64,000 nt of DNA, from positions 278,292 to 342,291 of the forward strand of contig JARJHS010000003.1 in assembly GCA_029269725.1 (NCBI GenBank), read 5' to 3'. Both the position numbers and the translations under genes were made by a program. Below the pieces are notes generated by a model. It searched no databases. It was given only the letters and a program-made list of their open reading frames with translations, and was not told the origin of the DNA. Position 1 is the first letter of the stretch. Every line of letters begins with the position of its first letter. Source of the stretch: Pollutibacter soli. Its GTDB lineage: Bacteria; Bacteroidota; Bacteroidia; Chitinophagales; Chitinophagaceae. Shown in pieces: positions 1-64,000 of the stretch.

Positions 1-809
1 GTGGTACCGTTGTACATATCTCAGCTGGTTGTGCTGCACTTGCAGGTGCCATCGTTCTGAAACGCAGAAAAATACATATCGACGGTGGTGAAGTTCCTCC
101 TGCAAACGTTCCCTATGTACTGATCGGTACTGGTCTTCTCTGGTTCGGTTGGTTCGGTTTCAATGCAGGTTCTGCCCTGGGCGCAAACTCACTAGCAGTT
201 TCAGCATTCCTTACCACCAACACCGCAGCTGCTGCAGCTGGTTTGTCATGGATGTTCTTCGATGTGATCCGTGGTAAAAAACCATCTGTACTTGGATTCT
301 GTATCGGTGCAGTGGTTGGTCTTGTTGCCATCACTCCTGCTGCAGGTTTTGTTGCAGTGCCACAGAGCATTTTCATCGGCGTTGTTGCTGCAATTATTTC
401 CAACGTAGTGGTTTACTACAAACAGAAATCAAAACTGGATGACACACTGGATGTATTCCCCTGCCATGGCGTAGGCGGTATGGTAGGTATGCTGATGACC
501 GGTTTATTTGCTACCAAAACTGTTAATGGTGCTGGTGCAGATGGTCTGTTCTACGGTAATCCAGAATTTTTCTTCACTCAGGTAAAAGCAATGCTGGTGG
601 CAGTCGGCTACAGCTTTGCGGTATCTTTCATCATATTCAAACTCATCAACTTCATTTCTCCACTGCGTGTCAGCTCAGAAGAAGAAGAACTCGGTCTTGA
701 TGCTACTCAGCACAATGAGAAATATGTACAGGGAACCTTACTGGTTAAAACGACCAGTGAAAACGGATCTTATGTTCGTGAAGTGGAAGTGTTAGCAGAG
801 AAAGATTAA
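1..809 (+). CDS. amt: Ammonium transporter (Amt), C-terminal part
   Basis: Partial gene that begins before the window; the reading frame is open from base 3 to the TAA at 807-809. Amt proteins are inner-membrane trimers that conduct ammonium/ammonia. Two hallmark segments are visible: GTVVHIS near the first residues, holding the first pore histidine, and FPCHGVGGMVGMLMTGLFA, holding the second. Several hydrophobic helices follow, then a cytoplasmic tail. The last 50 residues are acidic and charged, with an EEEELG stretch, longer than a minimal Amt tail. No GlnK/PII gene lies downstream; the next gene encodes an outer-membrane barrel. Family assignment is secure; the N-terminal half cannot be judged. 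Confidence 0.95.
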   Translation, partial: GTVVHISAGCAALAGAIVLKRRKIHIDGGEVPPANVPYVLIGTGLLWFGWFGFNAGSALGANSLAVSAFLTTNTAAAAAGLSWMFFDVIRGKKPSVLGFCIGAVVGLVAITPAAGFVAVPQSIFIGVVAAIISNVVVYYKQKSKLDDTLDVFPCHGVGGMVGMLMTGLFATKTVNGAGADGLFYGNPEFFFTQVKAMLVAVGYSFAVSFIIFKLINFISPLRVSSEEEELGLDATQHNEKYVQGTLLVKTTSENGSYVREVEVLAEKD

Positions 810-958
810 GGAAAACCTGAAAACAAAAATTTCATTTCATTTCCTCTCTTGTCAACATCATTTTATTGACTGGATTAAAATAAGGGCCAGCGCAGGGTGA
901 ACTCTTGGCGGAATTGTACCCTGGCTGTACCCTTCTTTAAAACAAAAAAACCAAACCA

Positions 959-2035
959 ATGTTAAGAAAAATTTCTTTACTGGCTATTGCTATGGCCGGT
1001 GCACAGTACGGAATTGCCCAGGATACTACGGTAGTCGAAGAAAAAAAATCCACAACAACCATCAGCGGTTTCGCCGATGTCTATTACAGATACGATTTCA
1101 ACAAGAACATCTCAAATAACCGTACCAGCTTTACCAACAGCCAGAACTCATTCGAACTCGGTATGGCTTCCCTCCGAATCGATCATACCATCGGAAAAGT
1201 AAGTATGACTGCCGATCTCGGCTTTGGTAAAAGAGCTCAGGAATTCTCTTACAACGAAAGCGGAATAGTTGCGGCCATCAAACAGCTGTACGTCAGCTAT
1301 GCAGCAACAGACTGGTTGAAATTCACTGCTGGTAGCTGGGCCACACATGTAGGTTATGAGCTCGTTGACGCTCCTGCCAACAGGAATTACAGCATGTCCT
1401 ACATGTTCTCTTACGGTCCTTTCTTCCACACAGGAGTAAAAGCGGAGATGACTTTCGGAAAACTTGGATTAATGGCAGGTATCGCCAATCCGACCGACTG
1501 GAAATCAGCACCTGTTGACAGCAAAAAATTTGCATTGGCACAAGTGAGCTATGCATTTAATGATAACTGGAAAGCATACCTGAACTATGTCGGAGGACAG
1601 CGTCCATCTGATTCTGCAAAGACTAACCAGCTTGATCTCGTGATCACGGGTAAGCTGAGTGATAAATTCTCTATCGGAGCGAATACTACTGTGCAGATGC
1701 AGAAATACCAGGTCGATAACAAATACGAATCTGATGCAAAAAAATGGTGGGGCGCTGCTCTATACCTGAGTGCTGATCCTTCAGAATTGTTTGGCCTCAC
1801 TTTGAGATCTGAAATTTTCGGAGACAAACAACAGTTGGCAGCAATGTCTTATGCTCCTGTTGGTGCCAACGTTTGGGCAAACACACTTTCAGCAAACTTC
1901 CGCCTCTTTGGCGCACTTACAATAATTCCTGAACTAAGATTTGAAAACAGCAGCCAGAAAATCTTTTATGATGAAGAAGGCGCAGCAAAAGGATCTTATG
2001 TAAGTGGACTTATTGCAGCGGTGTATAAATTCTAA
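959..2035 (+). CDS. Outer-membrane beta-barrel (porin-like) protein
   Basis: 358 residues. An N-terminal signal peptide (MLRKISLLAIAMAGAQYGIAQ) is followed by a short Thr/Glu/Lys linker, then alternating aromatic/polar strands such as GFADVYYRYDF. The protein ends in VYKF, a terminal-aromatic signature of outer-membrane barrels. It resembles the porin-like beta-barrel family that Bacteroidota encode next to amt, so a role in passage of small nitrogen solutes is plausible but is inference from context. It lies 149 bp after amt in the same direction and is followed by a strong terminator. No SusD-like partner or TonB plug is present. Confidence 0.75.
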   Translation: MLRKISLLAIAMAGAQYGIAQDTTVVEEKKSTTTISGFADVYYRYDFNKNISNNRTSFTNSQNSFELGMASLRIDHTIGKVSMTADLGFGKRAQEFSYNESGIVAAIKQLYVSYAATDWLKFTAGSWATHVGYELVDAPANRNYSMSYMFSYGPFFHTGVKAEMTFGKLGLMAGIANPTDWKSAPVDSKKFALAQVSYAFNDNWKAYLNYVGGQRPSDSAKTNQLDLVITGKLSDKFSIGANTTVQMQKYQVDNKYESDAKKWWGAALYLSADPSELFGLTLRSEIFGDKQQLAAMSYAPVGANVWANTLSANFRLFGALTIIPELRFENSSQKIFYDEEGAAKGSYVSGLIAAVYKF

Positions 2036-2066
2036 AGCAGTTTAAGTTGGGTCATAATCAAACCAG

Positions 2067-2094
2067 GGCGGCTTTCTAGCCGCCTTGCTTTTTT
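2067..2094 (+). terminator. Intrinsic terminator after the porin-like gene
   Basis: A perfect 7-bp stem (GGCGGCT / AGCCGCC) with a TTCT loop is followed by a T-rich tract. It sits about 30 bases past the stop codon of the beta-barrel gene. Confidence 0.9.
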
Positions 2095-2341
2095 AGAGGA
2101 CCAAAGGCCTGTTGCGAAGCACAAAGTGAAAAGCGAGGCAATTGGAAAATGGGAAACAGGCAACAGGAAAAGCCGGTTGTTCTAACGAGCAACCACAAAC
2201 GAACAACAATAAACGGCTGTTCCATGAACAACGAAATATGAACTGGACTGCCGGCAGGGAGGCTGGCTGCTCCAACTGAATTATGAACTATGAACTATGA
2301 ACTTTTTTAAAAACAAAATTCCTAACCAACCCACCAGTCCT
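2095..2341. repeat. Gene-free stretch with degenerate short-word repeats
   Basis: No supportable gene. The stretch has imperfect repeats of short words: GAACAAC/GAACAACGAA variants around 2170-2240, and TATGAACTATGAAC iterations at about 2282-2302. Similar words recur in other gaps of this window. Short ORFs here have no recognisable features. Confidence 0.6.
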
Positions 2342-2378
2342 AAAAAAAGCCCGTCAGAGAATTCTGATGGGCTTTTTT
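2342..2378. terminator. Bidirectional terminator between the porin-like gene and ppc
   Basis: A 10-bp stem (GCCCGTCAGA / TCTGATGGGC, one G-T pair, loop GAAT) is flanked by an A7 run on the left and a T6 run on the right, so it can terminate in both directions. It lies about 65 bases past the ppc stop codon and probably ends the ppc transcript. Confidence 0.85.
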
Positions 2379-2442
2379 AATAAGTCCGAATCCGTATTAC
2401 GAACAACGAACGTTAAACTTCCAACGTTCTGCACATTCGGCC

Positions 2443-5022
2443 CTAGGCAGAGTTTCTTCCCGCATTGATAATCCCAAACGAACACCTCATCACCAGCTTT
2501 TCATAACTGGACTTCAAAGGAGAATTGATCAGCTTCTCCTCAAGCTCACGGACACGCGTAATCGCATACTGCTGGATTGTAAGTAACGGCAATACGATTC
2601 TTTCACGCATCTGCACGGACAACTGTTCAACCGGATAATCTGCCATGAGTTCGTTATTACCCGATATTTTAAAAATGTATTGTTTGGTCAATTCATATTC
2701 ATTGTATATCCTGTTCCAGATTTCACCATATACAGGATGATCTGAAAGAAAAGCAGTCAGCGGGAAAAAGCATTTCTTCATCGCCATCTCACAGTTATCC
2801 ATCAAGGCCTTGAAAAAAGGAGAATTTTCATACAGTTTTTTTACTTCATTAAGACGACCTGCTTCGTCTATTCTCTTCAATGCCGTACCCACGCCATAAT
2901 AACCAGTCACGTTTTGCTTCAGCTGGCTCCATGCGCCAACAAATGGAATTGCGCGCAAATCTTTTAATGATAAACGACTACCTCCACCCCTTTTCGCAGG
3001 TCTGCTACCAATATTGGTCTCCGCATAAAATCTTAATGGACTGGCATGGCCCAGGTAATCAGTAAAATAAGGGTGATCTTTTAAACTGATATAAGCCTGG
3101 TAACTGATTTCACTCAGTTCCGTTAGCAGCGCTTCTTCTTTTGCATCCAAAGTTTCCTTTTTCGAAGAAAAAAGATCATTCTGTATTCCGGCGTGTATGA
3201 GTTGCTCAATATTAAACTGGGCCGCATCGATAGTACCAAAATTGGAACTGACCGTCTGCCCCTGTATCGTAATCTGAATTTCCTTTGAAGCAATATTCTT
3301 TCCCATCGAAGAATAAAAACGATGTGTCTTTCCGCCACCACGCGCGGGAGGACCGCCGCGACCATCGAAAAACACCACCTCAATTCCATATTCTTTTGAA
3401 ATACGTGTCAGGTTTTCCTTGGCTTTGTAAATACTGAAGTTGGCCATCAGATAGCCACCATCTTTCGTGCCATCACTGAAACCCAGCATAATTGTCTGCT
3501 TATTGCCCCTTCTCCTGAGATGCTTGCTGTACAATGAATTTTCATACATTTCACGCATCACTCCTTCAGCGTTCTTCAGGTCATCTACCGTTTCAAAAAG
3601 CGGGACGATGTCTACTTTAATTTCTTCCGGTTTCCATCCACGCAATTGGAACAAAGCATATACTTCAAGAATGCTTAATGCACTATTGCTCTGACTGATA
3701 ATGTAACGCTCACAACCTTTCGGTCCATTATAACTTTGAATTTCCTTTATTACATCGATACACTGTAATGTATCCTTCACCATTGCATCATCGAAATCCT
3801 CAGCCTTCACCACATCTTTTATAGCTGATAATGCTTTTATTTTTTCATCATGAGAGAGACTTGCATAACCTGACGGGATTGCCTGTGTATGCTCAGCAAT
3901 ATAATCGAGCACCTTCGTATGTACTGAACTCTCCTGGCGTATATCGAGTGAAGCGAAATATAATCCGAACAATTCCACGCGATAAATCAGTGTATTCAGC
4001 AAACCAACAAACAAGCTGTTGTGCTGGTATATCAATGTCTCCTTAATCGAACGTAATGTGCTGAGAATCTCCTCTGCATCAAGATCGGTTTTCTGGCCTG
4101 GAATAAAGATGTTGTTGTACAGTTTCTTTTCCAGGTCGAGCAGGCTTTGCTCAACACCTTCGAAAGTAAGTCTGCGCCTGAGTTTTCTCACTTCGAGATA
4201 ATAGCATTTGATAATACTGCCACGTAACGCATCAGCTACCTTCAATGTAATATCTGAAGTGACAAAAGGATTACCATCGCGGTCGCCACCGGGCCAGAAG
4301 CCCATCTCAATTACAGGATTGGCCTCGGACATCGCATCAGGAAACTGCGATTTTAGAAAAGCAAGAATGCGGCCTGAAGCAGGATAAAAAACATTCTCGA
4401 GGTACCAGATCAAACTGATCGCTTCATCAAAAGGTGTTGGCTTTATTTTTTTGAAAAACGGAGTTTTACCAAGCTGCTGCAGATACATATTGATTTGCGA
4501 CACATTATTTTCCCCGATCGCTCTTGACAGATCATTGATGATGCCCAAAACGGCGCCAGGATAAAATTGGGTAGGGTGTGCCGTTAGTACAAGCCGGACT
4601 GCAAAATCATTCAGCTTCTGTGCGAGTTCCTCTGTTTTTCCAGTCTGCTGCACTTCACTCTCCAGATGCTTCAATGTACCTGCACCAGACATATCATTAA
4701 CATCGCGGAAAGCCGCATCTTCCAACGCATCAAAAAGTACAACCTGCCTTTCCACATATTGTACAAACCGAAACAGAACATCAAGCCTTTCCTGTTCGGA
4801 GCTGTATGATGTATGCTTGGAAAAAAACTCATCGATGATTTCCAGCGGCGTTTGTTTTCTTTTAAATCCTTCTTCGCAATTGGATTGAAGGAGAGAAAGC
4901 ATGATCCCAGTCTTCTCGATCCTATGAAAGGGCAAAGAAGTAAACAGACTGTTGTACAGCTGAAATTTGATTCCTACCTGATTTTTAAACTGCTGAAGTG
5001 CCGGAGAATTAACATTACTCAT
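2443..5022 (-). CDS. ppc: Phosphoenolpyruvate carboxylase
   Basis: 859 residues, slightly shorter than the roughly 880 of the E. coli enzyme. It carboxylates PEP with bicarbonate to oxaloacetate, an anaplerotic step that also feeds aspartate and the threonine operon next door. Visible motifs: LTAHPTQF with the catalytic His at about residue 149, GGDRDGNPFVT, the Gly/Arg-rich loop FFDGRGGPPARGGGKTHRFY, GFSDGTKDGGY and IGSRPAKR. The C-terminus is unusual: classical enzymes end in (Q/R)NTG, whereas this one ends in AGRNSA. The gene is monocistronic, transcribed away from thrA, with a terminator downstream. Confidence 0.95.
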   Translation of the reverse strand: MSNVNSPALQQFKNQVGIKFQLYNSLFTSLPFHRIEKTGIMLSLLQSNCEEGFKRKQTPLEIIDEFFSKHTSYSSEQERLDVLFRFVQYVERQVVLFDALEDAAFRDVNDMSGAGTLKHLESEVQQTGKTEELAQKLNDFAVRLVLTAHPTQFYPGAVLGIINDLSRAIGENNVSQINMYLQQLGKTPFFKKIKPTPFDEAISLIWYLENVFYPASGRILAFLKSQFPDAMSEANPVIEMGFWPGGDRDGNPFVTSDITLKVADALRGSIIKCYYLEVRKLRRRLTFEGVEQSLLDLEKKLYNNIFIPGQKTDLDAEEILSTLRSIKETLIYQHNSLFVGLLNTLIYRVELFGLYFASLDIRQESSVHTKVLDYIAEHTQAIPSGYASLSHDEKIKALSAIKDVVKAEDFDDAMVKDTLQCIDVIKEIQSYNGPKGCERYIISQSNSALSILEVYALFQLRGWKPEEIKVDIVPLFETVDDLKNAEGVMREMYENSLYSKHLRRRGNKQTIMLGFSDGTKDGGYLMANFSIYKAKENLTRISKEYGIEVVFFDGRGGPPARGGGKTHRFYSSMGKNIASKEIQITIQGQTVSSNFGTIDAAQFNIEQLIHAGIQNDLFSSKKETLDAKEEALLTELSEISYQAYISLKDHPYFTDYLGHASPLRFYAETNIGSRPAKRGGGSRLSLKDLRAIPFVGAWSQLKQNVTGYYGVGTALKRIDEAGRLNEVKKLYENSPFFKALMDNCEMAMKKCFFPLTAFLSDHPVYGEIWNRIYNEYELTKQYIFKISGNNELMADYPVEQLSVQMRERIVLPLLTIQQYAITRVRELEEKLINSPLKSSYEKLVMRCSFGIINAGRNSA

Positions 5023-5035
5023 GAAATAAACAACT

Positions 5036-5077
5036 TTAATCAGAATACAGAATACTGAATACAGGATACAGGGTTCT
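5036..5077. repeat. Degenerate ATACAGAATACTG word array
   Basis: In the ppc-thrA gap, the words CAGAATACAGAATACTG and AATACAGGATACAGGG follow one another as an imperfect short tandem array. The related word TATTCTGTATTC occurs near 16894. No function is evident. Confidence 0.55.
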
Positions 5078-5146
5078 GTACGCTGGGTGTAGAAAAACAG
5101 GCAAGTGAATCGAATCGCATGAAGTTAATTGAAATTTTTTGTGATA

Positions 5147-5290
5147 ATGTTGTTTTCTCAGAATTCTGTATTATCTTCAGACCCTATTTTTAGAAAATTG
5201 GAAGCAAACAAGACATATTCTTCAAAACTTCTCCGGCAGTTCACTACTGCATCGGCTTCCATTATTATTACAACTATTACAACCCGTTAA
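5147..5290 (+). CDS. Candidate Thr/Ile leader peptide upstream of thrA
   Basis: A 47-codon ORF (ATG at 5147, TAA at 5288-5290) whose last codons before Arg-stop are eight consecutive Ile/Thr codons (IIITTITT, 4 Ile and 4 Thr, 5261-5284), preceded by TTASAS. It ends 86 bases before thrA. In enterobacteria the thrABC operon is attenuated through a leader peptide made almost entirely of Thr and Ile codons, so composition and position match that logic closely. The start is uncertain; TTG at 5198 would give a 31-residue peptide. No Shine-Dalgarno sequence is clear. The peptide need not have a function beyond ribosome stalling. Assignment is inference. Confidence 0.55.
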   Translation: MLFSQNSVLSSDPIFRKLEANKTYSSKLLRQFTTASASIIITTITTR

Positions 5291-5376
5291 GGGTTGAGTA
5301 TACACATACCATCAAGGGGCTTTGGCTGTACATCCACAACAGGAAATCAAAATTTATTATCGGATAATCTCAAAAT
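5281..5376 (+). promoter_or_regulatory. thrA leader region with a hairpin over the leader-peptide stop
   Basis: AACCC (5281-5285) can pair with GGGTT (5291-5295) across the TAA stop of the candidate leader peptide. Just upstream GCAGT (5236-5240) can pair with ACTGC (5246-5250). These could be alternative stem elements, but I see no canonical GC stem plus T-tract before thrA. If attenuation operates, it may act on translation initiation or by a non-canonical or Rho-linked terminator. Confidence 0.35.
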
Positions 5377-7821
5377 ATGCAGGTCTTAAAATTCGGCGGT
5401 AGTTCAGTAGGTAGCGCGGAAACCATAAAGAAAGTGATCAGTATTGTCTCAGCAAGAAAAAACCGGGGAAAAGCTTTTGTAGTTGTTTCTGCCATGAGCG
5501 GTACAACAGATGCTTTATTGAATTGCGGTGCATTAGCGGCAGCAGGAAATGAGGAATACAAAGAAATTCTCCAGCAAATAGAACAACGCCATCTTGAAGC
5601 GGTAAAAGAACTTGTACCGGTTCAGCAGCAGAGCGCTACGCTGAGTCTCGTTAAAACCATCTGTAACGAGATGGAAGATATCTGTACTGGTGCTTTTCTC
5701 CTCGGTGAACTTTCACCGCGAACTAAGGACCGCGTCGTCAGTTATGGAGAACTGCTTTCATCCCAAATGATTGCTGCTGCTTTCAGAAGTGCGGGACACT
5801 CTGTTGAATGGAAAGATGCGAGGCAACTCATCCGCACCAATGCAAATTTTGGAAATGCAATTGTCGATTTTGAAGCGAGCAATGCTTTGATCGATGCTTT
5901 CAACAAAAATTGCAATGCAGAGATTATCCTGGTACCTGGATTTATTGCTTCCGAAAGTCATGGTGCTACAACTACGCTTGGTAGAGGCGGATCGGATTAT
6001 ACTGCTGCCATTCTCGCGGCTGCACTCGATGTGGCTATCCTTGAAATATGGACGGATGTTTCCGGGATGATGACAGCCGATCCACGCTGGGTGAGCAATG
6101 TGAGGATCATTCCGAACATCTCTTACCAGGAAGCAATGGAGCTGAGTCATTTCGGCGCGAAGGTGATCTACCCTCCTACTATTCAACCCGTAATGACCAG
6201 GAAAATTCCTGTGTGGATCAAAAATACTTTCGCACCTGATGATGCAGGTACTGTGATTGAGAATGATGCAGCTTCACCGAATGGCGATATCATCCGTGGT
6301 ATCAGCAGTATTAACCAGATCGCGCTACTGAGTCTTGAAGGTAGCGGCATGGTGGGTGTACCTGGATTTTCTAAACGTTTGTTTGAAGCCTTAGCTTCTT
6401 CCCAGATAAATGTTATTCTCATTACGCAAGGATCCTCAGAACATTCGATATGCGTAGGTATCGAAGCCGGTGCTGCCAGTAAAGCTAAGGATGTTGTTGA
6501 TGCTGCTTTTCATGTGGAAATTGCACTCGGAAAAGTAAACCCGTTGGTGATAGAAAAAGATCTGTCCATCATAGCGCTCGTGGGAGAGAATATGAAAAAT
6601 CACCCCGGTATCAGCGGCAGAATGTTTGGTGCCCTGGGTCGAAACGGAGTGAATGTAAGAGCAATTGCGCAGGGTTCATCTGAAAGAAATATATCCGCTG
6701 TCTTGGCTACTGCGGAAATCAAAGAAGCACTGAATATTCTTCACGAAGAATTTTTTGAAACTGCATATAAACAGGTCAATCTTTTTGTAACAGGTACGGG
6801 AAATGTGGGAAGTAAATTGTTGGATCAGATAAAACAACAACAGAAGTACCTGGCGGAACATCGCCGGTTACAGATCCGGGTGATTGGTCTTGCCAACAGC
6901 AGAAAAATGCTGTTCAGTAAAGAAGGAATACAACTGAGCAACTGGAAAGAGCAGTTGGATAAAGGCGAAAAAGCAGATATCAATCAGTTCGCTGATCAGG
7001 TCATTCAACGCAATCTGCGTAATACGGTGTTCGTGGATATAACCGCGAGCAGTGATGTGGCAGGAATTTATGATAAGCTGTTACGCAAATCGATGACCAT
7101 CGTTGCATGTAATAAAATTGCAGCATCTTCTGCTTACCCGGAATACAGAAAATTAAAAGATCTCGCAAGAGAATTCAATTGCAGGTTCCTTTTTGAAACA
7201 AATGTTGGTGCCGGACTACCGGTGATCGGTACACTAAACGATCTTATATCCAGTGGTGATCAGATCAACAGGATTGAAGCCGTGCTTTCAGGAACCCTGA
7301 ATTTTGTGTTCAACAATTACGATGCAACTGTCCCATTTTCAGACATCGTAAAAAGAGCACAGGAGGAAGGTTATACTGAGCCGGATCCACGACTTGATTT
7401 AAGCGGGACCGATGTGATGCGCAAGATCATGATCCTCGCACGCGAAGCTGGTGAAAAACTCGAGATGGAAGATATCACCTGCCGTGCATTTCTTCCCGAA
7501 TCCTGTATGCAGGGTTCAGTAGATGATTTCTATAAGGAAATGAAAAAGCAGGAAGACCATTTTAAATCTATTTACGAAGCAGCAAAAGCAGCAGGAAGTA
7601 AACTGAAATTTGTTGCATCTTTTAATCGTGGAAAGGCGGAAGTCGGACTACAGCATATTTCCCCGCAACATGATCTGTTCCATCTTTATGGCAAGGATAA
7701 CATCGTTCTATTTTATACTGAACGCTATCCCGAACAACCGATGGTCATCAAAGGTGCTGGTGCAGGCGCCGATGTAACGGCGAGCGGGGTTTTTGCTGAT
7801 GTGATGAGAGCTGCGAACTAA
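5377..7821 (+). CDS. thrA: Bifunctional aspartate kinase / homoserine dehydrogenase
   Basis: 814 residues, the usual length for the fused ThrA/MetL type. The N-terminal aspartate kinase starts MQVLKFGGSSVGS and contains TTLGRGGSDYTA. Two ACT-type regulatory segments follow at about residues 315-460. The C-terminal homoserine dehydrogenase begins near residue 470 with the nucleotide-binding GTGNVGS and includes NVGAGLPVIGTL, SGTLNFVFNNY and EGYTEPDPRLDLSGTDVMRK. It catalyses the first and third steps from aspartate to threonine/methionine. It heads a thrABC operon and is preceded by a candidate Thr/Ile leader peptide, fitting feedback by threonine. Start at 5377 is supported by the canonical N-terminus. 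Confidence 0.96.
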   Translation: MQVLKFGGSSVGSAETIKKVISIVSARKNRGKAFVVVSAMSGTTDALLNCGALAAAGNEEYKEILQQIEQRHLEAVKELVPVQQQSATLSLVKTICNEMEDICTGAFLLGELSPRTKDRVVSYGELLSSQMIAAAFRSAGHSVEWKDARQLIRTNANFGNAIVDFEASNALIDAFNKNCNAEIILVPGFIASESHGATTTLGRGGSDYTAAILAAALDVAILEIWTDVSGMMTADPRWVSNVRIIPNISYQEAMELSHFGAKVIYPPTIQPVMTRKIPVWIKNTFAPDDAGTVIENDAASPNGDIIRGISSINQIALLSLEGSGMVGVPGFSKRLFEALASSQINVILITQGSSEHSICVGIEAGAASKAKDVVDAAFHVEIALGKVNPLVIEKDLSIIALVGENMKNHPGISGRMFGALGRNGVNVRAIAQGSSERNISAVLATAEIKEALNILHEEFFETAYKQVNLFVTGTGNVGSKLLDQIKQQQKYLAEHRRLQIRVIGLANSRKMLFSKEGIQLSNWKEQLDKGEKADINQFADQVIQRNLRNTVFVDITASSDVAGIYDKLLRKSMTIVACNKIAASSAYPEYRKLKDLAREFNCRFLFETNVGAGLPVIGTLNDLISSGDQINRIEAVLSGTLNFVFNNYDATVPFSDIVKRAQEEGYTEPDPRLDLSGTDVMRKIMILAREAGEKLEMEDITCRAFLPESCMQGSVDDFYKEMKKQEDHFKSIYEAAKAAGSKLKFVASFNRGKAEVGLQHISPQHDLFHLYGKDNIVLFYTERYPEQPMVIKGAGAGADVTASGVFADVMRAAN

Positions 7822-7854
7822 GGCCGGACGCCGGGCTGCGAAGTACGAATGGGT

Positions 7855-7984
7855 TAAATGTTATACGTTTAACGTTAAACGTTAGCTTCGACAATGGCGA
7901 AAGCATTTACAATAGCAGAGTCCAGACTGTGGGTGAAAGACGATGAATGAACAACGAAAAACGAAGAACGAACAACGAAGAACA
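7855..7984. repeat. Degenerate word arrays in the thrA-thrB gap
   Basis: Two arrays lie here: an AACGTT-type array (TACGTTTAACGTTAAACGTT, about 7862-7881) and a GAACAACGAA-type array running to the thrB start codon (GAACAACGAAAAACGAAGAA and onward). The second array is in frame with thrB and creates a spurious upstream ATG at 7943. Confidence 0.6.
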
Positions 7985-8917
7985 ATGAAATCAAAAAATA
8001 CCATCACCATCGCTGCGCCCGCGACAGTAGCCAACCTGGTTTGTGGATTTGACATTCTCGGTATGGCTTTGAATGAACCGGCTGATATCATGAAGATAAC
8101 AGTAAGTGATAAACCGGGCCTGAAGATCACCCATACTGATGACTATGGACTTTCTACTGTGCCGGAGAAAAATGTTGCCGGCGTTTCATTGCTCGCAATG
8201 ATGGAAGAACTTCCTGCAGGTACTGGCTTTGAACTTGAGATCTGTAAGAATATTATGCCCGGTAGCGGTCTTGGTTCAAGTGCTGCCAGCGCTGCGGGTG
8301 CAGTGGCCGCTGCTAATCTTTTACTGGAAAAACCGTTCAGCGAATCTGATCTTGTCAGGTTTGCCATGAACGGAGAAAAACTCGCCAGCGGGGTTAAACA
8401 TGCAGATAATATTGCACCCTGCATTTCCGGAGGTATCACACTGATACGTTCTATTCATCCCTTGGATATTATCAGTCTTCCCGCTCCGCCCCTATACGTT
8501 ACTGTTGTACACCCTCAAATTGAAGTAAAAACTTCTGATGCGCGTCAAATTCTTAGAAAGGAAGTTCCTTTGAAAAATGCCATCAGGCAATGGGGAAATA
8601 TTGCCGGGCTTGTTGCAGGTTTTATGCAATCGGATTATGATCTGATCGGAAGATCGCTTGAAGATGTGATCATCGAACCGGTGAGAAGTATTCTTATTCC
8701 GGGTTTCGATGATGTTAAGAAACGCTGCAAGGAAGCTGGTGCACTCGGTGGTGGTATATCAGGAAGCGGACCGTCAATTTTTATGCTGAACAAAGAAGAA
8801 AAAACAGCACTTGAAGTAAGATCGATCATGGAAGATATCTATAATACACTCGGGATCGAAACACGTATCTATGTCACTACCATGAATCAGAAGGGCGTGA
8901 AAATCATCAATGATTAA
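7985..8917 (+). CDS. thrB: Homoserine kinase
   Basis: 310 residues with the start at 7985 (MKSKNTITIAAPATVANL). A longer ORF from 7943 would add 14 residues encoded entirely by a degenerate intergenic repeat, so it is rejected. GHMP-kinase fold: the substrate-binding N-terminus is followed by the ATP-binding loop PGSGLGSSAASAAGA at about residues 90-105, and the C-terminal GGGISGSGPSIF. It phosphorylates homoserine at the expense of ATP. It sits between thrA (163 bp gap, repeat-filled) and thrC (23 bp gap), as expected for a threonine operon. Confidence 0.95.
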   Translation: MKSKNTITIAAPATVANLVCGFDILGMALNEPADIMKITVSDKPGLKITHTDDYGLSTVPEKNVAGVSLLAMMEELPAGTGFELEICKNIMPGSGLGSSAASAAGAVAAANLLLEKPFSESDLVRFAMNGEKLASGVKHADNIAPCISGGITLIRSIHPLDIISLPAPPLYVTVVHPQIEVKTSDARQILRKEVPLKNAIRQWGNIAGLVAGFMQSDYDLIGRSLEDVIIEPVRSILIPGFDDVKKRCKEAGALGGGISGSGPSIFMLNKEEKTALEVRSIMEDIYNTLGIETRIYVTTMNQKGVKIIND

Positions 8918-8940
8918 AATCTTCAAAGACAAAAAAAGAG

Positions 8941-10239
8941 ATGCAATATTATAGCCTGAATCATAATGCCCCGGATGTCGATTTCAAGACTGCCACGCTC
9001 TACGGGCAGGCGCCAGACAAAGGACTTTATTTTCCTAAATACATCCCTCGCTTTTCCGAAAAATTTCTTCAGAATCTCAGTACGCTGTCTTCTGAAGAAA
9101 TTGGTGTTGAAGTAATCAGGCCCTATATTGAAAATGAAATTCCGGAAGCAGATCTGAAAAGAATTGTCTCTGAGACTTTGAATTTTCCGATTCCGCTGGT
9201 GCCTGTTAATGATAACATCTGGTCGCTGGAACTATACCATGGACCTACACTCGCCTTCAAAGATATCGGCGCAAGATTCATGAGTCGCTGCCTTGGTTAT
9301 TTTGCAAAACAGATTGAAAAAAGAATCGTCGTACTTGTCGCAACAAGCGGTGATACCGGTGGCGCAGTTGCTCATGGTTTCTATGATGTTCCGGGAATTG
9401 ATGTTGTCATTCTTTATCCATCAGGAAAAGTAAGTCCTGTCCAGGAAAAACAATTAACTACGCTTGGAAAAAATATTCACGCACTCGAAGTGAAAGGAAA
9501 CTTTGATGATTGTCAGCGCATGGTGAAACAGGCATTTACTGATAAAGAACTTACTGAAAATATTTTTCTTACTTCTGCGAATTCGATTAATGTTGCCCGC
9601 TGGTTACCGCAACAGTTTTATTATTTACTGGCTTTGAAACAATGGAACCAGGCACAGCCACCGGTCATTTCTGTTCCCAGCGGAAATTTTGGGAATATCT
9701 GTGCGGGGCTTCTTGCAAATGCATCCGGTATGCCAGTCGATCATTTTGTTGCCGCTGTGAATATGAATGATGTTGTTCCCCGGTATTTTGAAACGAAGCG
9801 CTACGAACCACTTCCTGCAAAAGCAACATTATCCAACGCGATGGATGTTGGTGACCCGAGTAACTTCATTCGTGTAAGAGAAATTTTCCACGATTCTTTT
9901 CCCGGCCTGAGTGAGAAAATGAGTTCAGAAAAATTCACTGATCAGCAGACAGAAGCCGCAATTGAAAAAGTATACCAGGCCTTTCATTATACATTGGATC
10001 CTCATGGAGCCGTGGCATTTCTGGGTCTTGATTCCTATCTCAAAAAACACCCAGGGAAGAAGGGCTTCATTCTCGAGACAGCCCATCCCGTGAAATTTCC
10101 GGAAAGCGTAGAAAGAATCACAGGCACAAAAATTCCGATACCGGAACATGTACAACCGATCATGTCGGCACAGAAGAAATCCATTTTAATCGATCCTGAT
10201 TATGTTCAGCTAAAACAAAGCTTATCCAGCTTATTTTGA
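8941..10239 (+). CDS. thrC: Threonine synthase
   Basis: 432 residues. This PLP enzyme converts O-phosphohomoserine to threonine, the last step of the operon. Visible: an N-terminal segment around YGQAPDKGLYFP, the PLP-lysine segment YHGPTLAFKDIGARFM at about residue 100, the glycine-rich phosphate loop ATSGDTGGAVAHGF, and SVPSGNFGNICAG. Length and motifs fit the class of threonine synthase found in E. coli and Bacteroidota. It follows thrB by 23 bp in the same direction. Confidence 0.96.
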   Translation: MQYYSLNHNAPDVDFKTATLYGQAPDKGLYFPKYIPRFSEKFLQNLSTLSSEEIGVEVIRPYIENEIPEADLKRIVSETLNFPIPLVPVNDNIWSLELYHGPTLAFKDIGARFMSRCLGYFAKQIEKRIVVLVATSGDTGGAVAHGFYDVPGIDVVILYPSGKVSPVQEKQLTTLGKNIHALEVKGNFDDCQRMVKQAFTDKELTENIFLTSANSINVARWLPQQFYYLLALKQWNQAQPPVISVPSGNFGNICAGLLANASGMPVDHFVAAVNMNDVVPRYFETKRYEPLPAKATLSNAMDVGDPSNFIRVREIFHDSFPGLSEKMSSEKFTDQQTEAAIEKVYQAFHYTLDPHGAVAFLGLDSYLKKHPGKKGFILETAHPVKFPESVERITGTKIPIPEHVQPIMSAQKKSILIDPDYVQLKQSLSSLF

Positions 10240-10282
10240 CAGCTGCTTGATTTCTGATGAATGGTTTTCACTAATTTGAAAA

Positions 10283-12253
10283 ATGAAAACGATTGTATTG
10301 CTGGTTTCCTTACTGATACTCCAAAAATTATCAGGGCAGGAAAACCTGTACTCACCGGATCGTACGATACGTGTGTCATTTAAAGTGGATTCGGTAATAA
10401 GGTTTGCGGTTGATGTCGATGGAAAAGAATTGATAGCGCCATCTGCAGTTGCTTTACAAATTGACGGGAAAGTGTACCCGAAAAATGTAATCAGCAATAT
10501 CAAAAGAAATTCCGTTAAGCAGGACATCATAAATCCAATACCAGAACGACGTAAAATAATTATTGATCATTACAATTCCATCAGCTTTAAAATTAATCCG
10601 GTTTCAGGGTTGGAGTTCAGAGCGTATAATGATGGAATATCATACAGATGGGTTACCTTTTTTAAAGACAGTATCCGGATCAAAGATGAATTTTTCGAAT
10701 TGGATCTCTCCGATTCAAAAGTTCCTATCATTTTTCAAGAGACCGAAGTAAGGGCGGGAGTCGACAAGTTTCACACCTCATTTGAAGACATCTATCAAAG
10801 AAAACCAGTCGATAGTATCAGTAAAGAAAGTTTTCTATATACGCCTTATCTTGTATCTCCGGATTCGGGCCCTAAAATATTAGTGACGGAATCTGATCTT
10901 GAAGACTACCCGGGTATTTTTTTCCATGGCAGCCACAACCAAATTCTGCATGCTGATTTTGCAGGATACCCGAACTCAGAAAAAGTTAACGAAGGAGAAT
11001 TTCCCCAGGCCGTTGTTACGGGTAGAGAAAATTTTATTGCAGAAACAAAAGGCTCCAGAACATTCCCCTGGCGCGTAATGATTATTGCACGAAAAGATAC
11101 AGTTCTCGCTTCCAGCGATATGGTTTATCGATTGGCATCACCTTCACGCGTACCTGACGTGTCATGGATTCATCCAGGCCAGGGAACGGATGAATGGATC
11201 ATTGGCATTAGCTTGTTCAATGTTCCATTCAAAGCAGGTATCAATACGGCGACCTATAAGTACTATATCGACTTTGCAAAAAAATTCGGACTGGAAAGAA
11301 TAATGCTGGATGCAGGATGGTCGGATACGAAGGATCTTTTCAATATCAACCCAGGCCTGAACATGGATGAACTTGCTGCTTACGCAAAACAGCAGGGAAT
11401 AAAATTAAGCATGTGGACCCTGGCGTTGACGCTTGACAGACAGCTTGATTCTGCATTGGAACAATTTAGTCGCTGGGGCGTGGATTTTATTATGACCGAT
11501 TTTATGGACAGGGACGACCAGAAAATGGTACAATTTTATCATCGGGTAGCAAAGGCTTGCGCGGATAAAAAAATTATGGTGATGTTTCATGGTGCATTTA
11601 AAACAGCAGGTTTTAACCGGACATGGCCAAATGCGGTTACCCGTGAAGGTGTCCTGGGTTCGGAATATAATATCTGGAGTGAGAAACCCACTCCGGATCA
11701 TAATGTGACGCTGCCTTTTATCAGGATGGCCGCCGGGCCGATGGACTATGAACCAGGGCTGCTGGACAATGCCACAAAGCAGACTTTCAGACCCATATCC
11801 GGGAAGGTAATGTCGCAAGGCACCCGATGCCATCAGTTGGCAATGTTTTTGGTTTATGAAAGTGTGATCCAGATTTTCTCAGGAAACCCTTCACAGGGAT
11901 TGATGGAGCCGGAATTTATGGAATTGCTTGGAAGCATACCAACCAGCTGGGATGAAACGATTGTGCTGGATGGGTCCGTGAGTAAGTATATTGTGACTGC
12001 AAGGAAAAATGGCAACGAATGGTTTCTCGGGGCAATGTCCGGATGGGAAGCGCCACCGCTTAAAAAGTATCCTTTGAATTTTTTAGAAGAAGGCGAATAT
12101 GAAGTAACGATTTGCCAGGATGGAATAAATGCAAATCAAAACGCCATGGATTATACCATGCTGAAAAAAAGGGTAAGAAGAACCGATATGTTAGAAATTG
12201 AAATGAAAAACGGCGGTGGATTTCTGGCGAGATTCAGAAAATCAGGAAACTAA
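10283..12253 (+). CDS. Secreted GH97-family glycoside hydrolase
   Basis: 656 residues with a signal peptide (MKTIVLLVSLLILQKLSG before QEN). The N-terminal half is beta-sandwich-like, followed by a (beta/alpha)8 barrel with RIMLDAGWS near residue 341, VDFIMTDFMDRDDQ near 400 and TREGVLGSEYN near 452, typical of GH97 (SusB-like alpha-glucosidases and retaining alpha-galactosidases). Asp in the DFMD segment and Glu in REGV/SEYN are candidate catalytic residues; I cannot tell inverting from retaining members by eye. It probably acts in the periplasm. It starts only 43 bp after thrC, so read-through is possible, but no functional link is evident. Confidence 0.85.
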   Translation: MKTIVLLVSLLILQKLSGQENLYSPDRTIRVSFKVDSVIRFAVDVDGKELIAPSAVALQIDGKVYPKNVISNIKRNSVKQDIINPIPERRKIIIDHYNSISFKINPVSGLEFRAYNDGISYRWVTFFKDSIRIKDEFFELDLSDSKVPIIFQETEVRAGVDKFHTSFEDIYQRKPVDSISKESFLYTPYLVSPDSGPKILVTESDLEDYPGIFFHGSHNQILHADFAGYPNSEKVNEGEFPQAVVTGRENFIAETKGSRTFPWRVMIIARKDTVLASSDMVYRLASPSRVPDVSWIHPGQGTDEWIIGISLFNVPFKAGINTATYKYYIDFAKKFGLERIMLDAGWSDTKDLFNINPGLNMDELAAYAKQQGIKLSMWTLALTLDRQLDSALEQFSRWGVDFIMTDFMDRDDQKMVQFYHRVAKACADKKIMVMFHGAFKTAGFNRTWPNAVTREGVLGSEYNIWSEKPTPDHNVTLPFIRMAAGPMDYEPGLLDNATKQTFRPISGKVMSQGTRCHQLAMFLVYESVIQIFSGNPSQGLMEPEFMELLGSIPTSWDETIVLDGSVSKYIVTARKNGNEWFLGAMSGWEAPPLKKYPLNFLEEGEYEVTICQDGINANQNAMDYTMLKKRVRRTDMLEIEMKNGGGFLARFRKSGN

Positions 12254-12281
12254 TTTTTGAAATAAAAAAAGACATTAATCA

Positions 12282-12746
12282 ATGAATAAAGTACAGATCA
12301 TTATTGCAGCAACTGTTTTGTTCATGACTTCATGTGCAGGAAATAAAGAGAAAGATCCCGAAGTAGCGGATACAAACATTGCAAAAGAGACAACCATTCA
12401 CTGTTATCAGAAAATCACAGGAAACGATACGATGCTGCTCACAATCAATAAAACCGGGCAAAAAGTTACAGGCACACTGATGTATGATTTTTATGAAAAA
12501 GACCGTAGTGAAGGCATGTTTGTGGGTAAACTTTATGGCGATACAATGATAGCGGAATACACCTATAAATCAGAAGGAAAAGAATCCGCCAGGGATATTG
12601 CATTTTTATTGAAAGAAGTAGATGTTTTAGAAGGATATGGGGTAGCGGAAGAGAAAAACGGGATATTTAAATTTACCGATAGGACAAAAATTGATTTTAG
12701 CGACTCGCTGATTTATAAAAACATTCCGTGTCCGCCACAGAAGTAG
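12282..12746 (+). CDS. Small predicted lipoprotein
   Basis: 154 residues. The signal peptide MNKVQIIIAATVLFMTSCAG has a lipobox-type MTSC, so Cys18 is probably lipidated. The mature part contains CYQKITGNDTMLLTI and looks like a small beta-rich domain. I do not recognise a specific function. It follows the GH97 gene by 28 bp and may be co-transcribed with it. Confidence 0.7.
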   Translation: MNKVQIIIAATVLFMTSCAGNKEKDPEVADTNIAKETTIHCYQKITGNDTMLLTINKTGQKVTGTLMYDFYEKDRSEGMFVGKLYGDTMIAEYTYKSEGKESARDIAFLLKEVDVLEGYGVAEEKNGIFKFTDRTKIDFSDSLIYKNIPCPPQK

Positions 12747-12836
12747 TTTTGGTGATTAGCGTCTTACATCCGAACATTCGAGGTTAGGCAAATTAACAAA
12801 AGCTATGCCTTTTCAGGAATTTATCAATTGTTGATA

Positions 12837-13061
12837 TCATTCCTTTCTTAATTTATCTGATTCATCATTTTCCTGAAAACATAATTCTCCATTTTTATAC
12901 AGAATTAAGTCAGTGAACGATCCCATATCAGCATATACACCAGGAACTTTTTTAACCGTCAGTTCCTGACTTGTGTGATTTAATTCCAAAATAGTTTCTT
13001 CAAAAAACTTTGACCATTTCTGTTCATTCACACTTAATAATATCTTTTGGATTTCGATCAA
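12837..13061 (-). CDS. Small hypothetical protein
   Basis: 74 residues, no signal peptide or membrane segment. The sequence is balanced and charged, with GVYADMGSFTDLILYKNG in the second half, unlike random translation, and it ends with KLRKE. The MGSF.DL.LYK.G pattern resembles uncharacterised bacterial small proteins, but I cannot name a family with confidence. It converges with the lipoprotein gene and its 5' end overlaps the 5' end of the opposite-strand ThuA-like gene by up to 15 bp, depending on the latter's start. The protein may be C-terminally truncated. Confidence 0.55.
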   Translation of the reverse strand: MIEIQKILLSVNEQKWSKFFEETILELNHTSQELTVKKVPGVYADMGSFTDLILYKNGELCFQENDESDKLRKE

Positions 13062-13886
13062 ATATATTTGAATGCCAATTACTCAATTTTGACTTCAAAA
13101 TATAAAGCTAAAAAACTGAAAAAAATTCCATCCATATTAATCCTGTCATTCCTGATTAATTTGGGCTCAACTCTTCACTCAGTTGCGCAAATAAAAGAAA
13201 AATCAGTTTTGGTTTTATTTGAAAACAAAGGCCACCACAAACCATTCACTGATCGTGCCGTACCCTGGCTTCAGCAACTGGCAAAAGATAGTTTATGGCA
13301 AATGACATTCATCACTGATGTCAACAAACTGAACAGTAATTATCTAAAAGATTTTCAACTTATCCTTCAACTGGATTATGTTCCCTACGGATGGAGCGAT
13401 TCAGCAAAAGCTGCTTTCCGCAATTACATTGAAACAGGTTCTGGTGGTTGGATAGGCCTTCATCATGCCGGTTTACTCGGTGATTTTGACGGCTTTAAAA
13501 TGTGGCCATGGTTTGCCGATTTTCTCGGCGGTATACAATACAGAAATTATATTCCGGGTTTTGCAGCAGGCACCGTCAATAACGAAAATAACACTCATCC
13601 GGTGATGAAAGGGCTGCCGGATACTTTTACTATTCATAAAGAAGAATGGTATACATGGGATCAGTCGCCACGATTCAGGGTACAGATACTGGCTTCGGTT
13701 GATGAACATTCGTACCGCCCGGACAGTGAAATAAAAATGGGCGACCATCCGGTGATTTGGACTAACGGTGACGCAAAATCGAAAAACGTGTACATCTTCA
13801 TGGGTCACGATCCGGCATTGTTCGACAATCCGAATTTTGTGCGAATACTCATGAACGCTATCTGCTGGGCAATCAGTAACTCATAG
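13047..13886 (+). CDS. Exported ThuA-like domain protein
   Basis: Up to 279 residues. The frame opens at TTG 13047; TTG 13068 is an alternative, and no in-frame ATG exists before the signal-peptide-like segment IPSILILSFLINLGSTLHSVAQ. The mature part fits ThuA (trehalose-utilisation-like, class I glutamine amidotransferase-like fold): VLVLFENKGHHKPFTD, GLHHAGLLGDFDGFK, THPVMKGLPDTFTIHKEEWY, DHPVIWTN and FMGHDPALFDN. ThuA-like proteins are common in Bacteroidota glycan loci, but their substrates are often unknown. It overlaps the start of a divergent small gene. Confidence 0.75.
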   Translation: MDFDQIYLNANYSILTSKYKAKKLKKIPSILILSFLINLGSTLHSVAQIKEKSVLVLFENKGHHKPFTDRAVPWLQQLAKDSLWQMTFITDVNKLNSNYLKDFQLILQLDYVPYGWSDSAKAAFRNYIETGSGGWIGLHHAGLLGDFDGFKMWPWFADFLGGIQYRNYIPGFAAGTVNNENNTHPVMKGLPDTFTIHKEEWYTWDQSPRFRVQILASVDEHSYRPDSEIKMGDHPVIWTNGDAKSKNVYIFMGHDPALFDNPNFVRILMNAICWAISNS

Positions 13887-14003
13887 CACAGATCAATACT
13901 TATTTCGCTGCTCAAAGGGGTGTTAATGTTTTTTAAATCTTCATGAGTGGTGAGGCAATAGAAAATGATTTCGATATGTTAGCAGTACCGATAAGTACTG
14001 CTC

Positions 14004-15167
14004 ATGAAACCAGCGACCGCAAACACCCCACTGCTGTTATTATTCTTTGCCATGCTTGGAGCATGTAATACATCGCAGCTGCCTGGACATACTGGTTTGA
14101 AAGAGTTTGAAGAATATGATCAGGATCGCTTATTCGATACTACCAGTAAAGAACTGGGGCAAAAATTTCGTCCCGTAAAATTTGAAATATACTACCCTTC
14201 CTTTTGTTCAACACCGGACAGTTCTGTCACCTTCGGCGATTTTCTTGATATGTACGATCGGCGATTCAATTTCAATCGCTCAAGAGATTCAAGCAGAAAA
14301 TCGAGCTTCGATTTTGCGCGCATAATTGGTGAAGCTCTGAAAATTGACGCACCTGAAAAGCTGCTCAATGTTGCTACCGGCATTTACAAAGATCTTCCTC
14401 TACCCCAAAAAAAATATCCGCTGATCATTTATGCTGCAGGCATGAATGGAGGAAGCTGGGAAAACAGTATACTGTTTGATAGCCTTGCAAAAGCAGGATA
14501 TGTAGTGGCAGCGGTATATTCCGTTGGTAAATATCCCGGCTACATGACCGATCCCGTCGATCTCGATGAGCAGGTCAGAGATATCATGTTCGTGAAACGA
14601 AAAATGAAATCGATGCCATTCATCGATCACAGTAAAATTGGTTTGCTCAGCTGGAGTATGGGTGGAAGTGCCGCTACAAAAGCAGCAATGCTTTCCAATG
14701 ATTTTAAATGCCTGTTATCATTCGACGGAACGGAGATTCATTATTACGGAAGAGACAGCAGCTGGGACAGACAATTCGATGAAATAAAAACAATACCACC
14801 CTTTATTCCAGAGCGCATATCGATTCCATACATGTACCTGTCCAGCTCCAGAAACTGGAAAAATGATTCTGTATATATTTTCCCTCAACACATTCATTCC
14901 GAAGAGAAATTTTATCTCGAGATGAAAGGCGCTGAGCACGAAAGCTTTTCCTCACTTTTTCCAATCGCAAAAGCGGCTCAGCCCGGAGTAGTTATCAATG
15001 ATTCAAATCATCACGAACGCGTACCTGCTCTTACCCGCACTTTTTTTAACCAGTACCTGCTCAACAGGAAAGACGTTTCAACACGAGACACCATTTCAAA
15101 AATGACTTCCACGGAGCCTGGTCTTTTCTCAATTGAATATCCAGCACAGAAATATTCTGAAAAATAA
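14004..15167 (+). CDS. Lipid-anchored alpha/beta hydrolase
   Basis: 387 residues. The N-terminus MKPATANTPLLLLFFAMLGAC ends in a lipobox-like LGAC, suggesting an envelope lipoprotein. The alpha/beta-hydrolase core begins near residue 135 (PLIIYAAGMNGG), with the nucleophile elbow LLSWSMGGSAA near 215 (S-W-S-M-G; the first Gly of GxSxG is Ser), SFDGTE as a possible acid segment, and GAEHESFS supplying a candidate His. It resembles dienelactone-hydrolase or PAF-acetylhydrolase-type esterases; the substrate is unknown. Start at 14004 is fixed by the signal peptide. Confidence 0.75.
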   Translation: MKPATANTPLLLLFFAMLGACNTSQLPGHTGLKEFEEYDQDRLFDTTSKELGQKFRPVKFEIYYPSFCSTPDSSVTFGDFLDMYDRRFNFNRSRDSSRKSSFDFARIIGEALKIDAPEKLLNVATGIYKDLPLPQKKYPLIIYAAGMNGGSWENSILFDSLAKAGYVVAAVYSVGKYPGYMTDPVDLDEQVRDIMFVKRKMKSMPFIDHSKIGLLSWSMGGSAATKAAMLSNDFKCLLSFDGTEIHYYGRDSSWDRQFDEIKTIPPFIPERISIPYMYLSSSRNWKNDSVYIFPQHIHSEEKFYLEMKGAEHESFSSLFPIAKAAQPGVVINDSNHHERVPALTRTFFNQYLLNRKDVSTRDTISKMTSTEPGLFSIEYPAQKYSEK

Positions 15168-15239
15168 GACGGCTATCGTTCAACGGTTTGAACAGCAGGG
15201 AATAATCATCTATCTTCCTTGTTCGCGAATAACTCAATT

Positions 15240-16772
15240 ATGTCCGGACAAAGAACAGCAAATATCATTCTGGCCGTATTTATCATCGCAAAATTTTTGT
15301 TGCAGACAATAGTCGTTGATCCGGCTTATGAATTGCAGAGAGATGAATACCTGCATCTCGACCAGGCTAATCATCTGGCATGGGGTTTTCTTTCCGTTCC
15401 ACCATTTACATCGTGGATTGCGTGGATGATCAAAATGCTGGGCAATACATTGTTCTGGATCAGGTTCTTTCCCGCCCTTTTCGGTGCTATGACTCTTTAT
15501 TTTGTGTGGAAAGCGGTTGAACATCTCGGCGGTTCTTTGTTTGCATGTATTCTCGCTGCTTCTGGTTTGCTGTTTTCCGTGCTCTTACGATTGAATATTC
15601 TTTTTCAGCCCAATGCCGCTGATGTACTTTTCTGGACCATGTCCTTTTATTTCCTGATCAGGTATATCGGTACAAGGCAAAACAGGTTTCTCTATTTTAT
15701 GGCGATCAGTTTTGCATTCGGCATGCTGAACAAATACAATATAATTTTCTGGGCCGTTGGTTTGTTGCCTGCGATCCTGGTTACATCGCAACGTAGGATT
15801 CTTGCGAATAAACATTTCTGGTTTGCTGCGATTGTTGCATTGATTATTTTCCTTCCAAACCTGCTCTGGCAGTACAATAATGGTTTTCCGGTAATTCATC
15901 ATATGCAGGAGTTGAAAGAACGCCAGCTGGTGAATGTAACATTGAAAGGTTTCCTTGGGGATCAGCTGTTGTTCTTTTTTGGATCCTTCTTTATATGGAT
16001 GGCTGCAATACCTGCTTTTATATGCTATCCGCCATTCCGAAAGTACAGAGTGATCGGATGGAGTTTTCTTTTTATTATCCTGCTGTTCATCTACCTGAAA
16101 GCAAAATCATACTATGCCATTGGATTGTACCCGATATATTTTGCCTTCGGAAGCATTTATCTTGATCAGCTTACAAAAGGAAAATACCTGCGCTTTGCGA
16201 AATTCCTTTTACCGGTTATTCCATTACTTCTGTTAATCCCGATGTTCAACCTCGTTTTTCCCTTATTAAGTCCGAAAGAAATAATGGCTAAAAAAGAAAA
16301 GTTTGCAAAGTTCGGCTTGCTCCGATGGGAAGATGGAAAGGATCACAACCTGCCGCAGGATTTTGCTGATATGAGAGGCTGGAAGGAAATGGCGCATCTT
16401 GTTGACAGTGCCTATGCATTGATTCCTGAAAATGAAAGACAATATGCGATTGTACTTACCAATAACTATGGGCAGGCAGGTGCAATAAATTATTATTCCA
16501 GATTCAAAAATATCGGTGCTGTAAGTTTCAATGCTGATTATAAAACCTGGTTCCCATGGTCAACAAAAGTGAAACATGGCATTCGGGTAAAAACCGATGA
16601 GCCAGGTGAAGATCCGAACGACACCGAAGAAAAATCACTCTTCAGTAATTACTACCTGATCGGGTATGTGAAGGATTCGTCTGCGAGAGAGTTTAATACT
16701 AAAGTAATCCTGCTGATGAATGCCAATACAGATATCAATAAAGTACTTGAAGCAGAAGCGAAGGAAGATTAG
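15240..16772 (+). CDS. GT39-like (ArnT/PMT-type) membrane glycosyltransferase
   Basis: 510 residues from ATG 15240; a TTG at 15219 would add seven residues. A first hydrophobic helix is followed by a periplasmic loop with acidic QRDEYLHLDQANHLAWGFLSVPP, the position of the acidic motif in GT-C enzymes, then about ten more membrane segments and a C-terminal periplasmic domain from residue 350. Proteins of this type transfer sugars from polyprenyl-phosphate donors to lipids or proteins; the acceptor here is unknown. It stands alone after the hydrolase and is followed by a repeat-rich gap. Confidence 0.8.
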   Translation: MSGQRTANIILAVFIIAKFLLQTIVVDPAYELQRDEYLHLDQANHLAWGFLSVPPFTSWIAWMIKMLGNTLFWIRFFPALFGAMTLYFVWKAVEHLGGSLFACILAASGLLFSVLLRLNILFQPNAADVLFWTMSFYFLIRYIGTRQNRFLYFMAISFAFGMLNKYNIIFWAVGLLPAILVTSQRRILANKHFWFAAIVALIIFLPNLLWQYNNGFPVIHHMQELKERQLVNVTLKGFLGDQLLFFFGSFFIWMAAIPAFICYPPFRKYRVIGWSFLFIILLFIYLKAKSYYAIGLYPIYFAFGSIYLDQLTKGKYLRFAKFLLPVIPLLLLIPMFNLVFPLLSPKEIMAKKEKFAKFGLLRWEDGKDHNLPQDFADMRGWKEMAHLVDSAYALIPENERQYAIVLTNNYGQAGAINYYSRFKNIGAVSFNADYKTWFPWSTKVKHGIRVKTDEPGEDPNDTEEKSLFSNYYLIGYVKDSSAREFNTKVILLMNANTDINKVLEAEAKED

Positions 16773-17045
16773 TTGTTAGTTATTAGTTGGAACAGGCGTT
16801 TATCTTAGTTGTCAGTATCCTCGGTAACTATTTTATCTTCAACCGCCCAGAATTTTTATTGCCTATTGTCTATTGCCTTCCTGTTTTTGTATTAGTATTC
16901 TGTATTCTCTTTTTTCCCCGCATCAGGTGAGCATGTGTGATAGTTGAACAGGTAATTTCATTTATCAGTAAGTCGATCTTTCTGAAAATCAAGGTTCAAC
17001 GTTAAACCTTAAACTTTAAACCTTAAACTTTCTATCGTATATTTA
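16773..17045. repeat. Gene-free stretch filled with degenerate word repeats
   Basis: About 295 bases without a supportable gene. Several imperfect arrays follow one another: GTTGTTAGTTATTAGTTGG, TGCCTATTGTCTATTGCC, TATTAGTATTCTGTATTC and, at about 16990-17032, repeated TTAAACCTT/TTAAACTTT words beginning with CAACGTTAAACC. The last array ends 35 bases before the antiporter gene. Confidence 0.6.
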
Positions 17046-17067
17046 AAAAAAGAGGTCGTGCATTTCA

Positions 17068-18543
17068 ATGCATCTAACTACAGAAAATATACTTCTTGTC
17101 GGATCTATTCTGCTTATACTGAGCATATTTGCCGGTAAAACTTCGCCGCGCCTTGGCGTGCCCACTCTTATACTTTTTCTGATCATTGGCATGCTGGCCG
17201 GATCTGAGGGAATCGGTGGAATTGCGTTTGACAATCCTAAACTGACGAAGTTCGTAGGCATTGTCGCTTTAAATTTTATTCTTTTCTCCGGAGGACTTGA
17301 AACAACATACGCATCAATAAGGCCAATACTCTGGCAAGGCATTGCATTGTCGACACTAGGTGTATTGATCACCGCGATAAGCATTGGCTTATTTGTTTCC
17401 GTTGTTGCAGGATTCAGTTTGTATGAAGGATTATTGCTTGGAGCGATCGTATCCTCGACAGATGCCGCTGCTGTGTTTTCAATTCTGCGTTCAAAAAACA
17501 TAGGGTTAAAAAACAACCTGCGACCATTGCTTGAACTGGAAAGCGGAAGTAACGATCCGATGGCCTATTTTCTAACGATTGCGATCATCGGACTTATTGA
17601 GAATCCTGATCGTACACTTATCAGTGTAATACCACAGTTTTTCGGTTCCCTATTTATCGGGACTGCCTCAGGATTGATATTTGGATTTTTGAGTAAACAG
17701 GCCATCAATCGCATCCGGCTTGATTTTGAAGGATTGTATCCTGTGCTGCTGATCGGGTTACAATTTGCGACATTTTCCGCAACGGATGCGGTACATGGCA
17801 ATGGATTCCTTGCTGTATACATCTGTGCATTATACCTTGGCAACCAGGAATTGATTCATAAAAAAACGTTGATCAAAGCTTTTGATGGTTTTGCCTGGCT
17901 GATGCAGATAGTTTTGTTCCTTACACTTGGTCTACTGGTTTATCCAAGTAAGATTGTAGCTGTTGTGGGTATCGGCTTGCTTTGTTCTGCCTTCCTGATA
18001 TTTTTTGCCCGGCCAGTCAGCGTATTCATCTCACTGATGTTTTTTAAAATGAAAAACAGGAGCCGATGGTTTGTCAGCTGGGTTGGTTTGCGTGGTGCAG
18101 TGCCTATTGTATTTGCTACCTATCCCCTGCTGGAAGGAATTGAAAAAGCAGAACTCATCTTCAATATCGTATTTTTCATTTCGGTCACATCAGTGCTGAT
18201 ACAGGGCACAACTTTGACGATGGTGGCGAGATGGCTTCATGTCATTGTACCTGATAAAGCAAAACAAAAATCGCCGCTGGATATTGAACTATCAGACTCG
18301 ATTAAATCCCTGCTGGTGGAAATGATATTACCCCCCGGAAATCCTGCTGCTGGTCAAAGAATTCTTGATCTCGCATTTCCAAAGTCGACGATGATCGCAT
18401 TGATACAACGGGACGGCAAATACATTACACCGAAAGGTTCTACAGTACTCGAGGCAAATGATAAGTTGCTTGTACTTTCAGACAACCGAGAGCACCTGGA
18501 AGAAGTTTATCATATTCTTGCACTTGACAGAGAAATTGGATGA
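17068..18543 (+). CDS. nhaP2: K+/H+ antiporter, NhaP2-type (CPA1)
   Basis: 491 residues. A CPA1 cation/proton exchanger with about a dozen membrane helices over residues 1-390. Conserved features include GLETTYASIRPI, LGAIVSSTDAAAVFSILR and LLELESGSNDPMAYFLTI, the last holding the paired Asn-Asp of this exchanger type. A cytoplasmic TrkA_C-like domain (about 405-490, LPPGNPAAGQRILDLAFP and ANDKLLVLSD) would bind a regulatory ligand. NhaP2-type proteins export K+ in exchange for protons. The stop codon overlaps the start of the next gene (ATGA), indicating translational coupling. Confidence 0.88.
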   Translation: MHLTTENILLVGSILLILSIFAGKTSPRLGVPTLILFLIIGMLAGSEGIGGIAFDNPKLTKFVGIVALNFILFSGGLETTYASIRPILWQGIALSTLGVLITAISIGLFVSVVAGFSLYEGLLLGAIVSSTDAAAVFSILRSKNIGLKNNLRPLLELESGSNDPMAYFLTIAIIGLIENPDRTLISVIPQFFGSLFIGTASGLIFGFLSKQAINRIRLDFEGLYPVLLIGLQFATFSATDAVHGNGFLAVYICALYLGNQELIHKKTLIKAFDGFAWLMQIVLFLTLGLLVYPSKIVAVVGIGLLCSAFLIFFARPVSVFISLMFFKMKNRSRWFVSWVGLRGAVPIVFATYPLLEGIEKAELIFNIVFFISVTSVLIQGTTLTMVARWLHVIVPDKAKQKSPLDIELSDSIKSLLVEMILPPGNPAAGQRILDLAFPKSTMIALIQRDGKYITPKGSTVLEANDKLLVLSDNREHLEEVYHILALDREIG

Positions 18544-18983
18544 GCCAGCAAAGGAAATTTGAAATAAAAATTAAAGTCACTGATGCTGATATCGATCAGC
18601 TCAAACATGCGAACAATGTTGTTTACCTGCGTTGGGCGCAGGATGCAGCTGCCGCACATTGGAACGTGCTATCAGGCACGGACATACGAAAAGCCAATGC
18701 ATGGGTCGTTTTGAGGCATGAGATCGATTACAAATATCCTGCATTATTGAACGAGGAACTCACACTTCTCACATGGGTTGGTGAAACCGCAGGAGTGAAA
18801 TCAGTCAGGCATGTTGAGATTTACAATAGCCAGGGACAACTTTCTGCAGCGGTAAAAACGACCTGGTGCCTGATCGATCCGGTAACGATGAAGCCTAAGC
18901 GAATTTCGCGAGAGATGGAGGAAGTGTTATTTCAGGCAGGAGTAAGGAGTAAGGAGGCAGGAGATGCAGCGGATGGTGAGTAG
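18540..18983 (+). CDS. Hotdog-fold acyl-CoA thioesterase (YbgC/FadM type)
   Basis: 147 residues. The hotdog signature DADIDQLKHANNVVYLRWAQ appears at about residues 14-33, followed by VLRHEIDYKYPALLNEELTLLTWVG. Enzymes of this 4-hydroxybenzoyl-CoA-thioesterase-like group hydrolyse short or medium acyl-CoAs. It overlaps the antiporter gene by 4 bp. The last dozen residues are encoded by a degenerate AGGAGTAAGGAGTAAGGAGG array like those seen in intergenic regions, so the natural end of the protein may have been eroded or extended by repeat insertion. Confidence 0.82.
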   Translation: MSQQRKFEIKIKVTDADIDQLKHANNVVYLRWAQDAAAAHWNVLSGTDIRKANAWVVLRHEIDYKYPALLNEELTLLTWVGETAGVKSVRHVEIYNSQGQLSAAVKTTWCLIDPVTMKPKRISREMEEVLFQAGVRSKEAGDAADGE

Positions 18984-19214
18984 TGACAAACGGTTATTTA
19001 GTGAACTTTTTCTATTCCAGGACTTCCGGCCTTCTTTCTCTGGAATGTTGGCCGCGCGGTTATACTGTAGTTTGAATTCCCTAGAAAATAATTTCCGAAA
19101 CAAAACAATTTCTTTATAGTTCGCATTTACAGCCGCACCGCAGGGCTTGTGACTATTTTCTATTTACCAAATCTCCTGCCTCTCCTCTCCCTGCTCGTCT
19201 GCCGCTTTGCACTT

Positions 19215-19247
19215 AAAAAAAATGGCCACCCTTCTACAGGATGGCCA
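19215..19247 (-). terminator. rpoB terminator
   Basis: A 10-bp stem with one mismatch (TGGCCACCCT / AGGATGGCCA, loop TCTAC) is followed on the minus strand by eight T. It begins 24 bases after the rpoB stop, so the rpoB transcript ends here and does not continue into an rpoC gene. Confidence 0.92.
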
Positions 19248-19271
19248 GTGATATTTCGCTTTACAGCTTTA

Positions 19272-22200
19272 TTAATTCTCAAACTTCAGATCGAGACCGA
19301 GACCTCTCAACTCATGTACAAGTACATTGAAAGATTCAGGTATGCCTGCGCGAGGTACATTGTCACCTTTAACAATAGACTCGTAAGTCTTCGCTCTTCC
19401 GATGATGTCATCAGATTTAAGCGTGAGCAACTCCTGGAGAATGTTTGATGCACCATAAGCCTCGAGTGCCCAAACTTCCATTTCACCAAAACGCTGACCT
19501 CCGAACTGCGCCTTACCACCCAATGGCTGTTGTGTGATGAGACTGTATGGTCCGATAGAACGTGCGTGCATTTTATCGTCCACCATGTGGTGCAGTTTCA
19601 GCATGTAGATGATACCTACGGTTGCTTTCTGGTGGAAACGTTCTCCGGTTTCTCCGTCATGCAGATAAGTATGACCAAATGCCGGCAGACCTGCTTTGTT
19701 AATCAACTCCTGGATCTCATCTACAGAAGCACCATCGAAGATCGGAGTTGAAAAACGGATACCCAATTTCTCACCGGCCCAGCCAAGAATAGTTTCATAG
19801 ATCTGTCCAAGGTTCATACGACTAGGTACACCCAATGGATTCAGAACGATATCTACAGGAGTTCCATCTTCCAGGAACGGCATATCCTCTGCACGTACGA
19901 TCTTCGCAACGATACCCTTGTTACCGTGACGACCCGCCATTTTATCACCCACTTTCAACTTACGTTTTACTGCGAGATAAACTTTTGCAAGTTTCAATAC
20001 CCCTGCAGGTAATTCGTCACCGATAGAGATGTTGAATTTCTCTCTCTTATAGCGACCGAGTTCCTCGTTGTATTTGATATTGTAGTTGTGCAAAAGAGTA
20101 TTGATGGCGTCATCAGTTTTTGCATCACCCGTCCAACCCAGCGGGTTAACGTTCTGGTAATCGATGCCAGTCAGGTTTTTCGCTGAGAATTTCGCACCTT
20201 TTCCGATCAGTACTTCACCGAAGTTATTGGATACGCCTGAAGAACTTTTTGTACCTACCAACACCTGCAGCTTACTGATCAACAGTTCCAGCAGATCCTT
20301 TTCATTCTGTTCGTGTATTTTCTCCAGTTTTTCGATGGAAGCTTTCTCCCGCACTTTCGCGTTCTTATCTTTTTTCGCGCGCTGGAAAAGTTTCTTACCA
20401 ATCACCACACCTTCAGTTCCGCTTGGAGCTTTCAAAGAAGCATCTTTCGCATCACCAGCTTTATCACCGAAGATTGCACGAAGAAGTTTTTCTTCCGGCG
20501 TAGGATCGCTTTCACCTTTTGGTGTGATCTTACCAATCAGGATGTCACCCTCTTTTACAATCGCACCGATGCGGATGATACCATGCTGATCCAGGTCTTT
20601 TGTCGCTTCTTCAGAAACGTTTGGAATATCCGGCGTCAGTTCTTCTTCACCCAGTTTTGTATCGCGTACTTCAAGTTCAAATTCTGAAATGTGAACTGAA
20701 GTGAACAAATCCTCTCTTACCACTTTTTCGTTGATTACGATCGCATCCTCGAAGTTGTAACCCTTCCATGGCATGAATGCTACTTTCAGGTTTCTTCCGA
20801 GAGCAAGCTCACCATTTTTTACAGCATAACCTTCAGTCAGGAAGTCTCCGTTTTTCACACGTTGTCCTTTCCTTACAGCAGGTTTCAGTGTGATACTGGT
20901 TTCCTGGTTGGTTTTGATGAATTTGGTGAGTTTATATACCATCAGATCATCTTCAAAGCTCACGAGTTTCTGTGCTTCATCACGCTCATAACGAACATGA
21001 ATTTCATTTGCATCTACAAACTCAACAACACCTTCTCCATCTGCGTGGATCTGGATCCTTGCATCACGCGCAGCTTTTCCTTCCAGTCCGGTACCCACGA
21101 TCGGAGCATCCGGCAGAATCAAAGGAACCGCCTGGCGTTGCATGTTTGATCCCATCAGCGCACGGTTGGCATCATCATGCTCAAGGAATGGAATCAATGA
21201 AGCACTCAGACCTACGATCTGGTTCGGCGCAACGTCCATGTACTCTACTTCACCTGGTTCGAGGATCGGGAAGTCGCCGGTTTGTCTTGCCTTGATTTTA
21301 TCTTCAACGAACTGACCGTTATCATCCAAAGGAATATTCGCCTGCGCAATTTTCGCAGTATCCTCTTCTTCAGCACTCAGGTAATTCAGTTCTTTCGTAT
21401 CTACTTTACCGTTATCAACTTTCCTGTACGGAGTTTCAATGAAACCCATTTCATTGATCTTCGCGTGAACGCAAAGTGTAGAGATCAGACCGATGTTCGG
21501 TCCTTCCGGTGTTTCAATGGTACAAAGACGACCATAGTGTGAATAGTGTACGTCACGAACCTCAAAGCCCGCACGCTCACGACTTAAACCACCAGGTCCG
21601 AGAGCTGAAATACGACGTTTGTGTGTGATCTCACTCAGCGGGTTCGTCTGATCCAGGAACTGGCTCAGCTGAGAAGTACCAAAGAATGAGTTGATCACCG
21701 AAGAAAGCGTACGCGCGTTAATCAGGTCAACAGGTGTGAACACCTCGTTATCCCTTACGTTCATACGTTCGCGAATGGTACGTGCCATACGTGCAAGACC
21801 AACACCAAACTGAGCATACAACTGCTCGCCCACTGTACGTACACGACGGTTGCTCAGGTGATCGATATCATCAATTTCCGCTTTACCATTGGTCAGACGA
21901 ACGAGATATTTAATGATCTCGATGATATCTTCTTTGGTCAGGGTCTTCTGATCCAGTTTATAGTTCAGGTTCAGCTTACGGTTGATTTTGTAACGGCCAA
22001 CTTCACCCAGGTCATAACGTTTATCGCTGAAGAACAATTTGTCGATGATACCACGTGCAGTCTCATTATCCGGAGCATCAGCACCACGCAACTGGCGATA
22101 GATATGCTGAACAGCTTCCAGCTCAGAGTTTGCAGTATCCTTGTTCAATGTGTTGTAGATGATCGCGTAATCACCACTCATTTCTTCTTTCTGAATGAAC

Positions 22201-23084
22201 ACACTCTTCACATCCATATCAGCAATCATTTCGATTGCCCCTTCATCAAGGATGGTATCGCGCTCAAGAACAACTTCGTTTCTTTCGATACTTACAACTT
22301 CACCAGAATCTTCATCCACGAAATCTTCCACCCATGTTCTCAATACACGGGCAGCGAGTCTTTTACCCACATGAGCCTGTAATGCTTTTCTGTCCACTTT
22401 CACCTCATCAGCCATACCGAACAGCTCAAGGATATCCTTATCTGTTTCGTAGCCGATAGAACGCAATAAAGTCGTTACGGGGAACTTTTTCTTACGATCG
22501 ATATAAGCATACATTACGTTGTTGATATCGGTCGCAAACTCCATCCAGGCGCCTTTGAAAGGTATCACCCTCGCAGAGTAGATTTTTGTTCCGTTCGGGT
22601 GAAGAGACTGGCCGAAAAATACGCCAGGTGAACGATGTAGCTGTGAAACCACAACGCGCTCAGCACCGTTGATAACAAAAGTACCACGGGGAGTCATGTA
22701 AGGAATGTTTCCGAGGAACACATCCTGAACGATGGTCTGGAAATCCACGTGCTCTTCGTCGTTACAGCTCAAACGCAGCTTTGCTTTCAGCGGAACGGCG
22801 TAAGTAAGACCACGTTCCATACATTCTTCAATGGTATAACGCGGCGGGTCAATGAAATAATCCAGGAACTCAAGAACGAATATGTTCCTGGTATCCGTGA
22901 TTGGAAAATTCTCCTTGAACACTTTAAACAAACCCTCATTATTACGTTTGTCAGGAGTTGTTTCCAGCTGGAAATAATCTTTGAAAGACTGAATCTGGAT
23001 TTCTAACAGGTCAGGTGTTGCAGCAAGGTGCTTCACTTTACCAAAATTCATCCGTTCAGCAGGAGCCACTTTTGTTGAAGACAT
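19272..23084 (-). CDS. rpoB: RNA polymerase beta subunit
   Basis: 1270 residues with the start at [20 protein letters not shown]; the longer frame to 23126 adds 14 residues with no homologous look. Core features: [16 protein letters not shown] near the N-terminus, [20 protein letters not shown] with PEGPNIGLI (rifampicin region and active centre), [23 protein letters not shown], and a complete C-terminus ([14 protein letters not shown]). The gene is intact. Unusually, it has its own putative promoter upstream and its own terminator immediately downstream, is separated from rplL by an unrelated gene, and has no rpoC after it. Confidence 0.97.
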
Positions 23085-23167
23085 AGTGAAAAGCGCTTTT
23101 TTATTGTTGTACAGACGGCAATACAATCAGACCTCTATTCTGAAAAAAATAGAAGGCAGATGATTTT

Positions 23168-23183
23168 CAATCATTTATGATTG
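23168..23183. promoter_or_regulatory. Palindrome near the putative rpoB transcription start
   Basis: CAATCAT TT ATGATTG is a perfect 7-bp inverted repeat just downstream of the putative rpoB promoter, about where transcription should begin. It could be an operator or a 5' mRNA hairpin. Confidence 0.35.
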
Positions 23184-23194
23184 TAATGGAACGT

Positions 23195-23229
23195 CAAAAT
23201 TTATTAGGCCTAAATTAAAGGAACGCAAA
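23195..23229 (-). promoter_or_regulatory. Putative rpoB promoter
   Basis: On the minus strand TTTG (23226-23229), 22 bp, then TAAATTTTG (23195-23203) approximates the Bacteroidota housekeeping promoter TTTG-N(17-23)-TAnnTTTG, with one extra T. It lies about 110 bases upstream of rpoB, after the CehA-like gene. Confidence 0.4.
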
Positions 23230-23361
23230 GGTAATGATTACAGGGCATTCTGAAAAGATTTTTTCCCTGACCGAAAAGAGTTTTAACCCTTTGCCATGAC
23301 GCCAGAAAATACCCGTTTTCGGCCGATTCAGGGACTATTCTTGTTCCTTTGGCCTCCGGGT

Positions 23362-25335
23362 TCAGGGATGCTGAAAAAGCTGTTCGAATCCCGAACGTTT
23401 ACGATCACGGTCGTTCTCAGTCATATCAATCTCCCACCGAACCTTCTTCAGCATGGATTTCAATTCTTCGTATCTGAACACCTTCCACGGAATATACCCG
23501 GATGCGATTGTAGCAGAAAACTCCGGATCTTTTTGCCAGTCGCCATTGGCCAGCGGCTGAATCAACTTCAGGTAGGGTTTATAATCTGTAGCGAGACTTC
23601 TGCGGACCTTATTGACACCCGGAATTTCAATTTCAACTTCTGCGTTGATGGGCATTTTGAAAGATGCTTTGCCTGATTTGATTGGGCTCTGCCCGATTTT
23701 TCGCCCGAGTTGAATGATGTTCAAAATCCCATTGGAAGTACTGTGAATTCCGGTGAGACTTAATTCGACCTGCGATATCATTGCCCGGGGTTGTACATCG
23801 TCCTTCTTCATGAAATAAAATGGAGAAGTGATGCATACATCTCTATCGGAAGATTCTGCGATGCGTTTATTATCATACCACCCTGTTACTTCCAGGTTTG
23901 AAGGATCCTTCCATGCTTTCTGCCCATATGCTTTTATCACATACCAGCTTCGCTCCTTTTCGCTAATTGTTATTTGAGTATTGAATACACGTTCTTTTTT
24001 ACCCCGCAGATCCCATTGCTTCCAGATTTTACCATTTCTGAATACCAGCAGGTAAGAAAGAAAATCATCGGCATTATTTGAAGCATATGCGGTGATATTC
24101 AGCTTATGATTTTTTCCATCCGGCTCAATGATATCACCATATTGAAATGCGCTATCGATGTCGGCAAGTATTATTGGTCCGGTCGTTACAAAAGTTCTCC
24201 CCTTTTTTGTGGCCTCAACTACAGATGTTATCAATTCCTTCGTTGAATCCGTTTTAAAAAAAGTCCGCATCATGCCAAAGGGATATTTGAAACCGGGTAA
24301 ATAACCACCGTCCAGTTCTGAAAATGCCGGCATACAATATCCAAGATTTAATATCTGAAACCAGAGATTCTGATAGGAGTAATGATCTTTAAAATCACCC
24401 ATTATCACAAGCCCATCAGCAGGTGTACCGGAAAGTAAACTGAAAGAAAGACTTGCAATCGCGTTGGTCGTATACTTTACAGATCGTTCGCGTTCCTGCA
24501 TCCACCATCGGGTGGGATGCGCGATGATTGCCACTGCCCTCTGACTTGCTGAAAAACGCGGAACAAATTCAATGTCGGAATATCGATCGAAATTCAATGT
24601 ATCAAAAGTCCAGTGCGTTGCATCCGGGGACTGATAATAACTTTTTTCGTAGGCAGAATCCAGGAGTTCACCGAAATATCCTTTTGTTGATTCGAGGCCA
24701 ATCCACCAATAATGGCCAGTACGGTATTTCGGCATTTCAGCGCCGTAGTAAAGAGTGAAATTCTTATCGTTTACAAAAGCATAATCTTTTTTCCAACTGT
24801 CGTCTGTTGCTCCGGCCCAACCTTGTGCGGCGCAGATGAAATCAACACCTTGCGCTCTGCATATTTTTCTCACACCCGCAATCATCGCGCTGTCGGGATG
24901 AAGCTCAGTATACAGATGCGCATGTGCTTCGCCGTTAACCCAACCCATTTTTTTAAGATTGACCCATGGCTTTAGCTGTATAGTAACAGCAGTAAACCTC
25001 CCTTGCGTTACGACAACAGTCTGCTCTGCAGATTCGTAATCGATACCATGGAAAATCTTCACCTTATATTTCCCGGGACCAAGACCTCGTTTGATTGAAC
25101 CATTTTCATCCGTAAATACTCCCGGAAGAAATTTGTAATAGGTCGATTGCAAGGAGTCCTGCTCGTTATAAATTTCGATCCTGGCAGGAAGCGAAGCACC
25201 CGTATTTAAATCCATTACCTGCACCTTGATGCCTTGCGGAAGTGAATCATTGAGAACCGCATTTGAATTTTTCTGCGTATAGCATGATCCGGCAATAAAT
25301 AAACAGACGATTAAAATGGAAATTGAACGGCGCAT
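23362..25335 (-). CDS. CehA/McbA-like PHP-type metallohydrolase lipoprotein
   Basis: 657 residues from ATG 25335; the frame extends four residues further. The signal peptide MRRSISILIVCLFIAGSC ends in a lipobox-like AGSC. After a carboxypeptidase-regulatory-like N-terminal domain (about 35-120), the motif GWVNGEAHAHLYTELHPDSA gives the HxH metal site of PHP-fold CehA/McbA-type proteins, with DFICAAQGWAG and AIIAHPTRWW contributing further ligands. The substrate is unknown; relatives include phosphoesterases and carbaryl hydrolase. It sits between rplL and rpoB, bounded by the rplL terminator and the rpoB promoter, so it looks inserted into the ribosomal-protein/polymerase cluster. Confidence 0.72.
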   Translation of the reverse strand: MRRSISILIVCLFIAGSCYTQKNSNAVLNDSLPQGIKVQVMDLNTGASLPARIEIYNEQDSLQSTYYKFLPGVFTDENGSIKRGLGPGKYKVKIFHGIDYESAEQTVVVTQGRFTAVTIQLKPWVNLKKMGWVNGEAHAHLYTELHPDSAMIAGVRKICRAQGVDFICAAQGWAGATDDSWKKDYAFVNDKNFTLYYGAEMPKYRTGHYWWIGLESTKGYFGELLDSAYEKSYYQSPDATHWTFDTLNFDRYSDIEFVPRFSASQRAVAIIAHPTRWWMQERERSVKYTTNAIASLSFSLLSGTPADGLVIMGDFKDHYSYQNLWFQILNLGYCMPAFSELDGGYLPGFKYPFGMMRTFFKTDSTKELITSVVEATKKGRTFVTTGPIILADIDSAFQYGDIIEPDGKNHKLNITAYASNNADDFLSYLLVFRNGKIWKQWDLRGKKERVFNTQITISEKERSWYVIKAYGQKAWKDPSNLEVTGWYDNKRIAESSDRDVCITSPFYFMKKDDVQPRAMISQVELSLTGIHSTSNGILNIIQLGRKIGQSPIKSGKASFKMPINAEVEIEIPGVNKVRRSLATDYKPYLKLIQPLANGDWQKDPEFSATIASGYIPWKVFRYEELKSMLKKVRWEIDMTENDRDRKRSGFEQLFQHP

Positions 25336-25446
25336 ATCCTGGTCCATATAGTTACCGGAATTTATTCAAAGTTTGTTCCACAGGAACGACCCGGACAAAA
25401 AACCTTCGAGGTTTAAGCCCCCGGAAGTGTTGGTGAGGTAGGGAAT

Positions 25447-25476
25447 AAAAAAACCGGTAAGGAAACCCTTACCGGT
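25447..25476 (-). terminator. rplL terminator
   Basis: A perfect 10-bp stem (ACCGGTAAGG / CCTTACCGGT, loop AAAC) is followed on the minus strand by seven T, 26 bases after the rplL stop. It separates rplKAJL from the downstream genes. Confidence 0.92.
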
Positions 25477-25501
25477 AATTTATTACTTACTTTATCAAAA
25501 A

Positions 25502-25882
25502 CTATTTGATCTCTACATCAGCACCAGCTTCTTTCAGCTTAGCTGCGAGTTCATCAGCTTCTGCTTTCGCAACACCTTCTTTGATTGGTTTTGGAGCGCC
25601 ATCAACGAGGTCTTTAGCTTCTTTCAGTCCAAGACCAGTCAGGTCTTTAACGATTTTCACTACAGCCAGTTTGTTAGCACCACCAGCTTTCAGGATAACA
25701 TCGAAAGCTGTTTTTTCTGCAGGAGCAGCAGCGCCACCGCCAGCAGCAGGACCAGCAGCAACAGCTACAGCTGCAGCAGCAGGTTCGATACCATACTCAT
25801 CTTTCAGGATTTTTGCGAGCTCATTTACATCTTTCACGCTGAGGCTAACAAGCTGTTCAGCGAATGCTTTTAAATCTGCCAT
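25502..25882 (-). CDS. rplL: 50S ribosomal protein L7/L12
   Basis: 126 residues. The N-terminal dimerisation helix ([23 protein letters not shown]) is followed by an Ala/Gly-rich hinge (about 38-55) and the C-terminal factor-binding domain with [27 protein letters not shown] split across two strands. It is the stalk protein that recruits translation factors. It follows rplJ by about 107 bp, a gap that contains an AACGTT-type degenerate repeat, and is followed by a strong terminator. Confidence 0.98.
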
Positions 25883-25947
25883 TGTTTTGAATTTTTACCG
25901 TCTTCACTTCTGGTTTACAGATCCGACGGATGTTTAAAAAAATTGAT

Positions 25948-25985
25948 TATGGTTGAACGTTTAACGTATAACGTTGAACGTATGA
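25948..25985. repeat. AACGTT-type degenerate array inside the rplJ-rplL gap
   Basis: Successive words GGTTGAACG, TTTAACGTATAACG and TTGAACGTATGACC form an imperfect array in the intergenic spacer of a ribosomal-protein operon. It resembles arrays at about 7862 and 16990. Confidence 0.6.
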
Positions 25986-25989
25986 CCTC

Positions 25990-26520
25990 TTAGTTAGCGC
26001 GCTCTTCCAGCGCTTTGATAATACCGGCCAGTTTGCTACCGGCATTCAATGCACTGATAACATTCTTCGCTGGTGACTGCAACAGACCAATGATCTCTCC
26101 GATCAGGTCCTGCTTGCTCTTCAGATCTTTTAATGCAGCGAGCTGGTTGTCCCCAACAAATACATCACCATCAATGAAAGCAGCTTTCAGCTGTGGTTTC
26201 TCCTTCGTCTTTGGTTCCTCGCGGAAACTGCTCAGGATCAAAGCCGGTGCTTTTGGATTTTCAGAGAATAACAATGCAGTTACCCCGTGTAATGAATCAA
26301 AAGTTCCCTGGAAACGGGTTTCATCCAGCTGCTCCAGAGCTTTACGGATCAAAGTGTTCTTAGCCACTTTCATTTCTACATTTTTGTCGAAACAAATGCC
26401 GCGGAGCTTGTTTACCTGCGCAACTGTAAGTGACTCTGTGTTTGTTATATAGAAATTGTTGTACTGAGAGAATTTCTCTTTCAGCACTTCAATTACTTCG
26501 TTTTTTTCCTGCTTATTCAT
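25990..26520 (-). CDS. rplJ: 50S ribosomal protein L10
   Basis: 176 residues starting MNKQEKNEVIEVLKEKF. The globular N-terminal domain contains KNTLIRKALEQL, and a C-terminal helix (about 140-176) carries the L7/L12 dimers. It anchors the ribosomal stalk and in other bacteria represses its own mRNA. The gap to rplA is 41 bp. Length and order (rplK-rplA-rplJ-rplL) are normal. Confidence 0.97.
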   Translation of the reverse strand: MNKQEKNEVIEVLKEKFSQYNNFYITNTESLTVAQVNKLRGICFDKNVEMKVAKNTLIRKALEQLDETRFQGTFDSLHGVTALLFSENPKAPALILSSFREEPKTKEKPQLKAAFIDGDVFVGDNQLAALKDLKSKQDLIGEIIGLLQSPAKNVISALNAGSKLAGIIKALEERAN

Positions 26521-26561
26521 GATAAAGCTTTTAATAGTTTAACAATAATCCTTTGTGTGGA

Positions 26562-27254
26562 TTAGTGAATCAATACTTTGGTATCTACCTGGATTGCCGG
26601 GCTCATTGTGCTCGCCATAAACACGCTTTTCAGATATGTTCCTTTAGCGGTAGACGGTTTGGCTTTAATGATCGCGTTCAGCAGTTCCTGGCTGTTTTCT
26701 GACAGCTTCTGGGAAGAAAAGCTCACACGTCCGATAGATGCATGAACGATACCTGCTTTATCAACTTTAAATGCAACTTTACCCGCTTTTACATCTTTTA
26801 CAGCAGCCTGCACATCATTGGTAACGGTACCCGTTTTTGGGTTTGGCATCAGGTTCCTTGGACCCAGTATCTTACCAAGTTTACCAATTTTTGGCATCAC
26901 TGAAGGAGTAGCAACAATAACATCTACATCCGTCCAGCCGCCTTCGATCTGTTTGATGAACTCATCGAGACCAACAAAATCAGCACCTGCGTTCTTTGCT
27001 TCTTCTTCTTTATCAGGCGTGCAGAGTACCAATACTTTTTTCGTTTTACCTGTACCGTGAGGCAGGGTTACTGTTCCTCTTACGGACTGGTCAGCCTTTT
27101 TAGGATCAACTCCAAGGCGGATATGAAGATCTACTGAGCTGTCAAATTTTGTACAGTTCACCTCTTTTACAAGCGATGAAGCTTCAACAAGTGAATAAGA
27201 TTTCTTATTATCCACTTTTGTATCTGCTACTTTTCTTTTTTTAGTAATTCCCAT
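26562..27254 (-). CDS. rplA: 50S ribosomal protein L1
   Basis: 230 residues starting [14 protein letters not shown]. Features typical of L1: [49 protein letters not shown], and a C-terminus ending in [16 protein letters not shown]. It binds 23S rRNA at the L1 stalk and, in many bacteria, represses the rplK-rplA mRNA. It is 27 bp downstream of rplK. Confidence 0.98.
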
Positions 27255-27281
27255 CGTTTCTGGTTTTTAAGTGGTGAACAA

Positions 27282-27725
27282 TCAGTTTTGCCATGGAGCT
27301 TTACCGTCAACATTAATACCCATGCTGCGTGCAGTACCCGCCACCATTTTCATGGCGCTTTCCAGCGTGAAGCAGTTCAGATCGGGCATTTTATCCTTGG
27401 CAATTGCCTCCACCTGGGCCCAGGTTACTTTACCAACCTTGTTACGGTTAGGTTCTTTAGAACCACTCTGCAGTTTTGCTGCTTCAAGGATCTGAACGGA
27501 AGCCGGAGGAGTTTTAATTACGAACTCGAAAGATTTGTCCGTAAAAACTGTGATGAGTACAGGTAAAACTTTACCTGGTTTGTCCTGCGTGCGTGCATTA
27601 AACTGCTTGCAGAACTCCATGATGTTCACCCCTTTGGAACCCAGTGCGGGACCTACGGGAGGTGCAGGGTTGGCTTGCGCGCCTTTTACCTGCAATTTTA
27701 CATAGCCTGAAATTTCTTTAGCCAT
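27282..27725 (-). CDS. rplK: 50S ribosomal protein L11
   Basis: 147 residues from ATG 27725 ([20 protein letters not shown]). A longer frame to 27839 adds 38 residues that run through the mapped promoter and is rejected. The N-terminal domain has [20 protein letters not shown]; the C-terminal rRNA-binding domain ends [13 protein letters not shown]. It is the first gene of rplKAJL. In most genomes nusG lies directly upstream, but here a LacI regulator and a histone-like gene intervene, and rplK has its own promoter. Confidence 0.97.
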
Positions 27726-27808
27726 TTTGTTTGTTTTTTTGGTGATAGCGTTCCGGTTCTTCCGAAACTCCCAAATCCAGTCAAAAAAAGAACTTTTAAT
27801 TGGGGCTG

Positions 27809-27840
27809 CAAAAGTAGTGTATTTTCCTTTTCGCGACAAA
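27809..27840 (-). promoter_or_regulatory. rplK promoter (Bacteroidota type)
   Basis: Minus strand TTTG (27837-27840), 20 bp, TACTTTTG (27809-27816): a full match to TTTG-N(17-23)-TAnnTTTG. Transcription would start near 27800, giving a leader of about 75 bases, enough for an L1-binding site. Confidence 0.75.
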
Positions 27841-28263
27841 CCATTTTTTGTCCTGTCTGCCAGCCAAAAGAGCCCGGTTTCCAGGGGCTGCCGAACCTCA
27901 TTATTCTGATGATCCGTTCATGATATGTTTTGAGTCATAAGATGGCGATGCAAAGATATTTTTGGTACCGGATTTTATGACCAGTTACGGTACATCAAAC
28001 ATTAATTTTTTTTGCGGGATATGAAAAAAAATCGCTCTGACTGTCGCATATATTTACCTGGCAAATCATAGAAATGATCTGCAGTTCAATAACATAAAAT
28101 CCTCAGAAAACCAATGCTGTATTGAATTTTAGAAGAAGTCTAAAAGTTTCGCTTCACATCTTCTGAAATTTTTTTATTGTATTAGTAGGATTTGATGAAT
28201 TTTAATTCATAATTTTCATCAACAATTTTTTACTTACATTATCTCTAAAAAACTATTACAACT
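27841..28263. other. Gene-free divergent region between rplK and the histone-like gene
   Basis: About 420 bases, AT-rich, without a supportable gene, strong hairpin or recognised RNA. It must hold the promoter of the histone-like gene, but I see no clean TTTG/TAnnTTTG pair on the plus strand. Confidence 0.5.
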
Positions 28264-28662
28264 ATGGCCAAAGCATCCAAAAAAAAAGCTGCTAAAAAAG
28301 CTGTAAAAAAAGCTGTTGTTAAGAAGGCAGCTAAAAAAGCAGTGAAAAGAGCAGTAGTAAAAAAAGCCGCTAAAAAAGCTGTTGCTAAAAAGGCTTTAAA
28401 AAAAGCAGCTGTTAAAAAAGCAGTCAAAAAAGCTGTTGTTAAAAAAGCTGTTAAGAAAGCAGTAGTAAAAAAGGCGGTTAAAAAGGCTGCTGTTAAAAAG
28501 GCCGTGAAGAAAGCAGCAGTGAAAAAAGCAGTAAAAAGAGCGATAGTGAAGAGAGCCATTGTGAAGAAAGTAATTGCTGATAAGATAGCAGACGCTACAT
28601 CACCTGAAGTAACTCCGGCACCAGCTCCGGAAACTCCATCTGAATCTGGAAGTGCCGAATAA
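28264..28662 (+). CDS. Lys/Ala-repeat histone H1-like DNA-binding protein
   Basis: 132 residues, almost only Lys, Ala and Val up to residue 108. About nine copies of a nine-residue unit (consensus KKAVKKAVV) run from near residue 11, a strongly basic helix-prone array like the C-terminal tails of eukaryotic H1 and bacterial histone-like proteins. The last 23 residues switch to a Pro/Glu/Ser/Thr-rich acidic tail (SPEVTPAPAPETPSESG). It probably binds DNA or RNA non-specifically; this is inference from composition. It is transcribed against the flanking minus-strand cluster, between rplK and a LacI gene, and has a strong terminator. Confidence 0.85.
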   Translation: MAKASKKKAAKKAVKKAVVKKAAKKAVKRAVVKKAAKKAVAKKALKKAAVKKAVKKAVVKKAVKKAVVKKAVKKAAVKKAVKKAAVKKAVKRAIVKRAIVKKVIADKIADATSPEVTPAPAPETPSESGSAE

Positions 28663-28680
28663 AAGATACTGACAAAGCAT

Positions 28681-28712
28681 AAAAAAACGCAGGATTTCTC
28701 CTGCGTTTTTTT
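28681..28712. terminator. Bidirectional terminator between the histone-like and LacI genes
   Basis: CGCAGG / CCTGCG stem with a 6-base loop, flanked by A7 on the left and T7 on the right. It lies 18 bases past the histone-like stop and 24 bases past the LacI stop on the other strand, serving both convergent genes. Confidence 0.92.
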
Positions 28713-28735
28713 ATTTATTCCATAGTTAAAACTTA

Positions 28736-29746
28736 TCAAACAGATTCCCTCTCCATTACCTGCGGCTCCAGTACATAGTGAAGCGATTCGCCGGATTTTG
28801 AATTAATCATGTGAAGAATGATTTCCACTGCTTTCTTTCCGATTTCTCTTATGGGTTGCGAGATTACTGAAATCGTAGGCGAACCCAGCCTGAATAGATC
28901 ATTGTCGTCGAAACTGATCACAGCAATTTGTTCGGGTATTATTTTTTTCAGATGGCGGATCGCCTCCATCCCCGCAACACCCAGATAGTTCGTTGTAAAA
29001 AAGACGGCATCTGCCGTGTTATGGGACGACAAAAATTCAACAATCGCCTTTACCATTTCAGGATGGGTAAGATCATATTGCAAGTGAAGTGTATCAGCGG
29101 GTTTGTGAACTTTTCCAGAAGAAGCAATCGATTCAATAAAACCACGTTCCCTCTCAGTCATCTGGACCTGCTCTGAGTCGAGTGTAACAAGTAAAATGTC
29201 TTTGTATCCTTTTGCCAGCAGCAACTGCACTCCGTCATAAGCGCCTTTATAGTTATCAACGGTGACGTAACTGATATCCATCCCCGGAAAATAGCGATCG
29301 ACGAGAACCACCGGCCGTTTTTCCTCAGCAAGCGATTGTATCTCTTTTTCTATTCCGCTGGTAGGAATAATGATAAATCCATCCATCTGGCGATGACGCA
29401 AAAGATAGAGAAGGCTGATGGCTTTTTCATCATTATTTTCTGTACTGCAGAACATTACCTTATATCCTGCTTTGTCAGCTTCGTCTTCGACAAATCGAGC
29501 AAGATGTGCAAAGAATGGATTGGAGATATCTTCCACGATAAGACCCAGCGTATGGGTCTGCCCCGTTCTTAAGCCCCGGGCAACCTGGTTGGGCCGATAG
29601 TTTAACCTCTCGGCAGTTTTTAAAATTTTATCTCTGAGTTCATTACTGATCCGTTTTTCCTTTGCTTTTCCGTTGAGTACAAAGGAAACGGTGGTAGTAG
29701 ACACACCTACCTCCTGGGCAATGTCTTTAATGGAAACACTTCTCAT
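28736..29746 (-). CDS. LacI-family transcriptional regulator
   Basis: 336 residues. The N-terminal helix-turn-helix and hinge (MRSVSIKDIAQEVGVSTTTV, then NYRPNQVARGLRTG) are textbook LacI. A periplasmic-binding-protein-like sensor domain follows (LGLIVEDISNPFFA, DGFIIIPTSG, VVLVDRYFPG, ISFDDNDLFRLGSPTISVI). It probably senses a sugar-type ligand and represses a carbohydrate gene; no target gene is adjacent, the nearest glycosidase (GH97) being 17 kb away. It sits between nusG and rplK but is bounded by terminators on both sides. Confidence 0.93.
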   Translation of the reverse strand: MRSVSIKDIAQEVGVSTTTVSFVLNGKAKEKRISNELRDKILKTAERLNYRPNQVARGLRTGQTHTLGLIVEDISNPFFAHLARFVEDEADKAGYKVMFCSTENNDEKAISLLYLLRHRQMDGFIIIPTSGIEKEIQSLAEEKRPVVLVDRYFPGMDISYVTVDNYKGAYDGVQLLLAKGYKDILLVTLDSEQVQMTERERGFIESIASSGKVHKPADTLHLQYDLTHPEMVKAIVEFLSSHNTADAVFFTTNYLGVAGMEAIRHLKKIIPEQIAVISFDDNDLFRLGSPTISVISQPIREIGKKAVEIILHMINSKSGESLHYVLEPQVMERESV

Positions 29747-29793
29747 ATGGCGTTATAAATGTAGTGAGTTCCGATGAGGTAAATCTAAAAAGA

Positions 29794-29818
29794 AAAATCC
29801 CGCCATGAGCGGGATTTT
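29794..29818 (-). terminator. nusG terminator
   Basis: A perfect 10-bp stem (AAAATCCCGC / GCGGGATTTT, loop CATGA) lies 23 bases after the nusG stop. On the minus strand it runs into a T-rich end, so the tRNA-tuf-secE-nusG operon stops here. Confidence 0.88.
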
Positions 29819-29840
29819 CAAAACATCTTTTAAACTCGGA

Positions 29841-30407
29841 TCAGGAGAGTTTCTCTACCTGCATATAATTGAGTTCTACCGGGGTCGAACGACCGAAGAT
29901 TTTTACTGTTACTTTCAGTTTCTTCTTTTCATCATTCACCTCTTCAATAACACCATTGAAATCATTAAACGGACCATCGATGATCTTGATGGTTTCACCA
30001 ACAATGAATGGCTCACTCATCACAATACCACTTACTCCACTCATCTCATCTACTTTACCCAGCATTTTATTTACTTCTGATTTGCGAAGTGCAACCGGAT
30101 TTTCTTTACCAAGAAAATGAATCACATTAGTCATATTCTTGATAGTTGCAATAACATCATCATTCAATTTCCCGGTTTCCACTTCAATCATTACATAACC
30201 CGGATAAAAGTTTCTTTCGCGCATCACTTTTTTACCGTTCTGCACTTTGTACACTTTTTCTACGGGAAGAAACACCTGTTTAATAGACTTTCCCCAGTCA
30301 TTGCGGGAAATATCTTTGTCAAGATACTCCTTCACTTTCTTCTCCTTGCCGCTAACGACACGAAGCACATACCATTTGGTTTCCTGCTGTTGAGTAGGTG
30401 TTTCCAT
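29841..30407 (-). CDS. nusG: Transcription termination/antitermination factor NusG
   Basis: 188 residues. An NGN domain (KWYVLRVVSGKEKKVKEYL; FYPGYVMIEVE) and a C-terminal KOW motif (EPFIVGETIKIIDGPFNDF) are both complete. NusG binds elongating RNA polymerase and links it to Rho or the ribosome. Its start codon overlaps the secE stop by one base (TAATG), so the two are translationally coupled. Normally rplK follows directly; here a terminator does. Confidence 0.97.
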   Translation of the reverse strand: METPTQQQETKWYVLRVVSGKEKKVKEYLDKDISRNDWGKSIKQVFLPVEKVYKVQNGKKVMRERNFYPGYVMIEVETGKLNDDVIATIKNMTNVIHFLGKENPVALRKSEVNKMLGKVDEMSGVSGIVMSEPFIVGETIKIIDGPFNDFNGVIEEVNDEKKKLKVTVKIFGRSTPVELNYMQVEKLS

Positions 30408-30604
30408 TATGATTTGAATAGAGAATAAACAAATTTCAGAACATTATTGCTGGCGAAATCCATTACCCATACGATAGCGGTTATTACCAAAGTAGCAATC
30501 AGCACAATCATGGTTGACTGTTGCAATTGCTGCCAGGTTGGCCAGCTCACTTTCTCCATCAGCTCGTTATACGAGTCCCTGAAATATGCCTGTACTTTAG
30601 ACAT
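30407..30604 (-). CDS. secE: Preprotein translocase subunit SecE
   Basis: 65 residues, the usual size for a single-span SecE. An amphipathic N-terminal segment (AYFRDSYNELMEKVSWPTW) precedes one membrane helix (STMIVLIATLVITAIVWVMDF). It stabilises SecY in the inner-membrane translocon. It is preceded by tRNA-Trp and overlaps nusG. Confidence 0.95.
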   Translation of the reverse strand: MSKVQAYFRDSYNELMEKVSWPTWQQLQQSTMIVLIATLVITAIVWVMDFASNNVLKFVYSLFKS

Positions 30605-30672
30605 GCGTTTATTTTTTCATTTATACAGATGACCTGGAATAAAAGCTTTCGCAATTCAATTCTCAGACTTCG

Positions 30673-30743
30673 CACGGGCACTAGGATTCGAACCTAGATC
30701 GAAGGTTTTGGAGACCTCTATTCTGCCGTTGAACTATGCCCGT
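30673..30743 (-). tRNA. tRNA-Trp(CCA)
   Basis: Cloverleaf on the minus strand: acceptor ACGGGCA/TGCCCGT, T-arm GGTTCGAATCC, and a seven-base anticodon loop CTCCAAA giving anticodon CCA. It lies between tuf and secE, its classical position. CCA is not encoded. Confidence 0.95.
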
Positions 30744-30786
30744 TTATATCAGTAACCGGTAAAATTACAAGTCACTGTTAAGAAGA

Positions 30787-30816
30787 AAGTACCCGGGATC
30801 GCTCCCAGGTACTTTT
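30787..30816 (-). terminator. Hairpin after tuf
   Basis: AAAGTACCCGGG can pair with CCCAGGTACTTT (one mismatch, loop ATCGCT), followed on the minus strand by a T-rich TTCTT tract. It sits between tuf and tRNA-Trp and may be a partial terminator or a processing site, because genes downstream seem to belong to the same unit. Confidence 0.65.
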
Positions 30817-30878
30817 GCAAAGATATATCATTCATTTTTGAGATCAAATCAGCCTCACGGCGACTGTTCCCAGCAGAA

Positions 30879-32066
30879 TTATTTCAGAATTTCAGTAACC
30901 TGACCGGCACCTACTGTACGTCCACCTTCGCGGATAGCGAATTTCAAACCTTTCTCCATCGCGATTGGCTGGATCAGTTTTACAGTAAGACCTACGTTAT
31001 CGCCAGGCATTACCATTTCAGTTCCTGCAGGCAGTTCAACCTCACCGGTTACGTCTGTAGTACGGAAATAGAACTGAGGGCGATATTTGTTGAAGAACGG
31101 AGTGTGACGTCCACCTTCTTCTTTGCTCAATACATAAACCTCGCCTTTGAATTCAGTGTGCGGAGTGATTGAACCTGGCTTGCATATTACCATACCACGA
31201 CGGATATCTTTTTTCTCAATACCGCGGAGCAACAAACCTGCGTTGTCACCAGCTTCACCTTCATCAAGAAGTTTGCGGAACATTTCAACACCTGTACATA
31301 CAGAGTTCAAAGGTTTCTCGATCAAACCAACGATTTCAACTGCTTCACCAACTTTGATACGACCACGCTCGATACGACCAGTAGCAACAGTACCACGACC
31401 AGTGATAGTGAATACGTCTTCTACTGACATCAGGAATGGCTGATCGATTGGACGAGGAGGCAATGGAATGTAGCTGTCAACAGCTGCCATCAACTCTTCG
31501 ATTTTTGCAACCCATTTGTCTTCGCCAGCGAGTGCGCCGGTTGCAGAACCCTGGATGATGGGTGTGTTATCACCATCAAAACCGTAAGTAGTCAGCAATT
31601 CACGAATTTCCATTTCAACCAGTTCCAACAGCTCGGGATCGTCTACCAGGTCAACTTTGTTCATGAAAACAACGATACGAGGTACACCTACCTGGCGGGC
31701 AAGAAGGATATGTTCTTTAGTCTGCGGCATAGGACCATCTGTAGCAGCAACCACAAGGATCGCGCCGTCCATCTGTGCAGCACCGGTAATCATATTTTTA
31801 ACGTAGTCAGCGTGACCAGGGCAGTCAACGTGAGCATAGTGACGGTTAGCCGTCTGATATTCTACGTGAGCTGTATTGATAGTGATACCACGTTCTTTTT
31901 CTTCGGGCGCCGCATCGATTTCATCATACTTCTTTTCCTGTGCCCATCCTTTCTTTGCAAGGATATTGGTAATGGCAGCCGTTAAAGTGGTCTTACCATG
32001 GTCTACGTGACCAATTGTACCAACGTTTACGTGGGGCTTATCCCTTTTAAAGGTCTCTTTAGACAT
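30879..32066 (-). CDS. tuf: Translation elongation factor Tu
   Basis: 395 residues. GTPase motifs are all present: [10 protein letters not shown] (P-loop), [12 protein letters not shown] (G3) and NKVDLVDD (G4), with domains II and III following ([27 protein letters not shown]). It delivers aminoacyl-tRNA to the ribosome. The order tRNA-Thr, Tyr, Gly, Thr, tuf, Trp, secE, nusG is the standard bacterial arrangement. The 225-base gap upstream to the nearest tRNA holds no gene. Confidence 0.98.
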
Positions 32067-32291
32067 TGTTATCCGTTTTAGATTGTGTTTACAATTGTTA
32101 TTCTATTTCAACGGCAAGTCAGGAAACAATTCCTTTAAGCCGCAAAACCCGAATCTTTTTCACCGGGCACCAAAAAATAAGGGGAGTTAAAATGAGCGTC
32201 TACATTCTTTTTCACTTACATCTGACTTTCTCAACTCTTACCTCTTATTTCTTCATTCTCACTGCGGCCTTTGTACTTCGTACTTCAAAAG

Positions 32292-32363
<72 letters not shown>

Positions 32364-32396
32364 TTGAAAACACCGCAGGCAACAGCGGTCGTGTTG

Positions 32397-32469
32397 AGCG
32401 GGAGACGAGGTTCGAACCCGCGACCTATAGCTTGGAAGGCTATCGCTCTACCAGCTGAGCTACTCCCGC
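32397..32469 (-). tRNA. tRNA-Gly(TCC)
   Basis: Acceptor GCGGGAG/CTCCCGC; anticodon stem ATAGC/GCTAT with loop CTTCCAA, anticodon TCC; T-arm contains GGTTCGAACC. Confidence 0.95.
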
Positions 32470-32573
32470 TTATACAACAGTTGTGAAGGACTCACTTTTG
32501 TACAAAAATGCACATTGATGATTCCATTTTTCTGATGTGCTATCCGCCAATGCTGACGCTTTGACAAATGCAG

Positions 32574-32656
32574 TGGGCAGGAGAGGATTCGAACCTCTGA
32601 AGTCGAAAGACAGCGGATTTACAGTCCGCCCCATTTGGCCGCTCTGGAACCTGCCC
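32574..32656 (-). tRNA. tRNA-Tyr(GTA)
   Basis: Acceptor GGGCAGG/CCTGCCC, anticodon GTA within CGGACTGTAAATCCG, and a long variable arm as expected for bacterial tRNA-Tyr; T-arm GAGGTTCGAATCCTC. Confidence 0.95.
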
Positions 32657-32714
32657 GTTTCGACCATTTACCTGTCGATAACCTGAAAGAAAAGTGTAAT
32701 GCAAAAAAGCATTG

Positions 32715-32787
32715 AGCCAGAGAAGGGACTCGAACCCCCGACCAGCTGATTACAAATCAGCTGCTCTACCAGCTGAGCTACTCTGGC
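32715..32787 (-). tRNA. tRNA-Thr(TGT)
   Basis: Acceptor GCCAGAG/CTCTGGC; anticodon stem GCTGA/TCAGC with loop TTTGTAA, anticodon TGT; T-arm GGGTTCGAGTCCC region. First gene of the tRNA-tuf operon. Confidence 0.95.
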
Positions 32788-32868
32788 TTGTTATTTCAGG
32801 TGTATCAGACGCACTGCTGCGCCATCAGAAAACAAAAAACAAAGAACTACCCGGTTTTTTTGGGAAGG

Positions 32869-32897
32869 CAAAGGTAATGGAATTCTTTAAATGCAAA
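32869..32897 (-). promoter_or_regulatory. Promoter of the tRNA-tuf-secE-nusG operon
   Basis: Minus strand TTTG (32894-32897), 17 bp, TACCTTTG (32869-32876): a full match to the Bacteroidota promoter. Predicted start near 32860, about 75 bases before tRNA-Thr(TGT). Confidence 0.75.
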
Positions 32898-33071
32898 AAA
32901 ATATCTCCGCGAGTCTTTGAATTTAAATGAATATTTTCTGCACAGTCGCAAGAGCGGCGGAATACAACGACTTTGCCGGTTTTTGCAGGAGACAATTTCC
33001 GGAAACGACAGATGATAACAGTCCCGGCTTTGTATAAACGATTATGTTGGAGGAATAGGCTGGTGAAATGT

Positions 33072-33125
33072 GTCTGCGAGTCTTCGTTTATCTCCAGGTA
33101 ATACAAAACGAAAAGACTCGCAGAC
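33072..33125. repeat. Long imperfect inverted repeat
   Basis: GTCTGCGAGTCTTCGTTT (33072-33089) pairs with AAACGAAAAGACTCGCAGAC (33106-33125) over 18 bp with a two-base bulge and a 16-base loop. A partial copy of one arm (GCGAGTCTT) lies at 32909-32917. No T-tract follows, so it is not a plain terminator. It lies between the hpf terminator and the tRNA-tuf promoter. Confidence 0.75.
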
Positions 33126-33132
33126 GTAAAAC

Positions 33133-33157
33133 AAAAAAGGCCCGAAGGCCTTTTTTT
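33133..33157 (-). terminator. hpf terminator
   Basis: GGCC-CGAA-GGCC with flanking A6/T7 tracts that extend the stem. It overlaps the hpf stop codon and gives a T-run on either strand. Confidence 0.88.
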
Positions 33158-33455
33158 ATGCTGCTTGTTTTTCTTTCAATCTTTTGATTTGTGTGGTTAT
33201 GGACTCTATTGCATTGTCAAATGACTCTTCGAATGATTTAGATGTTTGTTTTACGAAAAATTCGTGACGTGGCACCTTGATCCTGATCTCGGCCACTTTA
33301 TCTTTTATCTGGTGAACAACATTATCCAACTTCAGAAACACGTCAATCTTTACAATTCTGTCATGATAATTTCCGAGCTTTTGAAGTTTTTTTTGCACGT
33401 GTTCGATCAATTTTGAATCCGCATCAAAACGCACTGTTTGAATGTTAACGGTCAT
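33156..33455 (-). CDS. hpf: Ribosome hibernation-promoting factor (short HPF/RaiA family)
   Basis: 99 residues, the short-form length. The fold is suggested by MTVNIQTVRFDADSKLIEHV, KIDVFLKLDNV, and the C-terminal helix SFEESFDNAIESITTQIKRL. HPF binds the decoding region of stationary-phase ribosomes. It lies near translation genes (tuf, rpsU). A start at 33455 is natural. Confidence 0.88.
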   Translation of the reverse strand: MTVNIQTVRFDADSKLIEHVQKKLQKLGNYHDRIVKIDVFLKLDNVVHQIKDKVAEIRIKVPRHEFFVKQTSKSFEESFDNAIESITTQIKRLKEKQAA

Positions 33456-33726
33456 AGCATAACGTTTAATTCAGTGAAACAATAAATATAAGAACTAGGT
33501 TGATTTTCAGGTAGTAATCCTGTCATTCAGCAGCAATCTGAAATTAATCATTTAACGCTGTAATATCAAATTAAATTTCGTCCCCGGCCAGCTATTTTAA
33601 CTAGGGTTGAATTCAGAAATTTGCTAACGGTTTTTATCTGCGGGAGACATTAAAAAAGCATGCCCGGTTTTCATTTATGAGTCTGAGGAATAGCGCAGGA
33701 AATTCAATGCCCATGCGGATTCCGCA

Positions 33727-34623
33727 CTACCCTTTTGGATGGGCTTTCCGATGTATATCCCTGAGCTTTTCGATACTGTTGTGCGTATAAACCTGTGTGG
33801 CCGCCAGACTGCTGTGACCGAGCAGATCTTTAACAGCGTTCAGGTCGGCGCCGTTGTTCATCAGGTGGGTTGCGAAACTATGCCTGAGCACATGCGGACT
33901 TTTCTTTTCTGCTGTAGTTACCAGGGAAAGCCACTTTTTCACGACATCATATACATTCCTTGAAGTGTATTGCTTTCCATTGTCTTTTATAAGAAGATAG
34001 TCATCGCTGAAGCCAAGACTTTTTTTCTCCTTACAATAAGCTGAAATTTCATTCAGTAAATCAGGATTGACAGGTATCATCCTTTCTTTGTTTCCTTTCC
34101 CTAGGATACGGATCACTTTCTGATATGAATCTATCTGTTGTTGCCTGATGCTCACCAACTCCCCTACGCGAATACCGCACTGATAAAGCAGCCTCAGCAT
34201 CAATTTCTCAACACGACCGTTGTATTCATCAGGAAATTCAACATGCGTAAACAAAGTGTCCATCTGATGCTCCTCCACAAAAGAAGGCAAACGCTTCCTG
34301 GTTTTCAGCAGGCGGATAGCACTGGCGGGGTTATCATCCCGGATAGAATGAGTTCTGCAAAATTTAAAAAAGGATTTGAGGCAGGAGATTTTTCTGTTGA
34401 TGCTTCTCGGAATAATGCCGGCTTCTGTCATCTCCGCCATCCAGCTCCTGATCATCAATGTGGAAACTGAATTCGGCGAATCTGATTCAAATACCCTGCT
34501 GGTAAAACTGAAAAAGTCAGAAAGGTCATCCTGGTATGCCGTAATGGTATGGGCAGAATACCGTTTTTCAAAACGGATATAGTTTATGAATCGCTGTACT
34601 TCCGGAATTTCAGGCAGGAGCAT
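33727..34623 (-). CDS. Tyrosine recombinase, XerC/XerD type
   Basis: 298 residues, the normal Xer length. An N-terminal SAM-like domain (VQRFINYIRFEKRYSAHT) precedes the catalytic domain with Arg in YQCGIRVGELVSI, Lys in the beta-hairpin, HVLRHSFATHLMNNGADL (His-x-x-Arg) and LGHSSLAATQVYTHNS with the nucleophile Tyr. A chromosome-dimer resolution role at dif is likely; XerC and XerD cannot be told apart by eye, and no integrated element surrounds it. It is next to rpsU and hpf, a housekeeping context. Confidence 0.9.
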   Translation of the reverse strand: MLLPEIPEVQRFINYIRFEKRYSAHTITAYQDDLSDFFSFTSRVFESDSPNSVSTLMIRSWMAEMTEAGIIPRSINRKISCLKSFFKFCRTHSIRDDNPASAIRLLKTRKRLPSFVEEHQMDTLFTHVEFPDEYNGRVEKLMLRLLYQCGIRVGELVSIRQQQIDSYQKVIRILGKGNKERMIPVNPDLLNEISAYCKEKKSLGFSDDYLLIKDNGKQYTSRNVYDVVKKWLSLVTTAEKKSPHVLRHSFATHLMNNGADLNAVKDLLGHSSLAATQVYTHNSIEKLRDIHRKAHPKG

Positions 34624-34693
34624 AAAAAATAGCCATAAAGTTAATCAACCTTATGACTATTAGTTTAATATTATTGGTCAGAAAATCAGTGGA

Positions 34694-34888
34694 TTACTGA
34701 ATCTCTCCGGTAAATAATTTCTGCTTGTAGATTGCTTTTAAAACCTCACCACGACGTTTGATGGAAGGTTTCTTAAAAGACTGACGCTCACGCAATTGAA
34801 GTAAAATTTTCGCTTTCTCGAATTTCTTCTTGTACTTCTTCAGCGCTTTGTCAATGTTTTCGCAATCTTTAGAATCGATGATTAACAT
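34694..34888 (-). CDS. rpsU: 30S ribosomal protein S21
   Basis: 64 residues. The first half has NIDKALKKYKKKFEKAKIL and the second the basic RERQSFKKPSIKRRGEVLKA, the characteristic S21 arrangement. S21 binds the 3' domain of 16S rRNA near the anti-Shine-Dalgarno region. It has its own strong promoter and diverges from ribE. Confidence 0.95.
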   Translation of the reverse strand: MLIIDSKDCENIDKALKKYKKKFEKAKILLQLRERQSFKKPSIKRRGEVLKAIYKQKLFTGEIQ

Positions 34889-34920
34889 AATTGGATACCT
34901 CTTTTCAGTTTTAAGGAACG

Positions 34921-34951
34921 CAAAGATAATACATCAGATTGTTTTACCAAA
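34921..34951 (-). promoter_or_regulatory. rpsU promoter (Bacteroidota type)
   Basis: Minus strand TTTG (34948-34951), 19 bp, TATCTTTG (34921-34928): a full consensus match about 33 bases upstream of the rpsU start. Confidence 0.75.
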
Positions 34952-35001
34952 ATACAGGGAAAAATTCCCGCAGTTATCCGAAATTCGACGCAAATTAAAC
35001 C

Positions 35002-35616
35002 ATGTTCACCGGCATTGTAGAAACCACAGGTACGATTAAAAGACTGAAGTCCGAAGGAACCAACCTGGTGGCATGGATCGATTCTTCGATTACCGCGGAA
35101 CTGAAACCGGACCAAAGCCTTTCGCATGATGGGGTCTGTCTCACTGTTGAATCAATTGAAAATAATACATATCGCGTAAGTGCCATTGCGGAAACCCTTG
35201 CTAAAACTGCGCTTGGAAGCTGGAAAACGGGAGGAAAAGTAAATCTTGAACGGGCGATGAAGATGAATGACCGACTGGATGGCCACATAGTACAGGGTCA
35301 TGTAGATACAACTGCAACCTGTGTATATAGAGAAAACAAATCCGGAAGTTGGTTATACAGTTTTGCGTTCCCCTCAAAATTCGCGGCTTACATTATTGAA
35401 AAAGGATCGATCTGTGTGAATGGAATCAGCCTTACAGCATTTGATGTCAGCACTGATCGATTTTCAGTGGCTATCATTCCATATACTTTTGAACATACCG
35501 GCATAAAAGATATTCAACCCGGCATGAAAGTCAATCTTGAGTTTGATATGGTGGGAAAGTATATTTTGCGTAGCCAGGAATTGAAAACCTTTACTAATCC
35601 AATATCACAAATTTGA
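35002..35616 (+). CDS. ribE: Riboflavin synthase, alpha subunit
   Basis: 204 residues starting with the diagnostic MFTGIVETTGTI. Two lumazine-binding repeats are visible: SHDGVCLTVESIENNTY with NLERAMKMNDRLDGHIVQGHVD, then KGSICVNGISLTAF with VNLEFDMVGKYILR. It disproportionates two dimethylribityllumazines into riboflavin. The stop overlaps the next gene's TTG start (TTGA). No other rib gene is in the window. Confidence 0.95.
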   Translation: MFTGIVETTGTIKRLKSEGTNLVAWIDSSITAELKPDQSLSHDGVCLTVESIENNTYRVSAIAETLAKTALGSWKTGGKVNLERAMKMNDRLDGHIVQGHVDTTATCVYRENKSGSWLYSFAFPSKFAAYIIEKGSICVNGISLTAFDVSTDRFSVAIIPYTFEHTGIKDIQPGMKVNLEFDMVGKYILRSQELKTFTNPISQI

Positions 35617-36530
35617 CACCTTATTGTTCGGTTATCGTTCCCGTTTATAATGAAGCAGATAATATCGCTTCGTTTTACGCTGAGCTGGTAAAACATATCA
35701 CTGCGAATTTTGAATTGATCTGGATTAACGACGGCAGCAATGATGGCTCGCTGCAACAGATAAAAAAAATCGCTTCAGGAGATCCACGAGTCCGGTGTGT
35801 TTCTTTTTCCAGGAATTTCGGCCAACAGGCAGCATTGATGGCAGGGTTGCATTATGCGCGCGGGGAAAGAATCGTTCTGATGGATGGAGATCTTCAACAT
35901 CCGCCAGAACTCCTTCCAGCATTTTTCAATAAGCTGGATGAGGGATATGATTTGGTATCAGGAAAGAAAATGGGTACTGCGGATATCCGGCAAACAAAAA
36001 AGCATTTTACGAAATTGTTTTACTCCATCCTGAATATGATTTCAGACACCCGCATTGAGCCTGATGTTTCTGATTTCAGGGTTTTCAATCGTAAAATCGC
36101 AGATGCTCTGATTAAGTTCGAAGAACGAGAACTTTTTTTAAGAGGTGTATTTAACTGGATAGGATTTAAAACAACCACAATCGATTTTGTTGCGCCTGCG
36201 AGAAAAGCCGGAGAAACAAAATACAGTTTTGGAAAGATGATCCAGTTAGGATTGAAAGGTACACTTTCATTTAGTTTCAAACCACTGAGGTTATCGCTGC
36301 TGATCGGGACGATCGTCTCACTTGCATCATTTTGTTATATCATTTACGCAATCGTCGTTTATTTCAAAGGCCATACTATACCCGGTTGGGCCTCGTTGAT
36401 CATTGGTGTTATGTTTCTTGGTGGAATACAATTGATAATGATCGGGTTAATCGGTGAATATATCGCCAGCTTTTTCAACGAGATAAAAAAGCGACCACTT
36501 TTCCTGATTGATGAAACAATCAATTGCTGA
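35613..36530 (+). CDS. GT2 polyprenyl-phosphate glycosyltransferase (GtrB/DPM1-like)
   Basis: 305 residues with a TTG start overlapping the ribE stop. The cytoplasmic GT2 domain (CSVIVPVYNEADNIASFY; LIWINDGSNDGS; GERIVLMDGDLQHPPELL with the DxD-type metal motif) is followed by two C-terminal membrane helices (LRLSLLIGTIVSLASFCYII; WASLIIGVMFLGGIQLIMIG). Such enzymes load a sugar onto undecaprenyl phosphate for transfer outside. The YfhO-like and GT-C membrane proteins next door are the natural users of that donor. Confidence 0.9.
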   Translation: MTPYCSVIVPVYNEADNIASFYAELVKHITANFELIWINDGSNDGSLQQIKKIASGDPRVRCVSFSRNFGQQAALMAGLHYARGERIVLMDGDLQHPPELLPAFFNKLDEGYDLVSGKKMGTADIRQTKKHFTKLFYSILNMISDTRIEPDVSDFRVFNRKIADALIKFEERELFLRGVFNWIGFKTTTIDFVAPARKAGETKYSFGKMIQLGLKGTLSFSFKPLRLSLLIGTIVSLASFCYIIYAIVVYFKGHTIPGWASLIIGVMFLGGIQLIMIGLIGEYIASFFNEIKKRPLFLIDETINC

Positions 36531-36586
36531 TTTCATCACCGCTTATATCACGGATTCAAAAACAGTTACCTGAGTTTTCACAATAG

Positions 36587-38629
36587 ATGCAAATTTCAAA
36601 AGAGAATAAGACAGCTCTTCTCATAGGTGCCCTGATCATTTTAGCCTATGCGCCACTGTCAGGTTTTGTTTTTGGATTGAAGAATGATGCGTTCACTGAT
36701 TATTTCCCTCCTAAATTTTTCCTGGGTGAGACTTTAAAAGAAGGTCGTCTGCCACTCTGGAACCCATATCTCAATTTCGGTTTTCCGGTGTATGGAGATA
36801 TGAATATTGGTTATTGGAACCCAGTAACCTGGATTGTAGCAGGTACGTGGGGATACAATGCCTATAGCTTTACTTTAGAAACAATAATTTACCTGGTTCT
36901 TTCGGGAATCGGATTTTATAAACTGACAAGCATATGGAACTGGTCACGGTTGGTGAGAATCAATTCATCACTTTCCTATGCGTGTTGCGGTTTTATAGTC
37001 GGGCATTTGCAGCATTTCAACTGGATCAGCAGCATGGCCTGGTTTCCTTTTCTACTTTACTTTTTTCTTAGGTACTTATCCGAAGGAAGTATAAAGCCCT
37101 GGCTTGGATTTTCTGTCTCGTTATACTTGTTTTTCACAGCAGCTCATCCTGGAATAATTATCGGAGCTTTTTATTTCATCATGATCATTTTTCTATATGA
37201 CATTCTCAGGGTAAGAAAATTCACCGCAGAACGAAACTCCTATCTGAAAAGAATTGCCATATTGATCATAAGCAGCGTTGTTGTACTGGCTGGGCCCATG
37301 TACGCATATCTGGAAGTTCTGCCTGTTGTCAATCGCGGAGAAAAATTACTTTTTGCAGAGACAGGAGAACCTTCTGGTTGGCAGACCTGGATATCGCTCC
37401 TCCTGCCATTGGCTTCGACCAAAAATGATGCATTTTTCAATTCAGATATTTCGATGAGAAATCAGTATCTCGGGTTGGCATCACTGATCTTTTTAGTTTT
37501 TTCTTTCAGAAAAAAAATTCTCAAAGAGATCCCGCAATGGTTAACCATTACCATCTTCTTTTTCGTGCTTTGCAGCGGTACTTTTTTTAGCCGGGTTCTT
37601 TACGCGATTATCCCGGGTGTTGGTTATGTCAGACTGCTGGGAGAATATACAATCTTTTCTTTATTCGGATCCATTGTGCTGGCTGGCTATGCGTTTGACC
37701 ATTATATAAATTCCGACCGGTCCCGTAATGTAGAAAAGATTATTACCGCTATAAGAATCTTTTTAGTGTTGTTGCTTTTGTTCGCCATTGGAGCAGCTGT
37801 ATACACCAAAGAAAGTTTAGTATTTACGGCCGTGTCACAAGAAGGATCAGGCATGCGTTCTGTTATAAAACATCTCGCAGATTCTCTCTCATTCTATGAT
37901 GCAATTTATATCCAATGTTTACTTCAGCTGTTTATCCTGTATTTTCTGTATAAAAAAATCCACTCAAATAATAATGCACTGATGAAATGGATGGTGATCG
38001 ATCTGCTCCTGGCTACCCTAATGAACTTACCATTTACCGGAGTCGGTATAAGAAGCCCGGCAGAAATTCAACAGCTGATTAATTCTGCAACAGAACAAAA
38101 ATCGGTTACAAATATCTCAGAATCTATTGCATCGCAACAGTTAAAAGATAGTGTTGATAAAAAAGTTATCGGCGATTCCCGATGGTACCAGCATGCACCT
38201 GGCAATCTTGTAAAGATCAATTACCCGCTCATACTTAAGACAGCGGAGAATCATTTCAGAAGTGATAGAAAACCATTAACTGACCAGTTGCCGTTCATTT
38301 TCACGACTTCTAAGAAAACGGAAAACAAACTTGAGTTGAGGCAATTTTCTCCGGGAAAGATTTTACTTACTGCAAATTTTGAAACCCCTGACGATATAGT
38401 AGTTCAACAGATGAATCACAACGGATGGCGGTTAAAAATCAATGCAAAAAAATCCGCTATCAAAACAAATGAAGATGAGTTTCAAACGTTTTCAATACCT
38501 AATGGAAAATCGGAAATAATGCTGGAATTTAAAAATCCGGCGATTGTTTTCTTTCTGATTTATTCTGCAATCATTTTCTCTGCACTGTCGGGCTTTCTCC
38601 TCATCTTACATTTCAGAAAAACCAATTAG
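36587..38629 (+). CDS. YfhO-like polytopic membrane protein
   Basis: 680 residues with about 12 membrane segments and a C-terminal extracytoplasmic domain (about 470-645) before a last helix. The first periplasmic loop carries KNDAFTDYFPPKFFLGETL and RLPLWNPYLNFGFPVYGD, characteristic of YfhO-type proteins. These are GT-C-like proteins implicated in glycosylation of lipid or teichoic-type polymers; the function here is inferred. It follows the GT2 gene by 56 bp in the same direction and ends two bases from the convergent GT-C gene. Confidence 0.75.
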   Translation: MQISKENKTALLIGALIILAYAPLSGFVFGLKNDAFTDYFPPKFFLGETLKEGRLPLWNPYLNFGFPVYGDMNIGYWNPVTWIVAGTWGYNAYSFTLETIIYLVLSGIGFYKLTSIWNWSRLVRINSSLSYACCGFIVGHLQHFNWISSMAWFPFLLYFFLRYLSEGSIKPWLGFSVSLYLFFTAAHPGIIIGAFYFIMIIFLYDILRVRKFTAERNSYLKRIAILIISSVVVLAGPMYAYLEVLPVVNRGEKLLFAETGEPSGWQTWISLLLPLASTKNDAFFNSDISMRNQYLGLASLIFLVFSFRKKILKEIPQWLTITIFFFVLCSGTFFSRVLYAIIPGVGYVRLLGEYTIFSLFGSIVLAGYAFDHYINSDRSRNVEKIITAIRIFLVLLLLFAIGAAVYTKESLVFTAVSQEGSGMRSVIKHLADSLSFYDAIYIQCLLQLFILYFLYKKIHSNNNALMKWMVIDLLLATLMNLPFTGVGIRSPAEIQQLINSATEQKSVTNISESIASQQLKDSVDKKVIGDSRWYQHAPGNLVKINYPLILKTAENHFRSDRKPLTDQLPFIFTTSKKTENKLELRQFSPGKILLTANFETPDDIVVQQMNHNGWRLKINAKKSAIKTNEDEFQTFSIPNGKSEIMLEFKNPAIVFFLIYSAIIFSALSGFLLILHFRKTN

Positions 38630-38630
38630 T

Positions 38631-40364
38631 TTATTTAGGTAGCCAGATTTCGGCATTCTGATAATTGATTGCTTTCTGATAAAAAGAAGTAATACCGGGA
38701 AGCATGAAATCCTTTTCTACAACAACAGCTTCGTATACACTATCAGCATTAAACGGCCGGTAATCCAGGCTTTTTTCTGCGCCCATATAGATATCAGGTT
38801 GCAAGTCTTCCTTTCTGCTGTAATACTCAATCGCTGGTTTCAGATAACCATATTGCAGGTAAATTTTCCGGATATTTTTTTTGATCAAGGTTTGACTCAC
38901 ATCACGTGCTGCAATATCCATTTGTCTGCTCCATCTGAGAAATTCGCCCTGGTAAACAAAGTAACTGTTGAGAATTAAAACTATGATAGCAATTACAACA
39001 ACTATCGCGTTGTTGATTGAACGCTTTCCCGAAAAATAGAAACACAACCCTGCAACCGCTGTACCTACAGATATCGTAAAGAAAATTATTACATGATCGA
39101 ACAAAGGTTTTGCCTGGATGAATGAAAACAACAAAACCATCCCAAGTGCAACCACGCTGCACATTGTAAAAAAATTTGCGGGGAAATGTTTACGGTTCAG
39201 CCAGGCGGCCATTATAATCATCGGGATAAGTAAAATACTCCCCCATCCGAAACCCATCTGCCAGAGACCAAGGTACAAAACAGTGTCCTTCATCAACAAA
39301 AACGAACGTCGATAGATATCCGGGAAGCCATACCTGGCAATTTCCGCCGCATGATTAGTAAGGATGTCAGGCAAATAAAACACAAATAATACTGGCACAG
39401 CTTTTAGGCTCTGTTTAAAAAACATCCTGAAAAGCAACCAGCTTTTCATCTGTATCGCATCGGTAATGGAAACCAGTAACAGAAAACAATGCGTGAAGAG
39501 AAACAACGGATTTGACAGATACCCGAGTATGAGTACAACGACTAAACAAGTTTTCCAGCTCCTTTCATTTGCCCTTTCTTTCATTTTAAAAAGTATCCAG
39601 AACGATAAGAATGAAAATAAAAGCACAAAAGAGTATGAGCGTGCAAGTACCGAGAACATGGTCACCAGCACAGAACTGGAAACAAATACGGTTGATATCA
39701 TTGCTGATGCACTATTAAAATATCTCCTGATCATCATCCAGAAAATAAAAACAAATGCCAAAGCGCTGAGCATAGCAGGAAGTCGGATGGCTACATCCCT
39801 GTCTATCGGCAGGTACAAAAAAACTGAAGCAACAAAACTGTAGAGTATGTGATTGTTTCCGGGAAGGATAAGACTCTTCCAAAGTGACCTGTCGATAAAA
39901 TAATTACTCGTCCACATTTCATCATACTGCATAGGGATTATTGACATCAACCAGAAAGTTCTTATTGCCAGCAGGACAAGGAATGCAAAAATGAATACGC
40001 GATCAATCGCGGGGTAGCTTTTCAACCGCGTTGACAACGAACGGGAAATCAGCTGCAGATCCGAAACAAATGATGCTAAATTTGCTGTGATCTTCTCTTT
40101 TCGCTTCCACACCGGAAACAAACTCAGGATTAAAATAGATAATATCGATAGAGAAGCGACCCTTGAAATCCGAAATGATTTCCCGGGATAAACAGATTTT
40201 AAAAATTCAGTCCAATCCGGCTTGTCGATTGCACCAGCTATCTTTTGTATAAATTCAGCGTAAGAGGAATTGAAAAGAAAAAAACATATCGCTGCCAGCA
40301 AAATAATTGGCAATGCAACAGAGAGAATCAGAAATAATTGAAGAATTCTGTGCCCAGGCTTCAT
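38631..40364 (-). CDS. GT39-like membrane glycosyltransferase
   Basis: 577 residues with many hydrophobic segments. After two N-terminal helices and a cytoplasmic loop, the GT-C part starts near residue 120, and the loop SIIPMQYDEMWTSNYF carries the acidic motif expected for PMT/ArnT-type enzymes, followed by LPGNNHILYSF. A small periplasmic domain closes the protein. It converges tail-to-tail with the YfhO-like gene. The substrate is unknown; a link with the polyprenyl-sugar synthase upstream is plausible. Confidence 0.72.
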   Translation of the reverse strand: MKPGHRILQLFLILSVALPIILLAAICFFLFNSSYAEFIQKIAGAIDKPDWTEFLKSVYPGKSFRISRVASLSILSILILSLFPVWKRKEKITANLASFVSDLQLISRSLSTRLKSYPAIDRVFIFAFLVLLAIRTFWLMSIIPMQYDEMWTSNYFIDRSLWKSLILPGNNHILYSFVASVFLYLPIDRDVAIRLPAMLSALAFVFIFWMMIRRYFNSASAMISTVFVSSSVLVTMFSVLARSYSFVLLFSFLSFWILFKMKERANERSWKTCLVVVLILGYLSNPLFLFTHCFLLLVSITDAIQMKSWLLFRMFFKQSLKAVPVLFVFYLPDILTNHAAEIARYGFPDIYRRSFLLMKDTVLYLGLWQMGFGWGSILLIPMIIMAAWLNRKHFPANFFTMCSVVALGMVLLFSFIQAKPLFDHVIIFFTISVGTAVAGLCFYFSGKRSINNAIVVVIAIIVLILNSYFVYQGEFLRWSRQMDIAARDVSQTLIKKNIRKIYLQYGYLKPAIEYYSRKEDLQPDIYMGAEKSLDYRPFNADSVYEAVVVEKDFMLPGITSFYQKAINYQNAEIWLPK

Positions 40365-40365
40365 G

Positions 40366-40419
40366 AAAAAATGCTGACCTGAATATTCGGGAAACGTATC
40401 CGGAAATTCAGATCAGCAT
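40366..40419 (-). terminator. Terminator after the PorU2-like gene
   Basis: TGCTGACCTGAAT (40372-40384) pairs with ATTCAGATCAGCA (40406-40418) with one mismatch; on the minus strand the stem is followed by six T. It lies directly between the PorU2-like stop and the next start codon. Confidence 0.8.
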
Positions 40420-40430
40420 AAAAATAAGCT

Positions 40431-43400
40431 TTATCGCATCAGGTACATTTTTCCGTAACCAGCTTTAAAGTACTGGTCGGTTTTATCGCCCTCAGCCTTG
40501 TATTTGTCAAGTGATTTTCCGTTCAGGTTTGTAAGAACGCGATAGAGATAGACACCGTTAGCGAGTTTCTGACCATACTGATCTGTGCCATCCCATTTAA
40601 ATTCAGTGATATTTCTACCCACATGAATAGGACCTAACTCCTGTTTGGTTATTTCGCGAACGATTTTTCCTGTGATGGTCAGTATCTGGATACGCAGATT
40701 CTGTGGAGGTTCACTGCCAGTAACCGTAAATACAAACGCTGTCGAAGTAGTGAACGGATTCGGATAGTTCAGCAGGTTAGAGATCATCGGCTTGTTGATG
40801 ATTGAGAACACAACCCTGTAATCTGTCATGCCTGTTGGATTGCCACTCTTATCTTTTCCTGTCACAAACAATTCGTATTCGCCATCCTCGCCAAATACCG
40901 GGGAGAAATCTATTGTCGCCGTATTATCGGTATTTCCACCACTCAAATCGGCAGGAGTAAATCTCAGCGTATCATTATCAAACCTGAATGTGCGTTCATC
41001 ACCGTTCGGATATTTTACTTTTAACTGCATAAGTGCAGTGTCATTCAGTGCAAGGTATTTGCTGTTATCTTTCAGCTTAACTATGATCTTCGGTTTTGCA
41101 GAAACGATATCACGGTTAAGGATATGCACTCCATCAAATGTTACATCCAGCGTTGGGTGATATGTATCCGGTTTCACAAACAAACCTTTAAACACAAAGT
41201 TGTTGAACAGGAACTGCTCCGGTTGATCATAATTAGGATTGACATTAAGGAACAAAGTACTTGTACCGGGATAATCCTTCGTATTTATGCTGTGCGTTAG
41301 CATAATCGTGTCATTGGGTTGTAATGGTTTCTTCCGCTGTATCCCCAGGTCATGCGTTACATTATCCTTATCAGTCAATTGCATGATCACTTTCAAACTG
41401 TCAAATGCTTTATTGCTGACATTTTTAAATGCAACATCAAATTTGACATCTTCGCCCAATTCAAGTGTATCACGGGTCACAGAACCTGCTACAGCAACCA
41501 ATGCTCCTTCCGGTGGCAACTCACCAAGAAGTCTCCAGTAACGAAGCTGTGGCGGTGTACCATGAATTGTATCCTTGTTCTTCATCCTGAGACGCAGATA
41601 AGGATAATTCTTAGCATCGACCCAGGCGAGTGATGTATCGGAAGTCAGTTGCAGGTCTGCAATCAGGTTTTCATTTCCGGAATAATCTTTTCCATAAAGC
41701 AGGTAGCCCACGGAATCTCTTTCCAATTCTTTTGGTCTTGCATCAATCAGCAACTTATTCCATTTACTTGCTGGTCCGAGCCATGGTGAGCTGACTTCGC
41801 CGAAGTTTTTCCTGATGGACAAATCAAAATTTGCTTCGAGGAAATCAGATTCTTTAGTTCCAACCTTATTATAGATCGGGTAAGAAGGATCACCTTTCTT
41901 TTGGAAGAATATAAAGGGAACATTCTTCGTGAATCCGTCGATATCAACAAAACCAAGTTTTTTAAATGTATGATACAAAGATCTGCCGCTTCCAAGATGT
42001 GCTGTATCAGCCATCCACTGATTTATAAAATTGGTATTGTTTGTTCTGCCGTAGTTGCTGATGGAAATATAATAACCATTGGGAATTGACTCCAGGAAAT
42101 CCATTGCACGTCTTCTGAAACTGGTATCGGTATAACCAAATTCAAAGCAGTAACCGTTGTGTACGCAAGGAGGAACACTACCGAATCTTCCATAACCATC
42201 AGGTTGTACTGTATTTTTCCAGGGTTCGAGTGTAAGACTGTCATACACGAAAATCTGGATTGAGTTTATTCGACAACCATAGTTGGTGAATATATCAGTA
42301 TTCAGTGAAACGCCAATCTGGAATGCTCCATAATAGGGGTCAAGTCCATTCTTAATGGTGAGTCGCGCATTGACAGTGCCATAACGGTACACTCTGTCAT
42401 TATCAAGGGTAAGATCTACCTGTTCACTTTTCTTATGCTGGAAATAATGTGACTGGTTGAAGCCTTCTCCAGCACCTGGCAGGTAAATAAAAGACGAATT
42501 ATTCCAGACATGTGTATCTCCAGGTCCTGGAACCGGTGATGTTCTCCAATAGTAAACAGTACTGTCTGTCAGGTTTAAGCCCGCGACATTAAATTGCAGC
42601 AAACCACCACGCGAATTGATGGTCTGTGTTTTCTTCCATGTTGAATTAAACAACTCGGTTGTATCCACTTCCATCACATAATTTCTCGGAGCACTGAAAG
42701 GACTTGAAGCGGAAGCGTAAAAAGTTGGGTTGCTGGTATTAACTATTCCGTAATTGATCGGAGCAATTGGCCTGGCTTCTTCTTCAATAATATAAAATAC
42801 TTTGGTAAGCGTATTATTTGACTCAGAGATCTCAGTTACCGCATCATCAGCATCGATTGAAATGATGAGTTTGTTTTCACCTTTATCTGTCAGCGGATTA
42901 ATAGGAATTTTCAATAATAAGGAATCCATGTAACGTATTCCCGGTATTTTCCTGTGGTAAATAAGCGTTTGTGTCCCGTTTGGCAACTGTCTTTTAACGT
43001 CGATAAGAATTGAATCACTAATTGCTTTACCGATGTTATACATCTTAATGTTTGCATCGAAATTATTGTCCGAAACGGAGATAAATGCAGGGTTGAATTT
43101 TACAAACGGTTCCTCAATAATATAGTCAGGAGCTGGCTGCGGATACAATTTTATTGCAGGATCACCGTGCATGAGAATTTCTTCAGCATGCATTTTTCCA
43201 AAGAAATCAGTAGCGCCAGTGACGCTCAACAATTTTTTTGCTGCCTCTATCTGTAACTGACTTACCGTAAGAGAATAGTCTTTCGAAATTGCTTCATAAA
43301 AACCATAAGTGAAGATATTGAGATATGCGACGATACCGTAGTGTGTACTCGCCATGAATCCGATACATCCGCGTTGGTTTGCCAATACGTATTTTTCAGA

Positions 43401-45455
43401 TAATGTTTGTGCATTTGCTGTTATTCTCAAAGTATCAAACACGAAAAAGTTACCGGCATTACATCCATTCACAAGGAACATCGGGTATTTACCGGCGTTA
43501 TTATAAATGTTGGGATCATCCAGGTTGAACTCAAGCGTATTTGCAGAAGAGTGACCGAAATAAGTAAGCAGGTTTATTCCTTCAGCAAACAAATCTTTAA
43601 GCTGCTGTGATGTCAATTGCTGTACAGAATATGCAGAGTTCTTGCTGAAGCTGTAAACTTTACCACCAAATGCCGTGTCTTCAATTACTTTCGCAGCAGC
43701 GTTCATATATCCATAAATCACCGACTGCAAGAACGGATCACTTCCTCCAATTGCATGCACAACATTTTTTAACCAGCCACGATCTCCGAATGTTTGTGAA
43801 CCAGTTTTAAGGACATTTTCATGCTCCTTCACTTTATTCAGATAACTGGTTATTTCATCAGGAAAACAGACAGCTAACCTACCGATGGGAGTTTCCGGAA
43901 TGGGATCTAAATCTTCGGAAGCTAAAATATTGTCGGATGCGGGGGAACCGAATGTAGGTACGAGATGCAGTCGATCCGTTAAGGTCTTTGATTGTTGATT
44001 TCGATATTGATCGTAAGTGAGACCACGACCAATGATGAAAACGAATTTAGGTTTTACAGGATATCCGTTTCTCGCGAAACGGATAAAGTTCTTTACAGAA
44101 AGCGGGTGTTGTTTTATCCCAAAAGCAAACTGGTCAACGAGTTGATCGATATCATAAACTTCAGCATTGAAACTTCCACCTTCAGGAGAAGATCTGAATG
44201 CCTTGTAGTTTTCTACCGGGTTTCCATTTGTTCCTGAGTAAAGAACAGGATTGGAAATAATCAGGAAATCACCCGGCTTTTTAGCGTAGTCGACGAAGTT
44301 GCGTTCTTTAAGCGATGTAACGTCTGTGAAGGCGGGTCCTGACGAATTCATAAGGACCATGTGCCTGTCCGATGTTGATGGGGGAAGCACAAACCTTACC
44401 CTGCTCGCAGATTTAACCGCGACATATCTCTTGTTATTGGTGAGATCGTATAAAACAGGGTTTGAAGTTGCGGTAAAATTGAAGCTTCCTATATCAAGAT
44501 AATCCCCATCGGCTTTTGCAGGAAGAGTGAACTCGAAATATGGATTGCCTCCAAAATTGAAAGTTCTCGGATATGTCAGCTCAAATTTCCCAAAGACCAT
44601 GCGATCCGATGGTACATTACTCGTACTGGCAAAACGGAATGAGTCAATCGTTTTTCCGATCATGGATATGGGCAACGGTATTTCCCTGACAGCTGTCTGA
44701 AAAAATTGCAATGGTTCATCAAGCAATTTGTTTCCATTGACATACACCTGCCATGTTCTTTGATTCTGAGCCGCGCCTGCAGCAGAAACACGCAACACAG
44801 GATCTGGTCCTGCTGTATATACAAAAAGATTATTCCTGTTTTCAACTAAGGGACTTGCCGGAAACACATCGCGGGAAGACCAACCTTCTCCTGTTTCAAA
44901 AGTGGAAGAGTATACATATTCTCCAACAACAGCAGCTTTACCCGGATTGATTTTTATCCTGTTAGCCGCGCTTACATAGGTGTACATTAAATAAGGAGAA
45001 GGTGCAAGAGTATTTCCGGCAACATTGTTAGTTTCATTGATGATACGCTGATTTCCTCCACCCGGATTCAATGTTAGAAAATAGGAAGAAGTATCAGTTA
45101 CAAGGCTATACCTGTTTGAAATTCTTTCTGCCGGGTTTTCATACATTTTATCGTCAAAATGACCATCATTTATCACGCCGGCGAATTCGATAAAATCATC
45201 TGATGCAAACAGACCGGTGGATTTAGATGTAAAGATGGGAACTTCAACTCCATTGTGCCAAAGTTGAAAATCCTGCGCCTGGGCATTCGCAAGACCGGCA
45301 GCACTCAGGACCGATGCATTTATACGCACCAGGCCATTGACGCCCACATGCATTTTATAATAGGTCTTGCTATAATCAATCCATTCATTGTTGTATTGTG
45401 CATTCGCAATAAATACAAACACAGACAATAAAAGGGTCATCCATAGTTTCTTCAT
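40431..45455 (-). CDS. porU2: C25-type sortase of the type IX secretion system (PorU2-like)
   Basis: 1674 residues, longer than classical PorU (about 1150). Signal peptide MKKLWMTLLLSVFVFIANA. A gingipain-like peptidase C25 domain (about 430-820) carries the catalytic His in LLTYFGHSSANTLEF and Cys in MFLVNGCNAGNFF. Long beta-sandwich repeats follow (about 860-1550), then a type IX sorting domain (NYPNPFTTSTAF; NGVYLYRVL). PorU-type enzymes cleave sorting domains and attach cargo at the cell surface; the long PorU2 type is typical of Chitinophagaceae-like organisms, and its precise role is less certain. It is 16 bp after a PorV-like gene, forming a pair. Confidence 0.85.
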   Translation of the reverse strand: MKKLWMTLLLSVFVFIANAQYNNEWIDYSKTYYKMHVGVNGLVRINASVLSAAGLANAQAQDFQLWHNGVEVPIFTSKSTGLFASDDFIEFAGVINDGHFDDKMYENPAERISNRYSLVTDTSSYFLTLNPGGGNQRIINETNNVAGNTLAPSPYLMYTYVSAANRIKINPGKAAVVGEYVYSSTFETGEGWSSRDVFPASPLVENRNNLFVYTAGPDPVLRVSAAGAAQNQRTWQVYVNGNKLLDEPLQFFQTAVREIPLPISMIGKTIDSFRFASTSNVPSDRMVFGKFELTYPRTFNFGGNPYFEFTLPAKADGDYLDIGSFNFTATSNPVLYDLTNNKRYVAVKSASRVRFVLPPSTSDRHMVLMNSSGPAFTDVTSLKERNFVDYAKKPGDFLIISNPVLYSGTNGNPVENYKAFRSSPEGGSFNAEVYDIDQLVDQFAFGIKQHPLSVKNFIRFARNGYPVKPKFVFIIGRGLTYDQYRNQQSKTLTDRLHLVPTFGSPASDNILASEDLDPIPETPIGRLAVCFPDEITSYLNKVKEHENVLKTGSQTFGDRGWLKNVVHAIGGSDPFLQSVIYGYMNAAAKVIEDTAFGGKVYSFSKNSAYSVQQLTSQQLKDLFAEGINLLTYFGHSSANTLEFNLDDPNIYNNAGKYPMFLVNGCNAGNFFVFDTLRITANAQTLSEKYVLANQRGCIGFMASTHYGIVAYLNIFTYGFYEAISKDYSLTVSQLQIEAAKKLLSVTGATDFFGKMHAEEILMHGDPAIKLYPQPAPDYIIEEPFVKFNPAFISVSDNNFDANIKMYNIGKAISDSILIDVKRQLPNGTQTLIYHRKIPGIRYMDSLLLKIPINPLTDKGENKLIISIDADDAVTEISESNNTLTKVFYIIEEEARPIAPINYGIVNTSNPTFYASASSPFSAPRNYVMEVDTTELFNSTWKKTQTINSRGGLLQFNVAGLNLTDSTVYYWRTSPVPGPGDTHVWNNSSFIYLPGAGEGFNQSHYFQHKKSEQVDLTLDNDRVYRYGTVNARLTIKNGLDPYYGAFQIGVSLNTDIFTNYGCRINSIQIFVYDSLTLEPWKNTVQPDGYGRFGSVPPCVHNGYCFEFGYTDTSFRRRAMDFLESIPNGYYISISNYGRTNNTNFINQWMADTAHLGSGRSLYHTFKKLGFVDIDGFTKNVPFIFFQKKGDPSYPIYNKVGTKESDFLEANFDLSIRKNFGEVSSPWLGPASKWNKLLIDARPKELERDSVGYLLYGKDYSGNENLIADLQLTSDTSLAWVDAKNYPYLRLRMKNKDTIHGTPPQLRYWRLLGELPPEGALVAVAGSVTRDTLELGEDVKFDVAFKNVSNKAFDSLKVIMQLTDKDNVTHDLGIQRKKPLQPNDTIMLTHSINTKDYPGTSTLFLNVNPNYDQPEQFLFNNFVFKGLFVKPDTYHPTLDVTFDGVHILNRDIVSAKPKIIVKLKDNSKYLALNDTALMQLKVKYPNGDERTFRFDNDTLRFTPADLSGGNTDNTATIDFSPVFGEDGEYELFVTGKDKSGNPTGMTDYRVVFSIINKPMISNLLNYPNPFTTSTAFVFTVTGSEPPQNLRIQILTITGKIVREITKQELGPIHVGRNITEFKWDGTDQYGQKLANGVYLYRVLTNLNGKSLDKYKAEGDKTDQYFKAGYGKMYLMR

Positions 45456-45471
45456 ACCAGGTGATGTATTT

Positions 45472-46584
45472 CTATTGGTTTTCTTTCTTTTTCCGGATCA
45501 GGTTGAGTCTGAGGGAAAAAATATGGGAATATAACGGATTCGATTGGTTGGCCAGATTGGTAAAAGCGTAATCAATAGACAAACTCTTCAGCGCGAAACC
45601 AACACCAACACTAGGTTGGTATATCCACACTTTCTGTTGATTAAGTGTATCACCATCTTTCAAAGCCTGCTGGAAATTATAAATACCTGCACGCACAAAA
45701 ATCAGGTTCTTATATCCGAGTTCCAGCCCTGCTCTTGGATCGATACTTACCGGATCAGCACTGAACACAACATTGCGTTTACCATCAAACGTGATATCAA
45801 AATTGGCTTCAGCCTGCAGATTGAACTGTTTTGACAATTTAAAATTATAAGCACCCCCAAGTATAAGTCTCGGCGCTGTAAGCTCTGTTGACTTAACAGG
45901 AATATCATTGTTGGTCAGGTATAAAACTTCCTTTTCCTTTTCAGTAAATGTAAATTTCCAGGCATTGAAAGTCGTTGTCAGATCTCTAACGGCAGCGCCT
46001 ATACGCCAGTTTTTCTGCTGCATCTGAAAGCCTGCATCAATTCCAAATCCCCAGGCTTTTGCAAAACTTCCTACACTCCTGTGAATCACTTTTGCATTTG
46101 CGCCAAAGCTGATCTTTCTTTTTTCGGTATTGACCAACGATTGAGAATAGGTAAAAAGAAATGCATAGTCAGCAGAAGAAAATGAGCGGACATTGTTATA
46201 GTTAAGGGAACCATCAGGTTCAACTAAAAAAAGAGTGTTTGGAATATCATCAACTGCGAACCTTAACAGGGAGAAGCCTAACGACCTTTTGTTATCGTTT
46301 ACCGGTAATGCAAGGCTCAGGTAATCATACTTACCGATACCGGCAAAATACTCCGCATGCATCAGGGTTACAATGGGATAATCACGCACATTGAAAAGCC
46401 CGGCAGGGTTCCAGTATCCGGCGGTTCCATCATTTACAGAAGCCACCTGCGCACCACCCATGGCAAGTCCACGGGCGCCTGCACCTATATTTAGAAACTC
46501 ATTGGAATACTTACGGAATTGCGAAAAAGCAATCAGGTTTAAGGATACAAAATAGATTAGTAGCAGCGCAGATTTACGGTTCAT
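45472..46584 (-). CDS. PorV/PorQ-family outer-membrane protein (PorV2-like)
   Basis: 370 residues from ATG 46584, chosen because MNRKSALLLIYFVSLNLIAFSQ is a clean signal peptide; the longer frame to 46707 crosses the promoter. The start of the mature protein, NEFLNIGAGARGLAMGGAQV, then NDGTAGYWNPAGL, is the PorV-family signature, and the rest is a FadL-like 14-stranded barrel pattern ending in FSLRLNLIRK. PorV shuttles cargo from the translocon to the PorU sortase. It is co-directional with the sortase gene with a 16-bp gap. Confidence 0.83.
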   Translation of the reverse strand: MNRKSALLLIYFVSLNLIAFSQFRKYSNEFLNIGAGARGLAMGGAQVASVNDGTAGYWNPAGLFNVRDYPIVTLMHAEYFAGIGKYDYLSLALPVNDNKRSLGFSLLRFAVDDIPNTLFLVEPDGSLNYNNVRSFSSADYAFLFTYSQSLVNTEKRKISFGANAKVIHRSVGSFAKAWGFGIDAGFQMQQKNWRIGAAVRDLTTTFNAWKFTFTEKEKEVLYLTNNDIPVKSTELTAPRLILGGAYNFKLSKQFNLQAEANFDITFDGKRNVVFSADPVSIDPRAGLELGYKNLIFVRAGIYNFQQALKDGDTLNQQKVWIYQPSVGVGFALKSLSIDYAFTNLANQSNPLYSHIFSLRLNLIRKKKENQ

Positions 46585-46645
46585 CTGGTTGATTTTCGAA
46601 GGCATTCGCACTAAAATAAGCTCGGGTAAATGTTGCGTCGATCTG

Positions 46646-46677
46646 CAAATGTACGGTGATACGCAACTAAAAACCAA
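46646..46677 (-). promoter_or_regulatory. Promoter of the porV2-porU2 pair
   Basis: Minus strand TTG (46675-46677), 21 bp, TACATTTG (46646-46653), matching the Bacteroidota -7 element exactly. The leader to ATG 46584 would be about 55 bases. Confidence 0.65.
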
Positions 46678-46725
46678 CAAACTCAATGGTTTATAACGGT
46701 TAACCACCGCCTATTATTGCTCAAT

Positions 46726-46757
46726 CTTGGGAAGCAGGTCTTTCTGTTTTACATTTG
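46726..46757 (+). promoter_or_regulatory. tyrS promoter giving a very short leader
   Basis: CTTG (46726-46729), 20 bp, TACATTTG (46750-46757). Transcription should start around 46762, only about 6-12 bases before the tyrS start codon, so the mRNA is nearly leaderless. Confidence 0.65.
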
Positions 46758-46773
46758 CGCAAATTTGATGAAA

Positions 46774-48060
46774 ATGAATCTGATAGAGGAGCTAAGGTGG
46801 CGAGGCATGCTTCAGGATATCATGCCCGGGACCGAAGAACAGCTTTTAAGAGAGATGACTTCAGGGTACATCGGCTTTGACCCAACTGCCGACAGCCTCC
46901 ATATCGGAAGTATGGTACAGATCATCCTCTTGCTCCACTTACAAAAAGCCGGGCATAAGCCACTTGCCCTGGTTGGTGGCGCTACGGGGATGATCGGAGA
47001 TCCGACCGGCAAGAGTGACGAAAGAAACCTCCTGAGCGATGACGAACTGATTCGCAACCAGGCCGGCATACAGCGCCAGCTTGAAAAATACATTGACTTT
47101 TCAGATACTATTCCGAATTCAGCAGAAATCGTAAACAACCTTTCCTGGTTCAGGGACATGGATTTTATCCGGTTTCTGAGAGATATCGGGAAACACATTA
47201 CAGTCAATTACATGATGTCCAAAGACAGTGTCAGGAAAAGAATTGAAGGGGATACAGGCATCAGCTATACCGAATTTGCATACCAGCTCATGCAGGGCTA
47301 TGACTATTACTGGCTTTATACGCAGAAAGGCGTGAAACTGCAATGTGGCGGCAGCGATCAGTGGGGTAATATTCTCACGGGAACTGAACTGATCAGAAGA
47401 AAGGCCGGAGGCGAGGCATTTGCGTTTACATGTCCGTTAATCACAAAGGCTGATGGCGGAAAGTTCGGGAAAACGGAAAAGGGAAATGTATGGCTTGATC
47501 CTGAAAAAACTTCACCGTATCAGTTCTATCAGTTCTGGCTAAATGCGAGTGATGATGATGCAATCAAGTGGATCCGCATTTTTACTTTTCTTGGCAGGGA
47601 AGAGATTGAATCGTTGATTGCAGATCATCAAAAGGACGCTGGTTTAAGAATTTTACAGAAAAGACTGGCGGAAGAGATCACGGCCTTTGTACATGGAAAA
47701 GACGAACTCGCATCTGCATTATCTACTTCTGAGAAACTTTTTAAAGGTGATGGTGGCATTACGGATTTCCGCAGTTTTTCAGAATCGGAACTATTGACTG
47801 CTATGGATGGAGTTCCGCATTATTCACTTGCAATGGATAAAGTAAGTTCAGGAATTGACCTGGTAAGTTTGCTGGCTGAAACCGGTATTTTTCCTAGTAA
47901 AGGAGAAGCGCGAAAGACGATCCAGGGCGGTGGAGTAAGTGTGAACAGGGAGAAAGTAGTGGATCCATCAGCACCAATTTCAACTGCACAACTAATCGCA
48001 GGAAAATACATCGTGGTCCAGAAAGGCAAGAAGAATTATTACCTGGTAAAAGCGGAGTAG
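46774..48060 (+). CDS. tyrS: Tyrosyl-tRNA synthetase
   Basis: 428 residues from ATG 46774 (MNLIEELRWRGMLQDI); ATG 46768 is the alternative. The ORF extends back to 46717, but those codons overlap the promoter. Class I synthetase motifs: GFDPTADSLHIGSM (HIGH-like), GGSDQWGNILTGTELIRR, KADGGKFGKTEKGNVWLD (KMSKS-like KFGKT), and a C-terminal S4-type RNA-binding domain from about residue 360 (GEARKTIQGGGVSVNREKV). It charges tRNA-Tyr. It diverges from the porV2-like gene. Confidence 0.95.
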   Translation: MNLIEELRWRGMLQDIMPGTEEQLLREMTSGYIGFDPTADSLHIGSMVQIILLLHLQKAGHKPLALVGGATGMIGDPTGKSDERNLLSDDELIRNQAGIQRQLEKYIDFSDTIPNSAEIVNNLSWFRDMDFIRFLRDIGKHITVNYMMSKDSVRKRIEGDTGISYTEFAYQLMQGYDYYWLYTQKGVKLQCGGSDQWGNILTGTELIRRKAGGEAFAFTCPLITKADGGKFGKTEKGNVWLDPEKTSPYQFYQFWLNASDDDAIKWIRIFTFLGREEIESLIADHQKDAGLRILQKRLAEEITAFVHGKDELASALSTSEKLFKGDGGITDFRSFSESELLTAMDGVPHYSLAMDKVSSGIDLVSLLAETGIFPSKGEARKTIQGGGVSVNREKVVDPSAPISTAQLIAGKYIVVQKGKKNYYLVKAE

Positions 48061-48176
48061 GTTTTAAGTTGAAAGTTAAAGGTTAAAAGCAGGTCGTTGC
48101 TGATTACGGCTCTTTACTTTCCGCAATTTCCCTAATGAATATTACGGTTTGTTTTTTGGGAAGAATCAATTGTTTC

Positions 48177-48878
48177 CTATCTGATTTTTGATATCTCCTT
48201 CCACATCTGCTCGGCTACAATCTCATTTCCTTTCGGATTGAGGTGAACACGATCGGTTGTAAGAATGCCTGACTCTTTATTGTCAGGATTGTTGGCGAGA
48301 CTATATTCCAAAAACACTTTTCGCAAATCAACCAGAGGCAGTTGCTGTTCCTGTGCGATGTTCCTGATAAGGTTTGAATAACGATTCAAATCCCCGTCCT
48401 GTTGATTTGAGAAGTCATTTCTCTCTCCGATCACTGCAGGCGTACAAACAATTACTTTAATCTTCTGCGCCTTCAGTTTGGCAAGAACAGCATTGTAAAA
48501 TTTCACAAATTTGTCCTGGTCAGTGCCAGTGCCGGAAGAAGCTTTGTGCCAGACATCATTCACACCAACATAAATAACAACAATATCCGGATTCTTTTTT
48601 AACACATCAGAATCCATTCTCAGGTACAGATCATAAATCTTATTTCCTCCGATCCCCGCACCTATCAGTTCGTACTTGGAAGAGAGATTCTGTTCACTGA
48701 GCTTCTTATTCAAAACATCAATATAACCACCAGGATTGACAGCTGCCTGCGTGATGGAATCGCCAAAAAAAACGACCTTCTTTTTCTCCTGCCGCTTAAT
48801 ATAGGAAAAGCTGGATACTATTAAAAAAGTGGAGAAGATCAGGCCAATAAGCACCGACATGCGGGAGATAACTGGCAT
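48177..48878 (-). CDS. Membrane-anchored SGNH/GDSL hydrolase
   Basis: 233 residues. An N-terminal hydrophobic helix (SVLIGLIFSTFLIVSSFSYI) serves as signal/anchor. SGNH blocks are complete: VVFFGDSITQ (catalytic Ser), AGIGGNK, IYVGVNDVW (Asn), and TDRVHLNPKGNEI (Asp and His). These enzymes are esterases acting on acyl groups of lipids or polysaccharides; the substrate is unknown. It converges with tyrS. Confidence 0.85.
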   Translation of the reverse strand: MPVISRMSVLIGLIFSTFLIVSSFSYIKRQEKKKVVFFGDSITQAAVNPGGYIDVLNKKLSEQNLSSKYELIGAGIGGNKIYDLYLRMDSDVLKKNPDIVVIYVGVNDVWHKASSGTGTDQDKFVKFYNAVLAKLKAQKIKVIVCTPAVIGERNDFSNQQDGDLNRYSNLIRNIAQEQQLPLVDLRKVFLEYSLANNPDNKESGILTTDRVHLNPKGNEIVAEQMWKEISKIR

Positions 48879-49210
48879 GGCAATTTTTGATTAAGGGTTA
48901 AAAGTTCTGCCTGCAAAGAAATTGAATCCGTGCGAAAAAACGCAAAGCAGCTCAAATTATTTTGATATTTCAGATGACGGAAAAGTTGAATGTTTAATAT
49001 TTAGGATTGAAAGTTAAGCGACTTTATCGATCAAATCATCGCGAAATGCGCAATGAAAATAATTTCTCAGCTTGTCTTGTAGTTAAGAACATGATGCAAA
49101 TTTGATAGACAAAACGACAGAGCTCTGTATTTCAGTTCATCGTTTTTCGCTGCTTGTCCTTCGTTTTTCATTCTTCATTTTCGTTTGTCGTTGGTCGTTC
49201 TTCGTCTTTT
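48879..49210. repeat. Gap with a GAACAACGAA-type degenerate array
   Basis: About 330 bases without a gene. From 49138 to 49208 the plus strand reads repeated TTCGTTTTTC, TTCATTCTTCATTTTCG, TTGTCGTTGGTCGTTCTTCG words, the reverse complement of the GAACGACGAA type seen near thrB. The left part has no clear feature besides a weak TTCTTTG -7-like element upstream of the SGNH gene. Confidence 0.6.
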
Positions 49211-51610
49211 TTAATTTGCTCGTTGATTCAGCTCATCAATTCCCGACTGCCGGTTTCTTGCAGCCTTCACCTGCGAATTACCGAAACGCCACGTGAAATT
49301 GGCCTTAAACTGACGACTTTCGTAAGCGCCGGAAGCGATGATGTACAAACCACCGAAATCACTCACTCCTTTCCATGGCATCGTATAGAAGATATCGGTT
49401 ATACTGACACGTAAGGTGGCGTTATCCCTGAGGAGTTTTGTCTGGAGGCCGGCATCCAGGTTCCAGAACGCACTTGTCCTGTAAGTTCCACCCCAGACCG
49501 ATGGTGAATTATAGGAGCCGCTCAGTTCTGCAGTCAGTTTTTTATTGAGTTTGAAGGTCTGTTGCTGATAAAGATTAAACACAGTTGCATTCAGCTTAAT
49601 GATTTTATTTTCTTCAAACTGTGCTCGATACCTCGAATGATAAAGATTTGCATTTGCATACACACTCCACCATTTGATAATGCTGAATGGATATGTCACT
49701 GTTAAACTATATACCTGCTGATTGGCCAGGTTTCTTTGTTGTATATAGTTGCGGTTACCATCAATAGTATCTGTAACCTGCGCGAAATAATCGGTTACTT
49801 TACTGTACGATAAGGTTGTAGTCAGCTTTTGGTTATAAGAATGGCGAAGCTCAATGATGTTGGTGTACTGCGGCTTCAGGAAAGGATTACCTTTTCTGAA
49901 CGATAACTGATCGAGCTGATACTCGAACGGATTCAGATCCTGGTATCGGGGCCGATCGATTCTCCGGCTATATGATAGGCCCAGACTTTGTTTTTCTGCT
50001 GGCTGCCACGTGATGCCCGCACTTGGGAAAAGATTGAGATAGCTTCGTTTTACATTCTCATCATCTACTGCTACGGCTGCGGTCAGCTCACCATGACTAT
50101 TGGTTTGTTCCAGGCGCACACCCGCATGCATGCCCCACTTCTTCCACTGCCTGCGATACTGACCATACAATGCATTGATAAATTCTGTGTACTCAAAACG
50201 ATTGCTCCTGTTTGGATTCAATATGGGCTGATCGTTTTCGTTGTATTCGTAAAATTGAAAATTATTGTCGGTGAGTACAAGCGATGATTTAAATCCGAAT
50301 GCCAGGCGTCCTTTGCCAAGGTTCTGCTCATAATCAGATTTCAGACTGATCATATTTATATCCGTTGGCATTTCGGAACTAAAAATGTACTCGGACAGCA
50401 CAGTGCTTCCATCGCCACTATAATAAATATTCGGAGTGATATTTTTTCCGCGCATGCTGTACCTGCCAAAATCCGCATCGATGTTCCATTCGCGGCCTGT
50501 CGTATCAGTATAACGGTAATTCAGATTTGCTGAAAAATTGCGACGTTTATTTCTTGTTTGTGAATTCGCATACAAAATCCTATCTGTTTCCTTGATATTT
50601 GTCGGAGCGATAGGAGTATAGCTGCTGGAGTTAAACTCCATATTCCCCAGGTTACCATTGATCACGATTCCCAGAGTTGATCGTGAGTTCAGGAAATAGT
50701 CAGCGCCGGCTTTCAGGTTATGTCCCTGGAAATGTCCCCTGCTTTGCGCTTTCTGATCGTAGCTGGTGTCGTTCTGCTCACGGTACAGGTTCAGTTCATT
50801 CCAGTTGCGGTTATTGTAATAGCTGTAGTTCGCGAAATAGTTTACTTTCTTATTTCGATAATTCAAAGAAGCAGCACCGTTGTACTTGGAAAATTTCATG
50901 ATGCCATATCCCCCACTCAGGCTTCCGTTCAGACCATAATTTTTATTTTTCTTCAGCCTGATATTGATTATGCCCGCATTTCCTTCTGCATCATATTTAG
51001 CAGAAGGATTGGTGATGATTTCTATCGCTTCAATATCATTACTGCTCAATCCTCTCAGGTAGGCTGCGAGATCGGTGCCTGCAAGAGGACTGGGTTTGCC
51101 ATCAATATAAATGCGCACACCATTTTTACCACTCAGTAATATATTATCATCCTTATCAACGATCACACCGGGCGATTTCTGAAGAAGCTCAAGGCCGTTG
51201 TTACCAGTTGCATTGATACTCGCTTCAACATTGAAAACGAGTTTGTCGGGTTTTACTTCAACTATTGGTTTTTTACCGGTAACTACTACTGCGTCAAGCG
51301 CACGTGTGCTGCGTGTGAGTGTGATATGCGATTGCTGCAATAATGATTGTGGCGATATCCAGCGATTTTCAAATCCAACGGCATTAAACTGAATAAGCAT
51401 CGGAATTGTATCCGGAACATTGAAACTGAATACACCATCGTCAGCACTTAATGTCGTCTTTAACAGTGAAGAATCTTTTGCTTTATGCAATGTCACAGTT
51501 ACTTTCGATAAGCCTTCGCCATTTTCGTTTTTAAGTTTTCCCCTTATTTCCTGCGCTATCGTATGGAGTGTCATGAAAATGGGGAAGCATATTAGCAGGG
51601 CTGATCTCAT
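49211..51610 (-). CDS. TonB-dependent-receptor-like outer-membrane beta-barrel protein
   Basis: 799 residues from ATG 51610, where MRSALLICFPIFMTLHTIAQ is a signal peptide; the frame extends to TTG 51730 without support. An N-terminal carboxypeptidase-regulatory-like domain (EIRGKLKNENGEGLSKVTV) precedes a plug-like domain (LLQKSPGVIVDKDDNILL; VRIYIDGKPSPL; IEIITNPSAKYDAEGNAGII), and a large C-terminal barrel of the OMP_b-brl_3 type follows. It ends with a 22-residue periplasmic-like tail. Ligand unknown; there is no SusD partner, so siderophore or peptide uptake is as likely as glycan uptake. Confidence 0.82.
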   Translation of the reverse strand: MRSALLICFPIFMTLHTIAQEIRGKLKNENGEGLSKVTVTLHKAKDSSLLKTTLSADDGVFSFNVPDTIPMLIQFNAVGFENRWISPQSLLQQSHITLTRSTRALDAVVVTGKKPIVEVKPDKLVFNVEASINATGNNGLELLQKSPGVIVDKDDNILLSGKNGVRIYIDGKPSPLAGTDLAAYLRGLSSNDIEAIEIITNPSAKYDAEGNAGIINIRLKKNKNYGLNGSLSGGYGIMKFSKYNGAASLNYRNKKVNYFANYSYYNNRNWNELNLYREQNDTSYDQKAQSRGHFQGHNLKAGADYFLNSRSTLGIVINGNLGNMEFNSSSYTPIAPTNIKETDRILYANSQTRNKRRNFSANLNYRYTDTTGREWNIDADFGRYSMRGKNITPNIYYSGDGSTVLSEYIFSSEMPTDINMISLKSDYEQNLGKGRLAFGFKSSLVLTDNNFQFYEYNENDQPILNPNRSNRFEYTEFINALYGQYRRQWKKWGMHAGVRLEQTNSHGELTAAVAVDDENVKRSYLNLFPSAGITWQPAEKQSLGLSYSRRIDRPRYQDLNPFEYQLDQLSFRKGNPFLKPQYTNIIELRHSYNQKLTTTLSYSKVTDYFAQVTDTIDGNRNYIQQRNLANQQVYSLTVTYPFSIIKWWSVYANANLYHSRYRAQFEENKIIKLNATVFNLYQQQTFKLNKKLTAELSGSYNSPSVWGGTYRTSAFWNLDAGLQTKLLRDNATLRVSITDIFYTMPWKGVSDFGGLYIIASGAYESRQFKANFTWRFGNSQVKAARNRQSGIDELNQRAN

Positions 51611-51882
51611 CTTACTGAATTGAAAAGTTAAAACTAATATCAGCCAGAGGGGATTTTCCTGTAGTAATGCCCGATCGGAGTTTATAGAAGATAGATGGTT
51701 ACCGCCTGTCAAAAACGCCCGGGGGGTCAAAAACCGATGCCCGGGAATTCACAGCTGATTCCGACTGGAATAAGTCACCTGCAGGTGATATCAAAACTCT
51801 GTATTATGCAATTTCTACCCGTACGTTCTTCGTCGTTTCAAAGGAATGTGCGCTCATACTACATACACCATTCAGACTAAAA

Positions 51883-51914
51883 CTTGGTTGTAAAACGATA
51901 TTCTGCTATTTTTG
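51883..51914 (+). promoter_or_regulatory. Promoter of tRNA-Gln(TTG)
   Basis: CTTG (51883-51886), 20 bp, TATTTTTG (51907-51914). The TAnnTTTG element is an exact match and the start lies about 10 bases before the mature tRNA. Confidence 0.7.
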
Positions 51915-51932
51915 CACCCGCTTTTAGCGTAT

Positions 51933-52003
51933 TGCCCGATAGTATAATGGTAGTACATCAGATTTTGGTTCTGACTGTCTTGGTTCGAATCCAGGTCGGG
52001 CAA
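51933..52003 (+). tRNA. tRNA-Gln(TTG)
   Basis: Acceptor TGCCCGA/TCGGGCA, D-arm region AGTATAATGGTAGTAC, anticodon stem TCAGA/TCTGA with loop TTTTGGT (anticodon TTG), T-arm TTGGTTCGAATCCAG. Nearly identical to the tRNA at 52568. Confidence 0.95.
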
Positions 52004-52026
52004 CAAAAGAAGGTTAAAAAGCTGGG

Positions 52027-52057
52027 TGCAGGTCTTTAAGGCCTGCATTTTTATTTT
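52027..52057 (+). terminator. Terminator of tRNA-Gln(TTG)
   Basis: TGCAGGTC...GGCCTGCA hairpin (52027-52047) followed by TTTTTATTTT. A very similar hairpin follows the second tRNA-Gln. Confidence 0.88.
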
Positions 52058-52392
52058 GACCATCCTGAATTCAATTCTTCCATTTCGCCAGACACAATAT
52101 TACTTTTTATGTAGTCCCGGCGCCACAAAATACCATTGCACTCATCCGGGAAAAATATCTAAAGCCTCACTTGTCTTTCGTTCCTGCGGCGAGTTGTAAA
52201 GAATTCAGCCTGAAATCAGCCGTATTGAAATTCTAATCTTCATAACAAGTGATATAAAGCAATTCTGGCATAATATTTTAACCAGGAAAGGCACCCAAGA
52301 GAAAGATACAATTGGAAAAAAACGTTACCCAGAAAAGCACTGACTTTTAGTCGTGATGTACCGGAACAGCTCGCTCCGGTACATCTTTTTTT
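52058..52392 (+). other. Gene-free stretch ending in a strong orphan terminator
   Basis: No protein gene. A perfect 11-bp stem (GATGTACCGGA at 52355-52365, TCCGGTACATC at 52375-52385) with a T7 tract ends the stretch, although the nearest upstream gene already has its own terminator. A TCCCGG/CCGGGA pairing is also possible near 52115-52165. A small RNA of up to about 300 bases is conceivable; I see no clean promoter and no match to a known RNA. Confidence 0.45.
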
Positions 52393-52548
52393 AAGCTATC
52401 TGTTTTATCTAAGAAATTACCTGTCAGCTACTTATGAGTTATGCTCCATTTGCCGTAGTAACTCAACGAGCACCAATAAATCACTCCACTTATTCTCGGA
52501 TTTCGGTCGTTACATCGAGAAATATTTCGTCCTTTGTCTGTCTTTTTC

Positions 52549-52556
52549 TAAATTTG
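52549..52556 (+). promoter_or_regulatory. -7 element of tRNA-Gln(CTG)
   Basis: TAAATTTG matches TAnnTTTG exactly, 11 bases before the tRNA. The -33 element is weak (TTTC at about 52525). Confidence 0.55.
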
Positions 52557-52567
52557 CCGCTCAAGTT

Positions 52568-52638
52568 TGCCCGATAGTATAACGGTAGTACCGCAGATTC
52601 TGGTTCTGCTTGTCTTGGTTCGAATCCAGGTCGGGTAA
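52568..52638 (+). tRNA. tRNA-Gln(CTG)
   Basis: Same scaffold as the tRNA at 51933: acceptor TGCCCGA/TCGGGTA (one G-T pair), anticodon stem GCAGA/TCTGC with loop TTCTGGT (anticodon CTG), T-arm TTGGTTCGAATCCAG. An isoacceptor that evidently arose by duplication. Confidence 0.93.
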
Positions 52639-52713
52639 CGAAAAAAATCAGGAGTAAGGAGTGAGAAGTAAGAAGGGCTGATAAATGCGAAACTCCATCT
52701 TGTTCATGAGATT

Positions 52714-52743
52714 AATGCAGGTTGTAATGCCTGCATTTTTTAT
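52714..52743 (+). terminator. Terminator of tRNA-Gln(CTG)
   Basis: AATGCAGG/CCTGCATT stem with loop TTGTAATG and a TTTTTTATTT tail, resembling the terminator after tRNA-Gln(TTG). Just before it, 52648-52675, is an AGGAGTAAGGAGTGAGAAG degenerate array. Confidence 0.85.
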
Positions 52744-52977
52744 TTACAGGAATCACAGATGCTTGATCTGCTTGTCGGGGGTTGCGGGTTCAAACAGCAA
52801 ATAACAGTAGGTTGGGGAACCTATGGCGACTCATCAATAATACAACACAGGAATGTGCTATCACCAATTCCACCAGGTTAACTCATGTTAAAATCCGGTT
52901 GATTAAAATATTGTACACGAAAAATTCGTTACCGTGCGCTGATACTGAATCCTTCATTGTAAAATACAGTCTAACCA

Positions 52978-53400
52978 ATGAAAAAATGTTTAAGCGGGTT
53001 GCTGGTGGTAACCATTTTCATCAGTTGCTCAAAATCCAATAGTGATCAGCAGCAAAGCAGTGGAATCAATGTTGGTCAGTTGACTAAACATACCTGGGTT
53101 CTCGATTCTGGAGTGATCATCTATAATGGTATGAGATCTGTACAGAAGCCTGCTTCCGGCGAGAGATGGGCGGCCGAATTCACTGCCAGCAACTACATCA
53201 TCAAAATTCAAAACGAGCCCCCTGAAATAAGGAATTATTTGTTTAAAGCTAAAGACACTGTTTTCTACTGGGACCAATCAGATCAACGCGACCCGGATCA
53301 ATATTTCCTGATCAAGTCACTTAATGCTGAAAAGTTAGTTACTCATGAAATTGAGCAGCTTACGCAGATGAAAGTAGAAACGTACATGCACGCTGAATAA
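52978..53400 (+). CDS. Small predicted lipoprotein
   Basis: 140 residues. Signal peptide MKKCLSGLLVVTIFISC with lipobox-like FISC and a Ser/Gln/Asn-rich linker, then a compact beta-rich domain (LTKHTWVLDSGVIIYNG; WAAEFTASNYIIK). The pattern of a start-of-domain Trp followed by short strands recalls lipocalin-like small lipoproteins common in Bacteroidota, but no specific function can be assigned. The 230 bases upstream contain nothing I recognise. A terminator follows. Confidence 0.7.
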   Translation: MKKCLSGLLVVTIFISCSKSNSDQQQSSGINVGQLTKHTWVLDSGVIIYNGMRSVQKPASGERWAAEFTASNYIIKIQNEPPEIRNYLFKAKDTVFYWDQSDQRDPDQYFLIKSLNAEKLVTHEIEQLTQMKVETYMHAE

Positions 53401-53427
53401 GATTTTATATTTCAGATATTAGCATAG

Positions 53428-53461
53428 TCCAGCTCCTCTTACCAGGAAGCTGGATTTTTTT
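53428..53461 (+). terminator. Terminator after the lipoprotein gene
   Basis: TCCAGCT/AGCTGGA stem extended by CCT/AGG, then T7. About 28 bases past the stop codon. Confidence 0.88.
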
Positions 53462-53544
53462 ATACAAAAGATGCTTTTAAAATCGCTTAATAGTGATGAG
53501 TTGAAAATAATTAACACGGAAATTTCTGAATCCATCTGTACGAA

Positions 53545-53575
53545 AATAAAAAAGCTGAGGATAGATATCCTCAGC
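53545..53575 (-). terminator. Orphan minus-strand terminator
   Basis: GCTGAGGATA (53554-53563) and TATCCTCAGC (53566-53575) pair perfectly; on the minus strand TTTTTTATTTT follows. The nearest minus-strand gene ends 270 bases away. The AT-rich interval 53576-53847 holds no convincing gene. Confidence 0.7.
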
Positions 53576-53847
53576 CGTAACATTGAGAAACACCTCGTCG
53601 TAAGACTCGATGTGTACATAAGGTAGTTAATTATTTACCTGATTTTAATGGGGGAAAACACCTGGTTTTGAATTCAGGCGGGTGAGTTTAAAAAGTTGGT
53701 TTTCATTTTTTTCAAAACAAATGCTTCAAACTTTTTTTAAATTTTTTATTCTGATTTTTATTGGAGAAGCTCGAACAAACTGGCCGATTCTCTAAAAATA
53801 TTTCTTTGGCGGTTCTCTATCCCTTAAAGATTAGAATGCGATTAAAA

Positions 53848-54279
53848 TTAAATTAGGTGACCAAACCGATTGAAGATTACTGCGATCAGATATCCCGCTG
53901 CTGCGCCAAGCGCAACATGCCATGTAACATCTACAATAGTTAATGTATCGGACCATCGGATGAACATCGACGCATTTGCGAAATTCCATGAACTTGCAGA
54001 AATCAGATTTATAAGTGCTCCTCTGAATGCAGCGCGACCAACGGAAATCATTGAAGTCTGTGTTTCGATGATAAAATACACCATACCAAAACTCAAAATC
54101 AATTCAAGAAGAACAACCCAAAACATATTCGTGTACTCGGATGGATGAATGACAGATTGGATAGGTGCAAACTGACGGTCAAAAAAATCACTCGCGATTT
54201 TTCCGTGAAAAAGTCCGTTAATGGCAAACATCAATACAAAAGAAGGAAGCCAGCAAATAAGAAAATTCTTGAGTTTCAT
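53848..54279 (-). CDS. Small four-helix membrane protein
   Basis: 143 residues with about four membrane segments: NFLICWLPSFVLMFAINGLF, FWVVLLELILSFGMVYFII, a central segment, and VTWHVALGAAAGYLIAVIF. The last part (TIVDVTWHVALGAAAGY) weakly recalls small uncharacterised membrane families such as DUF2177. No function assigned. It stands alone. Confidence 0.65.
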   Translation of the reverse strand: MKLKNFLICWLPSFVLMFAINGLFHGKIASDFFDRQFAPIQSVIHPSEYTNMFWVVLLELILSFGMVYFIIETQTSMISVGRAAFRGALINLISASSWNFANASMFIRWSDTLTIVDVTWHVALGAAAGYLIAVIFNRFGHLI

Positions 54280-54625
54280 TATAATCCGTAAGTAAGAAAT
54301 AAGAAAACAAGCTATGCTAATATTTCAAATCCTTAACTTAATGCGCTTCAGATGATCTGAGTAAGATACAGAAAAAACTCCAGCAGGTAAGATTTAGCAG
54401 AATACAATCAATGCAAACAAACCCTGTTCAAATTTTCCATGGATATATATTCCGGTGAGTATTTAAAATTATAACTTCCTGATCGAAATAATAGACAGTT
54501 TACCGTAACATTTAAAGTAAGCCACTGTTAAAACAACTTTTTGAAAGTTACCATTAACGTGACTACCGGCAGTGGGTAAATCCGGAATTTGTAAAAATTC
54601 TTCCTGTGAAAATTCCAAGTAACTG
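54280..54625. other. Gene-free stretch
   Basis: About 345 AT-rich bases between two minus-strand genes. I see no gene, no strong hairpin and no word array beyond AAGTAAGAAATAAGAAAAC near 54290. Confidence 0.5.
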
Positions 54626-56179
54626 TTACCTGGTTCCTTCCCAATGCTTTTTCTCGTTGTTAAAGCTCTGCCCGATTTCTACATCGACTTTTTCACTATC
54701 GAATTTGCAGGTATATGTTTCTGTATGCGGACTTTCAATATATCTGAGAGTCAGCTGCAAGGTTTGTGCATCCAGCCATCGATAAGATCCTGCTACTGCA
54801 AACGGAGCTAACCCTTCCAGATTATTTTTTGCTCTTGCAACAAGGTATGCGCCTTTTTTGTTTGTTTTACCCAACTTCCATGAAGAGGCAGAAAAACCGA
54901 TCGGATAAACAGCAGAATCGGTTGAAAATGTAACCACACAATTCTTTTTCGTAAAATCAAATGCAACTGATTTAAATCCTGGCTGATCACCTGATTTTTT
55001 GAATTCCGATTTTCCGGCGGCAACAGCTTTAAAGGCAGAATCGGAAATCTTTTTAGGAGCGGGCAGTGATAAGGATGCGAGCTTTTTCTTTAATGCCGCT
55101 GCGGAGGCTTTATCAGAAACATCAGCATTCCCATCCTGTAACGCAGGAAGTAAATATTTGAAGATGAGATTTAGTTCATCCTGCATATTGTTTGTTTCGC
55201 TGGTGATGGATATCACCGCATCCTGGTCGGGCATTACTATAATGTATTGCCCATAAGCACCATCACCTCTGTATGCATTATTCCTGCATCGCCACATCTG
55301 GTAACAGTATCCCTGCAGCCAGTCATTACTGGCGAGTTGTTCTGCTGTTGCATTTGGATTCTGCATGATTTTTTTTGTGCTCGCTTCTTCGATCCAGCTT
55401 GCCGGAAGAATCTGAGTTCCTTTCCAGTCTCCTTTCTGCAAAAAGAGCTGACCAAATTTTGCCAGGTCTTCTGTACGTATACGTAAGCCCCATCCACCGG
55501 TATTAATTCCCCTGGGGTCAGTTTCCCAATCAATATCAGAAATGCCCAGGGGATCAAATAACCTGGGACGCAGATAATCAATTACCGACTGACCGGTGAC
55601 TTTGGTCACGATCGCCGATAGCATATAAGTAGCGATGCTGTTATACAAAAACTTTGTTCCAGGCTTGTTTACCACCGGGGCGGCAAGAAATCCACGTACC
55701 CAATTGGTATCTCTCGCAGGAACATAGTTGGGTTCAGGCTCCTGCCCGGCAGACATGCTGAGCAGATCCTTAACTTCCATTGCAGCAAGATTTGCACTAA
55801 CGGTATCGGGTAAGTCATTCGGGAAAAAAGCAATCACTTTCGCATTTACTGTTAATCGCTTTTCTGCAACACAGAATCCGATGGCAGTAGCCGTAAAACT
55901 TTTACTGCAGGAATACATGGTGTGTTTGAGATCTGCGCGATAGGGATTCCACCAGCTTTCGGCAATCACTTTACCATGACGCAGCAACATAAAACTATGG
56001 AACTCATTTTTCGACTGTTCAACAGCATTTACAAAATCAAGAATTGCCTTGCTGGAAACACCTTCTTTTTCAGGAGTACTTCGGATAAGAGGTTGTACAT
56101 TACCAACACCAGTTTGAGCTGAGGTCTGGACAATCAAAAAAAGGCCAAGTAACAGGGTAGTCAGTTTTCGTATACGCAT
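54626..56179 (-). CDS. Beta-lactamase-family serine hydrolase, exported
   Basis: 517 residues from ATG 56179, where MRIRKLTTLLLGLFLIVQTSAQ is a signal peptide; the frame to 56287 lacks support. The class C beta-lactamase/esterase fold is indicated by SCSK (Ser90-Lys93) in HTMYSCSKSFTATAIG, the Tyr motif in FLYNSIATYMLSAI, and WGLRIRTEDLAKFGQLF. The classical KTG is replaced by a GAYGQY segment. A C-terminal domain of about 140 residues with beta strands follows the hydrolase. Probably a periplasmic esterase or peptidase of unknown substrate. Confidence 0.85.
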   Translation of the reverse strand: MRIRKLTTLLLGLFLIVQTSAQTGVGNVQPLIRSTPEKEGVSSKAILDFVNAVEQSKNEFHSFMLLRHGKVIAESWWNPYRADLKHTMYSCSKSFTATAIGFCVAEKRLTVNAKVIAFFPNDLPDTVSANLAAMEVKDLLSMSAGQEPEPNYVPARDTNWVRGFLAAPVVNKPGTKFLYNSIATYMLSAIVTKVTGQSVIDYLRPRLFDPLGISDIDWETDPRGINTGGWGLRIRTEDLAKFGQLFLQKGDWKGTQILPASWIEEASTKKIMQNPNATAEQLASNDWLQGYCYQMWRCRNNAYRGDGAYGQYIIVMPDQDAVISITSETNNMQDELNLIFKYLLPALQDGNADVSDKASAAALKKKLASLSLPAPKKISDSAFKAVAAGKSEFKKSGDQPGFKSVAFDFTKKNCVVTFSTDSAVYPIGFSASSWKLGKTNKKGAYLVARAKNNLEGLAPFAVAGSYRWLDAQTLQLTLRYIESPHTETYTCKFDSEKVDVEIGQSFNNEKKHWEGTR

Positions 56180-56427
56180 TGCAGTTGTGGATATGATGAT
56201 TGAAAGTTGAGAAAATACTAATCTACTAAAATAAGATGAGGTTATTAGTATTCTTCCAGGCACATACCCTGTTTCAGAAAGCTGCAATGATTACTCGGGA
56301 GCGATATCAGAAATGGTTCATCAGAAATAAATCAACAGTAATCCCTTCTTTAACAATCAAACAAAAATTTGATTGCAGACTCAATCTGAAGATTGAATGT
56401 TATGATCACATGAATGAAAATCGAAAT

Positions 56428-56619
56428 TTAAAGATAGTCGTACTTTTTTGGACGAAGGTACGCGGTGGGCTGTTCAGGCATTTTTGCTGCCGGGCGATCA
56501 GGTATTTTTTTAATAACTGGCTCTGGTAACTTTACCCAAGACTTTAATTCAGGATGCATTACTATGATTTCAGCGCCCTGGTCTTGCGTAGGAAGGTGTT
56601 GGATTTTTTCGGTAAGCAT
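56428..56619 (-). CDS. Possible small proline-rich protein
   Basis: 63 codons with ATG at 56619. The product is Pro/Lys/Glu-rich (MHPELKSWVKLPEPVIKKIP, then PEQPTAYLRPKKYDYL) and has a protein-like composition, unlike other ORFs in this 570-base gap. No signal peptide, no family recognised. It could be a small gene or a chance frame. Confidence 0.35.
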   Translation of the reverse strand: MLTEKIQHLPTQDQGAEIIVMHPELKSWVKLPEPVIKKIPDRPAAKMPEQPTAYLRPKKYDYL

Positions 56620-56858
56620 ATATTAAAATCGAGCAAAATGTGTGCCCCATTGATAAATTTTCAATCAATAAAGCAGATATTGAAAACTTTAATGAATACT
56701 TGGGCCATAAGTGATGCTTTTTATACATTTTTCAAAAGGATTTAATAATATTCATCCAAAACAGCCTAATGCAAGAAGCTGTCAATTAGATGTTGAACAA
56801 TTAAAAGCTGGCTAAAGTTGATTTGTTATTAAATCTGTGATCAATGTTTGAACAAATA

Positions 56859-58037
56859 TCAAAGCTGGGAAGCTTTTATAGCCTGCTCCAGATCGGCAAG
56901 GATGTCATCAACAAATTCAAGTCCGACTGAAACGCGGACAAGGCCTGCTGTGATGCCAACTTCCTTCTGCTCAGCAACATTCAGTTTGGAATGAGTGGTA
57001 CTCGCCGGATGAGACGCAATGCTTCTGCTATCTCCGAGGTTGTTTGTCATTGATAATAGCTTCAGATTATTGAGAAACTTTCTGCCATTATCAATTCCAC
57101 CTTTCAACTCAAAAGTCAAAACACCTCCGCCGGCGCGCATTTGTTTTTTGGCTATTTCATATTGCGGATGAGATTGCAGGAAGGGATATTTTACCCAATT
57201 CACACCAGTGTTTTTTTCCAGAGCTTTCGCAAGTGCAAGCGCATTGCTGCTATGTCTTTCCATCCTGACACTTAACGTCTCCAGACTTTTTGAGAGTACC
57301 CAGGCATTGAAAGGACTTAAGCTTGGTCCTGTATTGCGGATAAACAGATAGAGTGGTTTTATCAGTTCAGCCTTTCCTACAACAACACCTCCGAGTACAC
57401 GCCCCTGTCCGTCGATAAACTTCGTTGCGGAATGCAGCACCAGGTCAGCACCAAACGAAATAGGCTGCTGCAAAACCGGTGTTGCAAAACAATTATCAAC
57501 TACAAAAAGTATGTTGTGCTTTTTGCAGATATCAGCCACATAACGGATATCAATTATGTCCAATCCGGGATTTGAGGGCGTTTCCAGGTAAAGCATTTTT
57601 GTATTTGGCTTTACCAGCGATTCTATTTGTTCCGGATTGTTCAGGTTAAAATAATCATGCGTGATCCCCCATTTCGGGAGGTACTTTGTAAGAATTGTGT
57701 GGGTGGAACCAAACACTGCCGAAGCAGAAATAATATGATCGCCCTGCGAAAGAAAGGTCATGAAGGTTGAATAAATCGCTGCCATTCCGGTTCCGGTAGC
57801 AACTCCATCTTCTGTTCCTTCAAGAGCGGCAATTTTTGCGATAAACTCATCAACAGTTGGATTTGAGAAACGCGAATAGATATTCACATCAAGGGAATCA
57901 TCTTCAAAGGCAGCTGCCATTTCTTCTGCAGAATGATAGATAAAACTGCTGGTAAGAAAAAGAGGGGTGCTGTGTTCTTTTTCTGCAGTTCTGCTGGTCT
58001 GTGCGCGAATAGCAACTGTTTCCGGATGTGTAGACAT
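56859..58037 (-). CDS. metZ: O-succinylhomoserine sulfhydrylase (MetZ-like)
   Basis: 392 residues from ATG 58037 (MSTHPETVAIRAQ). Cys/Met-metabolism PLP enzyme: SRFSNPTVDEFIAKIAALEG, GTGMAAIYSTFMTFLSQGDH, LETPSNPGLDIID, and the PLP lysine in LVLHSATKFIDGQGRVLGG (about residue 207). The GQGRVLGG context favours O-succinylhomoserine sulfhydrylase over cystathionine gamma-synthase or lyase, but acyl specificity is inference. It would combine activated homoserine with sulfide, the product of the sulfite reductase encoded upstream. Confidence 0.85.
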   Translation of the reverse strand: MSTHPETVAIRAQTSRTAEKEHSTPLFLTSSFIYHSAEEMAAAFEDDSLDVNIYSRFSNPTVDEFIAKIAALEGTEDGVATGTGMAAIYSTFMTFLSQGDHIISASAVFGSTHTILTKYLPKWGITHDYFNLNNPEQIESLVKPNTKMLYLETPSNPGLDIIDIRYVADICKKHNILFVVDNCFATPVLQQPISFGADLVLHSATKFIDGQGRVLGGVVVGKAELIKPLYLFIRNTGPSLSPFNAWVLSKSLETLSVRMERHSSNALALAKALEKNTGVNWVKYPFLQSHPQYEIAKKQMRAGGGVLTFELKGGIDNGRKFLNNLKLLSMTNNLGDSRSIASHPASTTHSKLNVAEQKEVGITAGLVRVSVGLEFVDDILADLEQAIKASQL

Positions 58038-58069
58038 GTATAACAATAAAAAAATAAAATGGTTAAAAA

Positions 58070-58507
58070 TTAAGGCAGTACTTCTTTGTTATTCACAAAA
58101 ACCCTCCACGATATCCGGGCACCTGCCCTCCTGAGTGTTTCAGCTACCGAACAATATTTATTTACTGAAAGCTCAACGGCACGCCATGCCTTGCCTGGCT
58201 CTATTTCACCAGTGAGTTCAATCGTCATATCTACTTTCTCCCAAAGAGAAGGCGTCTTATCATGTTCCCGCTCTCCATCAATTTTAATTTCAAGGCCCTT
58301 GAGTTCCTGCTTTTGTTTTTTCAGGATACTAACGATATCAACACCGCTGCAACCGCAAAGAGCTGCGAGAACTGTCTGCATAGGACGGAAACCCGTTCCC
58401 TTTCCACCCTGCTCTACAGGGATATCGATCCTCATCTGGTGGTTTCGTTCATCCCTGATATCAAATCCATAATCCGGGTCTGTAAGACCAGCATGCATTA
58501 TTGGCAT
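58070..58507 (-). CDS. OsmC-family protein
   Basis: 145 residues (ATG 58507; ATG 58498 is possible). The OsmC/Ohr-like fold is indicated by RPMQTVLAALCGCSGVDIVSI with the redox Cys, then LKGLEIKIDGER and a C-terminal AVELSVNKYCSVAETLRRAG with a second Cys. The paired Cys pattern fits YhfA/OsmC-like thiol peroxidases or sulfur-handling proteins. It is 32 bp upstream of metZ in the same direction, so a sulfur-linked role is likely. Confidence 0.85.
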   Translation of the reverse strand: MPIMHAGLTDPDYGFDIRDERNHQMRIDIPVEQGGKGTGFRPMQTVLAALCGCSGVDIVSILKKQKQELKGLEIKIDGEREHDKTPSLWEKVDMTIELTGEIEPGKAWRAVELSVNKYCSVAETLRRAGARISWRVFVNNKEVLP

Positions 58508-58525
58508 AATCCCTTAATTGAACTG

Positions 58526-58533
58526 CAAATATA
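58526..58533 (-). promoter_or_regulatory. -7 element upstream of the osmC-like gene
   Basis: Minus strand TATATTTG, an exact TAnnTTTG match, 18 bases before ATG 58507. I do not see a good TTTG at the expected distance. Confidence 0.4.
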
Positions 58534-58753
58534 CTTCGCCGATGAAACATTTCCCGTGTTGAACATTTCATTCAGACCTTCATGAGAGCATCCGGTAGTT
58601 GTGTAACTGACTAAAATCGATGCCAGGAAAAAACTGTATTTGTTTCCAGTTCGGATCTTTACGTTTTGCAATTATTAAAATTGTTAAAATAGGTTATAAG
58701 AGCAATACAATTCCCTACCGGACTATTTGGAATTAATGAAGCTATTGGAAAAA

Positions 58754-60298
58754 TTATCCTGTAAACACCTTTATCAATATCCTGGTACTCCAGAAAATGA
58801 CTAGGATACCTAGTAAAATGAAAGAAGTTTTCTTAGGAAGTTTTCCGGCAAGCCTGGCTGCAATCGGAGCTGCGACAAGTCCGCCGATGATCAGCGCCAG
58901 AATTACCTGCCAATGAGTAACTCCCATTAACGAGAAAAACGTAAATGCACTTGCGAAGGTTACAAAGAATTCGGTAAGACTCACTGATCCTATCACATAT
59001 CTTGGACTGCGTCCTTTCGTGATCAGCGTTGTTGTCACAATTGGCCCCCAGCCGCCGCCGCCAAAAGAATCAAGAAAACCACCAACGCCGGCGAGTATGC
59101 CATGGCGCTTGAATTTTTTCTGAGGTTGCGGCTTCCGGAATGCATTCATTAAAATTCGAATGCCCAAAATCATGGTATACACAGCCATCAACGGACGCAG
59201 GTAGTTTGCGTATTGTTCACCAAACCTATACAGTAACCATGCACCGAAAACCGCACCGATGACACCCGGTATGACAAGGGCTTTAAATAGTTTTTTGTTT
59301 ACGTTTCCGAATTTATAGTGACTATATCCGGAAGCTCCGCTGGCAAACATCTCAGCCGTATGAATACTGCTGCTTATCGAAGCAAGATTTACGCCCGCAG
59401 ATAAAAGTATTGAAGCGCTTGTGACACCGTATCCCATGCCCAATGCGCCATCAACAAGCTGTGCCAGAAACCCTGCCAGTACCATCCATGGAAAATTCTT
59501 ATCCAGAGTTTCATACCACCTGATCGTACCGCTGGTGAGCTCCTTCATGGGCAGGTATGAAAAAACAAAATGCCCGATCAGCATGAGGCCAAATACGAGC
59601 AATGAACGGGTCGCGAATTTTCTCCATTTGTTTTCTTTCTCCTCATTGGTTTTATCAACGAGAACCTTTGTGATATCGTTAAGCTTCTTAACTTTCTCAC
59701 CAAAATTGCCGGATAGCTTATTTCTGATCCGATTCAGATTTACCAGTACATCATCAAGTTCCTGAGGAAGACTTTCCTGCAACATTTCGCGAATGCGTTT
59801 TGCAGCGGTCGGTGATTTACCATTCGTTGAAATTGCGATTTTAAGATTTCCCTTTTTTACTATTGAACCCAGGTAAAAATCACATAAATCCGGAGTATCG
59901 GCGACATTGACCAATATCCCTTTTTCTTTCGCGGCCTGGCGAATAAAAACACTATCAGAAACACTATTAACTGCTGCAATTACAATATCAATACCAGCAA
60001 GATCATCCTTTTCAAATTCCTTTTCTGATAGCTGAACATTGGGATGATGTTGCAGCAAGGCTTTTACTTCCGGTGAAACTTTCTTTGCCACTATCTTAAG
60101 ATCCGTAGAGGGAGAATTATGCAGAACAGCTACCAGTTTTTCCAATGCAACATTTCCACCACCTACAACGAGGATACTCATCTCTTCCAGTTTCAAAAAA
60201 ACAGGAAAAAGATGATTACTCTCCGGAAGAGGTTCGGGCGCAGGTTTATTCAATTCGCCGGCCACCAGGTTTTCATCAATATTTTGTTGATTCTGCAA
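58754..60298 (-). CDS. Siroheme synthase domain fused to a TauE/SafE-type transporter
   Basis: 514 residues. Residues about 25-200 are the CysG N-terminal fold: FPVFLKLEEMSILVVGGGNVALEK (NAD site), IVIAAVNS, VNVADTPDLCDFYLGSIV and STNGKSPTAAKRIREML, i.e. precorrin-2 dehydrogenase/sirohydrochlorin ferrochelatase. After a charged linker, residues about 215-514 form an eight-helix TauE/SafE (TSUP) transporter: LAQLVDGALGMGYGVTSAS and GVGGFLDSFGGGGWGPIV are family hallmarks. One protein would thus supply siroheme and move sulfite/sulfate-type anions. It starts 15 bp after cysI. No uroporphyrinogen methyltransferase domain is present. Confidence 0.88.
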   Translation of the reverse strand: MQNQQNIDENLVAGELNKPAPEPLPESNHLFPVFLKLEEMSILVVGGGNVALEKLVAVLHNSPSTDLKIVAKKVSPEVKALLQHHPNVQLSEKEFEKDDLAGIDIVIAAVNSVSDSVFIRQAAKEKGILVNVADTPDLCDFYLGSIVKKGNLKIAISTNGKSPTAAKRIREMLQESLPQELDDVLVNLNRIRNKLSGNFGEKVKKLNDITKVLVDKTNEEKENKWRKFATRSLLVFGLMLIGHFVFSYLPMKELTSGTIRWYETLDKNFPWMVLAGFLAQLVDGALGMGYGVTSASILLSAGVNLASISSSIHTAEMFASGASGYSHYKFGNVNKKLFKALVIPGVIGAVFGAWLLYRFGEQYANYLRPLMAVYTMILGIRILMNAFRKPQPQKKFKRHGILAGVGGFLDSFGGGGWGPIVTTTLITKGRSPRYVIGSVSLTEFFVTFASAFTFFSLMGVTHWQVILALIIGGLVAAPIAARLAGKLPKKTSFILLGILVIFWSTRILIKVFTG

Positions 60299-60313
60299 TG
60301 CTGATTTTTTCGG

Positions 60314-62002
60314 TTATGCCGTTACGAAATTACCGCCCACAAGTTTGCGTCTGATGGCGAAATCACCTAAGGCCTCTCCCGGCTCACGTTCATTTGCATA
60401 CTGTTCAAATAATGCATCCAGCGTTTCAAGTATCGCAGGCTCTTCCAGGTTCTCGCGATATTTTAAATTGAGACGCTCACCAAGTCTGTCGCCGCCTATA
60501 TGCAGATTGTATTTTCCGTAGGCTGTTCCGATTAACCCGATTTCCGCCAGGTAAGATCTGCCGCAACCATTTGGACAGCCCGTCATCCTTAAATAGATCT
60601 CATCATTTTCAAGTCCATGCTTACTCAGCAATGGTTCAATTTTTGATATCAGAGCAGGCAGATAACGCTGTGCTTCGGCTAGCGCTAACGGACAGGTTGG
60701 GAATGCCACACAAGCTATAGCATTACGACGAAGCATACCTGCTTTTTCAGTATGTGCATCTATACCAAACTGGCTCAATAATTTTATCACATCCTCTTTA
60801 TCTTTATCCTTGATATCAGAAAGAACAAGATTCTGATTACAGGTAAACCTGAACATGACTTTTCCTTGTTCAGCCAATGCATACAGGCCGGTCTTCAGTG
60901 CACAACTGGTGTCATCTTTTACCAGCCCGTTTTCCGTGAAAACAGTATAGTTCCAGGTTTTGTCCTGGTTTCTCTGCCATCCGAAATGATCACCACGATA
61001 TTTAAAACTATAAGGTTTTGCGGGTTCCAGCCGGAAACCACATCGCTTCTCCAGTTCTGTTCTGAAATTATCGACACCGATACGATCAATAGTATATTTT
61101 AAACGTGCAAGCTTACGATCACTTCTATTTCCAAAATCGCGTTGGATAGTAATGATCTCGTACACGGCTTTGAGAATATTTTCTTTGCCGGAAACAAAAC
61201 CCAGCATCGATCCTACACGAGCGTATGTTGAAGCATTTCCGTGTGTAGTACTCAATCCGCCACCGGCTGCTATATTGAAACCTAAAAATTTCCCATTGTC
61301 AATTACAGCAATCAAACCAATATCATTTCCAAAAACATCCACATCATTATCCGGGGGAACAGCAATAGCAATTTTAAATTTCCTGGGTAAATAACGATCC
61401 TGGTATAACGGATCAGTTTCTTCTTCTTTATTCAGAATCTGTTCTTTGTCGAGCCAGATTTCATAATATGCTCTTGTCTTCGGCAACGCCATCTCGCTAA
61501 TCCAGGTTGCATAATCCTCAATCTCTTTATGCAATGGAGATGTAGCGGGATGGGCACTGTATATCACATTCCTGTTTACATCACCGCATGCTGCGATTGA
61601 ATCCAGGTGAAGCGTATTGAAAGATTGAATCGCAGGTTTTATATGCGATTTAAGAATTCCATGCAGCTGGACGGTCTGGCGTGTAGTGATTTTTATCGTA
61701 CCCGTTGAATGTTCACCGGCAATATGATTTAAACCGATCCATTGTTGTGGGGTCATGATACCGGCAGGCAAACGAAGCCTGATCATATAAGAATACAACC
61801 ATTCAAGCTTCTTCGCGCTTCTCTCTTCTCTGCGATCCCGATCATCCTGCTGATACAAACCATGAAATTTGATCAGCGACTGGTCATCCTCGCGTAATGA
61901 ACCGGTGATATCATCTGTAAGGCTTTCCTTCAGCGTGCCACGTAGAGCATCACTGTTTGTTTTGATCCTCTCAACAACTGATAATTTCTGTGATGTGCTC
62001 AA
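60314..62002 (-). CDS. cysI: Sulfite reductase hemoprotein (beta subunit)
   Basis: 562 residues. It reduces sulfite to sulfide with siroheme and a 4Fe-4S cluster. Both cluster/siroheme segments are intact: CVAFPTCPLALAEAQRYLP and MTGCPNGCGRSYLAEIGLIG supply four Cys. Substrate-side features include the N-terminal IKFHGLYQQDDRDRR and TTRQTVQLHG. Length and motifs fit the NADPH-type CysI. It is downstream of cysJ (215 bp gap) and just upstream of the siroheme-synthase fusion, an assimilatory arrangement. Confidence 0.95.
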   Translation of the reverse strand: MSTSQKLSVVERIKTNSDALRGTLKESLTDDITGSLREDDQSLIKFHGLYQQDDRDRREERSAKKLEWLYSYMIRLRLPAGIMTPQQWIGLNHIAGEHSTGTIKITTRQTVQLHGILKSHIKPAIQSFNTLHLDSIAACGDVNRNVIYSAHPATSPLHKEIEDYATWISEMALPKTRAYYEIWLDKEQILNKEEETDPLYQDRYLPRKFKIAIAVPPDNDVDVFGNDIGLIAVIDNGKFLGFNIAAGGGLSTTHGNASTYARVGSMLGFVSGKENILKAVYEIITIQRDFGNRSDRKLARLKYTIDRIGVDNFRTELEKRCGFRLEPAKPYSFKYRGDHFGWQRNQDKTWNYTVFTENGLVKDDTSCALKTGLYALAEQGKVMFRFTCNQNLVLSDIKDKDKEDVIKLLSQFGIDAHTEKAGMLRRNAIACVAFPTCPLALAEAQRYLPALISKIEPLLSKHGLENDEIYLRMTGCPNGCGRSYLAEIGLIGTAYGKYNLHIGGDRLGERLNLKYRENLEEPAILETLDALFEQYANEREPGEALGDFAIRRKLVGGNFVTA

Positions 62003-62217
62003 ACTATAAACTTTAAACTATTTATTTTTTACCTACCTGCCCGCACTTCGGGCGGCTATAAACAAAATGTTCCTGCCGGAACATGAACGTTACCTTTCGT
62101 CTCCAATGTTAGAGGAATTGGACTTTTAATAAAGCAGACATTTAACCTTTCCCTGCATCCTTCCAAACCTTGAACTTTCAACTTTAACCTTCAGCTTTAA
62201 ACTACTTCTTCCCTCTC
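62003..62217. repeat. cysJ-cysI gap with TTAAAC-type words
   Basis: AACCTTGAACTTTCAACTTT and AACCTTCAGCTTTAAAC words run from about 62164 to 62203. A TGTTCC/GGAACA inverted repeat lies near 62068-62083. No gene. Confidence 0.55.
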
Positions 62218-63969
62218 TTAATATACGTCTTTATGAAAACGTCCATCCTTACAAACAGACTCCCAATAAGCCACTGAATCTTCGTGCGATTTATTTCCAT
62301 GTGTACTTACGATATCAATCAATGCAGCTTCAACATCTTTACTCATAGGATCTTTTGTTCCGCTGATGTAAACATAAGCTCCGGACTCCAACCATTTGAA
62401 CAATTCCTTTCCCTGCTCTTTCATCCGGTGTTGTACATACACCTTTTCCCGCTGGTCTCTGGAAAAAGCAAGACTGATTTTGTTCAGCACTCCTGTTTGT
62501 AAAAACATCTGCATTTCCGTCTGGTAAAGGAAATCAGTAGTGAAATGTTGTTCACCGAAAAAGAACCAGTTCTGTCCGGAAGCTCCTCTCGCATCACGCT
62601 CAGCAAGAAATGAACGGAAAGGTGCAATACCGGTACCAGGACCGATCATGATCACCGGTTTATCATCGGCTGGTAACTTAAACGAACGATTTCGATGTAC
62701 ATAGAAGCTCAACTTTGAATCAACAGAAAGATCTCCTAAAAAAGTACTGCAAAGTCCTATGTGTTTTTGCTCTTCAATGAGGTATGCATGCCTGCTGACA
62801 GTGAGGTGTACTTCATTTGGATTCACCAGCGGTGATGAGGATACAGAATACAATCGCGGAGCAATTCCTGGCAATACTTTAAGTACTTCGATAAACTGAG
62901 AAGGATCTTTTACCGGATATATTCTTAAAAGATCCACCAGGTCCATGCGCGTATCCGGAATATCCTGGCGCGTCAGCGTTGCATACTTCTTAATTGCTGA
63001 AGTAAGGAGGTAACAGATATTCAATCTTTCTGTCAGCAACTTTTTTACTGACTCTTTATATTTTGAAGTTTCGACAACTGCGTTTTCATCAACGCCTGTA
63101 AGCTCAATAATCCTGCTTACGATCTCTTTCCGGTTATGTGGAATTATCGCTATCGCGTCACCATGCTCGTACTGCACAGGCTCTTCAACAGCGATCTCGA
63201 TATGCCAGGTAACTTTATCAGAACCACGATCATTAAGGTTAATATGTGTAATGATTGTACCGTCGTAAATTTTCTTTTCGCCTTTTGGTGATGCTGAAGC
63301 CGGTGCCGAAACAGGCTTATCGATCGTCTCTCCTTTTTCAGTAATGGTCAGCACTTTTTCAAACCATGCATGTGCAGGTTTTTCAAAATCGACATCACAT
63401 CTCTGCAACGGTATCTGTCTTTTTCCACCCAACTTATGAAACTGCGCGTCTACATCTTCACCGGTTTTACAATACAATGGATAAGATGTATCTCCCAGCG
63501 CAAGCACAGCAAAACGCAGGTGCGGCAACTGAGATTCTTTTGCCATTAATGCATCATAAAACTTTTTTGCAGGACCAGGAGGGTCTCCTTCCCCCTGCGT
63601 ACTGATGACAACAAAAAAGTATTCTTCTTTTTCGAGATCAGAAAAGCGATATTGATCAAGACCAAGACATTTTACATTTATGCCTTTATGCTTAGCGGCT
63701 GCTGCCAGTTCTGTTGCGAGTTTTTTTGCATTCCCGGTTTCCGTACCAAAAACTATAGTGATTTTTTTCACCACATTGATATGCCCGTTTCCATTCTGAA
63801 TCAGTCCATTGGATTTTGCTTCAGGGAAGCGGGAAACCAAACCGGATAAATAGCCATTCATCCAGATCAATTCTTCTTTCGAAGAACTATCAATCAAATC
63901 CTGTAATATTTTCAACTTAGAACCCGGCAGCATGTTCTGATTTTTTTGATTCACCCGTTCCCACCTCAT
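62218..63969 (-). CDS. cysJ: Sulfite reductase flavoprotein (alpha subunit)
   Basis: 583 residues from ATG 63969; ATG 63933 (MLPGSKLKILQDLIDSSS) is an alternative start. An N-terminal flavodoxin domain (TIVFGTETGNAKKLATELA; VISTQGEGDPPGPAKKFYD) is followed by an FAD-binding domain (APRLYSVSSSPLVNPNEVHL) and an NADPH domain (IGPGTGIAPFRSFLAERD; KDPMSKDVEAAL; C-terminal DGRFHKDVY). It passes electrons from NADPH to CysI. The upstream promoter lies outside the window. Confidence 0.95.
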   Translation of the reverse strand: MRWERVNQKNQNMLPGSKLKILQDLIDSSSKEELIWMNGYLSGLVSRFPEAKSNGLIQNGNGHINVVKKITIVFGTETGNAKKLATELAAAAKHKGINVKCLGLDQYRFSDLEKEEYFFVVISTQGEGDPPGPAKKFYDALMAKESQLPHLRFAVLALGDTSYPLYCKTGEDVDAQFHKLGGKRQIPLQRCDVDFEKPAHAWFEKVLTITEKGETIDKPVSAPASASPKGEKKIYDGTIITHINLNDRGSDKVTWHIEIAVEEPVQYEHGDAIAIIPHNRKEIVSRIIELTGVDENAVVETSKYKESVKKLLTERLNICYLLTSAIKKYATLTRQDIPDTRMDLVDLLRIYPVKDPSQFIEVLKVLPGIAPRLYSVSSSPLVNPNEVHLTVSRHAYLIEEQKHIGLCSTFLGDLSVDSKLSFYVHRNRSFKLPADDKPVIMIGPGTGIAPFRSFLAERDARGASGQNWFFFGEQHFTTDFLYQTEMQMFLQTGVLNKISLAFSRDQREKVYVQHRMKEQGKELFKWLESGAYVYISGTKDPMSKDVEAALIDIVSTHGNKSHEDSVAYWESVCKDGRFHKDVY

Positions 63970-64000
63970 TCGCTTTCATGGGATCTGTCACCGGGTCAAA

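Follow-up and report, generated by a model that had tools for sequence, protein, structure and literature searches.

Leader-peptide attenuation is the standard example of how transcription and translation are coupled, and a terminator/antiterminator pair is usually part of its definition. The attenuator of the enterobacterial thr operon (thrL; Rfam family Thr_leader) places a leader peptide of Thr and Ile codons before thrABC. Two further Escherichia coli systems depend on where the ribosome sits: at pyrBI it occludes a terminator hairpin, a true intrinsic terminator, and at tnaCAB it occludes a Rho site beside the leader stop codon, with tnaC sensing free Trp via the nascent chain. For Bacteroidota, a trp cis-element, the Bacteroid-trp RNA (RF01692), has been reported (PMC2864571), and leader-peptide attenuation of amino-acid operons has been reported in Flavobacterium psychrophilum (PMC9723704), where section 19 of that article names no thr example. 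Amino-acid leader-peptide control in this phylum is already known in general, and the thr layout described below differs from the classic one.

The locus studied here lies in a 64-kb window, by which we mean the whole stretch of DNA analysed (positions 278292-342291 of its contig, in a 6.1-Mb genome; positions below count from the first letter of the window). Its genes thrA, thrB and thrC adjoin one another (Table 1), and divergent to thrA lies a PEP-carboxylase-like gene (2443-5022) that scores below the cut-off of its family model, which covers mostly the second half. The thrA relatives closest to that of the window (best 80 of 427) come mostly from Chitinophagaceae MAGs and strains. An earlier note on this DNA had pointed to a 47-codon ORF running from ATG 5147 to the TAA at 5288-5290, 86 bases before the thrA ATG at 5377, and the reading frame is as described. 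Its 3' end reads ATT ATT ATT ACA ACT ATT ACA ACC CGT TAA (IIITTITTR and stop); when the window's 300 nt upstream of thrA were shuffled 5000 times with dinucleotides preserved, a run of 8 Thr/Ile per 10 codons arose twice.

Table 1 Features of the thr leader and operon in the window (window positions)
Feature	Position	Strand	Basis
Candidate Bacteroidota-type promoter, TTG-N19-TATCTTCA	5150..5179	+	sole full match in the window's leader region
Leader ORF, likely start TTG, MEANKTYSSKLLRQFTTASASIIITTITTR and stop	5198..5290	+	promoter match and starts in relatives
Upstream CATAT element within leader ORF	5214..5218	+	enriched over codon shuffles
P0 hairpin, GCAGT-TCACT-ACTGC, in the leader 5' of the Thr/Ile run	5236..5250	+	fold
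Thr/Ile codon run (III TT I TT), putative sensor	5261..5284	+	ORF reading and in-frame conservation
P1 hairpin, CAACCC-GTTAA-GGGTTG; stop codon in loop, last Thr codons in 5' arm	5280..5296	+	
Downstream YATAY element, CATAC in the window, CATAT in most relatives	5305..5309	+	8 nt after P1
P2 candidate mini-hairpin, GGC-TTTG-GCT	5318..5327	+	sequence GGGC...GCTG conserved
thrA, bifunctional aspartokinase/homoserine dehydrogenase I	5377..7821	+	NCBIfam NF006959, 1042 bits, cut-off 726
thrB, homoserine kinase	7943..8917	+	NCBIfam NF002288, 384 bits, cut-off 194
thrC, threonine synthase	8941..10239	+	NCBIfam TIGR00260, 281 bits, cut-off 167

The earlier note had proposed testing whether the run is conserved with its frame and with synonymous changes, and had named the loss of run or frame in homologues as the outcome that would speak against it. 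Among the best 80 of 427 thrA relatives the Thr/Ile leader is kept in 75 (L077 counted among the carriers), three are without a leader (L065, L082 and L083), and in two the contig breaks off upstream of the gene, 78 and 107 nt from thrA (L016 and L017, the former retaining the 3' part of the element). The 69 leaders in the standard register, a set that omits six leaders with a displaced stop or run, show such conservation: Thr and Ile account for 80.5% of codons -11 to -3 in frame and for 1.0% and 1.8% in the other frames, and the entropy at codon positions 1, 2 and 3 of the run is 0.66, 0.98 and 1.48 bits, the third position being the most variable. In-frame Thr/Ile conservation combined with synonymous changes reflects selection on the amino acids of that frame. 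Runs of at least 7 Thr/Ile in 10 codons were found in 71 of 79 thrA upstream regions (window included, the two cut ones omitted), compared with 1.8% of 1580 shuffles and 4 of 60 hisG/trpE upstream regions; at a threshold of at least 8 in 10 the corresponding values are 58 of 79, 0.3% of 1580 and 1 of 60. Ile codons within the runs are ATT in 89% of 106 cases, compared with 46% in the thrA genes, and ATA is almost absent, a bias that may reflect which codon best senses starvation. At the level of sequence, the observation of a Thr/Ile leader in front of the thr operon is thus confirmed, and the leader is conserved in frame.

Scans of further members of the window's family found the leader in L100 and no leader in L091, L092, L099, L102 and L138; L089 is without the start of thrA. 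In L082 and L083, the leaderless thrA lies directly behind another gene whose end resembles, by eye, a threonine dehydratase, and the leader may be lost where thrA is not the first gene of its operon. The analyses below use, unless stated otherwise, a non-redundant set of 62 out of 76 leaders (less than 80% ungapped identity, window included).

The start codon is the part of the earlier description that did not hold up well. The full promoter pattern of Table 1 occurs in 26 of the 62 leaders (6.1 expected from base shuffling), and a -7-like box in 28 (12.9 expected), with 25 of 29 box occurrences placed 92-114 nt ahead of the leader stop; the Bacteroides promoter consensus is given as TAnnTTTG, with TTTG near -33 (PMC7366714). 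Since the window's match begins directly 3' of ATG 5147, an mRNA made from this promoter would exclude that codon, which makes it an unlikely true start and the 47-codon length doubtful. The in-frame TTG at 5198, which would give a peptide of 30 aa, is the likelier leader start, a placement that draws on the promoter match and on relatives. Under a crude rule that takes the farthest in-frame start at most 40 nt before the upstream CATAY, 50 rows yielded GTG in 19, TTG in 17, ATG in 13 and no start in 1. A palindrome, TAAC-N4-GTTA, occurs in 12 of the 62 leaders at 80-220 nt 5' of the leader stop (L007, L010, L012, L023, L039, L043, L054, L056, L058, L070, L071 and L072) and is absent from the window; it overlaps the presumed -33 region in some of these leaders and looks like an operator of some lineages.

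The hairpin that the earlier note had seen overlapping the stop codon is present and is here called P1. A P1-type hairpin at or just before the stop codon occurs in all 62 leaders, compared with 7.8% of shuffles, and in 35-nt windows it folds on average 7.5 kcal/mol better than shuffled sequence. Its sequence varies, being ACAACCC-GTTAA-GGGTTGT in many relatives, ACAATCCGC-TAA-GCGGATTGT in others, and different again in L008, L009, L024 and L068. Five relatives (L033, L037, L053, L069 and L081) keep the position of P1 with the stop codon 3' of the hairpin, so that the hairpin is more strongly conserved than the placement of the stop codon. At one P1 pair, a C-G/U-A double change is seen in 17 of 44 rows. 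The earlier note had proposed a check of the leader RNA for covariation. When pairs of the named structure were counted, the paired cells, the double-changed cells and the overall covariation score exceeded all 500 shuffles, whereas no excess was seen in how many pairs showed a double change (180 of 500 shuffles as high) or in the number of pair types (485 of 500). Alignment A2 comprises 45 of 75 rows, picked by eye for similar length. RNAalifold returned no structure for the first alignment, in which variable loops shift the arms out of register. Folded as a single sequence, the window's leader does not outperform shuffles (z -0.59); it is the family comparison that supports structure.

Outside P1, windows at the P0 site fold better than shuffles by a mean of -2.3 kcal/mol (t = -6.8; 62 leaders), and a weak and variable hairpin further downstream, P3, does so by approximately 1 kcal/mol (62 leaders). 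The candidate P2 pairs weakly, with three pairs and one-sided changes only, and windows reaching from the CATAT motif into GGGC...GCTG fold like shuffles or worse (62 leaders), from which it follows that the motif is kept open and that P2 is doubtful as a hairpin; conservation of this sequence without folding hints at a bound factor. A pairing scan comparing matched arms with arms permuted between species supported the local hairpins P3, P1 and P0. Over its 351 region pairs, no antiterminator pairing rose above chance, although weak or short alternatives could be missed; the strongest off-diagonal signal, between the leader start region and the 3' side of P0 (z -2.5), is within chance for 351 pairs. 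A pairing of the leader start with the downstream CATAT region, sought by eye, was likewise unsupported by the scan.

Downstream of P1, a YATAY element follows within 26 nt in all 62 leaders, at a distance of 6-9 nt in 51 of them and of 7-8 nt in 33. Hairpin and YATAY occur together in 2.3% of shuffles for the window's family and in 0.7-2.4% over the families. The order 3' of P1 is spacer, CATATYA and GGGC-N-GCTG, and the 10 nt ahead of the downstream motif consist of 48% T. A second, upstream CATAT copy is found within the leader ORF in 43 of the 62 leaders, compared with a mean of 12.6 and a maximum of 22 in 300 codon shuffles; as it occurs in two main reading frames, it is conserved as nucleic acid. 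This copy has no preceding hairpin, and a pause at P1 does not explain it. Other families show no clear enrichment of it (3 of 24 with 3.6 expected, 3 of 18 with 1.2 expected and 0 of 27 with 2.2 expected). The two copies are separated by 74 to 108 nt (50 leaders), a variable distance that disfavours DNA looping between them. A covariance model of the element, R1, found in the same genome, besides the thr locus, matches in coding sequence (L116, L117 and L118) or at a terminator-like hairpin (L115). Among 295 genomes sampled from the class, it gave five matches at E<=0.01, namely the window's own genome, L119 and L120 from genomes of the window's family, and L121 and L122, which are weak and were taken for chance; this search was strictly filtered and missed at least one genome bearing the element (G044, L098).

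A canonical T-tract terminator, which the earlier note had not seen, was also not detected by our terminator scan of the window, nor in 67 of the 76 thr leaders. The scan was passed by 9 of 76 thr leaders (1 of 380 shuffles), in eight of which P1 is the first hairpin, compared with 28 of 30 hisG and 27 of 30 trpE upstream regions. In the window's family, these hisG and trpE regions (L175-L234; L176 and L233 in the window's own genome) carry leaders with at least 3 His codons in 27 of 30 loci and at least 2 Trp codons in 29 of 30, respectively. By eye, his leaders (e.g., HIHHHH) place GGTAAGCC ahead of a GGCTTACC...GGTAAGCC-T-tract hairpin, and trp leaders (WWW) place CGGGG ahead of CCCCG...CGGGG-T-tract, so that both appear to use the classic choice between antiterminator and terminator. 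The window's family thus possesses classic his and trp attenuators, and its thr leader is built differently. For ilvD, no comparable leader was found in 22 loci (40 genomes searched, 27 with a match); the highest score, 8 of 10 Ile/Val/Leu, came from L145, outside the window's family.

To extend the comparison beyond this family, we searched the class and found a close thrA (E<=1e-120) in 31 of 149 sampled genomes, with Thr/Ile leaders in several other families. Three of these families (f75, f36 and f61) were sampled further with 30-31 loci each, a leader being counted only if it had at least 6 Thr/Ile in 10 codons. The 23 leaders of f75 show a hairpin at the stop codon in 19 cases, YATAY in 18 and a terminator in 1; the 17 leaders of f36 show them in 14, 11 and 4, respectively; and the 27 leaders of f61 in 5, 2 and 25. 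In f36, 11 of the 14 hairpins are ACGGG-loop-CCCGT or nearly so, with the strands swapped relative to the window, and YATAY lies 9-10 nt 3' of the hairpin in 8 of the 11 leaders having it. Many f61 leaders carry, after the run, GGAGGAAG, which by eye can pair with the terminator arm CTTCCTCC, that is, the classic architecture. Two f61 loci, L321 and L322, have the hairpin and motif in place of the terminator. Three f61 loci have a thrA that clusters with those of the window's family and f75, apart from the remaining f61 sequences, and L321 and L322 are among these three; this suggests that the leader travelled with the operon, possibly by transfer.

In a tally of 116 rows, 55 have only the hairpin with YATAY, 29 only the terminator, 1 both and 31 neither (Fisher p 1.3e-9), where the 25 rows of the window's family are 24 random members plus the window, all picked as leader-bearing. 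On the thrA tree, a quick tree in which some f36 branches are long, the terminator type requires 4 changes, while 21 are needed for the hairpin type, of which many lead to 'none', a class that is overcounted because the threshold of at least 6 in 10 drops shorter runs such as TTTPLG and stop. On these sequence comparisons, the thr leader of the window is not isolated, other families carrying either a stop-codon hairpin or a classic terminator.

Building upon this comparison, which covers the leader, its run and frame, P1, the spacing, the motif, the rarity of terminators and the near-exclusion with classic terminators, we read the locus, with a probability slightly better than even, as ribosome-stall attenuation of thrABC in which the sensor is classic and the switch is not. 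The reading as thr attenuation given in the earlier note thus survives with respect to the Thr/Ile leader conserved in frame and the lack of a canonical terminator, but not with respect to its 47-codon start. Sensing by a leader peptide is very probable, and P1 is probably the switch. Stalling, the direction of control, pausing and a part for Rho are steps that we infer, as follows. A short ORF from about TTG 5198 would be translated once the leader RNA emerges. A shortage of charged tRNA-Thr or tRNA-Ile would stall the ribosome on the Thr/Ile run; because the last Thr codons form part of the 5' arm of P1, the stalled ribosome would keep the hairpin open, and RNA polymerase would proceed into thrA (ON). 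With both amino acids in good supply, the ribosome would reach the stop codon, which lies in the P1 loop, and depart, and P1 would close roughly 10-13 nt behind RNA polymerase; closed P1 together with CATAT would then halt transcription (OFF). The halt would most likely be a hairpin-stabilised pause, converted to termination by a factor such as Rho. Occlusion by the ribosome would do the job of an antiterminator, which is then not needed.

Pause plus Rho as the off-step we propose tentatively, at somewhat less than an even chance. Because there is no U-tract behind P1, a factor is expected, with Rho as the first candidate. Rho sites are C-rich and G-poor, as is the leader RNA before P1 outside P0, a C-richness that partly follows from the Thr codons themselves. 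In Bacteroides, Rho is known to be active (PMC13269538). The P1-motif spacing puts the motif about at the RNA 3' end for a hairpin 10 nt upstream, the pause spacer described for E. coli (PMC9291695). In the same account, a hairpin-stabilised pause was proposed for E. coli thrL1 from its response to NusA, and a mutation in the 5' arm changed the pause little; the parallel with P1/CATAT is a loose analogy. By eye, the motif does not match the pause consensus G-10 Y-1 G+1 given there, which is that of E. coli.

Several other explanations have to be weighed against this attenuator. The stall might act post-transcriptionally, on thrA translation or mRNA stability, with P1-CATAT-GGGC as a site for a binding protein or a nuclease, covered or uncovered by the stalled ribosome, and with transcription not being terminated. 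The conservation of CATATYA, GGGC and GCTG beyond pairing and the presence of an upstream CATAT copy, all of which resemble binding sites, would fit such a role, as would the rarity of terminators in thr leaders; however, the scan found no above-chance pairing of the element with the sequence leading up to thrA, that sequence is unstructured and by eye not conserved, and the layout replaces a transcription terminator in sister lineages, so that we consider this explanation rather improbable. Still less credit can be given to a weak intrinsic terminator in which P1 or the variable P3, together with a T-rich stretch, terminates without any factor. The T content ahead of the downstream motif (48% in 10 nt), the excess of thr leaders passing the scan over shuffles (9 of 76 against 1 of 380), the support for P3 as a hairpin and, by eye, T-rich sequence behind P3 in some relatives point towards it, but the same scan that accepts nearly all hisG and trpE regions (28 of 30 and 27 of 30) accepts few thr leaders and none in the window, the other families of hairpin type pass in 1 of 23 and 4 of 17 cases, and antiterminator pairing is not above chance, all of which makes this version unlikely.

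The CATAT elements could also be the sites of a dedicated RNA- or DNA-binding threonine regulator, the leader peptide then forming a second, independent layer. Two copies flank the run in the window's family, and the next model matches in the same genome fall in coding sequence or at a terminator-like hairpin; against this, the variable distance between the copies (74-108 nt in 50 leaders) speaks against DNA looping and the upstream copy is not clearly enriched in other families, and we regard such a regulator as very unlikely. That the element is chance or low-complexity sequence without function is hardly conceivable: an ORF by itself in an AT-rich region proves no function, but in-frame conservation and the fold, hairpin and shuffle comparisons contradict this explanation.

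Considering the ribosome-stall attenuator more broadly, we judge the chances to be evenly balanced that Bacteroidota thr operons harbour a widespread and undescribed switch, consisting of a stop-codon hairpin and YATAT at a near-fixed distance, opened by a stalled leader ribosome sitting on the hairpin, working without intrinsic terminator or antiterminator, and replacing the classic terminator in several families, with the polarity of the hairpin reversed in one of them. Searches of open-licence PMC papers turned up no thr leader that lacks a terminator and combines a stop-codon hairpin with CATAT; Lopatovskaya et al. 2010, outside that scope, may list Bacteroidota thr leaders. In these thr leaders the sensor is kept, and the terminator/antiterminator pair has apparently been replaced in several families of one class. 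As the classic his and trp attenuators of the window's family serve as internal controls, a polymerase stop without a U-tract, and the part of Rho in it, become directly testable. Tools that seek terminators will miss such regulation.

Searches with known RNA families place the leader outside them. The Rfam model Thr_leader has no match in the whole window at its gathering score or in 5100-5450 at E<=10; no Rfam family exceeds its gathering score on the leader, the sole match to 5100-5450 at E<=10 being an unrelated lncRNA (E 4.4). The Bacteroid-trp RNA RF01692 reaches at best 28.9 bits in the window's own genome, below its gathering score of 49 and opposite a coding region, and leaves the window's leader unmatched.

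In conclusion, the locus resembles enterobacterial thrL in having a Thr/Ile leader before thrABC with a bifunctional aspartokinase/homoserine dehydrogenase and in its presumed sensing of Thr and Ile. It differs from thrL in that an intrinsic terminator was not found in the window and 67 of 76 leaders, and in that the window's stop codon stands in or beside a hairpin whose 5' arm consists of the last Thr codons. The his and trp leaders of the window's family likewise carry a run of end-product codons (HHHH, WWW) before hisG and trpE but, unlike the thr leader, continue in most loci into intrinsic terminators with T-tracts. The f61 thr leaders share the Thr/Ile run ahead of thrA and, unlike the window, have an intrinsic terminator in 25 of 27 cases. 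With pyrBI and tnaCAB, the proposed switch would have in common that the position of the ribosome rather than an antiterminator decides, whereas the signal and the peptide differ.
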